Shown here in pieces: positions 1-64,000 of a stretch of 64,000 nucleotides of DNA. The translations under genes were made by a program, and so were the position numbers. Below the pieces are notes generated by a model. The model did not search any database. It saw only the letters and a program-made list of their open reading frames with translations, and was not told where the DNA came from. Source of the DNA: an uncultured marine group I thaumarchaeote (GTDB lineage Archaea > Thermoproteota > Nitrososphaeria > Nitrososphaerales > Nitrosopumilaceae); the NCBI GenBank assembly GCA_902552015.1, contig CACDFH010000001.1, positions 32,065-96,064 of the forward strand, given 5' to 3'. How positions within the stretch are numbered: position 1 is the first letter of the stretch; each line of letters begins with the position of its first letter.

Positions 1-582
1 TCCTACCATTAGCCACCAATTATCATATTCTAATTTCTCTGTCTTTACCTCAAACTCTGCTCCTGCACCAAACTTTTTCCATTGATTGACATATCCCAAT
101 CCTTTGGCAATGACTGAAACAAAACCACTTGCATCTATTACCACTTTGGAATTAAACTGAATCTGTTTTCCTTCTGATTTTGCAACAACTCCTACACACT
201 TGCCTGTAGCGTCTTTCAAAACATCTGTGACATTTGTAGCTGTAAATAACTCACTTCCTGATGTTTTTGCTCTATTTGCTAGAAATCTGTATGTTTTTCT
301 TACATCTAATACTGCAGCCTTTGCAATTTCATCTGAAATTTTAACAGAATTTTTTGGCGAACAAAACGAAAATTTCCTTATTGGATTATAGCATTCTTCA
401 GGTATTCCAAATTTTTTTATGTCTGAAATCCATGTTACGCCGCTGGTCCTGACAGTTTCTGCAATCTCTTTTTCTTTTTCAATTAATGCAACTGTACATC
501 CATTTTTTGCAGCCATATGTGCTGCAGATGAACCTGCAGGACCTCCTCCAACTACTATTACGTCAAAATTTAATTCTTCCAA
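1..582 (-). CDS. Geranylgeranyl reductase-like FAD oxidoreductase (partial, N-terminal 194 aa)
   Basis: The reverse strand reads from a TTG at 582 without a stop to the window edge, so the C-terminus is missing. It was not in the ORF track because no stop is visible. The protein begins LEELNFDVIVVGGGPAGSSA, a Rossmann dinucleotide-binding motif for FAD, followed by a basic/acidic strand end (VALIEKE). This layout is that of the geranylgeranyl reductase/FixC flavoproteins, which in archaea saturate isoprenoid chains of membrane lipids. Family assignment is good; the exact substrate is inferred. No ATG exists near the N-terminus, and the TTG sits 8 residues before the FAD motif, which is normal for the family. 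Confidence 0.75.
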   Translation of the reverse strand, partial: MEELNFDVIVVGGGPAGSSAAHMAAKNGCTVALIEKEKEIAETVRTSGVTWISDIKKFGIPEECYNPIRKFSFCSPKNSVKISDEIAKAAVLDVRKTYRFLANRAKTSGSELFTATNVTDVLKDATGKCVGVVAKSEGKQIQFNSKVVIDASGFVSVIAKGLGYVNQWKKFGAGAEFEVKTEKLEYDNWWLMVG

Positions 583-669
583 CAAAATTTATTACATTTC
601 TGAATATTATAATCTACACAATCAATTGTTTTCTTAACATGTTTATCTTGGTGCAAATTAAGACTAATT

Positions 670-801
670 ATGGCTGATACCGAAGTTATTCCTTTTGTTT
701 TATGGTCTGGGCTTACTGCTGCACTGATGGTGATAACCGGATTAGTTTACAAGGCATATCAAAAACGAAAGCCAAGATTGACATCGTCAAATACTGATTG
801 A
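670..801 (+). CDS. Small single-pass membrane protein (43 aa)
   Basis: This ORF is too short for the track. It reads MADTEVIPFVLWSGLTAALMVITGLVYKAYQKRKP and ends at TGA 799-801. One hydrophobic segment (about residues 8-27) is followed by a basic stretch, so the N-terminus is probably outside and the C-terminus inside. It lies divergent to the flavoprotein at 582 and converges on the ABC ATPase gene. No family is recognised; the clean ATG, the TM design and the fit between neighbours support a real gene. Confidence 0.55.
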   Translation: MADTEVIPFVLWSGLTAALMVITGLVYKAYQKRKPRLTSSNTD

Positions 802-814
802 AATTTTTAATAAA

Positions 815-1645
815 CTATTCAAATAGGATTTTCTTTTCTTTGTAAAGATTTTTTGGGTCTGGTTCTGATACTGCGGCAATTAGTGCTTTTGTGTATGAAT
901 TTTCTGGGCTTGACAGTACTTTTTCAATTGTTCCAACCTCCATCACCTTCCCGGAATTTAAAATTAAGATATTATCTGCAAAATGTTTTGCCGTAGCTAG
1001 ATCATGTGTAATGTATATCATGGAAATGTTATTCTCTTTTTGAATCTCTTTCATCAATTCTAAAATTTCTGCACGAATTGAAACATCTAACATGGAAACA
1101 GGTTCATCGGCAATGATAATTTCTGGCTCAACTACTATTGCTCTTGCAATTACTACTCTTTGTCTCTGACCTCCTGACAACATATGTGGATGTTTTTTTG
1201 CAATTTCTTCTGCGGGTTCCAGCTTTACTCTTCGTAATGTTTCAATTACTCTTTGCCTGCGTTCATCTTTCGTACCTAGATTGTGAATCTCTAATGGCTC
1301 GCTAACTATATCTGAAATTGTCATTCTTGGATTTATCGAATCATACGGATCTTGGTAAATCATCTGACATTTCATTCTAAATTTTTTTAATTCATCTGAA
1401 TTATCTTTAATCTCTTTTTCATTATGAAAAATTTTTCCCGAGTCTGGTTCTATGGCTCTTAAAATTAATTTTGCAATAGTTGATTTTCCAGAGCCTGACT
1501 GTCCAGCAATAGCTAAAATTTCTCCATTCTTTAGAGAGAAATTCACTGCATCTGCTGCAACGACTTCTTTTGAATCTGATGAAAAAAAGTTCTTCTTCTG
1601 AAATTTTTTGGTTAGATTTTCAACTTTGAGTATTTCATTCATCAT
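815..1645 (-). CDS. ABC transporter ATP-binding protein, oligopeptide/nickel (DppF/OppF) type
   Basis: This is a cytoplasmic ATPase that would power a Dpp/Opp-type importer. Visible motifs are Walker A GQSGSGKST, the Q-loop region MIYQDPYDSINPR typical of the Dpp/Opp class, signature LSGGQRQRV, Walker B IIIADEP and the H-loop YITHD. The ORF track starts at a TTG (1687), but that runs into the divergent egtD gene; ATG 1645 (MMNEILKVENLTKKF) or 1642 fits the family start. No permease, binding protein or second ATPase is in the window, so this is an orphan subunit here. The substrate cannot be read from sequence. Confidence 0.85.
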   Translation of the reverse strand: MMNEILKVENLTKKFQKKNFFSSDSKEVVAADAVNFSLKNGEILAIAGQSGSGKSTIAKLILRAIEPDSGKIFHNEKEIKDNSDELKKFRMKCQMIYQDPYDSINPRMTISDIVSEPLEIHNLGTKDERRQRVIETLRRVKLEPAEEIAKKHPHMLSGGQRQRVVIARAIVVEPEIIIADEPVSMLDVSIRAEILELMKEIQKENNISMIYITHDLATAKHFADNILILNSGKVMEVGTIEKVLSSPENSYTKALIAAVSEPDPKNLYKEKKILFE

Positions 1646-1676
1646 TGGTATTATATTCAACTGGGATAAGAAATTT

Positions 1677-2726
1677 ATGCAAAACAAAAATCGGCAAAAT
1701 ATGACGAATAAATCAAAGCAGGAATTACTAGGATATCAATCTCATTTAATTCAGGACAACTTGACGTATTTCAAACCAACCAGGACCAGTACTACTGTAA
1801 CTTTTGCCGAAGAAATTCGCAATACACTTCAAGAACCAAATAAATCAATCAGTCCAAAATTTTTCTACGATGAAAACGGTTCAAAAATATTCGATGAAAT
1901 ATGTTCTCTTCCAGAATACTATCCATACAATTCTGAAACTGAAATTTTGCAAACCATTGAGGAAAAATTACTGCCATACCTTTCAAATGAATATCATTTG
2001 GTAGAGCTAGGAAGCGGTTCCTCTGTGAAGACTCGACTATTAATTGATGTTTTATTCAAATCACAAAAACATCTCCAATACTTCCCAATAGATATTTCAG
2101 AAATTTTAGATCAAAGTGCAAAAAACCTCTGCATGGATTACGAGAATCTCACAGTAACTGGAGTTGTTGATACTTATGAAAAAGGTCTTGATTTCATTGA
2201 GCATTATGATGACAAACCTAATTTGATTACATTTCTTGGTTCAAGTTTTGGTAATCTTGATTATGTTGAAGGCATAAAATTTCTTCAAAAGATAAACACA
2301 CTGATGAAGTCTGACGATTTGTTTTTGATTGGATTGGATCTAAAAAAGGATCACGAAATACTACACAATGCATATAATGATTCTCAAAATACAACTGCAA
2401 AATTCAATCTGAATGTTTTAAAAAGAATTAACAAAGAACTTGGTGCAGATTTTGATTTGGAAAACTTTGAGCACCATGCCGTTTATGACGAGCAAAAGGG
2501 TAGAATCGAAATGTATCTTCGTTCCCTATCAGAACAATCCGTCACAATACCAAAATCTGACTTATCCATCACTTTTTCAAAAGATGAGCTAATTCATACT
2601 GAAAATTCACACAAATTCTCTACTCTGGAGATAGAATCACTCCTAAAGGAATCTAATTTTGAAAAATTAGAAATGTGGTTTGATTCACGAAAATACTTTG
2701 CTCTTGTTTTGGCAAAAAAAATCTAG
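1677..2726 (+). CDS. egtD: Histidine N-alpha-methyltransferase EgtD
   Basis: EgtD trimethylates histidine to hercynine with SAM, the first step of ergothioneine synthesis. Family motifs are clear: SPKFFYDENGSKIFDEI, LPEYYPYNSETEIL, the SAM-binding LVELGSGSSVKTRLL, FLGSSFGNLD, FNLNVLKRINKELGADFD and RIEMYLRS. Length (about 340-350 aa) matches the family. ATG 1677 or ATG 1701 (MTNKSKQELL) are both possible; the upstream part of the ORF track version overlaps the ABC gene and is unlikely. It is convergent with egtB and their stop ends overlap by 4 bp, which pairs the two enzymes of the pathway. egtA, egtC and egtE are not seen nearby. Confidence 0.9.
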   Translation: MQNKNRQNMTNKSKQELLGYQSHLIQDNLTYFKPTRTSTTVTFAEEIRNTLQEPNKSISPKFFYDENGSKIFDEICSLPEYYPYNSETEILQTIEEKLLPYLSNEYHLVELGSGSSVKTRLLIDVLFKSQKHLQYFPIDISEILDQSAKNLCMDYENLTVTGVVDTYEKGLDFIEHYDDKPNLITFLGSSFGNLDYVEGIKFLQKINTLMKSDDLFLIGLDLKKDHEILHNAYNDSQNTTAKFNLNVLKRINKELGADFDLENFEHHAVYDEQKGRIEMYLRSLSEQSVTIPKSDLSITFSKDELIHTENSHKFSTLEIESLLKESNFEKLEMWFDSRKYFALVLAKKI

Positions 2727-4024
2727 ATGTTCTCAACACATCTGAATCCTGAAATTAACCATCTCTCATCTAATCTGAAAAAATTTCTATAAGATCCTCT
2801 GATTGATTTTGATGGTGTTCCAAATGATCCTCCGCGTAGCACTTTCTGATTTGTAAACCACTTGTCATTGTATTCGTCAAATCCACTTTTGAAACCTGGA
2901 TATCCCATAAACTCTGAGGATGTCCATTCCCAAACATCTCCTATCATTTGATAACATCCGTAACTACTTTTTCCATCTTCGTATGCTCCCACATTACTGC
3001 AATTCCAAATATTTGACTCTAACAGATTTGCATGTGACTCTGTTGGTTTTTCATTTCCCCATGGAAAAATTGTTTTAATCTCTTTTTCATCATTCCAAAG
3101 CGCAGCTTTTTCCCATTCTGCCTCTGTTGGCAATCTTTTGTTTGCCCATTTACAGTATGCTGCTGCTTCATAGTAGCTAACATGGCAAACAGGCTCGTCG
3201 GGATTGATTTTCCTCTTTCCTGCAAAGTCTCTTGTAATCCATTCGTCTGCTTCTTTTTCCCAATACATTGGGGCATTCCATTCGTTTTTCTTGACTGCAT
3301 CCCAGCCATCTGAAAGCCAAAATGAATAATCGTCATATCCGCCGTCTTGCATGAATTCTAAATATTCGCCGTTACTTGTCAAAACGTTATCAATTTGAAA
3401 ATCGTTTAGGTATGTTTTGTGTTCTGGAAGTTCTATATCATAACAGTAGTCCTTTCCGGAATATCCTAGATTGTATAATCCTCCGTTTATCTTGATGCTT
3501 TTCTTTTCTTTGTGTGATGAAACTGGTGATTGATTAATTTTTGTTGGTCTGTATTGATCTCCTAACAAATGTTGTAAATCATAAACTAAAAGTTCCTGAT
3601 GCTGACATTCGTGATGTATTGCCATTGTGAAAAGATATGCAGTTTCTTTTTCTAGCGGTCTGCTAATCACTTCTCTTACTCTGTTAGTTATGACATCAAA
3701 ATATTGTAAAATTTCATCTACTGTTGGTCTTGACATTACTCCGCGTTTTGATTTATCGTGTGGCTTTCCAAACTGATTGTAGTATGAATTCAGATATTCA
3801 GAAAGCTCATCTGAATAAAACTGATAATTCTTTTGTGTTTTACTTAGAACTATTTCATTTAGCCAACTTACATGTCCTATGTGCCATTTAGGCGGACTCA
3901 TAAAAACTGCAGTTTGTACTCCAAAATCGTCTCTTTCTAAATTTTTTACTAACTGTAATGTGGTATTTCTTGTCTCATTAAATGAGTCCAAAAGAAGATT
4001 TGGAGATGGCTCTTCAAGCGTCAT
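2723..4024 (-). CDS. egtB: EgtB-type sulfoxide synthase (DinB_2 plus FGE-sulfatase domains)
   Basis: This is a non-haem iron enzyme that joins a thiol (cysteine or gamma-glutamylcysteine) to hercynine as a sulfoxide. The N-terminal DinB_2 part carries the expected three-histidine iron site: His51 in HIGHVSW and His138/His142 in HHECQHQE. The C-terminal FGE-sulfatase part shows RLPTEAEWEKAA, GDVWEWTSS, VLRGGSF and YRNFF..DERW..SGFRC. Length of 433 aa matches the family. With no egtA or egtC in sight, direct use of cysteine, as in some bacterial EgtB types, is plausible but unproven. An OvoA-like role is less likely because the C-terminal methyltransferase domain is absent and EgtD is separate. 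Confidence 0.88.
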   Translation of the reverse strand: MTLEEPSPNLLLDSFNETRNTTLQLVKNLERDDFGVQTAVFMSPPKWHIGHVSWLNEIVLSKTQKNYQFYSDELSEYLNSYYNQFGKPHDKSKRGVMSRPTVDEILQYFDVITNRVREVISRPLEKETAYLFTMAIHHECQHQELLVYDLQHLLGDQYRPTKINQSPVSSHKEKKSIKINGGLYNLGYSGKDYCYDIELPEHKTYLNDFQIDNVLTSNGEYLEFMQDGGYDDYSFWLSDGWDAVKKNEWNAPMYWEKEADEWITRDFAGKRKINPDEPVCHVSYYEAAAYCKWANKRLPTEAEWEKAALWNDEKEIKTIFPWGNEKPTESHANLLESNIWNCSNVGAYEDGKSSYGCYQMIGDVWEWTSSEFMGYPGFKSGFDEYNDKWFTNQKVLRGGSFGTPSKSIRGSYRNFFRLDERWLISGFRCVENI

Positions 4025-4063
4025 GTAATTGTTAAAATTTTTTGAATATATTTGGTTTTATGA

Positions 4064-4552
4064 TTATTCTTTCATTACGCAACACGAAGCTTTGTTGATG
4101 TTACGCATTGCCCACCAAATTGAAAATGTCAACGCTCCTATTGATATGAATTTTAATTCCAATCCTTGCAATGGAAATATTGCTAATCCTCCAACTATTC
4201 CTAGTACTGCAGTTAGTGATGTTGTACAAGCAGGGCATCCTGGTGTAAATGCTGTTAGTGCTCCGCCAAATATTGCACCTGCGCCACTCTTTACGTTTTT
4301 GTCTCTTTGTGTTTTGATGTTGTACGCTACTAATGCAATGTTAATTCCTGCTAGAATTGCAACAACTGCTGTTAATGTGATGGATGCTGCCATGTACATA
4401 GGCAATAATTCAATTTCTGTTGCCATGTGTTCTAATCCCATTTCTAATGTTAAGAAATAATATAATGTTCCAAGACTTATTCCTGAAATAACGCCAATCA
4501 TGCCAAACTTTCTTTGTCTCAAAATATCCTTGATTGTTAATTTTAGCATCAT
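4064..4552 (-). CDS. Four-TM membrane protein with GCPACTTSL motif
   Basis: The 162-aa protein has about four hydrophobic segments (roughly residues 17-35, 50-75, 90-125 and 130-147). A conserved-looking FTPGCPACTTSL stretch lies in the membrane region and a Cys pair (SCCVMKE) at the C-terminus, which suggests a redox or metal role. No named family is recognised. The start may be ATG 4552 or 4549. A perfect 15-bp palindrome lies 8 bases upstream of the start, so local regulation is likely. The long opposite-strand ORF 4029..4460 is a shadow. Confidence 0.7.
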   Translation of the reverse strand: MMLKLTIKDILRQRKFGMIGVISGISLGTLYYFLTLEMGLEHMATEIELLPMYMAASITLTAVVAILAGINIALVAYNIKTQRDKNVKSGAGAIFGGALTAFTPGCPACTTSLTAVLGIVGGLAIFPLQGLELKFISIGALTFSIWWAMRNINKASCCVMKE

Positions 4553-4560
4553 ATGTTATT

Positions 4561-4575
4561 GTCATAATTTATGAC
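4561..4575. promoter_or_regulatory. 15-bp perfect palindrome, candidate operator
   Basis: GTCATAATTTATGAC is a perfect inverted repeat (7 bp arms, one central base) 8-11 bases upstream of the possible start codons of the membrane protein gene at 4552/4549. Its position over the presumed promoter suggests binding of a dimeric repressor. The regulator is unknown. Confidence 0.45.
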
Positions 4576-4686
4576 TAAATAATATTGATATTGTTTTCTT
4601 TCATAAAATTGAATTTTCAAAATAGTACAACGATAGATCCATTGTGATCATTATTATATTCAAAACTCAGAATGAGAGTGAAACTT

Positions 4687-5700
4687 ATGACTGTAGAATC
4701 ATCATATCACTCTGCAAATCCTGAAATTCAAACATTAACTGAACAATCAAAAACATACGCTAAACAAATAATGACAATTGTAGATGAAGTTCAGAAAGTT
4801 ATTGTCGGCCAAGAAGAAGTAATTAAAAAATTAGTAATTGCAATGATGGCAGACGGACACGTTCTCTTAGAAGGTGTTCCTGGCTTGGCTAAAACCAAAA
4901 TGGTTGATACATTATCAAAAACTCTTGGTGCAAACTTTTGTAGAATACAGTTTACTCCTGATTTACTTCCTGCCGATATTACCGGAACAAAAATTTATGA
5001 CAACAAAAATGAAAAATTTGTTACAGAAAAAGGACCTGTATTTAGTAATCTCATATTAGCTGATGAAATTAATCGTGCACCACCTAAAGTCCAATCTGCA
5101 TTACTTGAAGCAATGCAAGAAAGACAAGTAAGTATTCACGGCGATACATTTGAAATTGAAAAACCATTTCTAGTTCTTGCAACACAAAACCCAATTGAAA
5201 GTGAAGGTACCTATAGACTACCTGAAGCTCAAATTGATAGATTTGCATTAAAACTGATAATTAACTATCCATCAAAAGACCATGAAAAATTAATCATACA
5301 AAGAAATACTCAGGAAAACAAACCTACTGCTAAAAACATAGTATCAAAAGATGTAGTTCTCGAAATACAAAAATTTGTTCAAAAAATTTATGCTGATGAA
5401 AAAATTGAGGAATATGTTTCTGCAATAGTTGATGCAACTAGAAATCCAAAAAATTATGACCTTGAACTAGAAGATATGATAGAATTTGGCGCCTCACCTC
5501 GTGCATCTATCTGGTTAATTCTTGCAGCAAAAGCACATGCATTACTTGCAGGACGGGGTTTTGTTATTCCTGATGACATTAAATCTGTAGCACATGACGT
5601 TTTGCGACACAGAATAATACTTACATTTGAAGCAGAAGCCGAAGGCAACACCTCTGATGCTATAATTGATAAAATATTAGAAAAAGTTCGAGCGCCGTAG
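4687..5700 (+). CDS. MoxR-family AAA+ ATPase
   Basis: MoxR ATPases act as chaperone-like partners of VWA-domain proteins. The Walker A region is EGVPGLAKTK, Walker B LILADEINRAPPKVQSALLEAMQE, and sensor 1 LATQNPIE, followed by RLPEAQIDRFALK. The ORF track starts at ATG 4672, but a TATA-like TTATTATATT at 4651-4660 is about 27 nt from ATG 4687 (MTVESSYHS), which fits a leaderless start better. It is the first gene of a tight four-gene operon with DUF58, VWA and a secreted/membrane protein, the usual MoxR context. Confidence 0.9.
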   Translation: MTVESSYHSANPEIQTLTEQSKTYAKQIMTIVDEVQKVIVGQEEVIKKLVIAMMADGHVLLEGVPGLAKTKMVDTLSKTLGANFCRIQFTPDLLPADITGTKIYDNKNEKFVTEKGPVFSNLILADEINRAPPKVQSALLEAMQERQVSIHGDTFEIEKPFLVLATQNPIESEGTYRLPEAQIDRFALKLIINYPSKDHEKLIIQRNTQENKPTAKNIVSKDVVLEIQKFVQKIYADEKIEEYVSAIVDATRNPKNYDLELEDMIEFGASPRASIWLILAAKAHALLAGRGFVIPDDIKSVAHDVLRHRIILTFEAEAEGNTSDAIIDKILEKVRAP

Positions 5701-5707
5701 AAATCAA

Positions 5708-6580
5708 TTGTCTGAAATTAAAGATCTTCTAAAACGCATTCGGGAATTAGAAATCAAAACTAAGGGATTAGTGGATGGTATGATGGCAGGTAGCTACAAA
5801 TCAAAAATACGTGGACGAGGAATTGAATTTTCTGAGGTAAGAGAGTACGTTTTAGGAGATGATGTGCGCCATATTGACTGGAATGTTACTGCACGCACTA
5901 ACAAATTACACGTAAAAGAGTTCGTTGAAGAGCGTGACTTGCGTGTATACGTGATGTTTGATTATTCTGCAAGTAATGAATTTGGATTCATGAAAAGTAA
6001 AAAATCAATAGGTCATGAAGTTGCAGCATCAATTATTTTTTCAGCAATGAAAAATAATGATAATGTTGGACTAGGAATATTTACTGACAAACTTGAACAC
6101 TTTGTTCCCGCAAGAAAAGGAAGAAAACACAGCTTATCTTTACTTCGAACATTGTTAGCATACAAACCAAAAAGTGCAAAAACTGATATCGAATCTTCAC
6201 TTTTACAGTTACATCACATTTTAGGCCAACATAGTGTAGTGTTCATAATATCTGATTACATATCTCCAAACTTTTTACGTCCATTAAAATTTCTCAAAAA
6301 TCGTCATGATGTAATTCTGGTAAATCTTTCTGACATACGTGAATCTGAACTCCCTGATATTGGGTATACTATGTTAGAAGATATTGAATCTGGAGAACAA
6401 TTAATGGTTAACACTTCTGATGAGTCATTTAGAAATGCATTTACAAAAAACTCCCTTGAAAACCATGAAAAAATCAAAAATGACATTACAAAATTAAAAG
6501 TAGAGATGGTGAATGTTTCAGAACAAGTTCCTTTTGACACTGCACTAAGACAATTCTTCAACCAACGTACGAGGCGCTAA
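5708..6580 (+). CDS. DUF58 domain protein (VWA-like), MoxR partner
   Basis: It starts at TTG 5708, 7 bases after the moxR stop. The DUF58 signature is intact: RGRGIEFSEVREYVLGDDVRHIDWNVTARTNKLHVKEFVEERD, followed by a MIDAS-like FDYSASNEFG in a von Willebrand A-like fold. Length of 290 aa is usual. DUF58 proteins are almost always encoded with MoxR and VWA proteins and are thought to help assemble or activate a complex; the client is unknown. Confidence 0.88.
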   Translation: MSEIKDLLKRIRELEIKTKGLVDGMMAGSYKSKIRGRGIEFSEVREYVLGDDVRHIDWNVTARTNKLHVKEFVEERDLRVYVMFDYSASNEFGFMKSKKSIGHEVAASIIFSAMKNNDNVGLGIFTDKLEHFVPARKGRKHSLSLLRTLLAYKPKSAKTDIESSLLQLHHILGQHSVVFIISDYISPNFLRPLKFLKNRHDVILVNLSDIRESELPDIGYTMLEDIESGEQLMVNTSDESFRNAFTKNSLENHEKIKNDITKLKVEMVNVSEQVPFDTALRQFFNQRTRR

Positions 6581-6583
6581 ATC

Positions 6584-7534
6584 ATGGAATATGAATTTGG
6601 ATATTGGTATGTTTTACTTGCACTTTTTGTATTGCCTGGATTTTATTTCTTGTATAGATTTTATACCAAAACAAAAAAATCTAATTCATTAAAGTTCAGC
6701 AATCTAGAACTTGTAAAAAAATCCGCTTCATCACAATCTCAATTAAGAAAACATCTTCCATTCATTTTGATATTGGTAGCTGTAAGTTTGATAATTATTG
6801 GACTTGCAGACCCCAGAATTCCTCTTGAAAACATCAAAGAAGGCGTAAATGTGGTCCTAGTTCTTGATGGATCTGGAAGTATGGCTGCGACAGATTATCC
6901 GCCAACAAGACTGGAATCTGCAAAAGATGCTGCTGAAATATTGATAGAAAATCTTGAACCAAATGATCATACTGGCATTATTTTGTTTGAATCTGGCGCC
7001 ACAACCGTCTCATATCTTACTCCCTTCAAAGACAAAACAATTGATGATTTGAATGCAATAAAACAAAGAGATGGCGCAACCGCAATTGGAGACGGTCTTG
7101 TATTAGGCGTGGATATGGCAAATTCCATTCCTAACAAGAAAAAGGTTGTAATTTTGTTAAGTGATGGTGATCATAACGCAGGTGTTGTAACACCAAATGA
7201 GGCGGTTCAGTATGCAATTCAGAAAAAAATTCAAATTCATACAATTGGTATGGGCTCTGAAGAACCAGTACTTTTAGGAACTAACATTTATGGAAATCCC
7301 TTGTATGCAGAATTAAACGAAAAGGAATTAATCGCTATAGCAACTGCAGCAAATGGAAAATATTACAAATCAGTTGACAACAATAGTCTGAATGAAATTT
7401 TTGAACAAATAACTGACGATATTGACAGAGAACTTGAACAAGTAAGTATCAAAGATTGGTTCTTTATTGCAGCTGTAGTCGTATTAGCTGCCAATCTTTA
7501 CATTGTATACGGCAAATATAGAATAGTGATCTAA
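6584..7534 (+). CDS. Membrane-anchored von Willebrand factor A protein (BatA-like)
   Basis: The gene starts at ATG 6584, 3 bases after the DUF58 stop. Two N-terminal membrane segments (about residues 8-27 and 58-77) and one near the C-terminus (about 295-312) flank a VWA domain with an intact MIDAS: DGSGSMAATD, the conserved Thr in GATAIGDGL, and LLSDGDHNAG. This matches BatA/BatB-type proteins of MoxR operons. Its TAA stop is followed in the same frame by the next protein's reading frame with no gap (see 7535). Confidence 0.88.
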   Translation: MEYEFGYWYVLLALFVLPGFYFLYRFYTKTKKSNSLKFSNLELVKKSASSQSQLRKHLPFILILVAVSLIIIGLADPRIPLENIKEGVNVVLVLDGSGSMAATDYPPTRLESAKDAAEILIENLEPNDHTGIILFESGATTVSYLTPFKDKTIDDLNAIKQRDGATAIGDGLVLGVDMANSIPNKKKVVILLSDGDHNAGVVTPNEAVQYAIQKKIQIHTIGMGSEEPVLLGTNIYGNPLYAELNEKELIAIATAANGKYYKSVDNNSLNEIFEQITDDIDRELEQVSIKDWFFIAAVVVLAANLYIVYGKYRIVI

Positions 7535-9049
7535 CTGAAAACGATTTTCTTTATTTTCTTATTCCTAGGGGTAATTCCATTATTTGGAATATCTGCATTT
7601 GGAGGTGGAGGGTTTGGGGCTCCTCAACCCTCGCAGATACTATCCATCAATTCAGGTTTTATCATTCAAGAGATGGATGAAAATGGAAATACAGTTTTCA
7701 TGCAACATATCCTGGCAAATGATTATGGAATTCCTATGGATATCACAGTATCCAGTTACCAAAGTGCAGATTTTCAAAAAATTGATCAAGTATGTGAGCC
7801 ACAAAAATTATTCACAAATCATATTCTTGTCATTCCATACCAACCTGTTCCACTTTCAGAATTAGGAAGATATGTAATGCTTCCTGCATTGGCAGAGTTT
7901 CAACACCCTGATACTTCTGAAGAATTAGAAATCTATCTGAAAAAGTATAATCTCTTACTTGATGATGGAGTAAATGCTGGTTTTACACAATCAGTTGATT
8001 TCTCATGTGATGATGTTTACGTTACAATGAATCCTAGATATGAACACGCATTTGATGATTCACTTGGAATGCAGAGTCAATCCGACTCATCTTCTCAACA
8101 ATCTGGTGGTCAACAAGGCGGACAACAAGGAGGCCAGCAAGGAGGACAACAAGGAACCCAGCAGGGAGCCCAACAGAATGGACAACAGGGAGGCCCGCAA
8201 TCAGGCACAAATTTGACTCCACAAGAGCAAGAACTTTTGCAACAAGCCGATGAATTACTTCGAGAATACCAAATGGCAGCTGAATTGCAAAACGCTCCTC
8301 TAAATCCCGCTGAGCGTCCTTATTTGGTAGAGCAAAATACTGAACAGTTTAGAGATGAAATTATAGAGCAAATGCAGCTTCAAGAACAATTAATGCAGCA
8401 ACTGCAACAAAATCCTGAATTTCAAAACTTTGATGAACAATTATCTAATGAAGGTTTGATACAACAACCATCTTCTCTTGATGTATCTGATGATGAAACA
8501 TCATTATCTGTTCCATATGAAAACGAAGAACTGTCTGCAACAATATCTGCTAACTTTCAAAATGGTCAAATAACAAACGTATCTCTTGAACGTCCATCTG
8601 GAGAAATGGAAACTACACTATTATGGATAATTCCTCTAGTTATCGGAATCATTGCAGCTGCAATACTGATATCTAAAAGATTTACAACAAAGGAAAGAAT
8701 TGTACAAACTCCAATTATAGTGAAAAATGATAGTTACACTATAAGCTATGTTGATTTGACACACGAAATGTTACGTGAAGCACAGCACTTGTATGATGAG
8801 GATCTTTTCAAAGATGCACACGAAAAACTATCGCAAGCAATAAGATTCTATTACTCAAATCGCTTTTCTACAGGAACAGAACTTACAAACATGGATGCAT
8901 TACAATTACTAAGAAAAGAAAACATTCCTGAATTTGATTCCATATTGGATTCTCTTGGAATGTGTGAAATGATTGAATTTGCAAAAAATCCTACAGAAAG
9001 GAAAAAATTCATTTCCGCAATAGAAAATTTTTCACAAATAATTAAATAA
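7535..9049 (+). CDS. Secreted/membrane protein of the MoxR operon, apparent CTG start
   Basis: The ORF track starts at ATG 7673, but the same frame is open back to base 7535, directly after the VWA stop, and encodes LKTIFFIFLFLGVIPLFGISAFG, a convincing signal peptide. No ATG, GTG or TTG exists in that stretch, so translation probably starts at CTG 7535 (or at ATT). Downstream are a beta-rich N-terminal region, a Q/G-rich linker (residues about 190-225), a coiled Q-rich part, one TM segment (TLLWIIPLVIGIIAAAILI) and a helical cytoplasmic domain (LTHEMLREAQHLYDEDLFKDAHEKL...), similar in layout to the DUF4129-type tails of MoxR-cluster proteins. The molecular role is unknown. Confidence 0.75.
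   Translation: MKTIFFIFLFLGVIPLFGISAFGGGGFGAPQPSQILSINSGFIIQEMDENGNTVFMQHILANDYGIPMDITVSSYQSADFQKIDQVCEPQKLFTNHILVIPYQPVPLSELGRYVMLPALAEFQHPDTSEELEIYLKKYNLLLDDGVNAGFTQSVDFSCDDVYVTMNPRYEHAFDDSLGMQSQSDSSSQQSGGQQGGQQGGQQGGQQGTQQGAQQNGQQGGPQSGTNLTPQEQELLQQADELLREYQMAAELQNAPLNPAERPYLVEQNTEQFRDEIIEQMQLQEQLMQQLQQNPEFQNFDEQLSNEGLIQQPSSLDVSDDETSLSVPYENEELSATISANFQNGQITNVSLERPSGEMETTLLWIIPLVIGIIAAAILISKRFTTKERIVQTPIIVKNDSYTISYVDLTHEMLREAQHLYDEDLFKDAHEKLSQAIRFYYSNRFSTGTELTNMDALQLLRKENIPEFDSILDSLGMCEMIEFAKNPTERKKFISAIENFSQIIK
8104..8202. repeat. GGQQ-type low-complexity coding repeat
   Basis: A run of imperfect 12-bp units (GGTGGTCAACAA, GGCGGACAACAA, GGAGGCCAGCAA and so on) encodes repeated GGQQ residues in the linker of the MoxR-operon membrane protein. 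Synonymous differences between units show it is not a recent expansion. Confidence 0.8.
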
Positions 9050-9064
9050 TTTCAAAACCTGTGA

Positions 9065-9241
9065 TTAGATTTCTTTTATGAGCGTCTTGATGTTTGCCAC
9101 ATTTTCAGGTGTAAGTTCGATTTCTTTGTGTTCTGCTTTTACATGTTCTTCAATTTTCACCATCAATTCATCTTCTGTTGGTGCGTTAGCAGACCATCCG
9201 CAATCTTTTCCTGCATCATGACAGCTGATACTTTTTGCCAT
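9065..9241 (-). CDS. DUF1059-like small protein (58 aa)
   Basis: The ORF is below the track cutoff. It reads MAKSISCHDAGKDCGWSANAPTEDELMVKIEEHVKAEHKEIELTPENVANIKTLIKEI. The pattern C-H-D-x-G-x-D-C-x-W, then a helix with H(V)KAEHK, is that of the DUF1059 family of small soluble proteins widespread in archaea and bacteria. The function of the family is not established; the paired Cys and His suggest metal or redox chemistry. Confidence 0.75.
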   Translation of the reverse strand: MAKSISCHDAGKDCGWSANAPTEDELMVKIEEHVKAEHKEIELTPENVANIKTLIKEI

Positions 9242-9316
9242 GTTTGCTGATTCTTATTAAGAAACATAAAAATTTTAATCCAAAGTTATTAACTTTTTAC
9301 ACATTTATTAATAATA

Positions 9317-9332
9317 TTCTATGATCATAGAA
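9317..9332. promoter_or_regulatory. 16-bp perfect palindrome directly before a start codon
   Basis: TTCTATGATCATAGAA is a perfect inverted repeat that ends one base before ATG 9334. An AT-rich TATA-like TTATTAATAAT lies just upstream at 9305-9315. If the transcript is leaderless, the palindrome covers the space between TATA and start site, a good place for a repressor to block transcription. Confidence 0.5.
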
Positions 9333-9333
9333 C

Positions 9334-9579
9334 ATGACGACAATGATTCAAGTAAATCTTGAAACTGAAAATGTTGACAACGTCGACGCATGGGTAAATG
9401 AAATTGCCAATGTCTATGCAGATATGGAAATATCTGACGTAAACATATCTGGAAATAAAATTTCATTTAAAGCTGGTCTTTCTGGAATGGATGATACCAC
9501 ATCTGATGATATCAAACTAAAGATTGACGAGTATGCTACCATGTCTGATACACAACTCAAAAACATTTCATTCGGATAA
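9334..9579 (+). CDS. Hypothetical acidic protein (81 aa)
   Basis: The protein MTTMIQVNLETENVDNVDAWVNEIANVYADMEISDVNISG is acidic, without Cys, TM segment or recognised domain. The predicted pattern is strand-helix-strand-strand-helix, so a small alpha/beta fold. Start may be ATG 9334 or 9343. It has its own promoter with a strong palindrome, which suggests tight regulation; transcription is independent of both neighbours. Confidence 0.65.
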   Translation: MTTMIQVNLETENVDNVDAWVNEIANVYADMEISDVNISGNKISFKAGLSGMDDTTSDDIKLKIDEYATMSDTQLKNISFG

Positions 9580-9634
9580 CCCAAAATTTTCATTTTTTTT
9601 ATTTGATATAGTGAATTTGTATTTTTAATGAAAT

Positions 9635-11269
9635 CTAAAGAAACAGATTGAATAATTTATCTGAATGTGCAAGCAGTAACGTAAATGCAACAACTGCGAT
9701 GATCTGCTTTCCTACCATTTTAATTGCAAACATCCATGACATTTCACGAATAACTGTTAAGAATGTCACAATGCATGGAAGTAATGTTCCTGCTAGGTAA
9801 ACTCCTGTCAAAATTTGTATTGCTGAAAGAGAGCTTACTAAGTTAGGTTCAGCAAGAAGTAATAATCCATCTTTTCTAATAGATCCAAATATTATTGCAA
9901 GTGATGCATCCTCTGGGAGATTGAAAAATTTCATTAGGAAACCAATCTCGACTGCAAAATAATCAATAATGCCTGTCCAGCTTATAATGGATGCAACAAA
10001 TGTAATTCCCAAAAAGATTGGCAATGCCATCTTAAAGAACTGACTAATGTTTGACTTTGATTCTCTCCAAATTGCACTGGCTCTAGGTTTTTCGAAGAAT
10101 ACTTGTCCCTCGATTACTGGCATGTTTAACTTGATGCGATTTTTCTTTCTGCTAACTATTCTGGTGTAAAGAATAGTTGTTGCTGTCAAAAAAAGCAAAA
10201 ATGGAATTACCAGCCAAGGCATGCCAGATGCTGAAAAAACAGCAATTGATGCACTAAATTGGTATGAACATGCAGAACCAAAACTTATTGCAGAAACGGT
10301 TGTTCCTCTTGTGCAACTTGAACAGGATCTACTGCTAATTACCGCAGGAACGTTACATCCAAATCCCATTACTATTCGAGTTACATCTCTTCCACTTACT
10401 CCGATTTTCTTTACTAGTGGATGAATCGCTAATGATGTTCTATCCAATAATCCAGTTGATTTGTAAATGCCAAGTACTAATGCGTATATTACGACTACCG
10501 GAGTTGCCCAAACAAAAAGAAATGGACCCATGGATAAGAATCCATAATCTCCAACAACAATGTCCATTAATGGCGATGGTAACGTGCTAAGACTTTCTAT
10601 CGGTCCTTTCAAAAGTTCTGATATTATTGGATGAATTAACTCTCCAAAATAATTGGCTCCAATAACCGATAATATGGCCGGAGCAAGCAATAACACTAGC
10701 CCAATTAAGACTCCTGCGTGTTCTTTCTCAAGAATTGTTGATTTTGGCTTGATTGAGATTCCCGTATGAACTGTTTTGTTTGAGAATGCTCGTGGATTAT
10801 TCAATGTCTCAAAAATTCTACTTTTTTGAGACTCGGTAATTCTTCGTGCATCTACTGCTGTAATGGGAATCTTAAGATCCTGTTGTAATTTTTCAAGCAT
10901 GTCATCATTATTTGCATTAAATCTGTCCCAATTTGTTACTATTATCATTCCTTTCTTGTTTTTGATCAATGGGAGAAAATATTCAATATCGTCATCTATG
11001 TTTGCGGCACTAACAACAAGCAATATGGAATCGTTTCCATGTATAGATGAAATTGCAATCTTTGTTGTTTCACTGTCGGAATCAAAAACAATTCCAGGTG
11101 TATCAATAAAAGAAAATTTATCGTTGTTGTAAGATTCCTTTGAAACAGTTGAACCTTTAAAATTACTACTCTCTGCATACTTTCCAGTAAGTGATGAGAT
11201 TAATTGTGATTTCCCAACCCCTTCTTTACCGATTACAATAATTTTTGGAGTTGAAGAATTTTTTAGCAT
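9635..11269 (-). CDS. feoB: FeoB-like ferrous iron transport protein (compact)
   Basis: An N-terminal GTPase domain shows G1 GKEGVGKS, G3 DTPG and G4 TNWD. It is followed by a membrane domain with Gate-type segments, including GFGCNVPAVISSRS and GSACSYQFSASIAVF, typical of FeoB channels importing Fe(II). At about 544 aa it is shorter than most bacterial FeoB (near 700-770), with a reduced helical linker after the G domain. The track start at 11341 would read through the upstream gene; ATG 11267-11269 (MLKNSSTPKIIVIGKEG) fits and overlaps that gene's stop by 7 bp. No FeoA is adjacent. Confidence 0.85.
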   Translation of the reverse strand: MLKNSSTPKIIVIGKEGVGKSQLISSLTGKYAESSNFKGSTVSKESYNNDKFSFIDTPGIVFDSDSETTKIAISSIHGNDSILLVVSAANIDDDIEYFLPLIKNKKGMIIVTNWDRFNANNDDMLEKLQQDLKIPITAVDARRITESQKSRIFETLNNPRAFSNKTVHTGISIKPKSTILEKEHAGVLIGLVLLLAPAILSVIGANYFGELIHPIISELLKGPIESLSTLPSPLMDIVVGDYGFLSMGPFLFVWATPVVVIYALVLGIYKSTGLLDRTSLAIHPLVKKIGVSGRDVTRIVMGFGCNVPAVISSRSCSSCTRGTTVSAISFGSACSYQFSASIAVFSASGMPWLVIPFLLFLTATTILYTRIVSRKKNRIKLNMPVIEGQVFFEKPRASAIWRESKSNISQFFKMALPIFLGITFVASIISWTGIIDYFAVEIGFLMKFFNLPEDASLAIIFGSIRKDGLLLLAEPNLVSSLSAIQILTGVYLAGTLLPCIVTFLTVIREMSWMFAIKMVGKQIIAVVAFTLLLAHSDKLFNLFL

Positions 11270-12066
11270 GGTAAACCCTCCCATCCACACGATGGACAGA
11301 AACTTACTTCTTCTTTCCATGAATCTCCACATGCGCCACAAACTTTCTTTGTTCCTTGAGACTCTTGTGTAAGATTACTTTCTAATGGTTCTAATGCTCC
11401 TGCATTATAGTCTTGTTCTGGTGGTTCAAAAGTCTGTAAAATTTTTGGAAATTTTTGAGATATCTCAGACCATTTTTTATCTAAACGAATAGGAGATGGC
11501 AAATACTGACTCTTTAATGATTTATCACGGTATGCTTGTCCACATGTTTCTAAAACCCATCCTTCGTATCTTTCTAACCACTTCATAGATTTAAGAAGTA
11601 GTTTTAACATCAAACGTTTTTCATCATCTGTTTTTGGTATTGTACACTGTGGAATCTGATCAGGGTCCCATATCTGAGATGGAAGTGAATTAACATAAAG
11701 TAATTTTGGTATAAATTCATGACGCCACAAAAACACTGCATCATTTTTTGTAGCAAATAGCATTCCAAAACCCCAAAGAATTATTTTATCATCTTGTTCA
11801 GTTAGTGAGTATTGGCTAGTTCCTGGTGCGTTGTTTGGTGGTTTCTGTTTGGTAAAGCCATATTCTAGTAAAAGATTTCTCTCGTACAGTATGTCTTTGC
11901 CAAAGGCGTAGATTTGTTTTGTAAAAAATCTCTGCCAATCCTTTTGAATATATTTTGGAACATATTCTGAATAACTCTGGCTATTTTCTTCTTCTGCAGA
12001 ATCTTGTTTAGGTGCTTTTAGTTTTTCAACAAATTTGCCTGTTATGCTATAAGGTCGGGGTTTCAT
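11263..12066 (-). CDS. Hypothetical protein with C-terminal zinc ribbon, coupled to feoB
   Basis: The 267-aa soluble protein ends in a four-Cys zinc ribbon, CGACGDSWKEEVSFCPSCGW. The N-terminal 200 residues contain Trp- and Tyr-rich alpha/beta sequence and no recognised domain. It overlaps the FeoB start by 7 bp, so the two are co-translated. A role in iron uptake, perhaps as a partner or sensor for FeoB, follows from context only. Confidence 0.65.
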   Translation of the reverse strand: MKPRPYSITGKFVEKLKAPKQDSAEEENSQSYSEYVPKYIQKDWQRFFTKQIYAFGKDILYERNLLLEYGFTKQKPPNNAPGTSQYSLTEQDDKIILWGFGMLFATKNDAVFLWRHEFIPKLLYVNSLPSQIWDPDQIPQCTIPKTDDEKRLMLKLLLKSMKWLERYEGWVLETCGQAYRDKSLKSQYLPSPIRLDKKWSEISQKFPKILQTFEPPEQDYNAGALEPLESNLTQESQGTKKVCGACGDSWKEEVSFCPSCGWEGLPC

Positions 12067-12171
12067 ATTTCGTAATCTATAGATCTTTTGAGGAATTTTT
12101 GTATATTAAGATTCTTACCCATTATTAATAATAATTAGCATAAAAATGTAAAAACTTTAATATTCTTAGGC

Positions 12172-13275
12172 GTGAAGTATGATGTGTTAGAAGCAGTTGT
12201 TGTAGGAGCAGGACCATCGGGAATTGGTGTATCCATTATACTCCAAAAGATGGGAGTCAAGTTTACAGTTTTAGACCGTAATAATGTAGGAAGTTCTTTT
12301 CTTAAATGGCCAAAGCAGATGAAATTGCTAACTCCTTCGTTTTTCAGCAACACATTCAAAATGATAGACCTTAATGCAATCACCTACGATACTTCTCCTG
12401 CATTGACATTGCAGACAGAACATCCAAGTGGACAAGAGTATGCTGCATATCTGAAAAAACTTGCAGATCATTTCAAACTGCCAATTCAGGGTAACACCAA
12501 TGTAGATTCAGTAACAAAAAATGGAGATGTATTTACCATAAAAACCAACAAAGGAGAAATAAAAACTAAATATGTAGTCTGGGCTGCAGGCGAATTTCAA
12601 TATCCAAAAATCCATTCATTTCCAGGTTCCAAACATTGTACACACAACAGTTTGATTTCTAATTGGGAAAATGTTGAAGGTGAGGAATTTTTCGTTGTTG
12701 GTGGTTATGAAAGCGGTATGGATACTGCAATTAATTTAGCAGCAAGAAAAAAACGTGTCCTAATAATTGACAAAGATAACTTGTTGGACAGTGAAGACAT
12801 AGATCCTAGTAGAACAATATCTCCATATACAAAAGATAGATTGAGAAAAGTCAACACTGACGACCTAATAGAGTTTCATACTGGAAAAGTGATTAGAGTA
12901 GAAAAAGAAAATGATGAATATGTAATTTTTACAGAAAAAAAGAAACTTCGTTCAAAAACAAAACCAATTCTTGCTACCGGTTTCAAAGGAAGTCTTTCAT
13001 TAATTAAAGGACTGTTTGACTGGGAGGATGGAAAAGCACAATTAAACTCCTATGATGAATCTACAAAAACACCTGGACTCTACGTAACAGGTCCAATGCT
13101 ACAATCTCATAATATGATTTTCTGTTTCATTTACAAATTCCAACAGAGATTTGCAGTTGTTGCAAATAATATCGGCATAAAATTAAGCAAAGATGTTACT
13201 GTGATTGAACAGTACAAAAAAGAAGGAATGTATCTTGACAATCTAGAAGATGCCAAAGACGAATGTGCATGCTAA
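12172..13275 (+). CDS. FAD/NAD(P)-dependent oxidoreductase, flavin monooxygenase-like
   Basis: It starts at GTG 12172. An N-terminal FAD site VVVGAGPSGIGVSI and a second Rossmann site FFVVGGYESGMDTAI (a degenerate GxGxxG) give the two-dinucleotide layout of CzcO/YpdA/FMO-like enzymes. The C-terminus is DECAC, a CxC pair that could exchange electrons or bind metal. It lies at the edge of an arsenic-like cluster (aquaporin, arsC, arsR), and flavin monooxygenases occur in some bacterial ars operons (ArsO), but that link here is inference. It may equally serve thiol or bacillithiol-like redox chemistry. Confidence 0.8.
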   Translation: MKYDVLEAVVVGAGPSGIGVSIILQKMGVKFTVLDRNNVGSSFLKWPKQMKLLTPSFFSNTFKMIDLNAITYDTSPALTLQTEHPSGQEYAAYLKKLADHFKLPIQGNTNVDSVTKNGDVFTIKTNKGEIKTKYVVWAAGEFQYPKIHSFPGSKHCTHNSLISNWENVEGEEFFVVGGYESGMDTAINLAARKKRVLIIDKDNLLDSEDIDPSRTISPYTKDRLRKVNTDDLIEFHTGKVIRVEKENDEYVIFTEKKKLRSKTKPILATGFKGSLSLIKGLFDWEDGKAQLNSYDESTKTPGLYVTGPMLQSHNMIFCFIYKFQQRFAVVANNIGIKLSKDVTVIEQYKKEGMYLDNLEDAKDECAC

Positions 13276-13279
13276 AAAA

Positions 13280-13459
13280 ATGAAAAGTTTAGAAGAAAAT
13301 CTGCAAGAGTGTATAAACGAGGTTGTCTGGGCCGAAAACAAGGAAGATACTATCTATTGGTTAGGCAGAATACACGCATTCATGAAAATGGCCGATGAGC
13401 ACGATTATGAATTATCTCTTTCAGTAAAGCTTGAAAAATGTGCTATTGAAGAAAAGTAA
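13280..13459 (+). CDS. Small hypothetical protein (59 aa)
   Basis: ATG 13280 gives MKSLEENLQECINEVVWAENKEDTIYWLGRIHAFMKMADEHDYELSLSVKLEKCAIEEK. The track start at 13250 overlaps the flavoprotein by 26 bp and is less likely. The protein is helical and acidic with no recognised family. Being only 4 bases after the flavoprotein stop, it is probably its operon partner. Confidence 0.6.
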   Translation: MKSLEENLQECINEVVWAENKEDTIYWLGRIHAFMKMADEHDYELSLSVKLEKCAIEEK

Positions 13460-13463
13460 TTTT

Positions 13464-14150
13464 TCAGGATTTTGCTTCTCTTTCTCTTTGAGCTTTGAAT
13501 TTTCCACGAAATGCAAATGCTGCAATTATAGTTCCTACAAATGGGGCTGTCCAATAAAGCCACAAATTTTCTACTACTCCTGATAATAATGCTGGGGCAA
13601 GTGCCCGGGCTGGATTCATTGATGCACCTGAAATAAATGCCAAAAACAAAATATCTAATCCTACAATTCCTCCAATGGCTACGCCGCTAAATCCTCTCAA
13701 GCCTTTTGTGTACACAACATAAAAGATGACTCCCATGAGCATTGCAGATGCCAAAACTTCTACTGGAAATATCAAAAGCATAGAAAAATCAAAGTTTGGT
13801 GCATTTGCACCCAAATCTGCCTTGTCTCCAATTATTGTTAAAACAAACAATGACCCTAGTATGGCGCCAATTATCTCTGCTGCAAAATAATACAAAATTT
13901 GAATTTTTGATATATGTCCTGTGATATAATACCCGATTGTAACTGCTGGATTGAAATGTGCAAGTGATACTTTTCCAAATGAATAAACTCCAATTAGTAG
14001 TGCTACAAATGGTGCCACCGCTGCAAATGGAATTCCCAGTTCTCCGTTAAACATCTCTGCATCTAAAACAATTGAACCTGTGGCAAAAATTACAAGAATG
14101 AATGTTCCAATTAATTCAACTGTAAAAATTTGTAAATTTGAATATGTCAT
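13464..14150 (-). CDS. MIP-family aquaporin / aquaglyceroporin
   Basis: Six membrane segments with both channel motifs are present: NPAVT in HFNPAVTIGYYITG and NPARA in SMNPARALAPALL. Length of 228 aa is that of aquaporins. The gene's ATG overlaps the arsC stop by one base (TAATG), so the two are co-translated. In Sinorhizobium meliloti an aquaglyceroporin encoded with arsC lets arsenite leave the cell by diffusion; the same use is a reasonable inference here, since no ArsB or Acr3 pump is seen. Confidence 0.88.
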   Translation of the reverse strand: MTYSNLQIFTVELIGTFILVIFATGSIVLDAEMFNGELGIPFAAVAPFVALLIGVYSFGKVSLAHFNPAVTIGYYITGHISKIQILYYFAAEIIGAILGSLFVLTIIGDKADLGANAPNFDFSMLLIFPVEVLASAMLMGVIFYVVYTKGLRGFSGVAIGGIVGLDILFLAFISGASMNPARALAPALLSGVVENLWLYWTAPFVGTIIAAFAFRGKFKAQREREAKS

Positions 14151-14557
14151 TATTTTTCATCATCTATTGATTTGATCAAATTCAAAACTTCAGATTTAAT
14201 TTGATCGCGAATCTCTCTTACCTGTTCTATTGTTTTTTCTTTAGGATCTGGTATATTCCAGTCAATTACATCTTTTACAAAAAGTGCTGGACATGATTCT
14301 TTATCCATACATCCCATGTTAACGGTCTTAAAAGAATTAGAAATCATTGAATTAGATATTGTCTTTGGAGATTGCTTTGCCATATCAATTCCAATTTCTT
14401 TCATAACTTGTACCACAATTGGATTTAGATTTCCAGATGGAACAGTACCTGCACTATTTACATTGAACTTACCTTCTGTAAATTTTCTAAAAAATGCTTC
14501 AGCCATTTGGCTTCTACCGGCATTTTCTACGCACACAAATAGAATATCCCTAGTCAT
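14150..14557 (-). CDS. arsC: Arsenate reductase ArsC, low-molecular-weight phosphatase type
   Basis: The P-loop C-x5-R is present (LFVCVENAGRSQMAEAF), as are a second Cys pair in MGCMDKESCPA and the general acid region WNIPDPK. This is the set expected of thioredoxin-coupled arsenate reductases. ATG 14557 (MTRDILFV) is preferred to the longer track start because a TATA-like GATATAAAC lies 23-31 nt upstream. It forms one unit with the aquaporin and is divergent from arsR. Confidence 0.88.
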   Translation of the reverse strand: MTRDILFVCVENAGRSQMAEAFFRKFTEGKFNVNSAGTVPSGNLNPIVVQVMKEIGIDMAKQSPKTISNSMISNSFKTVNMGCMDKESCPALFVKDVIDWNIPDPKEKTIEQVREIRDQIKSEVLNLIKSIDDEK

Positions 14558-14562
14558 AATTC

Positions 14563-14600
14563 TTATATAAATATGGGTTGATATAAACATTGATTGATAT
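14563..14600. promoter_or_regulatory. Interlocked divergent arsR/arsC promoters with TTGATAT repeats
   Basis: TTATATAAATAT (14563-14574) is centred about 30 nt before the arsR ATG (14599), and on the other strand GTTTATATC (14580-14588) is about 26 nt before the arsC ATG (14557). Both fit leaderless transcripts. A direct repeat TTGATAT at 14578 and 14594 lies between and over the starts and is a candidate ArsR operator that would control both directions. Confidence 0.5.
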
Positions 14601-14898
14601 GAATGGTCCTGCACTTTTGAAGTGTATTTGTGATGAAACTAGATTTGAAATTTTAGAATTATTACAAAAAGACGATGAATTATGTGTCAATGATTTTGTT
14701 GAGGAATTAAAAAAAGATCAACCACTTGTTTCACATCATCTCAAGACTCTAAAACAATGTGGAATTGTAAAATCCCGAAATGAAGGAAAAAAGACAATGT
14801 ATTCGATTTCTAATCCTCAACTATCTACTTTGATATCAGCTGTAACTAAAACAAGTAATAAAATACCAACTCTATGTACTGATGAAAACTCTTCCTAG
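14599..14898 (+). CDS. arsR: ArsR-family winged-helix repressor
   Basis: The protein MNGPALLKCICDETRFEILELLQKDDELCVNDFVEELKKDQPLVSHHLKTLKQCGIVKSRNEGKKTMYSI has the ArsR wHTH with recognition helix QPLVSHHLKTL. The DELCVNDF segment places a Cys where ArsR proteins hold the metalloid-binding Cys, and further Cys occur at the N-terminus (KCICD) and C-terminus (LCTDE). ATG 14599 is chosen over the TTG at 14590 because of TATA spacing. It is divergent from arsC. Confidence 0.85.
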   Translation: MNGPALLKCICDETRFEILELLQKDDELCVNDFVEELKKDQPLVSHHLKTLKQCGIVKSRNEGKKTMYSISNPQLSTLISAVTKTSNKIPTLCTDENSS

Positions 14899-15197
14899 AA
14901 TTTTTCTGTTCTAACTACGCCTACATCGCTGACATACAGAATTATGGCAAAATCTGGAAATAATGTTCTAGAGATATCTTCTACCACTCCTGATAATTTC
15001 TCTTCTCTCATAACTACCTCCACTTTGACGTTTTTTTCATTTTTGAACCCTTGACCACGCAAGCCTTTTGCACCATTTCCTTCAACCTCGTATGTAGTAT
15101 ATCCTGTAATGTCATGATTCTTCAAAATTTCAATGACATTTTTCTGGGCCAAAATTTCGCATGTGATTGTGAGTAATTTCACATCATAGAGTTTCAT
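14895..15197 (-). CDS. PII-like regulator of bicarbonate transport (SbtB-like)
   Basis: The 100-aa protein has the ferredoxin-like PII pattern: MKLYDVKLLTITCE, IIEILKNHDITGYTTYEVEGNGAKGL with a T-loop-like stretch, KVEVVMREEKLSGVVEDISRTL and a C-terminal strand IILYVSDVGVV. It overlaps the SbtA stop by 4 bp (ATGA). In cyanobacteria SbtB binds adenine nucleotides and gates SbtA; the same role is inferred here. Its 3' end overlaps arsR's 3' end by 4 bp. Confidence 0.8.
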   Translation of the reverse strand: MKLYDVKLLTITCEILAQKNVIEILKNHDITGYTTYEVEGNGAKGLRGQGFKNEKNVKVEVVMREEKLSGVVEDISRTLFPDFAIILYVSDVGVVRTEKF

Positions 15198-16270
15198 ATG
15201 AACACCTTTGCTACATAATTGAATAAGTCTATTGCTTCTTCACCATGAACCCATGTTGATATTGTAAACATGATTGGAAGTAATACAATAATGTTGTATG
15301 GGAATGTAATTCCTAATGCAGATGTAATGTACAAACTTGGGTTCGCTTGTGGAATGGCATGACGTAGTACTGCAGGTGCTGCGATAAATGATGCACTAGC
15401 TAAAAGCAATCCAAACATGACTGCTCCACCTAAACTTAATCCTAGTGCTGTTGAAACTAGCACTCCAATTATTCCATTTATGGTTGGTATTATTATAGAA
15501 AATGATGTCAGGAAGATTCCTACCTTTTTGATATCTTCCAATCTTTGTCCTGCAATTATTCCCATTTCAATCATGAAAATTACAATTGCACCTGTGAATA
15601 GTTCATCAAAGACTATGCTAATTGGCTCAAAGCCTTCTTTTCCTATGATGTATCCAATTACAATACTTCCTAGCAGAATAACTATTGCCTTTCCTGTAAT
15701 TGATTCTTTTAACACCTGAGAAAGTTTTGTTTTTGTCTGCTTCATTCCAATATCTAATTCCTCATCATCTGAAATGGACTGTTTTTTTGTACGAATTTGT
15801 TTTGAGACTGCCATGTTTGTAAGAAATATTGCCAAGATGAATGCAACCGGCTCTAAAACTGCAAGAATTGCAGCAAGATATCCTTCTGAAGTGACCCCTT
15901 GATTTTTGAGAAATGATAATCCTACCGAGAATGTTACAGCTCCTACTGCGCCATAAGTTGATGCTAATGCATATGAATCAAAGATGTTGAATTTTCCTAG
16001 TCTTCTTAGAATCTGATAATGATTTAATGTAAATAACAATGAAAGACCTATTGCAACTAGCATTGGGACTAACATTTCTTCAAAGCCCGTCTTTCTCATC
16101 TCTATTCCGCCATGAAGTCCAATAGCGGCTAGAAGATATATCGGCAAAAACTCTGAAATTGCCTCTGGCATCTTCAAGTCAGATTTTATTCGTGCTGCAA
16201 TAATTCCAAACAGGAAGAAAAGGACTATTGGAGTTAACAGATTCGATTGGATTAGTTGTAAAATATCCAT
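15194..16270 (-). CDS. sbtA: SbtA-type sodium-dependent bicarbonate transporter
   Basis: The 358-aa protein has about ten membrane segments and the SbtA/DUF897 pattern: PIVLFFLFGIIAARIKSDLKMPEAISEFLPIYLLAAIGLHGG, GAVGAVTFSVG, an acidic linker (SISDDEELDIGMKQ) and a second inverted half with ASASFIAAPAVLRHAIP. It would import bicarbonate with sodium, feeding the bicarbonate-using carboxylase of the archaeal 3-hydroxypropionate/4-hydroxybutyrate cycle. It is translationally coupled to the PII-like partner. Confidence 0.85.
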   Translation of the reverse strand: MDILQLIQSNLLTPIVLFFLFGIIAARIKSDLKMPEAISEFLPIYLLAAIGLHGGIEMRKTGFEEMLVPMLVAIGLSLLFTLNHYQILRRLGKFNIFDSYALASTYGAVGAVTFSVGLSFLKNQGVTSEGYLAAILAVLEPVAFILAIFLTNMAVSKQIRTKKQSISDDEELDIGMKQTKTKLSQVLKESITGKAIVILLGSIVIGYIIGKEGFEPISIVFDELFTGAIVIFMIEMGIIAGQRLEDIKKVGIFLTSFSIIIPTINGIIGVLVSTALGLSLGGAVMFGLLLASASFIAAPAVLRHAIPQANPSLYITSALGITFPYNIIVLLPIMFTISTWVHGEEAIDLFNYVAKVFI

Positions 16271-16307
16271 TACTTATGTTTGAAAAAATTTTCAGCTGAA
16301 ATAAAAA

Positions 16308-16943
16308 TCAACCACTAGGTTCTATCTTATGTTTTCCTGTGACAATATAGTTTACTGCATCGCTCATGAAAACAGCGTGGTCTGCAATTCTTTCCAAATA
16401 TCTCAAAATCAATGTCTCCATTAATGCACATTTTGTGTTATCTGAGTTAACTAATTGAGGAATTCTTTCACGATAAATTTTATCAACTTTTTCCTCTCTT
16501 GTTTCAATCTCGATTGCTTTTCTAATATCTAGTTCCTTAAACGAAACTACTGCATCACGAATCATCTTTTTTACTCTAGTTGATGTTTCGGTTAATCCTT
16601 CATTGACACATTCTGTTACTCCACCATAGGTTTCTCTAACAAGTGACATATCGTATGCATACCTTCCAAATCTTGAATATGCGTAAGCAATTTCTGTTGA
16701 TGATCTAATAAATCGAAAGTCTTCTGCAATTGGTTGATATTTTAACATGATATCAAAAATCTGGTCTTCTACACTGTAGTAATTTTTTCGAATTTTTTCT
16801 GATAAATCATGAACTTGTGGCGCTGTTTGTCTATCTTCTAGGTATGAATCTACGGCTAAGGAAAAACATGTAATTGCATCTTGACCCATCTCATAAATAG
16901 TATTAGACAATTTTTCAATTGCAGGATCAATAAGTCGTGCCAA
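16308..16943 (-). CDS. phoU: PhoU-type phosphate signalling regulator
   Basis: The 211-aa all-helical protein has two PhoU three-helix repeats; the second includes LMETLILRYLERIADHAVFMSDAV, the family metal-binding E/D motif. It starts at TTG 16943, immediately after the PstB stop, so it is the fourth gene of pstC-pstA-pstB-phoU. PhoU dampens Pst transport and signalling when phosphate is plentiful. Confidence 0.9.
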   Translation of the reverse strand: MARLIDPAIEKLSNTIYEMGQDAITCFSLAVDSYLEDRQTAPQVHDLSEKIRKNYYSVEDQIFDIMLKYQPIAEDFRFIRSSTEIAYAYSRFGRYAYDMSLVRETYGGVTECVNEGLTETSTRVKKMIRDAVVSFKELDIRKAIEIETREEKVDKIYRERIPQLVNSDNTKCALMETLILRYLERIADHAVFMSDAVNYIVTGKHKIEPSG

Positions 16944-17810
16944 CTATCCAAATCTCCCTTGTACGTAATTTGCAGTCAGTTCCTTTTCTGGATTCTTGAA
17001 AATCTTTTCAGTTTTGTCATATTCGACCAAATCTCCCAAATACATGAAGCCTGTTCTATCTGAAACCCTAAGTGCTTGTTGCATGTTATGTGTTACAATA
17101 ATTATTGTATAATGTTTCTTTAATTCGATAATTGTTTGTTCAATTTTCTGTGTAGCAATTGGGTCTAGTGCAGATGCTGGCTCATCCATAAGTAATACCT
17201 CTGGTTGTATAGCAAGCGCTCTTGCAATACACAGTCTTTGCTGTTGTCCTCCTGATAATGCAACTGCAGGTTTTTTCAATTCATCTTTCACCTCGTCCCA
17301 TAGATATGCCATCTTTAATGAATCTTCTATAATCTCGTTTAGGATGCTCTTGTCTTTTACACCGTTGAGCTTCAATCCTGCTGCAACATTGTCCCAAATT
17401 GACATTGTTGGAAATGGATTTGGTTTCTGGAACACCATTCCAATTTTTCTTCTTTGTAAAATTGGATTGATGTAGGAATCGTACACATTTTCTCCATCAA
17501 TGATGATTTTGCCTGTAACTTCTGCACCTTTTGTTAAATCATGCATTCTGTTAATGGTTCGTAGAAGTGTGGTCTTTCCACATCCTGATGGGCCGATTAA
17601 TGCAGTAACTGCCTTGTCTGGAATTTTCATGTTAATGTCTTTGATTGCTGTTTTTCCACTGTATGATACAGCCAAATTTTCAATCAAAACTTTGTATTCC
17701 TTGTTACTTGCTATGTCATTTGTCATCTTTTTTCCTGGTTCGTTTCTTTTTGTTGGTGGCTGTTCGTCTTTTTTCATTGCGTTTAAGACATCCAAGGCAT
17801 TAATTTCCAT
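16944..17810 (-). CDS. pstB: Phosphate ABC transporter ATPase PstB
   Basis: The sequence has Walker [10 protein letters not shown], the Pst-type [10 protein letters not shown], signature [16 protein letters not shown], Walker [13 protein letters not shown] and the H-loop VTHNMQQA. The first 35 residues before the ABC domain are an extra charged extension ([24 protein letters not shown]); an internal ATG ([13 protein letters not shown]) is a possible alternative start. Its start overlaps the pstA stop (TAATG). Confidence 0.95.
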
Positions 17811-18736
17811 TATTTTTTACCTCCTGTTATGCGCATAAACATTCCAAGCGATCCTGAACCACCTTTTCTGTGAAGAACAATGTATCTGACACCCATATTC
17901 AATACAAGAAGTATTGTTATTAGTACTAATGCAGCTCCCCATCCAAACATCACTGCATCATCGTATGGTAAAAGTGACAATCTCCAAATTGTTAATGGAA
18001 GTGCATCCATTGCAGTTTCTGTACCTCTAAACCATCCCTTACTTCCTAAAATTGTCATGATTAGTGGTGCAGTTTCTCCAGCAATTCTTGCAACTGACAG
18101 CATAACTCCTGTAACTATCCCACCTTTTGCTGCTGTAAGTAAAATTTTTACAGTGACAACTGCTTTTGGAATTCCTAACGCATGTCCTGCTTCTCTGTAT
18201 GTATCTGGAATTAATTTTAATGCCTCTTCTGTAGTTCTTGCAATTATTGGGAACATAATTAGTGAAAGTGCAACTGCTCCTGCCCATAAATTGAATTTTC
18301 CTAAGACTAGGACAATAAACAAGAATGCAAAAATTCCAAAGACGATTGATGGGAACTGCATCATGACATCATTGAAAAATCTAATCATTTTTCCAACTCT
18401 TGAATTTGCATATTCTGCAACATAAATTCCAGATAATACTCCAATTGGAATTCCTATAGTAGATGTCATTCCAATCATTATGAAAGTACCTTGAATTGAG
18501 TTTGCAATACCTCCTTCGCCAGAACCTGCAGCACCTGGCAATGCCGTAAGAAACTCAAATGAAATTATCTCTACTCCCATTCTTACAACATCCGCTAAGA
18601 TGCTTCCAAGTGGAATAATTGCAATTGCAACACATGCTATGACAATTATCTTGATAACCTTGTCTGTAACCATTCTTTTTCCTAGATTATCTTGGAAATA
18701 ATTTCTAAATTCTAATCTGCGTTCTGAACTACTCAA
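17810..18736 (-). CDS. pstA: Phosphate ABC transporter permease PstA
   Basis: About six membrane segments and the permease EAA-type loop ([37 protein letters not shown]) with typical PstA sequence [34 protein letters not shown]. It starts at TTG 18736, overlapping the pstC stop by 4 bp. Length of 308 aa is usual. Confidence 0.94.
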
Positions 18737-19707
18737 AATCCTTTGATACCTCCTTCGTGTGCATTTGTTACTCTACGAATAATCAGATGCGCGCATACAT
18801 TGATTCCTAGTGATACAAACAAGAGAATTAATCCTAATCCAATGAGTGCAGGAAAGTACAATGAAACTGGTGATGCTTCATTGAATTCGTTTGCAATAAT
18901 ACTTGCAAGTGAATTTCCCTGTTGGAAAAATCCAAACGGAAATGCCTTTGGTCCAACTGCATTTCCAATTAACATTGTAACAGCCATAGTTTCTCCAACT
19001 GCTCTACCTAATCCTAGAATTGATGCGCCAATCAAACCTGATTTTGCATATGGCAATACTGACATTCTAAATACTTCCCATTTTGTGGCACCTAGCATGT
19101 ATGCTGCTTCTCTTTGAATTGCAGGAACTGCCAGTAAAATTTCACGTGATACTGCAGAAATTGTAGGAATAATCATTATTGCTAAAACAACACTTGCAGT
19201 TAGAATGTCCAGTCCAAATGGTGCATCTCTGAACAAAAAGATATGTTCACCTAGCGCTTCATGTGTGGGACTTTCAAACCAATCCTTGAAAACTATTCTG
19301 AATGTAAACAAACCCCATAATCCATAGATGATACTTGGAACTGCGGCTAACAATTCTACTACAAAAGAAATTGGCTCTCGAATTCTTGTAGGTGCAATTT
19401 CTGAAAGAAACATTGCAATTCCAATACTGAGAGGCACTGCAATGCATAATGCAATTAATGATGTCACTAACGTTCCTGCTATGTATGGTAATGCGCCAAA
19501 GGATTCACGGCCTTCTACAGGATTCCATCTATCTCCTGTTACAAATGCCAATCCTTCTTTTTCCCAGATTAACCAAGAATCTGATAACAATTGACCAAAA
19601 ATTAATACAATGATTAGTAAAACAAACGCACCTGCACAAGTAGCTGCAATTTTGAAGATGCTATCCCAATGAAAATTTCTTTTCTTTGCTAATAGATCTC
19701 TTGACAA
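18733..19707 (-). CDS. pstC: Phosphate ABC transporter permease PstC
   Basis: The permease has about six TM segments, with FVVELLAAVPSIIYGLWGLFTF and an EAA loop (AIQREAAYMLGATKWEVFRMSVLPYAKSGLIGASILGLGRAVGETMAVTMLIGN) diagnostic of PstC. It starts at TTG 19707 and is the first gene of the leftward pst operon, transcribed from the intergenic region shared with pstS. Confidence 0.94.
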   Translation of the reverse strand: MSRDLLAKKRNFHWDSIFKIAATCAGAFVLLIIVLIFGQLLSDSWLIWEKEGLAFVTGDRWNPVEGRESFGALPYIAGTLVTSLIALCIAVPLSIGIAMFLSEIAPTRIREPISFVVELLAAVPSIIYGLWGLFTFRIVFKDWFESPTHEALGEHIFLFRDAPFGLDILTASVVLAIMIIPTISAVSREILLAVPAIQREAAYMLGATKWEVFRMSVLPYAKSGLIGASILGLGRAVGETMAVTMLIGNAVGPKAFPFGFFQQGNSLASIIANEFNEASPVSLYFPALIGLGLILLFVSLGINVCAHLIIRRVTNAHEGGIKGF

Positions 19708-19760
19708 TGCTTACACATTTTTTTCATTTCTGAAGTTATTACCTTGGATCTACGTTGTCT

Positions 19761-19800
19761 ATATAGTACCATATACCATCTATTGATCATCAGTATATGC
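19761..19800 (+). promoter_or_regulatory. pstS promoter with phosphate-box candidate
   Basis: ATCTATTGATCAT at 19778-19790 ends exactly 31 nt before the pstS ATG and is followed by a TATA-like GTATATGC (19793-19800) about 25 nt before the ATG. The same 13 bases occur at the same distance before the second pstS gene (21324-21336). CATATAC (19770-19776) and GTATATG flank the box as an inverted repeat. This is a good candidate for a phosphate-responsive operator. Confidence 0.6.
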
Positions 19801-19820
19801 AAAATTTATTACAATAAGTT

Positions 19821-21206
19821 ATGACTAAGCGGATCGTGGCAATCACTACGTCTTTACTAATGACGATTCTCTTGATACCCGCATCTGCATTTGCATCATC
19901 ACCTGTTGAGCCAGATCCAGGTGTAGATGTGCAAATTGATGCAGCCGGTGCATCTTTTCCATTTCCATTAATTGATCTATGGAGAGTTGAATATGGAAAA
20001 TTATATCCAAATGTTCAACTGAATTATCAATCAATAGGTAGTGGTGGCGGTGTCAAAAATCACATATCTGAAACTATAGTATTTGCTGCATCTGACGCTC
20101 CACTAAAACCAACAGAGAGTGAAGCTGCACCAAACACACTACACATACCTGAAGCAATCGGTGCAGTAACTATTGCATATAATTTGCCTGGCATGTCCGA
20201 ATCAGGACTAAAACTTACCGGCGAGGTTATTGCAGATATCTTCTTAGGAAAAATTACAAAATTCAATGATCCTGCAATTCAGAATTTGAATCCAGAAGTT
20301 TCATTACCTGATGAGGATATTGTAGTTGCACATCGTTCTGATGGTGCTGGCACAACCTTCGTCTTTGTCTCATACTTGGCAAAAGTTAGTCAGGAATGGG
20401 ATGAAAAAGTGGGTGTAGGGAAAAGTGTAGAATGGCCAGCAGGTATTGGTGGAAAAGGCAACGAAGGCGTTGCAAATGTTGTAAAGACTACGCCATATTC
20501 AATTGGATATATTGAACTTGCATATGCATTCCAAAATAATATTCCTTATGCTGCAGTAGAAAATGCTGATGGAACCAACTTTGTTCTACCATCAATGCAA
20601 AGCATTGCTGCTGCTTCAGCAGGCGCTGCACCAGCTCTTCCACAGGCACATGAAAGTTGGTATGGAATAAGCATAATCAATGCACCTGGAGATGACTCGT
20701 ATCCTATATCGACATTTACTTACTTGCTAGTATATGAGAATCTGAATAATGTAACAAATGATCCTGATACTGCACAAGCCCTCGTGCACATGATTTACTG
20801 GATGATAACTGATGGTCAAAAATTCAATGAAAGTTTACACTATGTTCCAATTGCACCTGAAGTACAAAAAATAGGAATTGATGGTCTAAAAAGAGTTCAA
20901 TTCAATGGAGAATCTGCATGGATTGAATCTGATATTCCTACAGCTGTTACTGAACAAGCAAGTACTCCATCATACGCACAACCAACTGCTACTCCACAAC
21001 CAACTGCTACTCCACAACCAACTGCTACTCCACAACCAACTGCTACTCCACAACCAACTCAATCCATTAGTTCAGAAATGGAATTGTTATCTTTCTACAT
21101 AACTGCATTAATTGCTTTGATAGCTATCGCAGTAATTCTAGTTATAATTCTGATAATAGTTAACATGTCATTAGTTGCATCAATCAAGAAACAAATCAAA
21201 AATTAA
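19821..21206 (+). CDS. pstS: Phosphate-binding protein PstS, membrane-anchored
   Basis: A signal peptide (about residues 1-25, ending ASAFAS) precedes one PstS domain: DAAGASFPFPLIDLWRVEYGK, NYQSIGSGGGVKNHI, SDAPL, AHRSDGAGTTFVF and the phosphate-contacting loops of the family. A TPQPTA linker of four 18-bp repeats leads to one C-terminal TM segment (about 433-455) and a short basic tail, so the protein is anchored on the outer face of the cell membrane. Divergent from pstCAB-phoU. Confidence 0.93.
   Translation: MTKRIVAITTSLLMTILLIPASAFASSPVEPDPGVDVQIDAAGASFPFPLIDLWRVEYGKLYPNVQLNYQSIGSGGGVKNHISETIVFAASDAPLKPTESEAAPNTLHIPEAIGAVTIAYNLPGMSESGLKLTGEVIADIFLGKITKFNDPAIQNLNPEVSLPDEDIVVAHRSDGAGTTFVFVSYLAKVSQEWDEKVGVGKSVEWPAGIGGKGNEGVANVVKTTPYSIGYIELAYAFQNNIPYAAVENADGTNFVLPSMQSIAAASAGAAPALPQAHESWYGISIINAPGDDSYPISTFTYLLVYENLNNVTNDPDTAQALVHMIYWMITDGQKFNESLHYVPIAPEVQKIGIDGLKRVQFNGESAWIESDIPTAVTEQASTPSYAQPTATPQPTATPQPTATPQPTATPQPTQSISSEMELLSFYITALIALIAIAVILVIILIIVNMSLVASIKKQIKN
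20979..21060. repeat. 18-bp tandem repeat (TPQPTA linker) in pstS
   Basis: Four identical copies of CAACCAACTGCTACTCCA (20979, 20997, 21015, 21033) and a partial fifth encode a proline/threonine-rich stalk. Perfect copies point to recent expansion by slippage; stalk length may vary between strains. Confidence 0.9.
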
Positions 21207-21323
21207 TTTTAATTCTAAACTACACAAATCTTGAAAAATGTAATGTATCATTTAATTTTGAAGTGTAATAAAATAATTATAAAAAATATATGTTCTAAAT
21301 TGACTATATATTTACAATATATT

Positions 21324-21347
21324 ATCTATTGATCATTGGTATATCTA
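21324..21347 (+). promoter_or_regulatory. Second pstS promoter with phosphate-box candidate
   Basis: ATCTATTGATCAT (21324-21336) followed by GGTATATCTA (21338-21347), 31 and about 25 nt before ATG 21367, matches the pstS promoter at 19778 in sequence and spacing. This argues that both binding proteins are switched on together. Confidence 0.6.
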
Positions 21348-21366
21348 AATACACTTACGTAAAGTA

Positions 21367-24060
21367 ATGACGAAACGAACGACTTCAATTATAACACTTC
21401 TAACAATGGCGCTTCTATTAGTTCCTGGCGCAGCACTGCTACCACAAGCTGATGCTATGGGTCATGAAAACACATGTCCTGCAGTTCCAAATCCTAATGC
21501 TGATCTTCAGCTAGATGGTGCAGGTGCATCGTTCTCTTTCCCACTAATTGATTTGTGGAGAGTTGAATATGGAAAAGAATTTCCAAATGTTCAGCTAAAC
21601 TATCAATCAATAGGTAGTGGCGGTGGTGTAAAGAATCATATCGCAAAGACAATTGTCTTTGCAGGTTCTGATGCACCTCTAAAACCAGCAGAACGTGAAG
21701 CTGCACCAAACACACTACACATTCCTGAAGCAATCGGTGGTGTAACCGTAGCATACAATATTCCAGAAGTTCCTGAATCAGGACTAAAACTAACTGGTAC
21801 TGTTATTGCTGATATCTTCTTAGGGAAAATCACAAAATTCAATGATCCTGCTATTCAGGATTTGAATCCAGAGATTTCATTACCTGATAAAGATATTGTA
21901 GTTGCACACCGCTCTGATGGATCTGGCACCACATTCGTGTTCACATCTTACTTAAACCAAGTAAGTGCAGAATGGGATGAAAAAGTTGGTGCAGGTAAAA
22001 GTGTAGAATGGCCAGCAGGTATTGGTGGAAAAGGTAACGAAGGTGTTGCTAATGTTGTAAAGACTACTCCATATTCAATTGGTTATATCGAGCTAGCATA
22101 TGCATTCCAAAATAATATCAAATATGCATATGTTGAAAATGCTGATGGAACCGCTTTTGTTGAGCCATCTATGTCAAGCTTCTCTGATGCTTCTGCAGGT
22201 GCAGCTCCAATTTTACCAAAGGCAGATGAAAGTTGGTATGGTGTGAGCTTACTAAATGCACCCGGTGATAATTCCTATCCAATTGCAACCTTTACGTACA
22301 TACTTGTTTATGATGAATTAAACCAAGTAACAAACGATAAAGATACTGCACAAGCAATTGTTCATGCGATATGCTGGATGGTAACCGATGGTCAACAATA
22401 CAACAAAGAATTGTTGTATGTGCCAATATCTCCGGAGGTTGTTGATCTTGCTATGACTGGATTAAAGAAAATCACATTCAATGGTGAAAATGTATTCAAT
22501 ATGGGTCAAAATACTGCTCCAGAATTTGAAGTAGTAATACCTGACATGGGCGCATCTCCAGCTGGACCAAAATCTGGAGTTGAACTTCAGATTGACGGTG
22601 CAGGTGCATCATTTCCATTTCCCCTAATTGATTTGTGGAGAGTTGAATATGGCAAAGAATATCCAAATGTTCAGCTAAACTATCAATCAATAGGTAGTGG
22701 CGGTGGTGTAAAGAATCATATCGCAAAGACAATTGTCTTTGGCGCATCTGATGCACCTCTAAAACCAGCAGAACGTGATGCCGCACCAAACACACTACAC
22801 ATTCCTGAAGCAATCGGAGCAGTAACTATCGCATTTAATATTCCAGAATTTGTTGATGATGAGGGACGTCCAGTCTCTACATTACAATTGTCTGGCGATA
22901 CTATTGCTGATATCTTCTTGGGCAAGATTACACAATGGGACGATCAAGCAATAATTGACGATAACCCAACACTGTACAAAAAATTACCAAAATTATCCCA
23001 AAAAGATATTATAGTTGCACACCGCTCTGATGGATCTGGCACCACATTCGTGTTCACATCTTACTTAAACCAAGTAAGTGCAGAATGGGATGAAAAAGTT
23101 GGTGCAGGTAAAAGTGTAGAATGGCCAGCAGGTATTGGTGGAAAAGGTAACGAAGGTGTTGCTAATGTTGTAAAGACTACTCCATATTCAATTGGATATA
23201 TTGAACTTGCATATGCATTCCAAAATAATATTCCTTATGCACATGTAATGAATGCAGATGGTACCAGCTATGTTAAACCATCAATGAAGACAATTGCAGC
23301 CGCATCAGCCGGTGCAGCTCCAACTCTTCCAGCAGCTCATGAAAGTTGGTATGGTGTAAGCTTACTAAATGCACCAGGTTATGACTCGTATCCAATTGCA
23401 ACATTCACATACTTGTTGCTTTATGAAAATTTGAACGAAGTAACTGATGATCCTGCAACTGCACAAGCTTTGATGCATATGATTCACTGGATCATTACAA
23501 AAGGTCAAAACTACAATGATGACCTACTATACGTTCCAATTGCTCCTGAAGTAATGAAGATAGGAATAGACGGACTAAAGAGAGTTCAATTTGACGGTGA
23601 ACCAGCATGGACTGCTTCTGGAATTGGAAGTGGACCTGCTCCGGCAGCAGCTGCACAAACAGCATCATCAGAATCATCTGAGGGTGGTGGTTGTCTAATT
23701 GCAACTGCAGCATTTGGTTCTGAAATGGCTCCACAGGTTCAGTTCTTGAGAGAGATTCGAGATGGTAAGGTCATGGCAACACAATCCGGCACTGCCTTTA
23801 TGACAGGATTCAACCAATTCTATTACTCCTTCTCACCAGCAGTAGCTGATTATGAAAGAGAGAATCCAGTCTTCAAAGAGACAGTAAAGGTCGCATTGAC
23901 TCCTATGCTATCATCATTGGCATTGCTAAACTTTGTTAATGTTGACACCGAAGAACAAATGTTAGGATGGGGCATCTCGTTGATACTACTCAACATCGGA
24001 ATGTACTTTGTTGCACCAGCTGTTATAATTGCAAAAATCAAAAAACGATTGAGGAAATAA
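21367..24060 (+). CDS. Tandem double PstS with CFI-box-type C-terminus
   Basis: The 897-aa protein has a signal peptide (residues 1-30), two complete PstS domains (about 40-375 and 400-740; each with GAGASF.FPLIDLWRVEYGK, NYQSIGSGGGVKNHI and AHRSDGSGTTFVFTSY), then GGGCLIATAAFGSEMAPQVQFLREIRDGKV, a CFI-box-CTERM type motif, and a last TM segment with a basic tail. A fusion of two solute-binding domains is unusual for PstS. Long stretches of the two halves are identical in DNA (80 and 184 bp), showing recent duplication or gene conversion. Confidence 0.9.
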   Translation: MTKRTTSIITLLTMALLLVPGAALLPQADAMGHENTCPAVPNPNADLQLDGAGASFSFPLIDLWRVEYGKEFPNVQLNYQSIGSGGGVKNHIAKTIVFAGSDAPLKPAEREAAPNTLHIPEAIGGVTVAYNIPEVPESGLKLTGTVIADIFLGKITKFNDPAIQDLNPEISLPDKDIVVAHRSDGSGTTFVFTSYLNQVSAEWDEKVGAGKSVEWPAGIGGKGNEGVANVVKTTPYSIGYIELAYAFQNNIKYAYVENADGTAFVEPSMSSFSDASAGAAPILPKADESWYGVSLLNAPGDNSYPIATFTYILVYDELNQVTNDKDTAQAIVHAICWMVTDGQQYNKELLYVPISPEVVDLAMTGLKKITFNGENVFNMGQNTAPEFEVVIPDMGASPAGPKSGVELQIDGAGASFPFPLIDLWRVEYGKEYPNVQLNYQSIGSGGGVKNHIAKTIVFGASDAPLKPAERDAAPNTLHIPEAIGAVTIAFNIPEFVDDEGRPVSTLQLSGDTIADIFLGKITQWDDQAIIDDNPTLYKKLPKLSQKDIIVAHRSDGSGTTFVFTSYLNQVSAEWDEKVGAGKSVEWPAGIGGKGNEGVANVVKTTPYSIGYIELAYAFQNNIPYAHVMNADGTSYVKPSMKTIAAASAGAAPTLPAAHESWYGVSLLNAPGYDSYPIATFTYLLLYENLNEVTDDPATAQALMHMIHWIITKGQNYNDDLLYVPIAPEVMKIGIDGLKRVQFDGEPAWTASGIGSGPAPAAAAQTASSESSEGGGCLIATAAFGSEMAPQVQFLREIRDGKVMATQSGTAFMTGFNQFYYSFSPAVADYERENPVFKETVKVALTPMLSSLALLNFVNVDTEEQMLGWGISLILLNIGMYFVAPAVIIAKIKKRLRK
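21899..22082 (+). repeat. 184-bp identical internal repeat, copy 1
   Basis: Bases 21899-22082 are identical to 23012-23195 (offset 1113) within the double-PstS gene. A second identical stretch of 80 bp is 21582-21661 versus 22662-22741 (offset 1080). The absence of synonymous differences points to gene conversion between the two domain copies. Confidence 0.85.
23012..23195 (+). repeat. 184-bp identical internal repeat, copy 2
   Basis: Second copy of the 184-bp repeat that begins at 21899, inside the second PstS domain. The flanking domain sequence has diverged and carries an extra loop (EFVDDEGRPVSTLQL), so the identity is local. Confidence 0.85.
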
Positions 24061-24228
24061 CCTCATGACTCCCTTTCTTTCTTATTTTCAATTTTCAAAA
24101 AATGTTTTTACAAATGATTATCATTTGCTAAGCAACATAACACTATGTAGCATATTCTATAACTCTGTTATCGTAACATGGAACTATGTTGCCCCCTTAT
24201 ATCCTCTGTATTTCGGAGAAAAGTTATG

Positions 24229-25287
24229 ATGTCTACAAAGACTAAAAACATTGAACGTAGAAATATTCAGATTAGCGGAGGCTCTACCTATGTAATTTCA
24301 CTTCCAAAAAAATGGATTGAAAAACTAAATCTAAAAAACGGAGATTCCATGCAAATTGTAAACAACGCAAACAATTCTATCACACTTTCTGCTGATTCTA
24401 TTCAAGAAGAATCAACAACCTATCCTGAAATTAAAATTAAAAAAACAGACTCTGTAGAGTCAATAAAGCGAAAAATCATCTCATTATACATTTCTGGGCA
24501 CAGTTTCATGGTGTTAAACTCCCCAAGAGCAAAAATTGAAACTGATGTACGCTCTATGGTTATGAAATTAATCCGAACTAAATTTGTAGGAACGGAAATC
24601 ATAGAATCTGATTCAGAATCAATAACAATCAAGGTGCTTTCTACAATACCTGAGATGAAACTAGAGTTGGCATTCAACAGAATGTTCAAATCAACATCCA
24701 ACATGTTCTCTGAGACAATACATGCAATTGAAAAAGGTGATTCTGAGTATGCCCAAGAAATAGTTCACATGGACGATGAGATTAACCGCTTTTCGTATTA
24801 TCTTACCAGAAATCTGGTTATGGCCTTAGATGATGCCAACATCTTATCTGCATTAGGATTAGAAAAAACATCTCAAGCAATTGGTTACAAACGAATTATC
24901 ACATGCGTTGAAAGAATTGCAGACCACATTTCTACAATTGCAAAAGTAGTTGTTGACATGAATAAAAACATCTCAAAAACCCCAAAAGACATCATCAATA
25001 CATATCAAAAAACAATCGAACTTTTCGATAAAACTATGGCTCTCATTTCTGAGAGAAACTACTCACAGGCAGAAAAACATGCTGAAGAAATAGAGGCACT
25101 CATTGATGAAACAAACGCCTTGGTCAAATCAACTAAAACCAACTCTGAAGCATCTATTGTATATCAAAATTTGATATATCAAAATAGAAGAATTTTAGAT
25201 TACATTCTAGACATATCTGAAGTTGTCATGAATGATACAGTAGATTCTATTGTTTCTATGAAAACAATTGAAAATACTGAGGCTTAA
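24229..25287 (+). CDS. AbrB/SpoVT DNA-binding domain fused to PhoU
   Basis: Residues 1-50 form a swapped-hairpin AbrB-like domain (RNIQISGGSTYVISLPKKWIEKLNLKNGDSMQIV). Two PhoU-like helical repeats follow, with FSYYLTRNLVMALDD, KRIITCVERIADHISTIAKVVVDM and a C-terminal DYILDISEVVM. Start ATG 24229 or 24226 is preferred to the track start at 24178. The fusion makes a DNA-binding PhoU, a layout known in archaea. Placed after the two pstS genes, it is the best candidate for the regulator that reads the shared phosphate box. Confidence 0.88.
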   Translation: MSTKTKNIERRNIQISGGSTYVISLPKKWIEKLNLKNGDSMQIVNNANNSITLSADSIQEESTTYPEIKIKKTDSVESIKRKIISLYISGHSFMVLNSPRAKIETDVRSMVMKLIRTKFVGTEIIESDSESITIKVLSTIPEMKLELAFNRMFKSTSNMFSETIHAIEKGDSEYAQEIVHMDDEINRFSYYLTRNLVMALDDANILSALGLEKTSQAIGYKRIITCVERIADHISTIAKVVVDMNKNISKTPKDIINTYQKTIELFDKTMALISERNYSQAEKHAEEIEALIDETNALVKSTKTNSEASIVYQNLIYQNRRILDYILDISEVVMNDTVDSIVSMKTIENTEA

Positions 25288-25350
25288 GATCCTATATTCT
25301 ATAGAAATCTCTTAGACTAGCAATAACTATCACTTTGCCCATCATAATTT

Positions 25351-25461
25351 ATGGAAACAAAATTCCTTCCTCAAATAAGATTCCCAAAGGATAGAGTTTT
25401 GGAATTGGCTCGTTTAAACAAAATGAGCTTTAATTCTGAACTTGGAAAACTCGAATCCTAA
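25351..25461 (+). CDS. Possible microprotein (36 aa)
   Basis: METKFLPQIRFPKDRVLELARLNKMSFNSELGKLES begins at ATG 25351 in an otherwise gene-free gap and ends at TAA. It is basic/amphipathic and resembles no known family. The TTTATGG start context fits local starts, but length alone cannot exclude chance. Confidence 0.3.
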   Translation: METKFLPQIRFPKDRVLELARLNKMSFNSELGKLES

Positions 25462-25477
25462 GAATATTTTTTTTATT

Positions 25478-25993
25478 CTATAGTGAAGACATGATGTCTG
25501 CAAGGTTGTCTGATGCAGTTTCCACAACGTCTGGGTGATATTCGGTAATTAGATTTGCAATTCTTTGTTTTTCTACTACAAAGTATCTCTTTTTCAAGTT
25601 AGATTTCTTGAAATCAACAATTCCATCGTTTACTAATTTTGATAAATAAAATGATACTGTGGCGCTTGCCTTTCCAACACTTGATACAATTTCTTGAAAC
25701 TCCATCTTGTCATTTTCTAATAATGATACGAGAATTGCTTTTGGTGTTGTTTGTCTTAGACGTGATGCTACTTTGGATTCTTCTTCTGTCATGTCATTAA
25801 TGAAAAATCTTGAAACTCGTGTTGTTCTTTGAGTTTTGATTACTCCATTATTTTCTAATTTTCTGACATAGTAACTTAAAACGCCATTTGAGAGGTTTAT
25901 TTTTTCCATGACTTCTCTAAATCTGATTCCAGGATTTCTTTTGATCTCTGAAACGATTAATTCCTCTCTAGATTCCATGTTTGCCAATTTCAA
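25478..25993 (-). CDS. Double winged-helix transcription regulator
   Basis: Two wHTH units are visible: ELIVSEIKRNPGIRFREVMEKINLSNGVLSYYVRKLENNGVIKT (residues 9-52) and AILVSLLENDKMEFQEIVSSVGKASATVSFYLSKLVNDGIV (about 87-127). This is a MarR/ArsR-like fold used by many archaeal regulators with two tandem wHTH domains. It overlaps the upstream membrane protein gene by 4 bp, so it may respond to that partner. Confidence 0.8.
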   Translation of the reverse strand: MKLANMESREELIVSEIKRNPGIRFREVMEKINLSNGVLSYYVRKLENNGVIKTQRTTRVSRFFINDMTEEESKVASRLRQTTPKAILVSLLENDKMEFQEIVSSVGKASATVSFYLSKLVNDGIVDFKKSNLKKRYFVVEKQRIANLITEYHPDVVETASDNLADIMSSL

Positions 25994-26379
25994 TCCCTCC
26001 TAAATATAGCTAATGCTAGTAATCCAATCATTGCAAGCATCATTAGATGTGCTATTTCTGATGGTGATTCTAAAATATTGTAAACATGAGTTTTAGTTGC
26101 GTCTAAAAGTTGAACAATCTCTGCTGCTGTAAACACCATAAATGCGATTGTAGTTATGATCATCTTTTTTGTTCTCATCTTATAGTATGCATTTACACTG
26201 AGTATTGCAAGAAATACCGACAAAATAATTCCAGATGTGTGCAAAAGCAGATGCCAAATGTGTGCGCCATGGTAAATGTGAGGCATCAATACAGGAACTG
26301 ATAATGCTCCGACAGTTGTCAAAATGACTGCGATGAGTAATTTTGGTTTGCTTTCAGCAAATTTCTGGTAACTGAACAT
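25990..26379 (-). CDS. Four-TM membrane protein coupled to wHTH regulator
   Basis: The 129-aa protein has four hydrophobic segments (about 13-32, 42-63, 73-92 and 107-125). The first loop is His-rich (PHIYHGAHIWHLLLH), suggesting metal or haem contact within the membrane. Its 3' end overlaps the regulator gene by 4 bp. No named family is recognised; a membrane sensor for the regulator is an inference from coupling. Confidence 0.7.
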   Translation of the reverse strand: MFSYQKFAESKPKLLIAVILTTVGALSVPVLMPHIYHGAHIWHLLLHTSGIILSVFLAILSVNAYYKMRTKKMIITTIAFMVFTAAEIVQLLDATKTHVYNILESPSEIAHLMMLAMIGLLALAIFRRD

Positions 26380-26448
26380 ATTTTCCAGTTATGCCATTTC
26401 TAATTTAAAACGATATAGTACAACTATCGAAAATTTATGAATAGAAAA

Positions 26449-26910
26449 TCATCTGATGTTGATGACACCCTCCATCCAGGGATGAAGCGTGCAATGGTAT
26501 TGATATTCTCCCATCTCATAAAATTTGTAAACAAAGTATTCATTTTGTCTTATGACATCTGTTGGAAAATGCAGATAGTCTGAATCACCTCTAAGTCTAA
26601 CGTTGTGTTCAAACTCGTCTTCATTTACAAACAATACAGTTTCTCCTGCATTGATTGTCTTTTCGTATGGCAAAAAGCACAAATCATCTACTTCACATCC
26701 TGGTTTCCATGAATCTTTTGCTATTATGATCAAATGTTGTGCCTTTTCATCTGTATTTCCGCTGTATGGTGCCTCTGAAAAAATTTCTGTCTCAGAATAA
26801 ATTGAATTTAGTCGTTCAGCATCTGTTTCAAAATTTGTTACATCTGATATGACAATGTATGCTGTAAGAACTAACAAACCTGTGATTAACCCTATTGTGA
26901 TTATTTTCAT
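26449..26910 (-). CDS. Cupredoxin (plastocyanin-like) extracellular protein
   Basis: An N-terminal signal anchor (residues 1-22) precedes a cupredoxin domain with the type-1 copper ligands: His in DEFEHNVRL, then Cys, His and Met in YHCTLHPWMEG (C-x2-H-x2-M). Such blue copper proteins are abundant in ammonia-oxidising archaea, where they replace cytochrome c as electron carriers. It ends one base from the rlmN start region on the same strand. Confidence 0.88.
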   Translation of the reverse strand: MKIITIGLITGLLVLTAYIVISDVTNFETDAERLNSIYSETEIFSEAPYSGNTDEKAQHLIIIAKDSWKPGCEVDDLCFLPYEKTINAGETVLFVNEDEFEHNVRLRGDSDYLHFPTDVIRQNEYFVYKFYEMGEYQYHCTLHPWMEGVINIR

Positions 26911-27972
26911 TTACTTTATTTGCACAATATCTGTTCTAAGCTGACCGCATGCGGCAGATATTTCAGTTCCTTTCTCAATGCGAATTGTACAATTCACGCC
27001 TGCTTCATTTAAAATTCGTTTAAACTCAAACACTCTGCTTTTTGATGGGCGTTTAAAGTCGCCTGCAGTTGGATTTATTGGAATTAAATTCACATGTGAT
27101 CCGTTTCCTCGTAATAGTTCTGCTAGTTCTTGTGCAGTATCTCGTGAATCATTTACCCCTTCCATTAACGCATACTCAAATGTCACTCTTCTGCCTGTTT
27201 TTTTGAAATAATAATGCCCTGCATCAATTATCTCTTTAACTGAATCCCTTGTAGCGGTAGGAACTAATTTTTTTCGTAATTCATTATTTGGTGCATGTAG
27301 AGATATTGCAAGACCAATCTGCAAATCCTCATCAGCTAATTTTTCAATTCCTTCTTTGATTCCTATTGTTGAAATTGTAATATGTCGTTGTCCCAAGCCA
27401 AAACCTCTTGGGTCTGTTAAAATTTTCACAGCCCTGATCATTTCATCATAGTTTGCCATCGGTTCACCCATTCCCATAAAAACTAAATTTGTAATGTGCT
27501 CCTTTCTTTGCTCAATCATCTCTTCAAAATGAACTACCTGTGCTACAATGTGTTCAGCCTTTAGATTTGTCTCAAAGCCCATCTGCCCTGTTGCACAAAA
27601 TGTGCATCCCATTGCACATCCAATCTGAGTAGAAACACATACTGTTGATCTTGGAAGTCCGTTTTCTTTTTCAGACTCGTACTGCATGAGAACCGTTTCA
27701 ACTGATTTGTCATTTGTAAGGTTAAGCAATAATTTTGTAGTATCTCCATCTTCGCTTGTAACTCTGTGAATCTCTTTTGCAGAACCAATCGTATATCCTG
27801 CCTCGACCAACTCTGCAATCATTTTTTTTGGTAGCTGTTTGATATCTGCGATACTTTTGGGAAATTTGAAATAAAGTGGCATTAGGATTTGATCTGCTCT
27901 ATACCTTTGATATCCCATGTCAATTACCAGCTTTTCCATTTCTTCTGGAAGTAGCCTATACAGGTCAGTCAT
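26911..27972 (-). CDS. rlmN: RlmN-family radical SAM rRNA/tRNA adenine C2-methyltransferase
   Basis: The radical SAM cluster motif C-x3-C-x2-C is CAMGCTFCATGQMGF, with GMGEPMANYD, ISTIGI and the C-terminal substrate Cys in EISAACGQL, all diagnostic of RlmN. The enzyme methylates A2503 of 23S rRNA and A37 of some tRNAs in bacteria. Length of 353 aa is usual. RlmN is mainly bacterial, so its presence here suggests old lateral transfer. It lies directly upstream of the cupredoxin gene with no gap. Confidence 0.9.
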   Translation of the reverse strand: MTDLYRLLPEEMEKLVIDMGYQRYRADQILMPLYFKFPKSIADIKQLPKKMIAELVEAGYTIGSAKEIHRVTSEDGDTTKLLLNLTNDKSVETVLMQYESEKENGLPRSTVCVSTQIGCAMGCTFCATGQMGFETNLKAEHIVAQVVHFEEMIEQRKEHITNLVFMGMGEPMANYDEMIRAVKILTDPRGFGLGQRHITISTIGIKEGIEKLADEDLQIGLAISLHAPNNELRKKLVPTATRDSVKEIIDAGHYYFKKTGRRVTFEYALMEGVNDSRDTAQELAELLRGNGSHVNLIPINPTAGDFKRPSKSRVFEFKRILNEAGVNCTIRIEKGTEISAACGQLRTDIVQIK

Positions 27973-28069
27973 ATCACATCTTTACCCTTGAATTGATATT
28001 ATAATCTAACTTCTAATGTTCTAAAATAATTGTGAAATTTTTTATAATCACCTAATCAGAATTTCATAT

Positions 28070-28441
28070 ATGATAACAGTTGACTGTCATGAAGTTGAAT
28101 CAATTCAAAATGAATTGCTAATTTATGTCGCAGATAATGTTGCAGCGATTCCTAACATAAAATATCACGAGTTTGTATTATCTCCTATAGAAGAAGAAGG
28201 TATTATTGATACAAATGAAGTTGTTGCATCAATCAAGGAATTCTTAGAATCAATTGGAGAACAACGTAACTTTGCTGTAATTTCCAGAGGTGAAATAATT
28301 TCAATAGAATCTATTGCTGGTAAAACAATCGAACGTGATTCAAAACAATCTGCAGAAGGATTATTTTCTTGTCCTCATTGTGGTCATATTACGCCATATG
28401 AGACGGTACATCAAACACATATGAAAATTCATTATTTTTAA
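28070..28441 (+). CDS. Hypothetical protein with C-terminal C2H2 zinc finger
   Basis: The first 95 residues form an unrecognised alpha/beta domain (MITVDCHEVESIQNELLIYV...). The last 25 contain CPHCGHITPYETVHQTHMKIH, a classical C-x2-C-x12-H-x3-H finger. A TATA-like TTTTTATAATC about 25-30 nt upstream of ATG 28070 supports the start. A nucleic-acid-binding or protein-contact role is inferred. Confidence 0.75.
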   Translation: MITVDCHEVESIQNELLIYVADNVAAIPNIKYHEFVLSPIEEEGIIDTNEVVASIKEFLESIGEQRNFAVISRGEIISIESIAGKTIERDSKQSAEGLFSCPHCGHITPYETVHQTHMKIHYF

Positions 28442-28448
28442 AGTAAAA

Positions 28449-28523
28449 AGCCAATAGAGAGATTTGAACTCTCGACCTATTGATTACAAATCAATTGCTC
28501 TAACCAGGCTGAGCTACATTGGC
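28449..28523 (-). tRNA. tRNA-Thr (anticodon TGT)
   Basis: On the minus strand the sequence folds as a tRNA: acceptor GCCAATG/TATTGGC, D arm GCTCAGCCTGGTTAGAGC, anticodon stem ATTGA/TCAAT with loop TTTGTAA (anticodon TGT, Thr), and T arm GAGAGTTCAAATCTCTC. No CCA is encoded and no intron is seen. Confidence 0.95.
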
Positions 28524-28570
28524 ACTGTATTTTTTATGAAATTGCTGTTTTAAAATGTTAAGATATCAAA

Positions 28571-28654
28571 TTATGATGATTTTGGTGGATCATGGTTTCC
28601 ACATGGATGGATGTTGTTTCCTTCATCTTCACATGTTTCAATATGACATTTCAT
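28571..28654 (-). CDS. Possible Cys/His microprotein (27 aa)
   Basis: MKCHIETCEDEGNNIHPCGNHDPPKSS sits alone upstream of tRNA-Thr on the same strand. Three Cys and three His in 27 residues resemble a metal-binding knuckle, like other tiny proteins in this window. Existence is uncertain. Confidence 0.35.
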   Translation of the reverse strand: MKCHIETCEDEGNNIHPCGNHDPPKSS

Positions 28655-28735
28655 AATTCTGATCTTTTGAACTAATTAAAAAACAATTTCCTCTGATGAT
28701 AAAATTTTAACTAATGATTAATCTATCAAAAATTG

Positions 28736-29110
28736 ATGTTAAAGGAGATTCTTGCTGATATTATCAAAGTTGATGATGTACTAATGGTAGTCAAAAGTAA
28801 TGGTGCCACAATAGAAATGAGAAGTAATTCGCTTTCCATAAGACAAAAGGAAAAATGGATAACTATTGGAGAAAATGATGGCCCTTGTCATATGCATGTC
28901 AATGATGAAATGATAAAAAATGCGGAATTTGTTATAGAACAAAAACCTGAAAGAACTAGTTTCAGTGTTAGATTTTTTGATGAAAAAAATGAGCGTGTTC
29001 TTGGATGTTTTTTTACAAAAATGTACGATGAAAACAAAATGATAAAGTCAGAACGAAAAAAACTCTACGATGATCTACATGCAAAATATGGGCAGAAAAT
29101 CAAGTTCTAA
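28736..29110 (+). CDS. Hypothetical soluble protein (124 aa)
   Basis: ATG 28736 (MLKEILADIIKVDDVLMVVKSNGATIEMRSNSLSIRQKEKWITIGENDGPCHMHVNDEMIKNAEFVIEQ) is preferred to the TTG three bases earlier in the track. The GPCHMHV segment followed by beta strands recalls the haem-utilisation HutX/ChuX fold, but this is a weak resemblance. No TM segment. It stands alone between tRNA-Thr and the next gene. Confidence 0.65.
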   Translation: MLKEILADIIKVDDVLMVVKSNGATIEMRSNSLSIRQKEKWITIGENDGPCHMHVNDEMIKNAEFVIEQKPERTSFSVRFFDEKNERVLGCFFTKMYDENKMIKSERKKLYDDLHAKYGQKIKF

Positions 29111-29201
29111 CCATATTCTCTCAGTTAATTATATGGAATCATTTGAGCCTTTAACAAAAATATACTCATAATTTAATAACTTCTAACCTCTGGTTTGTTT
29201 A

Positions 29202-29450
29202 TTGAAACTCAAATATGTCCAACCAAAGAAGCTCAAAGTTCTCATAGCTGTATTTACTGTGGTTGGTGTTTGGGGCATTGGATTTGGTTTGTGGAGAGGT
29301 AGCCTTGATCCAGGTTCAATGAATAATTTCATGATTGTAGTCTTAGGTGTAGTTAATCTATTCTTAGGTGCCTTCATGGCCTACTTGTATCTAACACAGG
29401 TAAGGAACATTGATCCAAGAAAAGACTCAAAGTACAAACGAAAGAAATAA
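29202..29450 (+). CDS. Small two-TM membrane protein (82 aa)
   Basis: It starts at TTG 29202: MKLKYVQPKKLKVLIAVFTVVGVWGIGFGLW..., with two hydrophobic segments (about 12-30 and 41-64) and basic ends. No family recognised. The 3' end overlaps the convergent CPBP-like gene by 24 bp. Confidence 0.65.
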   Translation: MKLKYVQPKKLKVLIAVFTVVGVWGIGFGLWRGSLDPGSMNNFMIVVLGVVNLFLGAFMAYLYLTQVRNIDPRKDSKYKRKK

Positions 29451-29993
29451 CATTCCTACAACCAGAATATTTGTTGCAAAATGCATTGCATACGAATGCT
29501 TTATTCCTTTTTTGTCATAAATATACTTGAATACAAAACCAATTGGTATCAAGACTAGTGCCATGTGTATCTTTATTCCCATACCAATATGGATTAGCGC
29601 CCATACCAAAACCATCTTTTTTGACTTTCTAAAATAAAATTCTTCAAAATAGTTGATATGTAAAAACATGTAAAGTAACAATGGCACAAATGGAATGATT
29701 CCAAGCATTCCTTGCTCTGCAAATGGTCCAAATGCAATGTTGTAGCCAAGCCAACTCCAGTTTAGTATGGGTATCTGATCAACATACTCAAACACAAACA
29801 AAACGTATACTGCTAAAATACCAAAAGCTATTGGCGCATACTTGATAGAACCTATTCCTGCTTTCAGATCTAAAACGCGTTTTTTTGTATCCTTGATTAA
29901 AAGAAGACTTGCTCCTACTGTCAGTACATAGTATCCGATAAGAAATGCATCTGAATCAAAAAATGAAATGTCCACTTTACACAAAGTGCACAC
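29427..29993 (-). CDS. CPBP-family intramembrane metalloprotease-like protein
   Basis: About six TM segments with motif 1 EExxxR (NYFEEFYFRKS), a motif 2 His (WALIHIGMG) and motif 3 HxxxN (AMHFATN) place it in the CPBP/Abi family, which includes CAAX proteases and bacteriocin-immunity proteins. Both GTG 29993 and GTG 29975 could serve as start. The GTG 29993 version begins MCTLC, a CxxC pair. Substrate unknown. Confidence 0.7.
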   Translation of the reverse strand: MCTLCKVDISFFDSDAFLIGYYVLTVGASLLLIKDTKKRVLDLKAGIGSIKYAPIAFGILAVYVLFVFEYVDQIPILNWSWLGYNIAFGPFAEQGMLGIIPFVPLLLYMFLHINYFEEFYFRKSKKMVLVWALIHIGMGIKIHMALVLIPIGFVFKYIYDKKGIKHSYAMHFATNILVVGMLFLSFVL

Positions 29994-30022
29994 TTCATAA
30001 ATAACCTATTCTAATACTATTC

Positions 30023-30490
30023 ATGACTCTTCAACAAGGAGATACAGCAGAAGATTTTGAATTACTGGCACACGATGGAACGCCTATCAAACTAAGTTCG
30101 TACAAAAACTCAAAAAATGTGGTATTGTGTTTTTATCCAAAAAATCATCTCTTTGCATGTCCTTCAAAAAAAGTCTTTGAGATGGCAAAAAGTGTAATTT
30201 CAGTTTACCCTGAAATTACTGCAACTGACACTGTAGTTTTTGCCATATCTGTAGATTCTGTTGATTCTCAAGCTGATTTTGTCAAGGAATATGAAATTCC
30301 ATATGTGCATCTTAGTGATAAAAAGAAAACTGCTTGTAAGAAATATGCTGGAACAAACATTGCTGGTCTTGCAAAACGGAGTACATTTGTAATTGATAAA
30401 AACGGCATGATTCAAGATGTCATGAGAGATATCAATGTAGCATCTCATGGACAAGAAATTCTTGATTCGTTAAAGAGAATCAAAGTATAA
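30023..30490 (+). CDS. Peroxiredoxin (BCP/AhpC-TSA type) with altered active site
   Basis: The thioredoxin-fold protein begins MTLQQGDTAEDFELLAHDGTPIKLSSYKNSKNVVLCFYPKNHLFACPSKKVFEM. The peroxidatic Cys is in place, but the universal P-x3-T/S-x2-C motif reads PKNHLFAC, with Leu where Thr or Ser normally activates the peroxide. A further Cys (KTACKKYAG) lies mid-protein. It may have reduced peroxidase activity or another substrate. Length of 155 aa is normal for BCP. Confidence 0.8.
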   Translation: MTLQQGDTAEDFELLAHDGTPIKLSSYKNSKNVVLCFYPKNHLFACPSKKVFEMAKSVISVYPEITATDTVVFAISVDSVDSQADFVKEYEIPYVHLSDKKKTACKKYAGTNIAGLAKRSTFVIDKNGMIQDVMRDINVASHGQEILDSLKRIKV

Positions 30491-30515
30491 ATCACACAAT
30501 AAAATTATTCGAAGA

Positions 30516-31067
30516 ATGCTTGATCTAGTAGCCAAGGAATTATTTCTCACTAGAGGAATTGGCGTTCATGAAGACAAACTTACAAGTTTTGAATATGCCC
30601 TTCGAGATGCAGGCATTGCTGGAACAAACATTGTCTTAATCTCTAGCATATTTCCGCCAAAAGCCAAGTTAATTCCTAAAAAGGAAGGTTTGAAAAAAAT
30701 CAAACCTGGACAAATTCTATTTACAATTTATTCCAGAAATCAGACAAACGAGCCTCACAGAATGATTTCTGCATCTGTTGGTCTGGCGTTACCAAAGGAT
30801 CGCACTAGATATGGATACTTGTCTGAATATGATGCATTTGGACAAAATGAGAAACAAGCAGGCGATTATGCTGAAGATATTGCAGCACAAATGCTTGCAT
30901 CATCTCTTGGTATACCTTTTGATATTGACAAGAGCTGGGATGAAAAAAGACAACAGTGGTCAATTTCTGGAAAAATATACAAATCTCAAAACATTACAAT
31001 GACTGCTAAAGGTGACAAGTCTGGTAAATGGACTACAGTTTTTTCTGCAGCGTGCTTAATTCTCTAG
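30516..31067 (+). CDS. pdaD: Pyruvoyl-dependent arginine decarboxylase
   Basis: The protein matches the PvlArgDC family: AGIAGTNIVLISSIFPPKAKLIPK with the self-cleaving Ser-Ser pair (Ser43-Ser44), then SASVGLALPKD and EYDAFG. Autocleavage makes a pyruvoyl group that decarboxylates arginine to agmatine, the first step of polyamine synthesis in archaea. Length of 183 aa is close to the family. The 3' end overlaps the convergent membrane protein gene by 4 bp. Confidence 0.9.
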   Translation: MLDLVAKELFLTRGIGVHEDKLTSFEYALRDAGIAGTNIVLISSIFPPKAKLIPKKEGLKKIKPGQILFTIYSRNQTNEPHRMISASVGLALPKDRTRYGYLSEYDAFGQNEKQAGDYAEDIAAQMLASSLGIPFDIDKSWDEKRQQWSISGKIYKSQNITMTAKGDKSGKWTTVFSAACLIL

Positions 31068-32290
31068 CGTTTAGGTTTGTATCCTTTTAGATAAAATATT
31101 GCAGCACCTATGCCTATTACAATTATGATTGCAAGTACTGCATATTGAGATTGGTCTTCGCTAGAATCTTCCTTTCCAAAATCTTCTATTGATTCGTACT
31201 CTTTCTCATCTTGTGGAATATCTTCTACTGAGTAAAATGACAATTCGGATTTTCCATCCCATGGTCCAATTTCAACTCTTAATTCATCTTGGGGAATGAC
31301 TTTGCTTTGACCAAATAGGAATTTGGCATCAATTGAGTTTCCTGCAGGTGAGCTAAAGAACCATCCTCTTTTTGAAATGTTCTCTAATGTGGTTAAATCA
31401 GTTATTGCATGTGTTGCTATTGTATCTATTTTTGCCGGTTCATTTGGAATGACCACCAATTGAATAACTGAATTTAACGGAACATTTCTTCCATCAAACA
31501 CATCTGAGCGTGAAATCTCATTTACTCCAAAGTTTTCTAGTACGTTGATTCTTGAAATTTCATCAGCGACATCTTTTATCTCATTTGTCACTTTAAACAT
31601 GAATAGATTTTCATCTCCTGTCTTGATAATGCTGACAGAAATTATTGCACCATCATTTTTTGATAATTTCTTTGAAATGTCGTAGAAACCTTGTCCTTCT
31701 CTAATCTCTTTAGCAATCAAAGTTCCTCCTAAATCTGTAAACAAGAAATCAGTTGACTGTTTTGGCATCGTAAATGTCGCTGAAACTGCACCTCTGCCCG
31801 AAATTACACCTGATGTTTCAAGTAATAGATTTGCATCATCTACTGTGTGTATGAATGTCGAATGAAATTCCCCTTCTACTCCTAATTCTTCATTTAATTG
31901 ATCAATTATCTCATTTCCCATTTCTCTTGCAGAATCTTGAACCATTCTAATTCCGCCATCTCCTTTCAATTGTTGGTAATCAAAATTAATCATAATGCAT
32001 TGTTCTTCGCTTGTAACTCCTATGACGCATTCACCTGCATTTGTAAACACTATCGCCCTGATCTTTTCATTATCATTAATTTTTTTGATTAGCTCATCTG
32101 TAAATTTAATTTCTTGATTACTGATGGTTTCTAATCCTATTGAGGTTACCACTGAATTTGAATACTGTTGATCATAAATCACAAGTGCACTTTCTTGAAA
32201 TGTGGCCTTTTCAAACAACTGTCCGCTTGCAAATGGCATAACAAGCATTATTCCAAAAACGATGCCAAGTGACAGTAATTTCTTTCTCAT
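31064..32290 (-). CDS. Surface protein with signal peptide and C-terminal TM anchor
   Basis: Residues 1-23 form a signal peptide (LLSLGIVFGIMLVMPFASG). A large extracellular region without Cys motifs beyond two (GECVIGVTSEEQC) follows, then an acidic linker, one TM (YAVLAIIIVIGIGAAIFYLKG) and a basic tail. This is the plan of the archaeal PEFG/PGF-like surface proteins. Function unknown. Confidence 0.75.
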   Translation of the reverse strand: MRKKLLSLGIVFGIMLVMPFASGQLFEKATFQESALVIYDQQYSNSVVTSIGLETISNQEIKFTDELIKKINDNEKIRAIVFTNAGECVIGVTSEEQCIMINFDYQQLKGDGGIRMVQDSAREMGNEIIDQLNEELGVEGEFHSTFIHTVDDANLLLETSGVISGRGAVSATFTMPKQSTDFLFTDLGGTLIAKEIREGQGFYDISKKLSKNDGAIISVSIIKTGDENLFMFKVTNEIKDVADEISRINVLENFGVNEISRSDVFDGRNVPLNSVIQLVVIPNEPAKIDTIATHAITDLTTLENISKRGWFFSSPAGNSIDAKFLFGQSKVIPQDELRVEIGPWDGKSELSFYSVEDIPQDEKEYESIEDFGKEDSSEDQSQYAVLAIIIVIGIGAAIFYLKGYKPKR

Positions 32291-32391
32291 GCACCATGAA
32301 TCCTGTATTATTTTATTTAGTTTACGGCTTTATGCTATAACGTTTAAATCACTAATCTAATTTTGCATAATTGACATCGAATTCAAACCGT

Positions 32392-32435
32392 TGGGGAACA
32401 CGCTGGCAGTCCGATGGCTCGGGCTGCCAGCCCCA
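32392..32435. ncRNA. GC-rich hairpin, candidate structured RNA
   Basis: GCTGGCAGTCC (32402-32412) pairs with GGGCTGCCAGC (32421-32431) over 11 bp with one G-T pair and an 8-base loop. TGGG (32392-32395) and CCCA (32432-32435) extend it below a one-sided bulge. It is strikingly GC-rich in an AT-rich gap between pepF and the surface-protein gene. It may be a small RNA, a leader structure of the downstream minus-strand gene or a terminator; strand is undecided. No T-run of the usual archaeal terminator follows. Confidence 0.4.
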
Positions 32436-32447
32436 CATTTTAATTAA

Positions 32448-34217
32448 TTATAATTTGGCTAGCTCGTCTACTTGTTTTTTGATATAATCAAATCCGCTCT
32501 GCCAGAACTTTGATTTGGAAATATCCAATCCATGTTCTTTTAGTAATTTTTCTGGTTTTTGTGAACCGCCTGCAGATAAAATGTCTGTATAAGTAGAAAC
32601 AAAGTCATCGCCTTCGTTTTTGTATATTTGGAATAATGACACTGCAAGCAAATTTCCAAAGGAGTATGAATAGCAGTAAAATGGTGAATGATAAAAATGT
32701 GGAATACAGCTCCATTCAATTCCAAAGTCTTCTGAAATGTTAATGGAATTTCCAAACTGCTCTTTCAAATTTTTTCTATAGATGTCAGATATGTCATCAA
32801 CTGTGATGGAATTTGCAATTTGATTATGAGCTTCTATTTCAAACAATGTGAAAAATGATTGTCTTCCAATTGTTGCATAAAAGTCATCAATCTTATCTGA
32901 AAGCATAGTTGCTTTTTCTCCGTCTGAAATTTGACTTGAAATGTTATCATACAGCAATAATTCTGAATATGTAGATGCAGTTTCTGCAAGAGGTAGTGGT
33001 GCATCAGAAACTAAAATTGATTTCTCTGATGCTGCAACACTGTGTACGGCATGTCCAATTTCATGTGCTAGTGTAAAGACATCTCTTGATTTTCCAGTAT
33101 AATTAATCAAAACAAATGGTGTAATGTATGGAAGTGGAGTACTACAAAAGGCTCCGTCTCTTTTTCCATGTCTTAATGAATAGTCTATGTGGTTTTCATT
33201 AAAAACACGTGATGCATATTCTGCAATCTTTGGACTAAATCGATTAAGAGAATCAAGAACTAATTTTGTTCCCTGATCAAACGTATAGTTTCTTTCTGCA
33301 GCGCTTTTCTTTGATGGTGCATACAAATCATATCTTCTTAGTTTCTTTACTCCTACACGTTTTGCTTTTTGCTGGAAATATTTCTGAAATACTGGTGCAT
33401 TTTTCTTGCACACATCTAACATCACATCTATTGTTTTATCATCTACATCGTTTGAAATGTTCTGAATTGAGATTGGATTCTTAAACCCTCTCATATCAAT
33501 TCCTTCGTTTTTCCAGTTTAGTACAATGTTTTGATAAATCTGACCAATTACTCCCTTGTTATCCTGATATTTTGTTAATAGTGATTTGTATGCTGCTTCT
33601 CTAATTTTTGGATTTTTATTTCTTACAAGTGTTGTAAGTTGTTCTCGTCCCATTGTTTTTTTCTTGCCGTTAACATTTACTGTGTATGTGAATGCATTTG
33701 TTATCTTATCATAAATTTTTACAAGTGCCGAAATTCCTGTAACATCTAATGTGTTAATGATTTTTTCTTCAGGTTCAGTTAGCGCATATTTTGCAACTAA
33801 TCTCTTGTATCGTAGATAATCTGATAACTCTCCTGCGTCTTTGATCAATCTCTTTGCATTTTTTTCGTCTACCTGCTTTTTCCACCATAAATCAAAAAAT
33901 AGCATTTTATTTTGTATGGTTGAACCAAACTGAGAAATTCTATTTAGTAATGCAGTAGCCTCATCTGACTGTGTGTCTTCAGAAAATTTTAGTCCTGCAT
34001 ATCCGCCAATCTTACTTGATTTTTCTGTAATATCTTCAATTTCATGTAGTAATTGTAAAAATTTCTTAGAGGACATATTTGGTTTTAATTGAGATTTATT
34101 TTTTGCAAATTTATCAGACTGTTTTTGTATCTCTTTGATTTTTTTATCAAATGTTTGTCTAGTTGGATTTTTAACTAAATCATCAAGATTCCATATGCCG
34201 TTTTTGTATTTCTGCAC
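32448..34217 (-). CDS. pepF: M3-family oligoendopeptidase F
   Basis: The zinc-binding HExxH is FTLAHEIGHAVHS, with the downstream glutamate in LAETASTYSELLLYD. The 589-aa length and the C-terminal YCYSYSFGNLLAVSLFQIYKNEGDDFVSTYTDILSAGGSQKPEKLLKEHGLD match PepF. The enzyme degrades short peptides in the cytoplasm. It appears to be transcribed alone. Confidence 0.92.
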   Translation of the reverse strand: MQKYKNGIWNLDDLVKNPTRQTFDKKIKEIQKQSDKFAKNKSQLKPNMSSKKFLQLLHEIEDITEKSSKIGGYAGLKFSEDTQSDEATALLNRISQFGSTIQNKMLFFDLWWKKQVDEKNAKRLIKDAGELSDYLRYKRLVAKYALTEPEEKIINTLDVTGISALVKIYDKITNAFTYTVNVNGKKKTMGREQLTTLVRNKNPKIREAAYKSLLTKYQDNKGVIGQIYQNIVLNWKNEGIDMRGFKNPISIQNISNDVDDKTIDVMLDVCKKNAPVFQKYFQQKAKRVGVKKLRRYDLYAPSKKSAAERNYTFDQGTKLVLDSLNRFSPKIAEYASRVFNENHIDYSLRHGKRDGAFCSTPLPYITPFVLINYTGKSRDVFTLAHEIGHAVHSVAASEKSILVSDAPLPLAETASTYSELLLYDNISSQISDGEKATMLSDKIDDFYATIGRQSFFTLFEIEAHNQIANSITVDDISDIYRKNLKEQFGNSINISEDFGIEWSCIPHFYHSPFYCYSYSFGNLLAVSLFQIYKNEGDDFVSTYTDILSAGGSQKPEKLLKEHGLDISKSKFWQSGFDYIKKQVDELAKL

Positions 34218-34297
34218 AATTTCTTTCAGTTTGAACTGTTTCTATATCTTTTGAAATTCATTTAACGTCTAAATAATACACGATCAAAAACAATCTT

Positions 34298-34372
34298 GGA
34301 TCCGTCGTCTAGCCTGGTTTGGATGCTGCACTCACACTGCAGAGGTCGCGAGTTCAAGTCTCGCCGGATCCA
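34298..34372 (+). tRNA. tRNA-Val (anticodon CAC)
   Basis: The acceptor stem GGATCCG/CGGATCC, anticodon stem CTGCA/TGCAG with loop CTCACAC (anticodon CAC, Val) and T arm GCGAGTTCAAGTCTCGC are present. Discriminator base is A at 34372 and no CCA is encoded. ORF 34296..34481 over it is a shadow. Confidence 0.95.
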
Positions 34373-34407
34373 CTTATGTTATATTTGGAAAAACCCTTCA
34401 AAAATTT

Positions 34408-35127
34408 ATGAAAACAGGTTTGTTCATAATCATCGTTTTGGTTTCAGGATGTTTTGCAGGTTTAATCCATGGCGGAATTAATCTTGCCATAGTCGAACCA
34501 TATCTTGATCAAGCAATTGGAATTGAAAATCAAACTCTTTTTGCAACCGGTGAAGAAGAAGATACTCCTGAATTTTGGGTAGAATACAACTCATATCGTG
34601 TATGGCAAAAAGGTGGTCAGGTGTTAGCTGGTGCAATTCTTGGAACATCTATTGCAGCGCTGGTTGGAATTGTATTTCTATTTGCAAGAAAAGTACTCCC
34701 TGAAGGAAACAATGTCAAAAAAACACTTGTTTTATCTGGATTGATGTGGTTTACAATATTTGTAATTCCTTTCTTAAAGTATCCTGCAAACCCTCCTACT
34801 GTAGGAGAAACTGAAACTGTTGTATTGCGTTCCATTCTTTTCCTATCATTCATAGCAATCTCTGGATTGGGGGCTGTTGGATTTTATCAAGTTTACAAAA
34901 GATTACAAAATAAGAAAATTCTTGCATTTGCAGGATATGCTGTATTCATCAGTGCTATATTTTTCATAATGCCTGAAAATCCTGATGAGATAACTGCCCC
35001 TATGGAACTAGTTGATGGATTTAGAGGTGCATCATTTGTGGCAGTAACTGTTTACTGGTTGACGTTGGGTCTAATTCTTGGTGGATTCATTGAAAAACTT
35101 CAAGAACGACTTAAGCTAAAGAGTTAG
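34408..35127 (+). CDS. cbtA: CbtA-type predicted cobalt transporter subunit
   Basis: The six-TM protein shows the CbtA family features: an N-terminal segment with GCFAGLIHGGINLAIVEPYLDQAI, EYNSYRVWQKGGQVLAGAILG, and KYPANPPTVGETETVVLRSILFL. CbtA is predicted from B12-riboswitch and gene-neighbour evidence in other organisms to import cobalt. These archaea make cobalamin and need it for methylmalonyl-CoA mutase, encoded 18 kb downstream. No CbtB (short His-rich TM protein) was found. Confidence 0.85.
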   Translation: MKTGLFIIIVLVSGCFAGLIHGGINLAIVEPYLDQAIGIENQTLFATGEEEDTPEFWVEYNSYRVWQKGGQVLAGAILGTSIAALVGIVFLFARKVLPEGNNVKKTLVLSGLMWFTIFVIPFLKYPANPPTVGETETVVLRSILFLSFIAISGLGAVGFYQVYKRLQNKKILAFAGYAVFISAIFFIMPENPDEITAPMELVDGFRGASFVAVTVYWLTLGLILGGFIEKLQERLKLKS

Positions 35128-35128
35128 T

Positions 35129-35326
35129 ATGGTCAAAATCGAAACATTTGACGCAAATACTTTTTGGAACAAATCTTATGCACATCAACGTGGGAAATTA
35201 CTAAAACGTGTCCAAGTTCCTGATGATCAAATTAAGATTCTGGTAAACAAACAGTATCTTGAGCTTCCATCTCCACTTCGTTATGAAATTGAAACAAGTG
35301 GAATAAAAAAATCAGAACTTGGCTAA
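35129..35326 (+). CDS. Small hypothetical protein (65 aa) after cbtA
   Basis: MVKIETFDANTFWNKSYAHQRGKLLKRVQVPDDQIKILVNKQYLELPSPLRYEIETSGIKKSELG starts one base after the cbtA stop and overlaps the tfb 3' end by 4 bp. It is soluble and basic, with no known domain and not like CbtB. Tight coupling suggests a link to cobalt uptake or simple co-transcription. Confidence 0.6.
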   Translation: MVKIETFDANTFWNKSYAHQRGKLLKRVQVPDDQIKILVNKQYLELPSPLRYEIETSGIKKSELG

Positions 35327-36321
35327 TCTTTCTTTACTTTTTGTCTTGTAGTAACGTTATACGTTTCATCATTTTTTACTACCTTGTTAAATTTAGGATT
35401 TGAAAATGATGCAATTTTTGCATCTTTGAGTTTTTTACAGAGGTTTCGTATTGTTACGCTACTGATGTTTGCAGCCTTTGATACTTGAGTTTGTGAAACT
35501 TTTTCGTTATTTGTAATTGCAGCAAGATATACCACTGTAGCTGCCATTGCAACCGGATTCTTACCACTTGTTATCATTAATTCCTCTGCTTTAATCAAGA
35601 ATTTTATGGCATCTCGTTTGGTTTTTTCTGATGCTCCAACCTCAGTTGTAATTCTTGTGATAAAACTAACTGGATTGTATGTCTCAAGTGTTAAATCAAG
35701 ATCTTTTACCAACATTCTGTAAATTCTATGTATGCTTGTTCTTCGAAGATTTGTTGCATCTGCAATATCTTGAATTGTTCTTGGTGTGTTTGTGAATCGA
35801 CATGATGCGTATACACATGCGCTTAAAATGACAGGGATACTTCTGCCTCTCCCAATCTTCTTTGCTAATGTTTTTCTGTAAATGTATGCTGCCTGTTCAA
35901 CTGCTGCATCTGAGAGTGATAATTTTGCCTTTAGTCCTTCCAAAAGTGTAAATGCTTTTTGCATGTTTCTGTGACCTGGAAGTGCTTTGCTGTTCTTATC
36001 CCACATTCGTAGACGATAAAAAGTTCTTTTCATCTCTCCACTCAGATTCTTACCTGTTGCATCCTTGTCTGATTGTTGAATTACTGTTGACAATCCCATG
36101 TCATTGAATGCAAGTGTTGATTTTCTACCTGTTCTGGATTTTGACATGTAGTCTTCACCTGTTTGTACTGATTCTGGTCCCAGTTCTGCCAAGTTTTCTG
36201 ATACAACTTCTCCACATGCTGAACACATGACTTCTCCTGTAGTGCTATCAGAAACAAGTAGGACATCTTTCCCGTTATTGTTTTTGCAAACGTGATCACT
36301 AGATTCAGAATCTTTATTCAC
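35323..36321 (-). CDS. tfb: Transcription initiation factor B (TFB) with unusual zinc ribbon
   Basis: Two cyclin-like repeats are clear (AYIYRKTLAKKIGRGRSIPVILSACVYASCRFTNTPRTIQDIADATNLRRTSIHRIYRMLVKDL, and KFLIKAEELMITSGKNPVAMAATVVYLAAITNNEKVSQTQVSKAANISSVTIRNLCKKL). The B-finger/linker GEDYMSKSRTGRKS is present. The zinc ribbon is odd: DHVCKNNNGKDV...VMCSACGEV, with H-x-C instead of C-x2-C at the first knuckle. It starts at GTG 36321. Multiple TFBs are usual in this phylum, and this may be a specialised one. Confidence 0.9.
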   Translation of the reverse strand: MNKDSESSDHVCKNNNGKDVLLVSDSTTGEVMCSACGEVVSENLAELGPESVQTGEDYMSKSRTGRKSTLAFNDMGLSTVIQQSDKDATGKNLSGEMKRTFYRLRMWDKNSKALPGHRNMQKAFTLLEGLKAKLSLSDAAVEQAAYIYRKTLAKKIGRGRSIPVILSACVYASCRFTNTPRTIQDIADATNLRRTSIHRIYRMLVKDLDLTLETYNPVSFITRITTEVGASEKTKRDAIKFLIKAEELMITSGKNPVAMAATVVYLAAITNNEKVSQTQVSKAANISSVTIRNLCKKLKDAKIASFSNPKFNKVVKNDETYNVTTRQKVKKD

Positions 36322-36360
36322 TATTCTAGTATGTCACTTTGAATTAATTAGTAATGTCTT

Positions 36361-36390
36361 CTAGTGTTAATTTTTTTAATTTAGCACTAT
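36361..36390. promoter_or_regulatory. TTAGCACTA inverted repeat upstream of tfb
   Basis: CTAGTGTTAA, nine bases, then TTTAGCACTAT forms a near-perfect inverted repeat. It lies just upstream of an AATTAATTA TATA-like element (36342-36350) that is about 25 nt from the tfb GTG. The core TTAGCACTA recurs in other promoters of this window (39841, 42296, 57594, 59053). Confidence 0.45.
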
Positions 36391-36593
36391 CATTCTTCAG
36401 AATTATTCTGATGGTGTAAATTTACCATGATAAATGACATTTCTTTTAGAAATTCATATTCTCCGTTTGACCAAGAATACTTGTTTGCATTATCCCAAAA
36501 ATCTTGTCTTGGACTGGATTCTGAATCTTCAGATTGCATATCAAATATTAGATTTTGATCTATAATACGCAAATTGCCTCTTCTGATTGACAA
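36390..36593 (-). CDS. Hypothetical protein (67 aa)
   Basis: MSIRRGNLRIIDQNLIFDMQSEDSESSPRQDFWDNANKYSWSNGEYEFLKEMSFIMVNLHHQNNSEE lies upstream of tfb on the same strand in an otherwise empty gap. The acidic, aromatic sequence has no recognised domain. It could be real or chance; there is no competing frame. Confidence 0.4.
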   Translation of the reverse strand: MSIRRGNLRIIDQNLIFDMQSEDSESSPRQDFWDNANKYSWSNGEYEFLKEMSFIMVNLHHQNNSEE

Positions 36594-36704
36594 AAATGCT
36601 CAAAAAAATTGATCCATTGTTAACTCTGAATTGATTTTATGCTGAGTTTAGGTCAAACTTATCGACACAGAATCACATTTACACATACGGCCATACTAAT
36701 ACAC

Positions 36705-36836
36705 ATGAAAGCAAGATTTAACGGAAAGTGCCAAAGTTGTGGCGGAGATATCCAGAAAGGAAAGGAAATTGCCCGAAATTCAGATGATGTCTGGGTTCAC
36801 AAACACTGCGTTGAAGAATTAGTGGATTTGCCTTAA
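36705..36836 (+). CDS. Zinc-ribbon microprotein (43 aa)
   Basis: MKARFNGKCQSCGGDIQKGKEIARNSDDVWVHKHCVEELVDLP starts at ATG 36705; the longer track start (36639) adds an unrelated tail. C-x2-C and H-x2-H-C (VHKHC) form a compact zinc site. A similar small protein type is common in archaea, with no assigned job. Confidence 0.7.
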   Translation: MKARFNGKCQSCGGDIQKGKEIARNSDDVWVHKHCVEELVDLP

Positions 36837-36867
36837 ATCATATATCCGCGGTTTTTTTATTTTTAGC

Positions 36868-37713
36868 ATGCTGATTAATCCTGTAGATCTCCTACTGTGG
36901 ACATTTCGAAGGAATGAAAATGACGTTGTAAAACTGTATGATGCATTGTCTCCGATTATGGAATTATCGACCGGGGGTGATATGCTAAATTTTGGATTTT
37001 GGGATGAATCAACACCTCACCCAATAGATGCTCAAAAACGGCTATGCACCATGATGGGCGATATGGCTCAAATCTCTTCAGCAGAAATGATAGCTGATGT
37101 TGGAAGTGGAATTTTAGGTCCTGCAAAAATATGGATTTCCCAATATCCTTCATTACACATATCGTCTGTAAATGTCAATTTCTCACAATTGGCCTCTGTT
37201 GAACCTGACAATATTTCAAAACTTAATTCCACTGCACGAATGCTTCCTTTTTCAAACTCTTCTTTAGATCGTGTAATTGCATTAGAATCTGCACAACACT
37301 TCAAACCTGTCGGTGACTTCTTCTCTGAATCATATCGTGTCTTGAAAGATGATGGAATTCTTGCTCTTGCAATTCCTACTGCTACCGATGATTCTAGTTT
37401 GAGTAATCTTGGAATTTTAAAATTTACCTGGTCATCAGAACATTATTCACAAAAAAATATTCTAGATGAAATTTCCAAAAATGGATTTGAAGTTATAGAA
37501 TCAAGTGATATTGGAAAAAATGTTTACCCACCTCTTGCTCAATATTATATCAACAATCGTGAAGAGCTACGGAAAAAAATTCTCTCTCGTTATTCTAAAT
37601 ATGTAGAAAAAATACTTTTTGAATCTATGAAAAAAATGCAATCTGCGTCTGAAAATGGATTGATCGGCTATTCAATGCTAAAATGTAAAAAATTAGCACT
37701 AGACTCACGCTAG
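36868..37713 (+). CDS. SAM-dependent methyltransferase (class I, UbiE-like)
   Basis: Motif I is MIADVGSGILGPAKIWI; post-I and motif II regions (SVNVNFSQL, RVIALESAQHFKPVGDFFSESYRVLKDDGILALAIP) fit small-molecule methyltransferases of the type 11 group. An N-terminal helix pair and GFWDEST (a cyclopropane/tocopherol methyltransferase-like entry) suggest a lipid or quinone-like substrate. The exact target is unknown. Followed by a zinc-ribbon protein and a phytoene-desaturase-like enzyme, it may act on isoprenoids. Confidence 0.75.
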   Translation: MLINPVDLLLWTFRRNENDVVKLYDALSPIMELSTGGDMLNFGFWDESTPHPIDAQKRLCTMMGDMAQISSAEMIADVGSGILGPAKIWISQYPSLHISSVNVNFSQLASVEPDNISKLNSTARMLPFSNSSLDRVIALESAQHFKPVGDFFSESYRVLKDDGILALAIPTATDDSSLSNLGILKFTWSSEHYSQKNILDEISKNGFEVIESSDIGKNVYPPLAQYYINNREELRKKILSRYSKYVEKILFESMKKMQSASENGLIGYSMLKCKKLALDSR

Positions 37714-37716
37714 TGC
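37693..37716. promoter_or_regulatory. GCACTAG/CTAGTGC inverted repeat
   Basis: TTAGCACTAG, then ACTCACG and CTAGTGC, give a perfect 7-bp inverted repeat across the stop codon of the methyltransferase gene and 36 bases before the zinc-ribbon ATG at 37753. The bases TTAGCACTAG..TCACGC.TAG closely match those at 42296-42316. Confidence 0.4.
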
Positions 37717-37752
37717 ATAACTATTAAATATCAGAATTGGCTAATTTTGTTC

Positions 37753-37971
37753 ATGGGCGCATCATGTAAAGGAATATGCACACAGCACAAAGTAATGAAA
37801 GTTCCAAACTCATTAAAATATCAATTTGGACTAAAACGTTGCAGTTGGTGTGAAGTATGGCTTGATACCGAAGAAATTCGTTGCCCTTGTTGCAAAATGA
37901 TTTTGAGAACTAAATCCCGAAACAAGAAAAGAGCCATAACTGTCGAAACACCTCCAACAGCTGCTGCTTAA
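37753..37971 (+). CDS. Zinc-ribbon protein with three Cys pairs (72 aa)
   Basis: ATG 37753 gives MGASCKGICTQHKVMKVPNSLKYQFGLKRCSWCEVWLDTEEIRCPCCKMILRTKSRNKKRAITVETPPTAAA. CSWC and CPCC form a typical rubredoxin-like zinc ribbon; CKGIC...H may hold a second metal. The basic tail could touch nucleic acid. It ends one base before the next gene's ATG, suggesting co-transcription. Confidence 0.75.
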   Translation: MGASCKGICTQHKVMKVPNSLKYQFGLKRCSWCEVWLDTEEIRCPCCKMILRTKSRNKKRAITVETPPTAAA

Positions 37972-37972
37972 A

Positions 37973-39349
37973 ATGAATTCCAATAATCAAACTAAAGAGA
38001 TTTCAAAAAAATCGCCGACAAAACCGGTCGTCATAATTGGCGCCGGCGTCGGTGGTTTATCCATTGCAACACTCTTGGCCAATGACGGACACTCTGTTTC
38101 TGTCTATGAGAAATCTGATAGAGTTGGGGGAAGAACCGCCTCCATGGAATTCAAAAACCATATTTTAGATAACGGGTTTCATATTATGCCGTTTTACAAA
38201 AAATCTGCAATTTATGAAATTCTAAAAGACGTCAAGATAGAATCCAGACTGAAACTTGCAATTGTTGATAAAATTGCATTTTATGATGATGGATTCCACA
38301 CATATCCAAAAGGTATTGGAGATATTCTCAAAATGTCTTTGATACCCTTCAAAAGTAGAATATCATTATTGAAAATTCTACTACCTATGGCTTTCACCAG
38401 TATGGAAAAAGCCGAACAGCTTGATTCTGTACCGTTGACAAAAGTCACATCCAAGCTTGATTTCCATTCTAAGCAATTTTTTGATGCTGTGTGTATGCTT
38501 GCATTTGCAGATACTCCTGATCATATCTCTCTTGGTGAATTTGCAAGAACCATAATTCGCGCAAATCCATTCAAAGGAGGAACAAGTGAATTTGCATATC
38601 CTGACATGGGCGGATATGACCGAATTAGTGAGGTAATGGCAAATTATGTCAAGGAGAAAAACTCTCAAGTAAATCTTGGTCATACCATCAAAAAGGTACT
38701 TGTTAAGGACAGAAAGGTGACTGGAGTTGAACTATCTACTGGTGAAATAGTTCAAAGTGACTGTGTAATTATCTCATATCCTGCATATCATGCAATAAAT
38801 CAATTATTTGATAATGGAATATTTGATGATGATTTTATCACGAAGACAAATCGTTTGAATAAAACTACCTCTGTTGTAGAGGTCCATTTTGCATTATCAA
38901 AGAAATTGGATGAACGTCAGGTTGTTTTCCCTGTAGGTGAGCATTATGTTTCAAAAGGAATATTTTTCATCTCAAACATTACTCCTTCAGTTTCTCCAAA
39001 AGGAGAACATCTCATAATTGTTGGCACTCCTGTAAAACCTGAAGAAACCGAAAATCCTACACGGATTAAAGAAATTGTCTCTAAGATGAAACAAGAATTA
39101 TCTGATATTTATTCTGATTTTGATGATTCATTACTCTGGGATAGACCTATGGCCTGGAAATTGGTAGAGGCTGTAGTTAAAGAACCAGGCTTGGTGTGGA
39201 AAAATAAAATGCCACATTCTGTTTCACATGTTGATGGGCTATTTTTTGTAGGTGATTCTACTGTAAGTTATGGAATAGGAACTGACTCTGCAGCACATAG
39301 TGCGGTTCTGGCACATCCATTAATACAAAAACATCTTTCGTCACTGTGA
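37973..39349 (+). CDS. FAD-dependent phytoene desaturase/amine oxidase-like enzyme
   Basis: The N-terminal FAD motif is VVIIGAGVGGLSIATLLANDGHSVSVYEKSDRVGGRTASMEF, and the C-terminal FAD loop is VDGLFFVGDSTVSYGIGTDSAAHSAVLA, the layout of carotenoid desaturases/isomerases and related NAD(P)/FAD oxidoreductases. Length of 458 aa fits. It probably oxidises or isomerises an isoprenoid; no other carotenoid gene is in the window, so the substrate is open. Confidence 0.82.
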   Translation: MNSNNQTKEISKKSPTKPVVIIGAGVGGLSIATLLANDGHSVSVYEKSDRVGGRTASMEFKNHILDNGFHIMPFYKKSAIYEILKDVKIESRLKLAIVDKIAFYDDGFHTYPKGIGDILKMSLIPFKSRISLLKILLPMAFTSMEKAEQLDSVPLTKVTSKLDFHSKQFFDAVCMLAFADTPDHISLGEFARTIIRANPFKGGTSEFAYPDMGGYDRISEVMANYVKEKNSQVNLGHTIKKVLVKDRKVTGVELSTGEIVQSDCVIISYPAYHAINQLFDNGIFDDDFITKTNRLNKTTSVVEVHFALSKKLDERQVVFPVGEHYVSKGIFFISNITPSVSPKGEHLIIVGTPVKPEETENPTRIKEIVSKMKQELSDIYSDFDDSLLWDRPMAWKLVEAVVKEPGLVWKNKMPHSVSHVDGLFFVGDSTVSYGIGTDSAAHSAVLAHPLIQKHLSSL

Positions 39350-39778
39350 GTGTTTTTTTGCATAATTTGCAAATTCGTCCAAAACCATTTTCATACTACT
39401 TTCGATTTTACTTTTAGCAAATATTCCTAAAATTTTCAGTCCTCCTGATAACACAAAATCCACTTCGATCGTAACTTTTGTTTTTTCTCCTACTTTTTCA
39501 TATCTCTCATCAAATGTGGTACCTTTAGCCTGTCCATCTAACATCTTGACAATATGCCTATCTGGTTTTTCAATTATATGTTCTGTAGTAACATTCACGG
39601 TTTTACCAAGAAAACGGAGTGTCTCAAAAATTTTTGTTCTATTTCCATCACTCTCTACAATTTTTAATTCTAGAAAATATTCTGGTAGTATCTCTGTAAA
39701 TTTTTCATAATCTGTACTAATTGCAAAAAATTTGTCTCTATCAATATCTACTAATTTTGTAAAAGAAAATTTTGGCAT
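39341..39778 (-). CDS. SRPBCC-fold (polyketide cyclase/COQ10-like) protein
   Basis: The 145-aa protein MPKFSFTKLVDIDRDKFFAISTDYEKFTEILPEYFLELKIVESDGNRTKIFETLRF has the START/SRPBCC pattern: a first strand, two helices forming the pocket lid, six more strands and a long C-terminal helix (SKIESSMKMVLDEFANYAKK). Such proteins bind hydrophobic ligands such as quinones or carotenoids. Its 3' end overlaps the convergent desaturase-like gene by 9 bp, so a shared ligand is possible. Confidence 0.72.
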   Translation of the reverse strand: MPKFSFTKLVDIDRDKFFAISTDYEKFTEILPEYFLELKIVESDGNRTKIFETLRFLGKTVNVTTEHIIEKPDRHIVKMLDGQAKGTTFDERYEKVGEKTKVTIEVDFVLSGGLKILGIFAKSKIESSMKMVLDEFANYAKKHSQ

Positions 39779-39822
39779 ACATTTTTTGATAATTTATTGA
39801 ATTAAAGTTTAGAGATACCTCG

Positions 39823-39861
39823 TTAGGCACTAGTCATTGAATTAGCACTTGCTTATATATT
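39823..39861 (+). promoter_or_regulatory. Promoter with TTAGGCACTAG and ATTAGCACTT copies and TATA box
   Basis: TTAGGCACTAG (39823-39833) and ATTAGCACTT (39841-39850) lie directly upstream of a TATA-like CTTATATAT (39852-39860). The TATA centre is 26 nt from ATG 39882, consistent with a leaderless transcript. This is the clearest example of the recurring TTAG(G)CACTA element just before a TATA box. Confidence 0.5.
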
Positions 39862-39881
39862 GTAAATGCGACGATTGTTTA

Positions 39882-40850
39882 ATGAAAGCACTACTCGCGG
39901 GAGTTGCAAGCGTCTTACTATTGACCTCAATGGTCGCTAGTGTAGAGGCAAACAATGTCCCTGACTGGGTAAAAAATAACGCAGGATGGTGGGCTGCAGG
40001 TCAAATTGATGATACTGCATTTGTCTCTGGTGTTCAATATATGATTGAAAATGGAATAATTAATGTTCCATCAACTACCAGAAGTTCAGGTACCTCTGAT
40101 ACTATTCCAAGTTGGGTAAAAAATAACGCAGGATGGTGGGCTGACGGTACATTAACTGAAAATGAATTTGTAAATGCACTTCAATATTTGATTAAAATGG
40201 GAATCATGAAAGTTAGCGCAAGCGCTGTAAGTGATGACGGTGCATCAAAATCTCAGTATCAAGAAGCTCCTAAAGAAACCACAAAACCACAATCATCTGG
40301 TAACGCAGATCTTGATGAAATGTTAGTACAATGTCAAGGTGGAGAGAACAAAAGAGAAATTCGTGAATGTGAAAAAACAATCAAAGAAGAATACAAACTA
40401 AAAACATACATGAATGATGGTGAAAAATACCAACTTGGTAATGTAGCAATCTATTATGTTGCAGACTGGAAAGAGGAAACTCGCAAAGGTGTAAAAGAAT
40501 ACAATAACATTGCATACACTGCAACTGGCCAAGCTCTCTTGAACTTGCAAATACTAGTTCAAAACACTGGTACTGCAAATGAAACTCTAATGTGTACAAG
40601 TCCTTCCATATGTAATTATACTGTATGGGATGGAGGCAAAAAATGGGTCAACTCTGGCTCTGATTTCACATCTGGTAACATTGTTCTAAAACCGGGTCAA
40701 GCCAAATTTGCAAATATCTTATGGGGTCCTGCAATAGGTTATGGAAGTTATGAAAACTTTGAGTATGATTCAGGTAAAGATTACTACTTGAGAATAGCTG
40801 AACCATTTGGAAAACTAGATCTTCCTTTGAATCTTGTAGTTGTTCCATAA
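39882..40850 (+). CDS. Secreted protein with two WVKNNAGWWA repeats
   Basis: ATG 39882 (MKALLAGVASVLLLTSMVASVEA) gives a clean signal peptide. Two repeats follow: VPDWVKNNAGWWAAGQIDDTAFVSGVQYMIENGIINVP and IPSWVKNNAGWWADGTLTENEFVNALQYLIKMGIMKV, a motif common in exported proteins of ammonia-oxidising archaea. After a short linker comes a beta-rich domain (residues about 195-322) similar in style to the Ig-like DUF4352 domain, with a Cys pair (MCTSPSICNY). Extracellular; function unknown. The longer track start is rejected because it breaks the signal peptide. Confidence 0.8.
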   Translation: MKALLAGVASVLLLTSMVASVEANNVPDWVKNNAGWWAAGQIDDTAFVSGVQYMIENGIINVPSTTRSSGTSDTIPSWVKNNAGWWADGTLTENEFVNALQYLIKMGIMKVSASAVSDDGASKSQYQEAPKETTKPQSSGNADLDEMLVQCQGGENKREIRECEKTIKEEYKLKTYMNDGEKYQLGNVAIYYVADWKEETRKGVKEYNNIAYTATGQALLNLQILVQNTGTANETLMCTSPSICNYTVWDGGKKWVNSGSDFTSGNIVLKPGQAKFANILWGPAIGYGSYENFEYDSGKDYYLRIAEPFGKLDLPLNLVVVP

Positions 40851-40878
40851 CATCTCTTTCTTTTTATTATGATCAAAA

Positions 40879-41166
40879 ATGTCTGACATAATCTGGGGAA
40901 CTGTAACAAAAATAATATCGACGAATTCATTTGAGATGAATGTATCGCATCAAAAAGATACTAATCAAGATAGTTATCAAGATGTTGAAGAAATTAATTT
41001 TACAGAAATTGATATTCCAAGTATTCCTGCTGATGAAAACTCTAGAAATGTCTCACAAATTGAAGAAAATTTGAAGGATAAATTTGTAAAATGTGAAATT
41101 TCAGGCAGGAATTCTGAAAATAGACTTGTCTGTGCAGTCTCTCATTCTGGCGCTGGCGGATACTGA
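40879..41166 (+). CDS. Small acidic protein (95 aa) coupled to 2OG oxygenase
   Basis: MSDIIWGTVTKIISTNSFEMNVSHQKDTNQDSYQDVEEINFTEIDIP begins like an OB-fold or SNase-type beta strand pair and continues acidic, ending SHSGAGGY. Its TGA overlaps the next ATG (TGATG), so it is translated together with the oxygenase. It could be the substrate or carrier protein of that enzyme; this is speculation from coupling. Confidence 0.65.
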   Translation: MSDIIWGTVTKIISTNSFEMNVSHQKDTNQDSYQDVEEINFTEIDIPSIPADENSRNVSQIEENLKDKFVKCEISGRNSENRLVCAVSHSGAGGY

Positions 41167-41912
41167 TGTGGTCTCCTCAAACTCTACTTGAAACATCTTC
41201 ATATAATGAACTGATTTCTGGAAAAATTCCTGCCTTGATAATTCCTGGAATTTTATCAAAAACTGAATGTGCATCACTATCCTCTAAAATCTCAAACATT
41301 CAAACAACAAACAAAAAGCCTAAAAAATTTGGTACCTCTCTTAGCTCTCATATTTATGAAAAATCACAATATTTCTCAAACGCAAAAACATCTAATGACT
41401 TTTTGAAAAAATTATTTGCAGAAAACATATCTCCTATAATTTCTATGCGTGAAACTATCTCGAAAGTATTTCAAAAACGACTTACAACTGCAACCGAAAA
41501 TGGTATGTCATACTCGGATGCTGTAATACGAATTCATGGCAATAATGACTCTGTACATCTACACCGTGATAATTCTCATTTTGAGATGAGCCACTATAAT
41601 GTAAGTTGTCTTAAAAATCAATTATCTGCAATTCTTTATCTTCAATCTCCAGAAGAAGGTGGCGAATTAACAATTTTTCATAAAATGTGGAATAGAAATG
41701 ATGAATGTATGCGTGAACCTGATTTTGGATATTCCTCTGAACTGATTAAAGATGTTAAACAGACACAGATTTCACCTGTTGATGGAAATATGGTTATACT
41801 AAATCCAAAATTTTATCATCAAATTGAGCATGTAACTGGATTAAGAAATAGAATATCGATAGGATTTTTCTTTGGAGAACTATCTAAGAATTATCTATGT
41901 TCGTGGTCTTAA
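41166..41912 (+). CDS. 2-oxoglutarate/Fe(II)-dependent oxygenase
   Basis: The facial triad and oxoglutarate anchor are visible: HxD in SVHLHRDNSHF, the distal His in FYHQIEHVTG and Arg in LRNRISIGFFFG. The double-stranded beta-helix pattern ILYLQSPEEGGELTIFHK...VDGNMVILNP is that of prolyl-4-hydroxylase-like enzymes. Substrate unknown, but the overlap with the 95-aa protein gene suggests protein hydroxylation. Confidence 0.82.
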   Translation: MWSPQTLLETSSYNELISGKIPALIIPGILSKTECASLSSKISNIQTTNKKPKKFGTSLSSHIYEKSQYFSNAKTSNDFLKKLFAENISPIISMRETISKVFQKRLTTATENGMSYSDAVIRIHGNNDSVHLHRDNSHFEMSHYNVSCLKNQLSAILYLQSPEEGGELTIFHKMWNRNDECMREPDFGYSSELIKDVKQTQISPVDGNMVILNPKFYHQIEHVTGLRNRISIGFFFGELSKNYLCSWS

Positions 41913-42245
41913 TTATTTTACAAATATTTCCATCGTATCAAACTTGTTTTGATTGTTTTCAATTTCTGAAAATATTGTATCAGAATCTATCTCTATCCAT
42001 TTTGATTCTCCTTTGAACTTTACATGATCTTGCACGTAAACTCCTGATGGTCCTGAAACTCTAACTAATATCTCATCGTCAGTCACTCCCATTACTGGAA
42101 AAGGAACTTTGATTGTCTTTTCATTAGTATGTGCATGAATGTTGATTGAGTACTCTTTTTCATGAAATACAGCTTTGCCTTCAAATCCTCCCTCATTTGC
42201 ATTGAGATACTTTACTTTCAACTTGAATGGCAGTTTTAGTTCCAT
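41913..42245 (-). CDS. Hypothetical beta-rich protein (110 aa)
   Basis: MELKLPFKLKVKYLNANEGGFEGKAVFHEKEYSINIHAHTNEKTIKVPFPVMGVTDDEILVRVSGPSGVYVQDHVKFKGESKWIEI alternates strands as in a small beta barrel. No Cys, TM or known domain. Convergent with and abutting the oxygenase gene (41912/41913). Confidence 0.65.
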   Translation of the reverse strand: MELKLPFKLKVKYLNANEGGFEGKAVFHEKEYSINIHAHTNEKTIKVPFPVMGVTDDEILVRVSGPSGVYVQDHVKFKGESKWIEIDSDTIFSEIENNQNKFDTMEIFVK

Positions 42246-42295
42246 GAAATTTATGCTTAAAATTGCCTATTTAACAAACGCAAAAAAATTCGGTG

Positions 42296-42356
42296 TTAGC
42301 ACTAGTTTTCACGCCTAGAACGAGGCACTATGAAAATGGGAATCTATGTGTTAAAT
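42296..42356 (+). promoter_or_regulatory. Promoter region with TTAGCACTAG and GGCACTA copies
   Basis: TTAGCACTAG (42296-42305), TCACGCCTAG (42309-42318) and GGCACTA (42324-42330) precede a weak TATA-like TGTTAAAT (42349-42356), about 26 nt from ATG 42379. The first 20 bases resemble those at 37693. GCCT and AGGC around the middle could also form a small hairpin. Confidence 0.4.
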
Positions 42357-42378
42357 CCTCAAATATTCATAGATAATT

Positions 42379-43089
42379 ATGCAAAAAATTGTATTCATTG
42401 GATTATTTTGTTTATTGATGCTTCCAGCATCTGCATTTGGACACAAGCTAATTCCCACCGATGGAAGCAATATTGATTATGAATCCGCATTGATTATTCC
42501 TGATCCTGTAATTTCTTGGGCAATGTATGAAGAGTTGGAAGGCAACGCATTGTTTTACAAGTTTGAAGCAGAAAAAGATGATAGGCTTTACAGTAGTATT
42601 GTAATTCCAAAATTAGATGATTTGGAAAATTTCACTCCCTCACTTGTACTGATAGGACCTTCAACGTTTCTTGATCTAGTAGATGAACTCAAAGTAATTG
42701 ACGTTGACAAAAATTTTGATTATCCTATTCCTGACGGTTATGATGCTTACGTCTTTGATTTCAATGGGCCAATACCTTCAAAAGAATTCTATGAACCCTT
42801 TGGCCAAATCACATATTGGGAACGTCAAGAAATTGATCTAGAGTTGGAAGCACCTGGAACTTACTACATGGCAGTTTTTGACAAAAATGGGTCTTCTGGA
42901 AAATTGGCTCTTGCTATTGGATATATAGAAGATTTCTCTGGAAATGATTTTGTCACTGTGTTGCCAAATGCATGGCTTGAATCACGATATTTCTCTGAAG
43001 ATTTTTCTCCTCTTGTAATATTGGTTGGAATTGTATCGGGAATTTCTGCTTTAATTGGTTTTGGAATATACAGGAAGATTAAACAATAA
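42379..43089 (+). CDS. Exported membrane-anchored protein (236 aa)
   Basis: A signal peptide (residues 1-21, LPASAFGH) leads to a beta-rich extracellular domain with IPDPVISWAMYEELEGNALFYKFEAEKDDRLYSSIVIP and PGTYYMAVFDKNGSSGKLALAIGY, which looks like a jelly-roll or PPC-type domain. One TM (VILVGIVSGISALIGFGIY) and a short basic tail end the protein. Function unknown; the following TPR gene is close. Confidence 0.75.
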   Translation: MQKIVFIGLFCLLMLPASAFGHKLIPTDGSNIDYESALIIPDPVISWAMYEELEGNALFYKFEAEKDDRLYSSIVIPKLDDLENFTPSLVLIGPSTFLDLVDELKVIDVDKNFDYPIPDGYDAYVFDFNGPIPSKEFYEPFGQITYWERQEIDLELEAPGTYYMAVFDKNGSSGKLALAIGYIEDFSGNDFVTVLPNAWLESRYFSEDFSPLVILVGIVSGISALIGFGIYRKIKQ

Positions 43090-43120
43090 TAATATTATCT
43101 AGGAAATATTCTTCTAACTA

Positions 43121-43606
43121 GTGGAAAACAAATTCCAAAAAATGTTGGAACAAGCATCTGATCTTGCTGAAGATCAAGAATATGAAGAAGCCATACTTGT
43201 ATATGAAAAAATTCTGGATTCTGATCCAAAACACATTCCTGCATTGTTAGATAAAGCTGCTACATTACAACGAATGGGAAAAAACTCTCAATCATTTCAA
43301 ACTTACAATTCTGTTCTAAAAGAAGATTCAAAAAATTTAGATGCACTAGTTGGAAAAGGAACTTTACTACATGCAAAGTCAAAATTTTCCGAAGCTATCG
43401 AATGTTATGATTCTGCTCTAAAAATTAAGCCTCGATTTGCAATGGCCCTTGCTTGTAAGGGAATGTCTTTAGGGGAATTAGGAAAACTTGATTCAGCCTT
43501 GTCATGCTTCAAAAAAGCACTTGTGATAGACAAGGATTATGATTTGGCAAATATGGGTAAACAAAAGGCTCTGGAACTACTAAAATCTCAAAAATCTAAA
43601 AAATAG
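43121..43606 (+). CDS. Tetratricopeptide repeat protein (161 aa)
   Basis: It starts at GTG 43121. About four TPR units are visible (for example EYEEAILVYEKILDSDPKHIPALLDKAATLQRMGK, KFSEAIECYDSALKIKPRFAMALACKGMSLGELGK and KLDSALSCFKKALVIDKDYDLANMGK). It is soluble and presumably a protein-binding adaptor. The 3' end overlaps a small C2H2 gene on the other strand by 11 bp. Confidence 0.85.
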   Translation: MENKFQKMLEQASDLAEDQEYEEAILVYEKILDSDPKHIPALLDKAATLQRMGKNSQSFQTYNSVLKEDSKNLDALVGKGTLLHAKSKFSEAIECYDSALKIKPRFAMALACKGMSLGELGKLDSALSCFKKALVIDKDYDLANMGKQKALELLKSQKSKK

Positions 43607-43763
43607 ATACATCGCCAGGCGCTGGACCTCTCTTTTTCTCATGATATTCGAAAAAGTCTTTGTGCACTGTATCTTGATGTTTTCGCAGAGTCTCGTAGTC
43701 ATCAAATGTATCATGACACAAAAAACACTTTGGTTTATCTTCATCAACTAAAGGCAGTACCAT
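43596..43763 (-). CDS. C2H2 zinc-finger microprotein (55 aa)
   Basis: Too short for the track: MVLPLVDEDKPKCFLCHDTFDDYETLRKHQDTVHKDFFEYHEKKRGPAPGDVSIF. The finger C-x2-C-x12-H-x4-H (CFLCHDTFDDYETLRKHQDTVH) matches the classical eukaryote-like C2H2 spacing with the hydrophobic Phe/Leu core. It probably binds nucleic acid or a protein. The divergent MqnE gene starts 52 bases away. Confidence 0.72.
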   Translation of the reverse strand: MVLPLVDEDKPKCFLCHDTFDDYETLRKHQDTVHKDFFEYHEKKRGPAPGDVSIF

Positions 43764-43814
43764 GCTAAAACTTGGCTTGCATTGTTTTATATTTTCACTG
43801 TTACTAAGTTAATC

Positions 43815-44915
43815 ATGTTAGAAGAGCTTGTAGGAAGTTCAACTGCAATTGAACGTGCAATAAATGGCGAAGAACTGACATTTGACGATGGAATGGAGTT
43901 ACTTAATGATGATAATCTCCATGTGGTTGGCGCAGCAGCTGATATTGTAAGAAAAAAACTAGTTGGGGATACTGTATCCTTTGCAGCCTCTTATTACATG
44001 AATTATACAAATTTGTGTGCTGCAAGCTGCCAGATGTGTGCATTTTATCGTAAAGGTGGAGAAGATGATGCTTACACACTTACCCCTGATCAAATAGAAA
44101 AAAGAGTCGCAGCTGCAAAAGATTTGGGTGCAACTGAAGTTCACATCGTAGGGGGTTTTCATCCTGATTTACAACTGGATTACTATGAGCAAATGATGTC
44201 TGCAATTAAACAAAAACATCCTGACATGACTATCAAGGCATTCACTGCTGCCGAAATTTTCTTTCTATCAAAGTTAACAAAAAACTCTATAACTGAAATT
44301 CTATCTCGACTAAAAGCTGCCGGTCTTGATTCGATGCCTGGTGGAGGAGCTGAACTATTCCACCCTGATGTCAGGTCAAAAATTATTCGAGGAAAATGTA
44401 CTGGACAACAATGGCTTGACACAATTGAAATTGCACATAATCTTGGAATCAAAAGTAATGTCACAATGTTGTATGGTCATATAGAAAAACCAGAACATAT
44501 TGTTGATCATCTTATTAAGATTAGAGAGTTACAAAAAAAGACTAACGGATTCATTACTCTAATTCCGTTAAAGTTTAGTCTGGATAACACTGAGTTAGAA
44601 AAAGAACACAAAGTTACGCACGAGTCTTCATCAATTTATGATCTGAAAATTATTGCCTTATCCCGTTTAATGCTTGCACAAACACTCAAGAATATTTCTG
44701 TATACTGGGTCGCCTATGGAACAAAGCTTGCACAAGTAGCATTGTCCCATGGAGGAAATGATTTGGTCGGAACCGCATTTTCTGAGGAAATTTATCGTGC
44801 AGCAGGCAAGCCTACTAATTCATCTTTGCTCGAATTGGCAACTTTGGCAAAAGAGATTGGACGAAAACCTATTCAACGAAATACATTCTTTAAAACACTT
44901 CAGACCTTCACTTAG
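43815..44915 (+). CDS. mqnE: Aminofutalosine synthase MqnE (radical SAM)
   Basis: The radical SAM motif is CAASCQMCAF. Family hallmarks are HIVGGFHPDLQLDYYEQMMSAIK, IKAFTAAEI, LKAAGLDSMPGGGAELF and NVTMLYGHIE, which fit MqnE better than CofH or MqnC. It makes aminofutalosine in the futalosine route to menaquinone. ATG 43815 (MLEELVGS) is preferred to the longer track start. MqnD lies 3 kb downstream on the other strand, so two pathway genes are in the same neighbourhood. Confidence 0.85.
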   Translation: MLEELVGSSTAIERAINGEELTFDDGMELLNDDNLHVVGAAADIVRKKLVGDTVSFAASYYMNYTNLCAASCQMCAFYRKGGEDDAYTLTPDQIEKRVAAAKDLGATEVHIVGGFHPDLQLDYYEQMMSAIKQKHPDMTIKAFTAAEIFFLSKLTKNSITEILSRLKAAGLDSMPGGGAELFHPDVRSKIIRGKCTGQQWLDTIEIAHNLGIKSNVTMLYGHIEKPEHIVDHLIKIRELQKKTNGFITLIPLKFSLDNTELEKEHKVTHESSSIYDLKIIALSRLMLAQTLKNISVYWVAYGTKLAQVALSHGGNDLVGTAFSEEIYRAAGKPTNSSLLELATLAKEIGRKPIQRNTFFKTLQTFT

Positions 44916-45189
44916 TTGCAGGTTTCTTTTCTGTTTTCTTTGCGCCGCCTTTTCTTTTTCTACGTGCTCCAAAACTAATCAAAATTAGTAAAAATCCAAT
45001 TCCCACCAAAATTCCTGCAAGTGTTTTAAAATCTTCATTTTCTCTTTCATTGACCATAAATTCATACTTCTCTTCTTCAGTCATTCCTTCTCGGCCAACT
45101 GGAGTCATATCTGATAGAACTCCTGAAAGTATCATTCCGACAACAATCATTGATATTCCGCCTGCTAAAATTTTCTTATCCACTAACAT
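44908..45189 (-). CDS. Small two-TM membrane protein (93 aa)
   Basis: Two hydrophobic segments (about 7-25 and 57-75) with an acidic loop (MTEEEKYEFMVNERENEDF) between them and a Lys-rich tail (RRKRKGGAKKTEKKPATK) inside the cell. No family recognised. Its 3' end overlaps mqnE by 8 bp. Confidence 0.65.
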   Translation of the reverse strand: MLVDKKILAGGISMIVVGMILSGVLSDMTPVGREGMTEEEKYEFMVNERENEDFKTLAGILVGIGFLLILISFGARRKRKGGAKKTEKKPATK

Positions 45190-45240
45190 TACATAATTTA
45201 GGAAATCTAGATTTAATTAACAATTCGCCAGATTTCTCAT

Positions 45241-46206
45241 ATGGCCCAACTCCCAAATTTCACAAGCAAGGTTTTCTTGGCTCCTATGGCTGGAGTTAGT
45301 GATCCCGCTTTACGTATAATGTGTAAGGAAATGGGTGCTGGTCTTGTTGTTACTGAACTTACTAGCGTTAATGCTATTGTTGCAAAACACGAGCAGCTAG
45401 AATCTCAATCAAAAAACATAACTGAATTTATTGAATTTTCCGAAAAAGAACGTCCATTATCTGTTCAATTATTTGGATCTGACATTGTGGCATTAGAAAA
45501 GGCAGCAAAAATTGTAGAGCCTCATTTTGATATGATTGATTATAACATGGGTTGTCCTGCGCCACACATTACAAAACAAATGGCAGGTGGTGCATTATTA
45601 CAAAATGCAGATCTAACACGTCAAATATTCCGCACTTTAGTTAATACTGTAAAAAAACCAGTTTCATTAAAAATGAGAATAGGTGTGACTGAGGAAAACA
45701 ACTCTCTCTTTTTAGACATTGCAAAAATTGCAGAACAAGAAGGCATTGAAATGATGACATTACATCCACGAACTGTTTCTCAGGGATATTCTGGTCATGC
45801 TAATTGGGAAATGATTAAAAAATTAAAACAAAATGTTTCTGTACCTGTGGTTGGAAATGGTGACATCACTTCTCCTGAAATTGCAAAGAAAGTTCTAGAT
45901 TACACTGGATGTGATTATCTAATGGTTGGTAGGGGTGCGATGGGCAATCCATTTATTTTTGAACAGATTAATGATTATCTTGAAAATGGTGTATACAAAA
46001 AATACACCCTTACAGACAGGCTAGAAGCATTTGTTAAGTATCTCGAACTTACTGAAAAATACAATATTAGATTTGCAAATATCAAACAACAGGCAATTCG
46101 ATTTACAAAAGGAACTGTCGGTGGCGCACAGCTTCGCAATAGACTTAGTACAGCAACAAATACTGATGATCTAAAAGGATTGCTCTTACAAAAAGTGACT
46201 GTTTAA
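45241..46206 (+). CDS. tRNA-dihydrouridine synthase (Dus)
   Basis: FMN-dependent enzyme reducing uridines in the tRNA D-loop. Hallmarks: FLAPMAGVSDPALRIMC, the active-site MGCPAPHITKQMAGGALL (Cys as general acid), VSLKMRIG, TLHPRTVSQGYSG, and VVGNGDI...LMVGRGAMGNPFIF. Length of 321 aa is normal. Confidence 0.92.
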   Translation: MAQLPNFTSKVFLAPMAGVSDPALRIMCKEMGAGLVVTELTSVNAIVAKHEQLESQSKNITEFIEFSEKERPLSVQLFGSDIVALEKAAKIVEPHFDMIDYNMGCPAPHITKQMAGGALLQNADLTRQIFRTLVNTVKKPVSLKMRIGVTEENNSLFLDIAKIAEQEGIEMMTLHPRTVSQGYSGHANWEMIKKLKQNVSVPVVGNGDITSPEIAKKVLDYTGCDYLMVGRGAMGNPFIFEQINDYLENGVYKKYTLTDRLEAFVKYLELTEKYNIRFANIKQQAIRFTKGTVGGAQLRNRLSTATNTDDLKGLLLQKVTV

Positions 46207-46425
46207 TCACTTGTATAGGTCAAACTCTGGACTTCTTTTTTGGTTTTTTACCTCTGACATCACTGCCTTTACAACCTCTGTGTGATTGTATGTCAAATGT
46301 CTGAGGAACTTTGCTGATATGTCTGCTCTTGTTTCGTCATCTGCAAAAAGCATCTCTTCAGATGCCAACTCGTTCATCATTTCTTTACATTCTGGACAAG
46401 GATCAAAATCCAAGAAAAGCTTCAT
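46207..46425 (-). CDS. Hypothetical protein (72 aa) with CPEC
   Basis: MKLFLDFDPCPECKEMMNELASEEMLFADDETRADISAKFLRHLTYNHTEVVKAVMSEVKNQKRSPEFDLYK has one CxxC and a helical body with His residues (HLTYNH). It may bind one metal as a dimer. Convergent with and abutting the Dus gene. Confidence 0.6.
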   Translation of the reverse strand: MKLFLDFDPCPECKEMMNELASEEMLFADDETRADISAKFLRHLTYNHTEVVKAVMSEVKNQKRSPEFDLYK

Positions 46426-46481
46426 GAATAATTTTCTTCTCTGGATAATATTAACTAGATCCTGAATTGATAGTCTCAGAA

Positions 46482-46553
46482 CTAGAATTCTTCGTCATCA
46501 ATGAAAAGTCCAGAGTAATCATATGTTGAATCATTATTTTGGTTTGTTTTCAT
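46482..46553 (-). CDS. Possible acidic microprotein (23 aa)
   Basis: MKTNQNNDSTYDYSGLFIDDEEF lies in the 200-base gap between the 72-aa gene and the next gene. The aromatic, acidic C-terminus looks protein-like, but at 23 codons chance is a real alternative. Nothing else is seen in this gap. Confidence 0.2.
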   Translation of the reverse strand: MKTNQNNDSTYDYSGLFIDDEEF

Positions 46554-46625
46554 GTATAGAGTAAGTGAATTTTGAATATAAGCAGTATGAACAATTTATC
46601 TTTGATTCATTTTTTGGAAAAATGA

Positions 46626-46880
46626 TTGCTAAACATACAAAACCCTACCTGGTTTTTCATTGGAATAATTCTATTAATTTTAGGTTCGTTTGTAACGATT
46701 TTTGATTATCCTCAGATTCAATATTTTGAAAATATGGATTCAGAGATGTACGCCACCTTGGAATCTGAGCAAAAAGAAATTCACAATCGATTAATTATTG
46801 AATTTTCAGTTGGACTTGTTATTCTCCTAGGAGGTGGAGCATCATTTGTTATGTCCTTTTTTAGAAATTCTAAGAAATGA
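46626..46880 (+). CDS. Small two-TM membrane protein (84 aa)
   Basis: From TTG 46626: MLNIQNPTWFFIGIILLILGSFVTIFDYPQIQYFENMDSEMYATLESEQKEIHNRLIIEFSVGLVILLGGGASFVMSFFRNSKK. Two TM segments surround an acidic outer loop. No family recognised. Its stop abuts the mqnD stop on the other strand. Confidence 0.65.
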   Translation: MLNIQNPTWFFIGIILLILGSFVTIFDYPQIQYFENMDSEMYATLESEQKEIHNRLIIEFSVGLVILLGGGASFVMSFFRNSKK

Positions 46881-47711
46881 TTAAAGCGGTTTTGAAATTT
46901 TCAATTCAAAGTCAGGAACCAGACCTTTTTCTTTTGCCATCTCAAACATCAATCTTACTGCCTTTTCTCCTGCCTCGCCCATGTCTACAGTAACTTCATT
47001 GACATACATTAGGACAAATTTTTCAATCAACTCTCGTGATTTGCCTCTACTATACTTCATCGCATAATCAAGTGCGTCTGGTATGTTATCTCTTGCAAAT
47101 TTGATGGATTCTTGCAAGTATTTGTCAAATTTGTAAATTAATTCTTCACCTAGCTTTTCACTCATTACATTAACTCCTAGCGGAACTGGCAATCCCCCTG
47201 ATTTTTCATGCCACCATTCACCTACATCAAGAATTTTCTGTATTCCTTCTTCGCCAAATGATAATTGGGTTTCATGAATCACCAAACCAACATCCACTTT
47301 GCCGCTTCTCACCGCTTCCGGAATGTCACTAAAATTCATTTCAACATAATCAAATTTTCCAATCATTAATTGTAGCAGTAAGTATGCTGATGTCATTTCT
47401 CCTGGAATTGCAATTTTTGATTTTTTTATTTCTTCTATGGTCATTGGTTTTGTAGCTGTAACTATTGGACCGTAATTAATTCCAAAACTTCCTCCACTTC
47501 GTAACATTACATAATTTGGAATGTAAGCACAAGCATGTACTGAAACTGCAGTGACATCAAGTTCTGGATTTTTTGCTTTTTTATTCAAATTTTCAATATC
47601 TTCTATGACATGTGTGACAGAAAAATCGTCAGATTTTACCTTCTCAGTAAACATTGCATAAAACATGAATGCATCATCAGAATCTGGTGTATGTCCTACA
47701 GAAATATCCAC
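46881..47711 (-). CDS. mqnD: 1,4-dihydroxy-6-naphthoate synthase MqnD
   Basis: The protein starts MDISVGHTPDSDDAFMFYAMF, the MqnD/DUF191 hallmark (SPCPNDTFMF-like), and has TAVSVHACAYIPNYVMLRSGGSFG..YGPIV, a catalytic His in LVIHETQL, and the periplasmic-binding-protein-like fold. It converts cyclic dehypoxanthinyl futalosine to 1,4-dihydroxy-6-naphthoate in menaquinone synthesis. With mqnE it supports the futalosine route; mqnB and mqnC are not in the window. Confidence 0.88.
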   Translation of the reverse strand: MDISVGHTPDSDDAFMFYAMFTEKVKSDDFSVTHVIEDIENLNKKAKNPELDVTAVSVHACAYIPNYVMLRSGGSFGINYGPIVTATKPMTIEEIKKSKIAIPGEMTSAYLLLQLMIGKFDYVEMNFSDIPEAVRSGKVDVGLVIHETQLSFGEEGIQKILDVGEWWHEKSGGLPVPLGVNVMSEKLGEELIYKFDKYLQESIKFARDNIPDALDYAMKYSRGKSRELIEKFVLMYVNEVTVDMGEAGEKAVRLMFEMAKEKGLVPDFELKISKPL

Positions 47712-47791
47712 GATCTTAAAGCATATTTCTCGTAATAATAACCAAAGTTTTTGAGATATATAATAAATAAGATGGCTTTGTATACTCAGTG

Positions 47792-47911
47792 ATGATCTGT
47801 GCTAGCTGTGAAAACCACAAACACTTTGAATGCATTGATTGCCAAAATAATCATACCACTGAATTATGTAGTTGTGATTGTCATCTGTCAGAACACGAAC
47901 ACGACGATTAA
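47792..47911 (+). CDS. Cys/His-rich microprotein (39 aa)
   Basis: Missed by the track: MICASCENHKHFECIDCQNNHTTELCSCDCHLSEHEHDD. Seven Cys and six His in 39 residues include two CxxC pairs and a CSCDCH cluster, enough for two metal sites. A TATA-like GATATATAATAAATAA (47755-47770) lies about 25-35 nt upstream of the ATG. It could be a metallothionein-like metal buffer or a tiny zinc finger. Confidence 0.65.
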   Translation: MICASCENHKHFECIDCQNNHTTELCSCDCHLSEHEHDD

Positions 47912-47940
47912 CATATTAGTTCTAAACACAATTTTTCATT

Positions 47941-48351
47941 ATGGATGATGATCCTCACTCTGATGAAGAAATTTTAGAAATTTTGAAAATGAAAAAAGTT
48001 GCAGTTGTAGGAATGTCTAAGAATCCTGATAAAGCTGCACACTATGTACCAAAATATCTGCATGATAATGGATATGAGATAACTCCTGTTAATCCAAATG
48101 CAGATGTTATACTGAAAAAACAATGTTATGACGAAATTACTGATGTTCCAACTGATGTTGACATTGTAGATGTATTCAGACCATCAGATCAGGTCATGCC
48201 AATCATAAAAGAAGCAATAAAGAAAAAACCCAAAGTAATCTGGCTTCAAGAAGGAATACACAATGAAGAGGCAGAAAAACTTGCCCGAGATGCAGGAATT
48301 GATGTTGTATACAATAGATGCATGTTGGCCGAACACAGAAGGTTGGCATAA
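47941..48351 (+). CDS. CoA-binding domain protein (YccU type)
   Basis: The Rossmann-like fold starts VAVVGMSKNPDKAAHYVPKYLHDNGYEITPVNPNA and continues VDIVDVFRPSDQVMPIIKEAI, VIWLQEGIHNEEAEKLARDAGIDVVYNRCMLAEHRRL, the pattern of stand-alone CoA-binding proteins. Ligand and role are not proven for the family. The stop overlaps the next ATG (TAATG). Confidence 0.88.
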   Translation: MDDDPHSDEEILEILKMKKVAVVGMSKNPDKAAHYVPKYLHDNGYEITPVNPNADVILKKQCYDEITDVPTDVDIVDVFRPSDQVMPIIKEAIKKKPKVIWLQEGIHNEEAEKLARDAGIDVVYNRCMLAEHRRLA

Positions 48352-48716
48352 TGTCTGATACTTCATTTCAAGCATTTTATGAAGAACTCAAATTGTTGGT
48401 CGAAAAATTCGAAAAAAAGCAAATGCAGATTAAAGTTGAATCTGACCTTGATTATGATTCTGTAAAAATTTTTGGGGAAAAAATGGATTCTGTAACTCGT
48501 GCAAAATTAGGAATCGAAGATGCTGCAGAATTAGCATACACCACTGCAGAACATCATCCGTATTGGGCAGTATTGTACAATTCTGCAGAAATTACAAAAA
48601 CAATCCTTGAGAAATGGAAGGGTGAATTAACCACTGAACAATTAGAAGAAATGAAATGGAACCTAAAAGAGATTCAAAATACTATCTCAAACATAGAAAA
48701 TAAACTCAAAAAATAA
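48351..48716 (+). CDS. Hypothetical helical protein (121 aa)
   Basis: MSDTSFQAFYEELKLLVEKFEKKQMQIKVESDLDYDSVKIFGEKMDSVTRAKLGIEDAAELAYTTAEHHPYWAVLYNSAEITKTILEKWKGEL is almost wholly helical with a C-terminal coiled-coil stretch. ATG 48351 overlaps the CoA-binding gene stop; the track start at 48318 is upstream noise. Function unknown; co-translated with its neighbour. Confidence 0.68.
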   Translation: MSDTSFQAFYEELKLLVEKFEKKQMQIKVESDLDYDSVKIFGEKMDSVTRAKLGIEDAAELAYTTAEHHPYWAVLYNSAEITKTILEKWKGELTTEQLEEMKWNLKEIQNTISNIENKLKK

Positions 48717-48749
48717 TCAGATAAATACAATCAATAACAAAAACCATTC

Positions 48750-49970
48750 ATGGTAATCCGAATTGGAATTATAGGTAAAACAAATACTGGAAAAACCACA
48801 TTTTTTAATTCTGCCACTTTAGCTTCTACAGAAATTTCTACATATCCGTTTACAACAAAAAAACCACAAAATGGAACTGCACAAGCAATCACGTTATGTG
48901 TACATATGGAGTTCAATGTTCAATGTGAACCAAATCATTCCAAATGTGTTGATGGATGGCGTTACATTCCAATCGAACTAATTGATTTACCTGGATTAAT
49001 CAAAGATGCATGGAAAGGAAAAGGATTAGGAAATCAATTCCTTTCAATTGCTGCACAATCTGATGCTTTACTACATGTTGTTGATTGTTCTGGAAGTATT
49101 GATGCAACAGGAAAAATTTCAGAACCTGGTTCGGGTGATCCTGTATCTGACTTTGCTGATATTGAAGAAGAGTTGGTAATGTGGTATCAAAAAATCCTTG
49201 AAGGTAATCGTGACAAACTATCTAAAAACATACGTGATGGTGTAGAACAAGTAGATGCTTTAACTGAATTATACCAAGGAATTGGAGTTAAGAAATCTCA
49301 TGTTATTCAAGCCCTCAAAACAACTGGACTTGAAGAAACTGCATTTGATGACTTTGAAATGGGACAGACTAAAGAATTTGCAAAAATCTTGCGTAAAATA
49401 TCAAAACCTACTTTGATAGTTGCAAACAAGATTGATGTTCCAGGTGCTGATGAAAACTTTAATCGTCTTCGTGAACGATATAATGAAGTCATTACCGTTC
49501 CTGCAAGTGCAGACAGTGAATTAACCTTGAGACGTGCTGAACAACAAAATTTGATTAAATATTCTCCTGGCTCTGAACAGTTTGATGTTGTAAAACCTGA
49601 AGATCTAAATGAAAAACAGTCAAACGCACTAAACTTCATCAAGCAAGATATCATGGGAGAATACATGCGTACAGGTGTTCAATTTGCAATCAATGTCACT
49701 GTTTTCAAGCTGCTAAAAATGAATGCTATTTTCCCTGTTGCAGATGAAACAAATCTATCTGACAAGAAAGGACGTGTACTTCCTGATTTATTCTTACTAA
49801 AAGATGGTGCTACTGTAAAGAATCTGGCAAATGAAATTCATACTGATTTATCAAAAGGATTGTTACATGCTAAAGATTTGAGATATAATCTTCGTTTACC
49901 AACACACTATCAATTACGAGATAGAGATGTTATTTCTCTTGTAAGCGCAACAAAGAAATCAACTGGATGA
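48750..49970 (+). CDS. OBG/YchF-like GTPase with TGS domain
   Basis: G1 GKTNTGKTTFFNSATLA, G3 DLPGLIKDAWKGKGLGNQFL, G4 ANKID, and the C-terminal TGS domain (LPDLFLLKDGATVKNLANEIHTDLSKGLLHAKDLRYNLRLPTHYQLRDRDVISLVSA) match the archaeal YchF/DRG-related OBG family. Such proteins bind ribosomes. The next genes are a P-loop-less EF-Tu-like protein and a zinc ribbon, so a translation-linked module is likely. Confidence 0.88.
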   Translation: MVIRIGIIGKTNTGKTTFFNSATLASTEISTYPFTTKKPQNGTAQAITLCVHMEFNVQCEPNHSKCVDGWRYIPIELIDLPGLIKDAWKGKGLGNQFLSIAAQSDALLHVVDCSGSIDATGKISEPGSGDPVSDFADIEEELVMWYQKILEGNRDKLSKNIRDGVEQVDALTELYQGIGVKKSHVIQALKTTGLEETAFDDFEMGQTKEFAKILRKISKPTLIVANKIDVPGADENFNRLRERYNEVITVPASADSELTLRRAEQQNLIKYSPGSEQFDVVKPEDLNEKQSNALNFIKQDIMGEYMRTGVQFAINVTVFKLLKMNAIFPVADETNLSDKKGRVLPDLFLLKDGATVKNLANEIHTDLSKGLLHAKDLRYNLRLPTHYQLRDRDVISLVSATKKSTG

Positions 49971-49979
49971 AATTAGTGA

Positions 49980-50903
49980 ATGTCTATGGAATCTGTAAAT
50001 TTTGTTATTTTGGGTGATCAAGAAATTGCAACTGATTTTGGAAAAAAAGGTACTTCTACTGATTTAACATTATTTGATAGAAAAGAATCTGAAAAAATTT
50101 ACACTTTTGTTACTCCAAACGGTTTTCCTGAAAAAATACAGCCATTATTCCAGGCAATTGCATTGGCCGAATATGTAATATTTCACGTAAATGCACTTGA
50201 CAAATTCACTGGTGAACAAATTATTGCATTAGATGCATTAGGGAAAAAAGATGGAATTCTTTCTCATTCATATGATGTTGATGAAGCAAGATTGGATTTG
50301 ATGATTAAGGGAACTGTACTTGAAGGATACAAAAAAGTTGAACAAGATAAAATTAAAGAAGAGTTGGTAAATTTTCCAACTGCAAAAAAAGATGGCGACA
50401 CAAGTATTGTAATTGATCATACATTTGATGTAAAAGGTGTAGGAACTGTAGCATTAGGAAAGGTTCTATCAGGAAAGATCACTCAGTATGACAAAATTCA
50501 GCATTATCCTTCTGAAATTGAAGCAATGGTAAAATCAATTCAGATGCACGATGACGATGTCAAAGAATCTATATCCCCTGCTCGTGTTGGTTTATCTCTC
50601 AAAAATATCAAACATGATGAGATTACACGTGGTGATGTACTATCTAATGATACATCAATCAAAACTGTAACTGAAATTACTATTGACTTTAAACAAAATC
50701 AATTTTTCAAGGCTACCTTGGCAGAAAATCAAATGTGTCTTGTAAGTGTAGGTCTTCAGATAAAGGCTGCAAAATTTGCATCCATTTCTCCAATGAAATT
50801 AACGTTTGAAAAACCAGTCATCGTAATGCCTGGAGATGTTTGTGTTTTACTAAAACCTGAATCTAACACTGTTCGTATAATTGGTAGCGGTGCTCCACAA
50901 TGA
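49980..50903 (+). CDS. EF-Tu/SelB-like protein lacking a GTPase P-loop
   Basis: The C-terminal two-thirds contain EF-Tu domain 2- and 3-like beta barrels (FDVKGVGTVALGKVLSGKITQYDKIQHYPSEIEAMVKSIQMHDDDVKESISPARVGLSLKNIKHDEITRGDVLS and an ending GDVCVLLKPESNTVRIIGSG). The N-terminal domain has the Rossmann-like outline (VNFVILGDQEIATDFGKKGTSTD...VIFHVNALDKFTGEQIIALDAL) but no GxxxxGK[ST], no DxxG and no NKxD. It is therefore a degenerate translation-factor paralogue that cannot hydrolyse GTP in the usual way. Confidence 0.8.
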   Translation: MSMESVNFVILGDQEIATDFGKKGTSTDLTLFDRKESEKIYTFVTPNGFPEKIQPLFQAIALAEYVIFHVNALDKFTGEQIIALDALGKKDGILSHSYDVDEARLDLMIKGTVLEGYKKVEQDKIKEELVNFPTAKKDGDTSIVIDHTFDVKGVGTVALGKVLSGKITQYDKIQHYPSEIEAMVKSIQMHDDDVKESISPARVGLSLKNIKHDEITRGDVLSNDTSIKTVTEITIDFKQNQFFKATLAENQMCLVSVGLQIKAAKFASISPMKLTFEKPVIVMPGDVCVLLKPESNTVRIIGSGAPQ

Positions 50904-51019
50904 ATCCTGCCAGAGCATGTCCCATATGTCCTGATTGTGGTTCTAAAAAATTTGAAAGACTAGAAGGCGATGGCGTAAAGGTCCGATGTGCAAATTGTAA
51001 AAAAATCATCACTATCTAG
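50900..51019 (+). CDS. Zinc-ribbon microprotein (39 aa)
   Basis: MNPARACPICPDCGSKKFERLEGDGVKVRCANCKKIITI begins at ATG 50900, overlapping the EF-Tu-like stop (ATGA). CPDC and CANC form a rubredoxin-type zinc ribbon, with an extra Cys at CPIC. It is too short for the track. Coupling to the EF-Tu-like gene suggests a ribosome- or RNA-related role. Confidence 0.75.
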   Translation: MNPARACPICPDCGSKKFERLEGDGVKVRCANCKKIITI

Positions 51020-51251
51020 ACAAACATTCTGATAAATCTTCATGAAATTTACTTGCTTGAAAATCATTTAGATTATCATCTCTATTTTCTAGTGCAAATT
51101 TCTCCATTTCATCACATGTCCATCCTTCCCAGATTCTAGGATTTGTAACATTTTTTTCAAACATGTTAATCCCTACAATACTCACAGGAACTACAATTGC
51201 AAAAATTACAATTATTAACATTTTTACAAACTTTGGATTATCTGTAATCAT
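51012..51251 (-). CDS. Small single-TM protein (79 aa)
   Basis: ATG 51251 (MITDNPKFVKMLIIVIFAIVVPVSIVGINMFEKNVTNPRIWEGWTCDEMEKFALENRDDNLNDFQASKFHEDLSECLSR) is preferred to the track start at 51383, which would overlap the ilvC promoter and start. One TM segment (about 10-28) is followed by an outer acidic domain with two Cys that may form a disulfide. No family recognised. Confidence 0.62.
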   Translation of the reverse strand: MITDNPKFVKMLIIVIFAIVVPVSIVGINMFEKNVTNPRIWEGWTCDEMEKFALENRDDNLNDFQASKFHEDLSECLSR

Positions 51252-51299
51252 GAATTTGATTATTGCATAGATTATATAGAATTGACTTTGAGTTTGAAT

Positions 51300-52298
51300 A
51301 TGGCAAAGACATGGAAAGATGAAGACATTAGTCTTGACCCTATCAAAGACCAAACTATTGCAGTAATTGGATATGGTATCCAAGGAGATGCACAGGCAAA
51401 CAATATGAAAGATTCAGGCCTGAAAGTTATTGTCGGTCTAAGAGAAGGTAGTCCAACTTGGAATAAAGCAAAAGAAGATGGTCATCAGGTTATGTCAGTT
51501 GCCGATGCCACAAAACAGGCAGACATTGTTCACATTTTACTTCCAGATATGGTTCAGGCCAAAGTGTACAAAGAAGAAATTGGTCCAAACCTTTCAGAAG
51601 GAAATGCATTATCATTTTCACATGCGGCAGCAATTTACTGGAAATGGATTGACGCACCAGAAAATGTTGATCTAATTATGGTTGCACCAAAAGGTCCTGG
51701 CTCTAAAGTAAGAGAGACGTACCTACAAAACTTTGGAACTCCATCAATTGTTGCAGTAGAGCAAGACAAGACAGGTAAAGCATGGGATAGAACATTAGGA
51801 ATTGCAAAAGCAATTGGTAGTGCACGTGCTGGACTAATTCAAACAACATTCAAAGAAGAAGTTGAAACTGACTGGTTTGGAGAACAAGCAGATTTGTGTG
51901 GTGGTTCTGCATCAATGGTAGTTAACGCATTTGAAACATTAGTAGAAGCAGGTTATCAGCCAGAAATTGCATACTTTGAGGTATTACACGAATTAAAATT
52001 AATTGTAGATATGATTCAAAGATACGGTATTAACGGAATGTGGAGACGTGTCTCTGAAACTGCAAGATATGGAGGACTCACAAGAGGTCCAATGGTTATG
52101 ACATCAGATACAAAAGAAAACATGAAAAAAGTTCTAACAATGATTCAAGACGGAACATTCAACAAAGAATGGATTGATAATTATCAAAATGAAGGTAAGG
52201 CTGCATTTGATAAATACATGAAAGATTTGGATGGTCATCAAATCGAAACTGTAGGAAAACAGATGAGAAAAATGATGTGGCCTGACTCTACTGAATAA
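51300..52298 (+). CDS. ilvC: Ketol-acid reductoisomerase IlvC (class I)
   Basis: The NADPH site is IAVIGYGIQGDAQANNMKDSG, with VAPKGPGSKVRETYLQNFGTPSIVAV, the Mg-binding EVETDWFGEQADLCGG and FEVLHELKLIVDMIQRYGINGMWRRVSETARYGG. The enzyme makes dihydroxy-isovalerate in branched-chain amino acid synthesis. ATG 51300 (MAKTWKDEDIS) fits; the TTG 18 bases earlier is unlikely. Length of 332 aa is typical of class I. Confidence 0.95.
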   Translation: MAKTWKDEDISLDPIKDQTIAVIGYGIQGDAQANNMKDSGLKVIVGLREGSPTWNKAKEDGHQVMSVADATKQADIVHILLPDMVQAKVYKEEIGPNLSEGNALSFSHAAAIYWKWIDAPENVDLIMVAPKGPGSKVRETYLQNFGTPSIVAVEQDKTGKAWDRTLGIAKAIGSARAGLIQTTFKEEVETDWFGEQADLCGGSASMVVNAFETLVEAGYQPEIAYFEVLHELKLIVDMIQRYGINGMWRRVSETARYGGLTRGPMVMTSDTKENMKKVLTMIQDGTFNKEWIDNYQNEGKAAFDKYMKDLDGHQIETVGKQMRKMMWPDSTE

Positions 52299-52301
52299 AA
52301 A

Positions 52302-52724
52302 TTATAATTTTCTTAGTTTTGAAACGCCTTTTGTTATGTGGTCTATGATTATATCTAATGATGTTCCTGGACCAAAGTTTCCTGAAACTCCTGCTTTTTC
52401 TAATGCCTTTTTGTCCTCTTCAGGAATTACTCCTCCGCCTACAACTAGCACGTCTTTGATCTTTTTCTTTTTCAGTTCTTTTACAACTCTTGGAAACAAT
52501 GTTCCGTGAGCTCCATTTAACAAACTTAGGGCAACGGCATCTGCATCTTCGTCTTCGACAATTTGTGCAATTCTATCTGGTGTGGCAAATAATCCTGAAT
52601 AGATTACCTCCATTCCTGCATCTCTAAATGCTCTACATAGAACTAATGCGCCTCTATCATGACCATCTAAGCCTAATTTTGCAACTAGAATCTTGACGCG
52701 TCGTGACTGTGCCTTTTGCTTCAT
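52302..52724 (-). CDS. Methylmalonyl-CoA mutase small subunit, B12-binding
   Basis: The cobalamin-binding motif is DGHDRGALVLCRAFRDAGMEVIYSGLFATPDRIAQ (D-x-H-x2-G), with ALSLLNGAHGTLFPRVV and VGGGVIPEEDKKAL. At 140 aa it is a stand-alone B12 domain that pairs with the large subunit at 53725. This split form is usual in archaea. It is divergent from meaB. Confidence 0.92.
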   Translation of the reverse strand: MKQKAQSRRVKILVAKLGLDGHDRGALVLCRAFRDAGMEVIYSGLFATPDRIAQIVEDEDADAVALSLLNGAHGTLFPRVVKELKKKKIKDVLVVGGGVIPEEDKKALEKAGVSGNFGPGTSLDIIIDHITKGVSKLRKL

Positions 52725-52800
52725 GATTTAATTCTTAAAATTTGGCTTTAAAATCTTTCTTTAATCTAAGATTTTTAATCAAGGACTGAGACCGTTGTGT

Positions 52801-53718
52801 ATGGCGTTACTTCCAGATTTAAAAAAGGCAAAGAGAGGGGCAATTGCAAAAGCCATCTCAATAATGGAAAATGACCCCGAAGAGGCACGTAAGTTAATAA
52901 AAAAAATCTACAAAGTTTCTGGTAAATCAATTGTAATAGGCATAACAGGTCCTGCAGGTGCAGGAAAATCATCTTTGATAAACAGACTGTCCATGGAATT
53001 GAAAAAATTAAAACTAAAGCCTGCTGTTTTGGCTGTAGATCCTACCAGTCATGTCACAGGCGGTGCAATTTTAGGAGACCGTGTTAGAATGACTGAGTCA
53101 ACTGATACTGGTACATACATTCGAAGTATCGCATCTCGTGGGGCAACAGGTGCCATTGCACATTCTGTGAGAAACAGTTTACGAGTACTAGAATATGCAG
53201 GATTTAATCCAATCATAATTGAAAGTGTTGGTGCAGGACAAACTGAAGTTGATATTTCAAAAATTGCAGATATTACCGTTGTTACATTCAATCCCCATAC
53301 TGGAGATAGTATCCAAACAATCAAAGCAGGAATTACCGAAATTGGTGACATCTATTTGGTAAACAAAAGTGATTTAGACGGAGCAACGCAATTGTTTCAG
53401 GCATTGCAAGATTTCATTGGAACTGCTGAAGAAGAGGCTGTAATCCTAAAAACATCTGCAAAGAAAAACAAGGGAATCAAAGAATTAGCATCAAAACTTA
53501 AAGAATTAATGAAGCAAAAAACCAAGGATAAAAAAGATTCAGAAAAATATCGTCTAGAATCTGAGTTGGAAGATATTATTTTAAATAACGTTAGACAGGA
53601 AATTTCAACAATGATTGGCAAAAGTAAGTCCTTTTCATCTTATCTCAAAAAAGTTCAAGACAAAAAAATAGATCCGTTTGAGGCAGCAGACAAGCTGACA
53701 AAAAATTTCATAAAGTGA
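52801..53718 (+). CDS. meaB: MeaB/ArgK G-protein chaperone of methylmalonyl-CoA mutase
   Basis: Walker A GPAGAGKSSLINRL, DPTSHVTGGAILGDRVRM, IIESVGAGQTEVDIS and the G4 NKSD are diagnostic of MeaB. The protein protects and reloads cobalamin in the mutase. It is directly upstream of the mutase large subunit (6-base gap). ATG 52801 is the natural start. Confidence 0.93.
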   Translation: MALLPDLKKAKRGAIAKAISIMENDPEEARKLIKKIYKVSGKSIVIGITGPAGAGKSSLINRLSMELKKLKLKPAVLAVDPTSHVTGGAILGDRVRMTESTDTGTYIRSIASRGATGAIAHSVRNSLRVLEYAGFNPIIIESVGAGQTEVDISKIADITVVTFNPHTGDSIQTIKAGITEIGDIYLVNKSDLDGATQLFQALQDFIGTAEEEAVILKTSAKKNKGIKELASKLKELMKQKTKDKKDSEKYRLESELEDIILNNVRQEISTMIGKSKSFSSYLKKVQDKKIDPFEAADKLTKNFIK

Positions 53719-53724
53719 TAAAAT

Positions 53725-55323
53725 ATGGCAACAAAAAAGAAAACAAAACCTGCACCAAAAGAGTACGTAACTGACTCTAGTATTCCGATTAAACCATTTT
53801 ACCAAAAATCTACAAAAAAGCGACCTAAAGAAGAACCAGGAAAATTCCCATTTACACGAGGAATTCATCAAGGAATGTATCGTGATAGATTTTGGACGAT
53901 GCGTCAGTATGCTGGCTTTGGTGACGCTGCTCAAAGTAACAAACGATACAAGTTCATGTTGGAAAAAGGACAAACCGGAATTTCTATGGCATTTGATTTA
54001 CCAACTCAAATTGGTCATGATCCTGATGCTCCACAAGCAGAAGGTGAAGTAGGAAAAGTTGGTGTATCTATTTCATCACTCAAAGACATGCAAACTGTAT
54101 TCAACGGAATTGAATTAGGAAAAGTTTCTACATCTATGACAATTAACGCAACGGCCTCCACATTACTTGCATACTACATTGCAGTAGGACAATCCCAAGG
54201 ATTTTCAAGTAAACAACTACGTGGAACAACACAAAATGATATACTAAAAGAATACATTGCAAGAAACACCTACATCTATCCTCCAGAACCTTCCATGAGA
54301 ATAATTGGTGATATGATTGGATATTGTGCCACTGAAGTTCCACAATGGTATCCTGTTTCAATTTCTGGCTATCATATTAGAGAAGCTGGTTCAAATGCAG
54401 TACAAGAAATTGCATTCACCATTGCAAATGCTATACAATACATAGAAACCTGTCTTGCCCAAGGACTAAAAATTGATGAATTTGCTCCAAGATTATCATT
54501 TTTCTTCTGTTGCACCATTGAATTCTTTGAAGAGATTGCAAAATTCAGAGTTGCAAGAAAGGTTTATGCAAAAATCCTAAAAGAAAGATTCCACGCAAAG
54601 AATGAAAAATCATTACAGTTAAAATTCCATACTCAAACAAGTGGTGAATCATTAACTGCACAACAACCTGACAACAATATTGTTCGTGTTGCAATGCAAA
54701 CAATGGCTGCCGTTTTAGGAGGAACACAATCACTCCATACAAATTCCCGAGATGAGGCATTAGCACTTCCAACCGAAGAATCTGCAAAAATTGCATTAAG
54801 AACTCAACAGATTGTTGCATCTGAATCTGGTATTACAAAAACAGTAGACCCAATGGCAGGCTCACATTATTTGGAAGAACTATGCGATGAGATTGAAGAA
54901 CAAACTTGGGCATATCTTAAAAAAATTGATAAAATGGGCGGTTCACTCAAAGCAATTGAAAAAGGATTCTTCCAAGCTGAGATAAGACAAAATGCATATC
55001 GTATCAAAAAAGAAGTAGATGATTCCTCACGAGTTTTAGTCGGCGTCAACAAATTTGTTGATGAGGTTGAGGCAAAACAAAAACTACTCAGAATTGACGA
55101 TTCTCTAGGAAGAAAGCAGGAAAAAGCTATCAAAGCATTAAGAAAATCACGTGATAATAAAAAAACAAACAATGCCTTATCAAAATTACAGGCTGCAGCA
55201 GATACAGACCAAAATTTGATGCCATTCATTGTAGATTCAGTCAAGACGTATGCTACAACTGGAGAAATTAGTAATACATTACGAGAAGTATTTGGCGAGT
55301 ATAGGCCAAAAGAGGTATTCTAA
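53725..55323 (+). CDS. mcmA: Methylmalonyl-CoA mutase large subunit
   Basis: The substrate-binding TIM barrel shows FTRGIHQGMYRDRFWTMRQYAGFGDAAQSNKRYKFMLEKGQTGISMAFDLPTQIGHDPD, SISGYHIREAGSNAVQEIAFTIANAIQYI and SLQLKFHTQTSGESLTAQQPDNNIVRVAMQTMAAVLGGTQSLHTNSRDEALALP. No B12 domain is attached (532 aa), so it needs the small subunit at 52302. It interconverts methylmalonyl-CoA and succinyl-CoA in the 3-hydroxypropionate/4-hydroxybutyrate carbon fixation cycle. The N-terminus has a Lys-rich leader (MATKKKTKPAPKE). Confidence 0.95.
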   Translation: MATKKKTKPAPKEYVTDSSIPIKPFYQKSTKKRPKEEPGKFPFTRGIHQGMYRDRFWTMRQYAGFGDAAQSNKRYKFMLEKGQTGISMAFDLPTQIGHDPDAPQAEGEVGKVGVSISSLKDMQTVFNGIELGKVSTSMTINATASTLLAYYIAVGQSQGFSSKQLRGTTQNDILKEYIARNTYIYPPEPSMRIIGDMIGYCATEVPQWYPVSISGYHIREAGSNAVQEIAFTIANAIQYIETCLAQGLKIDEFAPRLSFFFCCTIEFFEEIAKFRVARKVYAKILKERFHAKNEKSLQLKFHTQTSGESLTAQQPDNNIVRVAMQTMAAVLGGTQSLHTNSRDEALALPTEESAKIALRTQQIVASESGITKTVDPMAGSHYLEELCDEIEEQTWAYLKKIDKMGGSLKAIEKGFFQAEIRQNAYRIKKEVDDSSRVLVGVNKFVDEVEAKQKLLRIDDSLGRKQEKAIKALRKSRDNKKTNNALSKLQAAADTDQNLMPFIVDSVKTYATTGEISNTLREVFGEYRPKEVF

Positions 55324-55719
55324 ATGAAAATTGATCATATCGCAATTGCTGTAAATGATGTTGAAGCATCTGCCAAAGTGTACCAAAAAGCACTAGGAAT
55401 TGATGAAATTGAATTTGAAACTGTAGAAACTGAAGGAGTTAAGGTTGCCATTATTCCTATGGAAAATGGACGAATTGAATTAATGCAACCAACCAAAGAT
55501 GATAGTCCAATCAAAAAATTTCTTGATAAAAAAGGTCCAGGCTTACACCACATGGCTTTGGAAACTGATAACATTGATGGTGAAGTTGAACGTATGGAAG
55601 GCTGTGGAGTTCAATTCTTAGGTAAGGTTCGTCCAGGTTCTGCCGGAACAAAAGTTACATTCATTCATCCAAAATCTTTGGAAGGTGTTTTGGCTGAATT
55701 ATGTTCACATCCAAAATAA
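55324..55719 (+). CDS. mce: Methylmalonyl-CoA epimerase
   Basis: A VOC-fold protein, MKIDHIAIAVNDVEASAKVYQKALGIDEIEFETVETEGVKVAIIPMENGRIELMQPTKDDSPIKKFLDKKGPGLHHMALETDNI, with metal ligands His in KIDHIA, GLHHMA and a terminal Glu (GVLAELCSH). It converts S- to R-methylmalonyl-CoA for the mutase. The ATG follows the mutase stop with no gap, so they form one operon. Confidence 0.93.
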   Translation: MKIDHIAIAVNDVEASAKVYQKALGIDEIEFETVETEGVKVAIIPMENGRIELMQPTKDDSPIKKFLDKKGPGLHHMALETDNIDGEVERMEGCGVQFLGKVRPGSAGTKVTFIHPKSLEGVLAELCSHPK

Positions 55720-55734
55720 AAGAGGAAATAGAAA

Positions 55735-56340
55735 ATGGACACTTTTGATGCAATTAAAACAAGACGTGCAATAAAAAAATTTGACAACACCTACAAAATG
55801 AGTGATGAGCAAGTACAATCTTTGATGAAACTTACTTTGCTTTCTCCTACTAGCTATAATCAGCAAAACTGGAGATTTGTCACTGTAACTGATCAAAAAG
55901 TAAAAGAACAAATCCATGTTGCTGCTCGTAATCAGGCCCAGCCATTAGACGGTTCTTTAGTAATCCTACTCTGTGGAAACATGAATGCTTGGAAAGACGA
56001 TCCTATGAGATATTGGAAAAACCATCCTCTTGAAAAACAAGAGCATGTACGAGATGCAATGCACAAAAAATATTCGGACAGTCCTCAAAATAGAAGAGAT
56101 GAGGCAATGCGTTCATGTGGATTTGCTGCACAAACCATCATGCTTGCTGCAAAACAAATGGGTCTTGACTCTTGCCCTATGGTTGGTTTTGAATATGATG
56201 AGATGGCAAAGATCATCAATCTTCCATCAGACCATATCATCGTAATGATGATTGTCGTTGGAAAGGCAGCTTCTCCTGCAGCAGAACGTGGTGGACAATT
56301 ATCATTAGATGAAGTAGTTTTTGAAAACAAATTCAATTAA
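55735..56340 (+). CDS. Nitroreductase-family FMN oxidoreductase
   Basis: The family entry DAIKTRRAIKKFD, SPTSYNQQNWRFV with FMN contacts, SCGFAAQTIMLAAKQMGLDSCPMVGFE and VVGKAASPAAERGGQ are visible. Length of 201 aa is usual for NfsB-like dimers. It is 15 bases after the epimerase gene and may be co-transcribed; a role in the carbon cycle is not evident. Substrate unknown. Confidence 0.88.
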   Translation: MDTFDAIKTRRAIKKFDNTYKMSDEQVQSLMKLTLLSPTSYNQQNWRFVTVTDQKVKEQIHVAARNQAQPLDGSLVILLCGNMNAWKDDPMRYWKNHPLEKQEHVRDAMHKKYSDSPQNRRDEAMRSCGFAAQTIMLAAKQMGLDSCPMVGFEYDEMAKIINLPSDHIIVMMIVVGKAASPAAERGGQLSLDEVVFENKFN

Positions 56341-56394
56341 TCCTTCAAAACATCTACCATGAATTTTTAAATTGAACATTTTCTCAATTCTTGT

Positions 56395-56481
56395 ATGAAT
56401 GACAAACAGGTAATGGGGGTCGTAGTTGTATTAATCAGCATAATTGGTCTCTTTCTAGGCGTAACCAACTTTTTTGGCTAG
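56395..56481 (+). CDS. Single-TM microprotein (28 aa)
   Basis: MNDKQVMGVVVVLISIIGLFLGVTNFFG is a clean membrane helix with a short polar start. A TATA-like TTTTTAAATTG about 25 nt upstream of ATG 56395 supports expression. Such tiny proteins often join larger membrane complexes such as respiratory units; the partner is unknown. Confidence 0.5.
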   Translation: MNDKQVMGVVVVLISIIGLFLGVTNFFG

Positions 56482-56522
56482 TTCAAAAATTGTTAAATCT
56501 ATCAAACTGCCAAAAATAGTAC

Positions 56523-56777
56523 TTGAATCTGTATTTTATTGCACTATTTGTATTGGTAATTGCTATTGCGCCAGGTACTGTATTTGCAGAAACCGTAATG
56601 GATAAGGATGTATTTGCTCCTGGGGCTCAATTTGATTCTAAACCTCTAGATGAGGCTCAGCAAGAAGAAGAGGATTTGACTCAAATTTGGACATATGCAG
56701 TAATCGCTGTAATAGGCATGATTATTGCAAGAATTGCATTTCAGGTTGTTAAGAAAAGAATGTCTAGGTCTACCTAG
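56523..56777 (+). CDS. Exported single-TM protein (84 aa)
   Basis: From TTG 56523: MNLYFIALFVLVIAIAPGTVFAETVMDKDVFAPG..., a signal peptide (cut after VFA), an acidic loop (DEAQQEEEDLTQ) and one TM (WTYAVIAVIGMIIARIAF) with a basic tail. No family recognised. It overlaps the 3' end of the convergent gene by 8 bp. Confidence 0.65.
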   Translation: MNLYFIALFVLVIAIAPGTVFAETVMDKDVFAPGAQFDSKPLDEAQQEEEDLTQIWTYAVIAVIGMIIARIAFQVVKKRMSRST

Positions 56778-57336
56778 TCAGTTTGTTAAAACAATCTGCA
56801 CATAAATCGTCTCTAGTAGTCATTCCACGTGGTAATTTGAAATTAAATTTTCTTACATCTGAAACTGAAAATTTTTGCATGAATCTTTTTAGCTCTTTTT
56901 TACATTTGTAGCATAGGTGTTTTCCTTCTAAAAGGAATCTCAAATTTAATCTGCTAAGAGTTGGTAAATCTGTCACTCCAAAAAACACCATCATGTTTAC
57001 CATGTATGGGTTTTCTGTGATAATTTGATCAAGTTGTGCTCTTTCCCCAGCTATCGCTAAATCAATCATTTCTCTCCATTTATCTCGAAGAATTTCTAGA
57101 TATTCTTCTATCTTTTCGTCCCCTTTTCCTGTTAATTCTATGATTAATTTTTTTTGTCCAAACAGACCTGTGCTGGAACTTGATCTTATCAATTCACTGT
57201 TGTCTAAAATATCTAAAATTTTCACTAGCTCATCTTTTTTTAAATTAACTCCATTTTTTATTCCGCCAAACGTTGTGATGCCTTTTTTTACAGCACCCAT
57301 TACCTTGAGGTCATTGGTATCTAATTCCACAAACAA
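56770..57336 (-). CDS. Hypothetical wHTH-like protein with C-terminal zinc knuckle (188 aa)
   Basis: The N-terminal 85 residues (MGAVKKGITTFGGIKNGVNLKKDELVKILDILDNSELIRSSSSTGLFGQKKLIIELTGKGDEKIEEYLEIL) look like a winged helix with a wing. Four Cys in the C-terminal region (HLCYKCKKEL and DLCADCFNKLTR) form a zinc site. No named family. It could be a DNA-binding regulator. Confidence 0.65.
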   Translation of the reverse strand: MFVELDTNDLKVMGAVKKGITTFGGIKNGVNLKKDELVKILDILDNSELIRSSSSTGLFGQKKLIIELTGKGDEKIEEYLEILRDKWREMIDLAIAGERAQLDQIITENPYMVNMMVFFGVTDLPTLSRLNLRFLLEGKHLCYKCKKELKRFMQKFSVSDVRKFNFKLPRGMTTRDDLCADCFNKLTR

Positions 57337-57347
57337 ATAGAATACTA

Positions 57348-57488
57348 CTATCTTAAAACTTCAGCGGCAAATTCGGTTGCAGCCACGGCTTTTCCTATCA
57401 AGGAGCCAACTAAAATTGTTAAACCTATTGACATCCATAATGTTGGTTGAATGTCGTATGGTCTTGCTGCTTTCTCAAATCTTGACAT
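57348..57488 (-). CDS. Small single-TM protein (46 aa)
   Basis: Missed by the track: MSRFEKAARPYDIQPTLWMSIGLTILVGSLIGKAVAATEFAAEVLR, one TM segment (about 17-36). It is 11 bases upstream of the 188-aa gene on the same strand, so probably its operon leader. No family recognised. Confidence 0.55.
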   Translation of the reverse strand: MSRFEKAARPYDIQPTLWMSIGLTILVGSLIGKAVAATEFAAEVLR

Positions 57489-57583
57489 ATGTCTGAAATT
57501 ATTTATATACAAAATTTAACCGACACGCACTTTGATGACTAGTTCTAATTTTTTTATTCTAAAATTTGAAACAACAAGCCTAA

Positions 57584-57602
57584 GTAGTTGTAGTTAGCAC
57601 TA
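57584..57602 (+). promoter_or_regulatory. TTAGCACTA element at the parB-like start
   Basis: AGTAGTTGTAGTTAGCACT is preceded by AAGCCTAA (57577-57584). The TTAGCACTA core (57594-57602) ends 5 bases before ATG 57608. Unlike at other promoters, the element lies at the transcript start rather than upstream of a TATA box, as a self-repression site would. Confidence 0.35.
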
Positions 57603-57607
57603 TTCCC

Positions 57608-58468
57608 ATGGAAAATTTTGATTCTAGTATAATTGAGCCAATTGAAATGAGAATGGTAAAACCATCTCCATTTGAAGTTCGTCATAAAATTGATAAAAAA
57701 TCTTCAGAATTTCGTTCTCTTGTAAAAAGCATCTCTGAACATGGACTTTTACAGCCAATTTTAGTCAGACCTGTATCTCATGGATTTGAAATTGTTGCAG
57801 GATATCGTAGATTTGAAGCGTGCCGTTCTCTACGATGGAGACATATTCAATCAAAAATTCGAGAATTAAGTGACAAACAAACCTATGAAATTCAACTGAC
57901 TGAGAATATCCAAAGACAATCTTTTACTCCTCTTGAAGAGGCAGAAGCCTTCAAAAAATACGTTGATGATTTTGGCTGGGGAGGTGTTTCAGAATTGGCC
58001 AGTAAAATTGAAAAAAGTGAGGAATATGTATCTCATAGAATTCAGCTATTGAAACTCCCATCTAATGCAAAAAAGCAACTTATGCAAAATATGATTTCTG
58101 TTAGCCAAAGTTTAGAACTTTTGGGTGTGCCTTCAGATGAGCAGGCTGAAATGACTAGACGAATATATGATGAAAAACTTACAGTAAAACAGATTCGTTC
58201 TATCAAAAAAGCAAAAGCATCTAAGAAGGATGTATTGGAAACAAAAAAAGAGCAATCTCATAAAATCACCAAAAAAACAAAACTTGGTCTGAAGATGGCA
58301 TTAACTAGAATTGATTCTGTTGCCAATGAGGCTCATACCATTTCTGATCCTAAGATACGTAGTGAAGTTGTCACATACATGATGGACTTGAGATACAAAT
58401 TACATGAATTATTGGACGAAACTATCCATTTTGAAAGAGTAACTCTAAAGAAAAATCTTAAAATTTAA
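57608..58468 (+). CDS. ParB/Spo0J-family protein (solitary)
   Basis: Residues 1-100 hold the ParB/Srx fold with box I (SISEHGLLQPILVRPV), box II-like IVAGYRRFEACRSLRW (GYRR instead of GERR) and box III LTENIQRQSFTPLEEAEAF. A helix-turn-helix (SELASKIEKSEEYVSHRIQLLKLP) and a helical C-terminal tail follow, as in chromosome-partition ParB. No parA is adjacent. It may bind a parS-like site or act as a transcription regulator. Confidence 0.85.
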   Translation: MENFDSSIIEPIEMRMVKPSPFEVRHKIDKKSSEFRSLVKSISEHGLLQPILVRPVSHGFEIVAGYRRFEACRSLRWRHIQSKIRELSDKQTYEIQLTENIQRQSFTPLEEAEAFKKYVDDFGWGGVSELASKIEKSEEYVSHRIQLLKLPSNAKKQLMQNMISVSQSLELLGVPSDEQAEMTRRIYDEKLTVKQIRSIKKAKASKKDVLETKKEQSHKITKKTKLGLKMALTRIDSVANEAHTISDPKIRSEVVTYMMDLRYKLHELLDETIHFERVTLKKNLKI

Positions 58469-58998
58469 AGAAATGGCGGCATCCATTCTTTGAGAAATTC
58501 TTTGTGTTCTTTTTCGGTATATGAAAGGGCGTGTAATGAGACCTCTTTTGTTGGGGCGAAATCATACACTTGATATGTCTGAATAATATCTCCAAATAGA
58601 TTTCTGAAAATATCTGTCTCCTCGTCTGCTATTTCGACAGATGGAAATGCTCTGATTGTAATCCAATCTAATCCTCCTTTGGTACTTCCAGAAAATACAA
58701 CAAATGGTGCATCTGTTAGATATTTCTTCAAACTTTCAGTTCTCTTTTTTAGAGATTGAGATACCTTGAATGTAATTAGTGTAGTTCTAATAATTCTCTG
58801 TGGTAATTTTGTTGGGTTTATTGTAATTGAATATCCTGTTATAATTCCCTCTTCAGTTAATTTTGAAATTCTTGATTCAATTTCCTCTTGAGTAATACTA
58901 TGTCCAAATCCTTTCAGAAAATCCCATATTTCTGCTGAATCTTGTCTTGAATCCTTTGACAATGTTGAGATAATTAATTCGTCAATTTCGTCTGTCAT
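58465..58998 (-). CDS. Lrp/AsnC-family transcription regulator
   Basis: An N-terminal wHTH (DELIISTLSKDSRQDSAEIWDFLKGFGHSITQEEIESRISKLTEEGIITGYSITINPTKL) is followed by a RAM/AsnC-like ferredoxin domain (IRTTLITFKVSQS, FVVFSGSTKGGLDWITIRAF). Length of 177 aa is slightly longer than Lrp. It is divergent from the symporter gene at 59096 and a likely candidate to control it. The 3' end overlaps the parB-like gene by 4 bp. Confidence 0.8.
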   Translation of the reverse strand: MTDEIDELIISTLSKDSRQDSAEIWDFLKGFGHSITQEEIESRISKLTEEGIITGYSITINPTKLPQRIIRTTLITFKVSQSLKKRTESLKKYLTDAPFVVFSGSTKGGLDWITIRAFPSVEIADEETDIFRNLFGDIIQTYQVYDFAPTKEVSLHALSYTEKEHKEFLKEWMPPFL

Positions 58999-59051
58999 GA
59001 TGCTGATTTAGCGTTTCAGAATATGTAAGGGTTTCAGTTAGTTCATGCCTA

Positions 59052-59077
59052 ATTAGCACTATGAGTTTAAATAATAA
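59052..59077 (+). promoter_or_regulatory. Promoter of symporter-Usp gene with ATTAGCACTA and TATA-like box
   Basis: GCCTAATTAGCACTA (59047-59061) sits directly upstream of TTTAAATAATA (59067-59077), which is about 24 nt before the TTG start at 59096. Same order and spacing as at 39841. Confidence 0.5.
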
Positions 59078-59095
59078 TCGTGTCATGTTTAGTGA

Positions 59096-61399
59096 TTGTC
59101 GTACATACTTGATGAAAGTGTAGGTTATCTTGTTTTGATTGGAGTGGGAATGCTAATGGCATCTGTTGTATTAATTTTGGTAAAAGCTGAAACAAAATGG
59201 CTTGGAACAAAAAAAACATTTGAGTGGTTTTCTACTGCTGGCCGAACTGTAAAAACTGGTTTGATAGTTACATCTGTAGTATCTGCGTGGACGTGGGCTG
59301 CCACATTACTACAATCATCTACTGTAGCATATCAGTATGGAGTCAGTGGTCCATTTTGGTATGCTGCAGGTGCATCAATTCAAGTTGTACTTTTTGCAAT
59401 ACTGGCAATTGAACTGAAACGAAAATCTCCAATGTCTCACACATTTCCTGAAATGATTAATGCCCGTTTTGGTAAATCATCTCACAAAGTCTTTCTAAGT
59501 TTTGCATTTCTTACAAACATCATAGTCACTGCAATGCTTGTTTTGGGTGGTGCAGCAGTTGTAAACGCTCTCACCGGAATAGATGTCTATATCGCAGCAT
59601 TTTTGATTCCTGTAGGTGTAATTGCATACACGTTATTTGGAGGACTGAAAGCCACATTCCTTGCTGAATATTTCAACACCGCATTCATCTTTGTGGTCGT
59701 TTTGATCTTTGTCTCTGCCATCTATTTCACAAATGAAGATATTGGTGGTATTTCTGGAATGTTTGAAAAACTATCTGAGGCTGCTGTCATGTCTCCTGTT
59801 GATGGAAACGCTGCAGGTTCATTTCTTACTTTGGCATCCGTTGGTGCATTAATCTTTGGTATTATCAACATCGTGGGAAATTTTGGAACTGTGTTTGTAG
59901 ACCAATCCTATTGGCAACGGGCAATTGCATCTAGACCTCGTTCTGTCGTTCCTGGATTTTTGGTAGGAGGTCTTGCATGGTTTGCAATTCCATTTGCTTT
60001 GGCAACAACATTAGGTCTTGCAGCAGTTGCGGTAAATCTGCAACTTACTCCTTTAGAGATTAGCTCTGGATTGGTGGCACCTCTTGCGGCTGCTCACATT
60101 TTAGGCGACGTCGGCGCAATACTCATGCTTACTGTTCTATTTACCGCAGTTACAGCTGCAGGTTCTGCACAACTAATTTCGGTATCTTCTCTTATCACCT
60201 ATGATGTATTTAGAACATACATCAAACCGTCTTCCACTGGACGTCAGTTGATGAGAATCTCCAGATATTCTATTCTTGGTTTTGGTCTTGGAATGGGTGC
60301 ACTAGCATCAATACTATTCATGTCTGGCATTAGTTTACAGTATGTTTATCTGGCAATGGGTGTGCTGATTGGTTCTGCTGTAGCTCCAATATCGCTTGCT
60401 ATATTGTGGAAAAACACCAATCGATATGTCGCAACATCTGCTGCAATAATTGGATTGGGTTGTGGTGTAACTGTTTGGTTAGGATATGCATTTTCTACCT
60501 CTGGTGAAATATCTCTTGCATCTACCTCTGACATGTTTGCACTCTTGGCAGGAAATCTTGCATCCATCTTAACCAGCCTAGCAATTACTGTAATTGGAAG
60601 TCTATTCAGACCTGAAAATTTCAACTTTTCCAAACTCAAACATGAAATATTTGTCGTTGATGAGACAATTCGGAAAAGGCTTGAAAAAGAGACAAATGAG
60701 GAATCTCTCCAAAAAGCATCTGGATTTAGTAAACGATATGGTTTGTCATTAACTCTAATTTTGGTAGTAGCTTGGCCAATTCCATTATTCTTCTCAAATT
60801 ATGTATTCACTTCGACTGTCTATCATGTATGGATATGGGTTGCAATATTATGGGCTGTAGCTGCCGCATCTATGATCTGGATTCTTCCAATTATTCAATC
60901 TAGGGATGGTATCTCACACGTTTTGAAAAATATTGTAAAATCATCGAAACCTCGTAAAACTGACAAGTATGGGCATGATTTGAGTGATAATGAAATTGCA
61001 CAAAAAATTCTTGTTGCAGTTGACGGCTCTGTCTCGTCGATGCGCGCTTTGAATTATGTCAATTATGTAATGAAAGAATCATCAAACATCAAGGTATATC
61101 TCACACATATCATCGAGTGGTCTGATGACGATGAATCAATGGATGAGGAAATGACTGTCAAAATGGAACAAGATGGAAGAAAAATGCTTTTAGGAATTTC
61201 TCTGCCAAGCAAGCTAAAAAATTATGAAAGAATTGTAAAGCTTGGAGATCCTGCAAAAAAAATATCTGAACTTGCATCTTCATTTAATGTTGATACTATT
61301 GTAATGGGTCGTAGAGGTCTAAGTGATACTGATTCTGATTTAGGACATGTAACATCGAAGGTACTTTCTCTTTCATCCAAACCAATCGTATTGGTTTAG
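59096..61399 (+). CDS. DUR3-like sodium:solute symporter fused to a universal stress protein domain
   Basis: It starts at TTG 59096. Residues 1-510 form a sodium:solute symporter (SSS) core of the urea/DUR3-like branch: FEWFSTAGRTVKTGLIVTSVVSAWTWAATLLQSSTVAYQYGVSGPFWYAAGA, GGLKATFLAEYFNTAFI and NFGTVFVDQSYWQRAIAS. Two further TM segments follow (about 550-600). The last 150 residues are a UspA domain (ILVAVDGSVSSMRALNYV ... VMGRRGLSDTDSDLGHVTSKVLSL) with the ATP-binding G-x2-G-x8-G motif. No urease is in the window, so the substrate is unproven. Confidence 0.88.
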   Translation: MSYILDESVGYLVLIGVGMLMASVVLILVKAETKWLGTKKTFEWFSTAGRTVKTGLIVTSVVSAWTWAATLLQSSTVAYQYGVSGPFWYAAGASIQVVLFAILAIELKRKSPMSHTFPEMINARFGKSSHKVFLSFAFLTNIIVTAMLVLGGAAVVNALTGIDVYIAAFLIPVGVIAYTLFGGLKATFLAEYFNTAFIFVVVLIFVSAIYFTNEDIGGISGMFEKLSEAAVMSPVDGNAAGSFLTLASVGALIFGIINIVGNFGTVFVDQSYWQRAIASRPRSVVPGFLVGGLAWFAIPFALATTLGLAAVAVNLQLTPLEISSGLVAPLAAAHILGDVGAILMLTVLFTAVTAAGSAQLISVSSLITYDVFRTYIKPSSTGRQLMRISRYSILGFGLGMGALASILFMSGISLQYVYLAMGVLIGSAVAPISLAILWKNTNRYVATSAAIIGLGCGVTVWLGYAFSTSGEISLASTSDMFALLAGNLASILTSLAITVIGSLFRPENFNFSKLKHEIFVVDETIRKRLEKETNEESLQKASGFSKRYGLSLTLILVVAWPIPLFFSNYVFTSTVYHVWIWVAILWAVAAASMIWILPIIQSRDGISHVLKNIVKSSKPRKTDKYGHDLSDNEIAQKILVAVDGSVSSMRALNYVNYVMKESSNIKVYLTHIIEWSDDDESMDEEMTVKMEQDGRKMLLGISLPSKLKNYERIVKLGDPAKKISELASSFNVDTIVMGRRGLSDTDSDLGHVTSKVLSLSSKPIVLV

Positions 61400-61451
61400 T
61401 GTTCTTGATATAACAAAAATAAAATTACTTTTTCTTAAATAAAAAAATCCA

Positions 61452-61465
61452 AGTCGACGTCGACT
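61452..61465. promoter_or_regulatory. 14-bp perfect palindrome AGTCGACGTCGACT
   Basis: A perfect GC-rich inverted repeat about 90 bases upstream of the second symporter start, in an otherwise AT-rich gap. It may be an operator or activator site. It is not seen elsewhere in the window. Confidence 0.45.
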
Positions 61466-61555
61466 ATTGCATATGTCATTATGAATTTTGGAAATTAATA
61501 CATTCAATTCTCAATTCTTGGAATTGATATATAACAAAAAGTTCTGAGTACATCG

Positions 61556-63568
61556 ATGAAAATTAGTTCTGTTGTAGTATTGTCGATGTTTCTTGTATCG
61601 ATTGCATCGATGGGACTAATTCAAAATGCGGATGCAGCTGGCGCAATTGAAGGTGAGTTTAAACTTGGAGAAGTGTTAGACGAATCCGTCGGTTGGTTTA
61701 TTGTTGTTGGTCTTGGAATGGTCTTTGCCGGAATCATATCTGCCGAGATTAAGATTGAAGAAAAATACCTTGGTAACATCCAAAGTTCTGAAGGATTCAA
61801 CACTGCTGGAAGAATCATTAAAACTGGTTTAACTGCAGCAGCAATCGTGTCAGCATGGACTTGGGCTGCCACGCTACTTCAATCTTCTACTGTCGCGTAT
61901 CTTTACGGTGTAAGTGGTCCGTTCTGGTACGCTGCAGGTGCAACAATCCAGGTACTTTTGTTCGGAATTTTAGCCATAGAATTGAAACGAAAGGCTCCAA
62001 ACGCACACACATTTTTGGAAATCATTAGAGCACGATTCGGTGCTGGTACTCACAAAATTTTCTTAGGTTTTGCATTAACATGTAACATGATTGTAACTGG
62101 CATGCTCCTACTTGGAGGTGCAGCCGTAGTAAACGGACTTACCGGAATGGACATTTCTCTAGCAGCATTCTTAATCCCAGTCGGAGTCATGATTTACACT
62201 CTGGTAGGCGGACTTAAGGCTACATTTGTGGCGGATTACATGCACACGGTCATAATCTTCATAGTGATTCTAACATTTGTTGCAATGGTCTTCTTCATCA
62301 GCCCAATTACTGGTGGTATAGAGGGCATGTATAACAAACTGGTGGAGGCGGCTGCGCTTAACCCTGTACTAGAGCCAACCTTTGTTGAAGGTGAGCCTGG
62401 TAATGCAATGGGTGCTTACTTGACAATGGCCTCGGCAGGAGGGTTAATCTTTGGAGTTATCAATATTGTAGGAAACTTTGGAACTGTCTTTGTTGACCAG
62501 GCTTACTGGCAACGTGCAATTGCTGCACAACCAAGTTCCACTGTAAAGGGATTCTTACTTGGTGGAATGTGCTGGTTCGCAATTCCATTTACACTAGCAA
62601 CTACTATGGGACTTACTGCGGTGGCGCTTGATGTGGAGCTAACTCCAGAGCAGGTGCAGCTCGGACTTACAGTTCCAGCAGCAGCATCCGTACTAATGGG
62701 TGAGATAGGTGCCATCATGGTACTAGTAATGCTGTTCATGGCTGTGACTTCGGCAGGATCTGCAGAATTAATTGCGGTGTCATCGTTGCTTACTTACGAT
62801 ATTTACCGAACGTACAAGAATCCGAATGCTACAGGCAAGCAGCTACTCAAAGTCAGTCGTGCGGTTATAGTTGCGTTTGGACTTGGAATGGGTGCGCTTG
62901 CGGTCGTTCTGTTAGGAATGGGATTAAGCTTAGGATTTGTATACTTGGCCATGGGCATATTGATTGGCTCGGCGGTTATACCTATCGCGTTAACGATTAT
63001 TTGGAATAAAACCACCCGTGCGGGTGCTGTTGCAGGAGCTTTGATTGGTGTAGTCCTCTCATTGACAACCTGGACAAGCGTTGCAGCATCAGAAGCTGAC
63101 GGAGTTATAGATATCGCCTCACTAGGTGGTGCATTCCCAATGCTTTACGGAAATGTAGTTGCAATATTATCATCTGGATTAATCTGTGTAGTAGTTAGTC
63201 TTGCTCAGCGTAAGACATTCGACTGGAAAGACTTGGACAAACATATGTCACTTGTCACTGACGACATGGAACAACACGAAATCACTGCAACAGAAGCAGC
63301 AAAGCGTGAACAAGACGAAGAACAACTAAAGAAAGCCTTCAAGTTCAGTGTTAGAGGTGGAGGCTTACTCACTTTGATATGTGTAGTCTTCTGGCCAATG
63401 CCATTATACTTCTCAGGATATGTATTCGACTTTGGATTCTACGGACTATGGGTAGGAATCGCAATTGCCTGGGTCAGCTGTGCAGCAGCAATCATCATCT
63501 TCATGCCGATTGTAGAAGCAAGAAAAGGCATTGCGCAAGTTGCAAGCGGCAAGAAGGCAACGGGCTAA
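61556..63568 (+). CDS. DUR3-like sodium:solute symporter (second copy)
   Basis: A signal-peptide-like first helix (MKISSVVVLSMFLVSIASMGLIQNADAAG) precedes an SSS core closely similar to the previous gene: FNTAGRIIKTGLTAAAIVSAWTWAATLLQSSTVAYLYGVSGPFWYAAGATIQ and NFGTVFVDQAYWQRAIAAQ. The Usp domain is absent. Codons here are richer in G and C than in neighbours (for example GCG, GGC, CTT and ATC are frequent), as in strongly expressed genes. It is the better candidate for the main transporter of this tandem pair. Confidence 0.88.
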   Translation: MKISSVVVLSMFLVSIASMGLIQNADAAGAIEGEFKLGEVLDESVGWFIVVGLGMVFAGIISAEIKIEEKYLGNIQSSEGFNTAGRIIKTGLTAAAIVSAWTWAATLLQSSTVAYLYGVSGPFWYAAGATIQVLLFGILAIELKRKAPNAHTFLEIIRARFGAGTHKIFLGFALTCNMIVTGMLLLGGAAVVNGLTGMDISLAAFLIPVGVMIYTLVGGLKATFVADYMHTVIIFIVILTFVAMVFFISPITGGIEGMYNKLVEAAALNPVLEPTFVEGEPGNAMGAYLTMASAGGLIFGVINIVGNFGTVFVDQAYWQRAIAAQPSSTVKGFLLGGMCWFAIPFTLATTMGLTAVALDVELTPEQVQLGLTVPAAASVLMGEIGAIMVLVMLFMAVTSAGSAELIAVSSLLTYDIYRTYKNPNATGKQLLKVSRAVIVAFGLGMGALAVVLLGMGLSLGFVYLAMGILIGSAVIPIALTIIWNKTTRAGAVAGALIGVVLSLTTWTSVAASEADGVIDIASLGGAFPMLYGNVVAILSSGLICVVVSLAQRKTFDWKDLDKHMSLVTDDMEQHEITATEAAKREQDEEQLKKAFKFSVRGGGLLTLICVVFWPMPLYFSGYVFDFGFYGLWVGIAIAWVSCAAAIIIFMPIVEARKGIAQVASGKKATG

Positions 63569-63662
63569 TCCCCCATTTTTCTCATTTTAGTTATGTATTT
63601 ACCAAAAATTCCCTTGAATTTTCCCCAAAAATTCTTTTTAATGTTGGAGGATATGCTTTAAC

Positions 63663-64000
63663 ATGACGTCATGTAGCGGTTGTGGCCTCGTGCTTGGCAT
63701 GAAGAAATACAAATTCAATAAATTTTGGAGAATTCCAGGAAGTTTTTGTAAACCTTGCATGTTAAAAATTGGTCAAGATTGGGAAAAAAATGGCAAAGTA
63801 ACATTACCACAAAAACCATGTGATTTGTGTCAGACTGAATTTTTCTTCCTAAACACTGCATGGCAAGGAAAGAAGCAAAAGCACTTTTGTAATATTTGTC
63901 ATAAGGTAGCTGCAAGCGGCGTACTTCCAGACAAGAGCCGTGGTGATATGAAACAGAAGCTACCTATTCCAATGCTCATTATTGGTGCACTTGGAGGTTT
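63663..64000 (+). CDS. Zinc-ribbon membrane protein (partial, N-terminal part)
   Basis: The frame opens at ATG 63663 and runs off the window. It shows MTSCSGCGLVLG, CKPCM, CDLCQTEFF and CNICHK, four CxxC knuckles for two zinc sites, followed by the start of a hydrophobic segment (PMLIIGALGG). Not in the ORF track because no stop is present. No family recognised. Confidence 0.68.
   Translation, partial: MTSCSGCGLVLGMKKYKFNKFWRIPGSFCKPCMLKIGQDWEKNGKVTLPQKPCDLCQTEFFFLNTAWQGKKQKHFCNICHKVAASGVLPDKSRGDMKQKLPIPMLIIGALGG

Follow-up and report, generated by a model that had tools for sequence, protein, structure and literature searches.

The hairpin found in the window (the whole stretch of 64,000 nucleotides of thaumarchaeal DNA that was analysed) is only the 3' half of a larger feature. 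Computational comparison of related genomes identifies there a small RNA (sRNA) gene with a conserved 3' structure and with extensive complementarity to 23S rRNA. As judged from the sequences compared, the gene represents a new sRNA family of Nitrosopumilaceae and Nitrososphaeraceae that would act on the large ribosomal subunit, most likely as a placeholder or chaperone and less likely as a translation silencer or a guide. Almost all ammonia-oxidizing archaea of sea and soil appear to have retained the family; these organisms are among the most abundant cells of ocean and soil, and no conserved regulatory RNA was found described for them in the open-licence literature. No prior description of this sRNA was found in that literature, and surveys of ocean psRNAs may contain it as an unnamed transcript. 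We lean, by a small measure, towards regarding it as a lineage-specific stand-alone antisense RNA to the catalytic centre, neither C/D nor H/ACA and hence a third archaeal kind of rRNA-directed RNA, needed for 50S assembly or for reversible ribosome silencing in ammonia-oxidizing archaea. If this is true, ribosome assembly or activity in archaea is also handled by stand-alone RNAs that belong to neither of these two classes, and the exact rRNA site named here makes the proposal testable in cultured strains.

Layout of the gene and evidence for an RNA

The sequence-only reading had described, at 32392-32435, an 11-bp stem with an 8-base loop and a lower 4-bp stem. The stem GCTGGCAGTCC/GGGCTGCCAGC was found there and the hairpin is real, folding at -29.8 kcal/mol where shuffled sequences average -17.3 (z -4.94; none of 200 shuffles was as stable), although the stem is longer and the loop shorter than had been stated (Table 1). 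The lower stem is present in this genome, where box C has CCCC at 32431-32434 as an alternative partner, but it is not conserved, being missing in five relatives (L024, L034, L048, L053 and L107). A T-run, said to be lacking, does follow in a short form, and the position of the hairpin held while its extent did not, given that the conserved feature begins about 20 nt to the left of 32392 on the + strand, at TTGACATCG, as found in a search of 61 related genomes.

Table 1. Predicted features of the small RNA gene in the window; rRNA positions follow E. coli 23S rRNA
Feature	Position	Strand	Basis or predicted partner
Archaeal promoter: BRE-like ATAACG and TATA box TTTAAAT (box 32343-32349)	32337-32349	+	constant distance to RNA start
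Small RNA gene	32373-32441 (both ends about)	+	covariance-model match 32373-32437, 77.9 bits; probable ends
Box A, GACATCGA	32373-32380	+	predicted duplex with 23S rRNA 2500-2507 (UCGAUGUC)
Box B, TCAAACCG	32383-32390	+	predicted duplex with 23S rRNA 2488-2495 (CGGUUUGG), one G-U
Box C, GGGG	32393-32396	+	predicted duplex with archaeal 23S CCCC 2483-2486
AACA, nearly invariant, without rRNA partner	32397-32400	+	sequence comparison, duplex prediction
3' hairpin with loop TGGC and 13 bp between 32402-32414 and 32419-32431; pairing kept while the sequence varies	32402-32431	+	
Short T-run (TTTT), probable termination or U-tail region	32438-32441	+	U-rich tails in relatives

The order of the elements is constant, running from the TATA box TTTAAAT through GACATCG, a spacer, CAAACCG, a second spacer and GGGGAACA to the hairpin and a U-rich stretch. 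The TATA box precedes the RNA gene by 30 nt in the window, and its first T lies 29-31 nt ahead of the first base of the 5' block in 113 loci from both families; among the 11 other matches, ten scored a closer AT-rich run owing to a last-match rule and one was a chance bacterial match. This constant spacing predicts a transcription start at the block itself. The hairpin would form the 3' end of a small RNA of about 65-70 nt that is probably expressed from its own + strand promoter.

Evidence for an RNA gene came from a first covariance model built from 23 sequences, in which 94.4% of the stem cells were paired, two-sided changes occurred in 7 of 11 pairs and the covariation score was 0.365, against 0.208 for shuffles and at most 0.100 for slid controls. 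A joint alignment of both families had 97% of cells paired and two-sided changes in all 11 modelled pairs; it was fitted to the structure, the independent test being the 23-sequence model. Compensatory changes in related genomes, proposed earlier as a check, were thus looked for and found across two families, in both of which the hairpin sequence drifts while the 5' block stays frozen. Together with the constant TATA distance, the single copy and the lack of an Rfam match, they give good support to the suggestion of an undescribed small RNA, and the element is a predicted RNA gene. A small protein was rejected since 1-nt length changes in the 5' block between genera keep no reading frame, as was a mobile element, since each genome has a single copy and collections of phages and plasmids gave no match.

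A tRNA or known RNA family at the hairpin site was also rejected, ARAGORN and Rfam being negative, which agrees with the earlier statement that no tRNA fits. The window segment had no match in Rfam 15 even at E up to 10, and four further loci (L199, L194, L048 and L035) had none at the gathering score except a tRNA. It had likewise been stated that a C/D or clear H/ACA pattern is lacking, and the defining motifs are indeed missing across 84 distinct sequences: none has the C box RUGAUGA together with the D box CUGA, and only five have an ACA within 6 nt of the stem. An H/ACA pocket with guide strands on both sides was not found, as all complementarity lies 5' of the hairpin and the hairpin pairs without a pocket.

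The other proposal of the sequence-only reading, that the element might lead the minus-strand gene at 32290, is not supported, because the RNA reads on the + strand, away from that gene; that reading, a small RNA or a leader, is partly supported. Of 103 Nitrosopumilaceae loci, 96 have pepF as the convergent downstream neighbour, whereas in each of the 20 Nitrososphaeraceae loci the neighbour is a different one. A riboswitch or mRNA leader would lie upstream of a gene and co-directional with it, whereas almost every locus inspected has a convergent gene downstream. Since the neighbour is convergent and differs between the families, the sRNA leads no gene, and a trans-acting RNA is therefore the best reading.

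Complementarity to 23S rRNA

The contrast between a frozen 5' block and a drifting hairpin prompted a search for a pairing partner of the block. The block forms three stacked predicted duplexes on 23S rRNA, spanning 2483-2507 overall in a numbering obtained by alignment to E. coli rrlB: GACAUCGA pairs with UCGAUGUC, UCAAACCG with CGGUUUGG and GGGG with CCCC, and the rRNA bases UACC (2496-2499) are bulged between boxes A and B. Positions 2488-2507 make up the 3' strand of helix 89 together with a portion of the peptidyl-transferase ring; within the mature large subunit they lie folded and buried.

When 61,604 windows from both strands of a complete related genome (G025) were compared, this 23S site ranked first among the non-self sites, at -33.0 kcal/mol versus -28.6 for the next; in the 360 kb covered of a Nitrososphaeraceae genome (G043), a portion with one rRNA operon, it was again the best, with a close second (-28.8 versus -27.7 kcal/mol). 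Shuffled blocks reached these energies on 16S plus 23S rRNA in 0 of 500 and 1 of 500 cases. All 19 distinct block variants keep the rRNA pairing, at -28.8 to -34.3 kcal/mol, and the differences among them are almost confined to the two unpaired spacers. The extended rRNA complementarity beyond chance that is looked for in an rRNA-directed chaperone RNA is therefore present. Other rRNA sites, which gave weaker scattered matches of 8-10 nt, were discarded. Across 300 genomes, matches of the exact three-box pattern within the two families were the sRNA gene, the 23S antisense strand and hardly anything more, and in Nitrosocaldus-like genomes they were the 23S strand only; a reversed control pattern had no match in the 300 genomes.

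These archaea have almost the same sequence at the rRNA site, and hence rRNA-sRNA covariation cannot show there. Invariance of the block could also reflect protein binding, and in some members box C or box A can pair internally. The AACA 3' of box C, nearly invariant in both families, is a possible protein site. The block also resembles an antisense 23S fragment minus four bases (ACATCGAGGTACCAAACCG versus ACATCGACCAAACCG, the 23S antisense matches including L001), a likeness that hints at a possible antisense-rRNA origin of the sRNA.

Proposed role and alternatives

The sRNA resembles an rRNA-directed RNA outside the C/D and H/ACA classes tested, and we give an even chance to its being a placeholder or chaperone that would cover one strand of helix 89, the 3' one, as well as the peptidyl-transferase loop during assembly. 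Its unstructured 5' end would pair with 23S rRNA by means of the three invariant boxes, between which the spacers vary, presumably binding the nascent rRNA; once bound, it would keep helix 89 and the catalytic loop from early or wrong folding, and it would be removed late in assembly. The target nucleotides are buried and folded in mature ribosomes, so the sRNA most plausibly meets them before folding, which favours a placeholder or chaperone.

Precedents exist in yeast and in archaea. The yeast snR190, a C/D snoRNA, is an experimentally supported chaperone and placeholder of early pre-60S particles; like the sRNA described here it is small and carries elements antisense to large-subunit rRNA in the peptidyl-transferase region, near the site addressed here, and it serves as a chaperone or placeholder and not in modification (PMC8536666). 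It differs in being a C/D snoRNA that has its pairing sites in H73 and domain I and works together with the Npa1 complex (PMC8536666), whereas the present sRNA has no C/D boxes and is predicted to pair with 2483-2507. Archaeal C/D box sRNAs have also been proposed as rRNA chaperones, and share with it a bipartite rRNA complementarity, in many cases near the peptidyl-transferase centre (PMC4644070). In contrast to them, our sRNA has no C or D box and combines longer duplexes and one invariant target with a long 3' hairpin. The snR190 precedent, the proposals for C/D sRNAs and the buried site together favour an assembly placeholder over a silencer and, after that, a guide.

A translation silencer is the less likely reading but one of some weight, since with 2500-2507 the predicted pairing takes in the very core of the active site. 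Here the sRNA would pair with the peptidyl-transferase loop once large subunits are complete or almost so, and would hold them inactive, for example during starvation. The Haloferax rancRNA_s194, likewise an intergenic archaeal small RNA, binds the large subunit and alters translation (PMC6104027), although by its description it stands apart, being 97 nt long with a reported complementarity to the mRNA cstA (PMC6104027). Access is doubtful, however, as in a mature 50S folding has buried these roughly 20 nt of helix 89 and catalytic loop, and the target of box B is a helix strand and not a loop.

It is rather improbable that the sRNA regulates mRNAs or proteins and that the rRNA match is coincidental: trans-acting sRNAs usually consist of a 5' seed followed by a 3' hairpin, and an invariant block with a conserved yet unpaired AACA can be a protein site, but the rRNA site is the genome-wide optimum, the three boxes match in order and variation falls on the unpaired bases. 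A guide of a new type is about as improbable, and we assign it slightly less weight still; here two duplexes would flank the bulged 2496-2499 and offer one base to a modifying enzyme. The constant four-base bulge UACC between two duplexes of 7-8 bp, cleanest in Nitrososphaeraceae, would suit such a guide, and archaeal H/ACA guides likewise have one hairpin and two short duplexes that flank unpaired target bases. The sRNA departs from H/ACA guides in having both guide parts on one side of the hairpin, 5' of it, a bulge of four bases and no consistent ACA box, and the lack of C/D boxes and near-complete lack of an ACA close to the stem in the 84 sequences also argue against a guide. A leader or terminator of a neighbour (the minus-strand gene at 32290 or pepF) is barely credible. 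The hairpin does sit in an intergenic gap that pepF mostly adjoins in Nitrosopumilaceae, but it belongs with the promoter and the invariant block to a single + strand unit, which is convergent with the neighbour and is retained next to other neighbours too, and the reading is already contradicted.

Distribution

A pattern scan of genome contigs with GACATCGN{1,3}TTCAAACCG matched Nitrosopumilus, Nitrosarchaeum, Nitrosopelagicus, Nitrosotalea, Cenarchaeum and soil Thaumarchaeota; the remaining matches were attributed to chance, the element being absent from them. With the covariance model, the sRNA was detected in 209 of 250 Nitrosopumilaceae genomes and, among the good genomes, in 125 of 131. 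It was present in 21 of 22 genera, and a genome seldom has more than a single copy. Nitrososphaeraceae gave weak matches with the first model, and their loci have the same promoter and TACATCGACCAAACCG-AN-GGGGAACA with a hairpin of wholly different sequence. A second model matched this family at E values down to 6e-17, to be read with regard to its partial training on Nitrososphaeraceae.

Model searches of the class and phylum found no convincing members beyond the two families. Weak matches outside them (E 0.0002-0.1) were treated as chance; those at E 0.0002-0.007 fall in G048, G283, G426, G598 and G687, of which G048 and G283 belong to one genus. Four near-complete Nitrosopumilaceae genomes (G026, G083, G183 and G160) were without a model match, reflecting assembly gaps or true losses. 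Ammonia oxidizers that bear amoA and had no match are three genomes of a small-genome Nitrosopumilaceae genus, g5 (G034, G272 and G273), three of a Nitrosocaldus-like family, f2 (G037, G053 and G277), and two of a third family, f3 (G038 and G054), in which the sRNA is lost or has diverged beyond detection. It was accordingly rejected as a marker of all ammonia oxidizers, and its absence from Nitrosocaldus-like and some small ammonia oxidizers means that it is not essential to all of them. One genus (L219 and L220) has a longer linker between block and hairpin (AAAAAATTCCGTGGA), with the TATA box and the paired stem kept.
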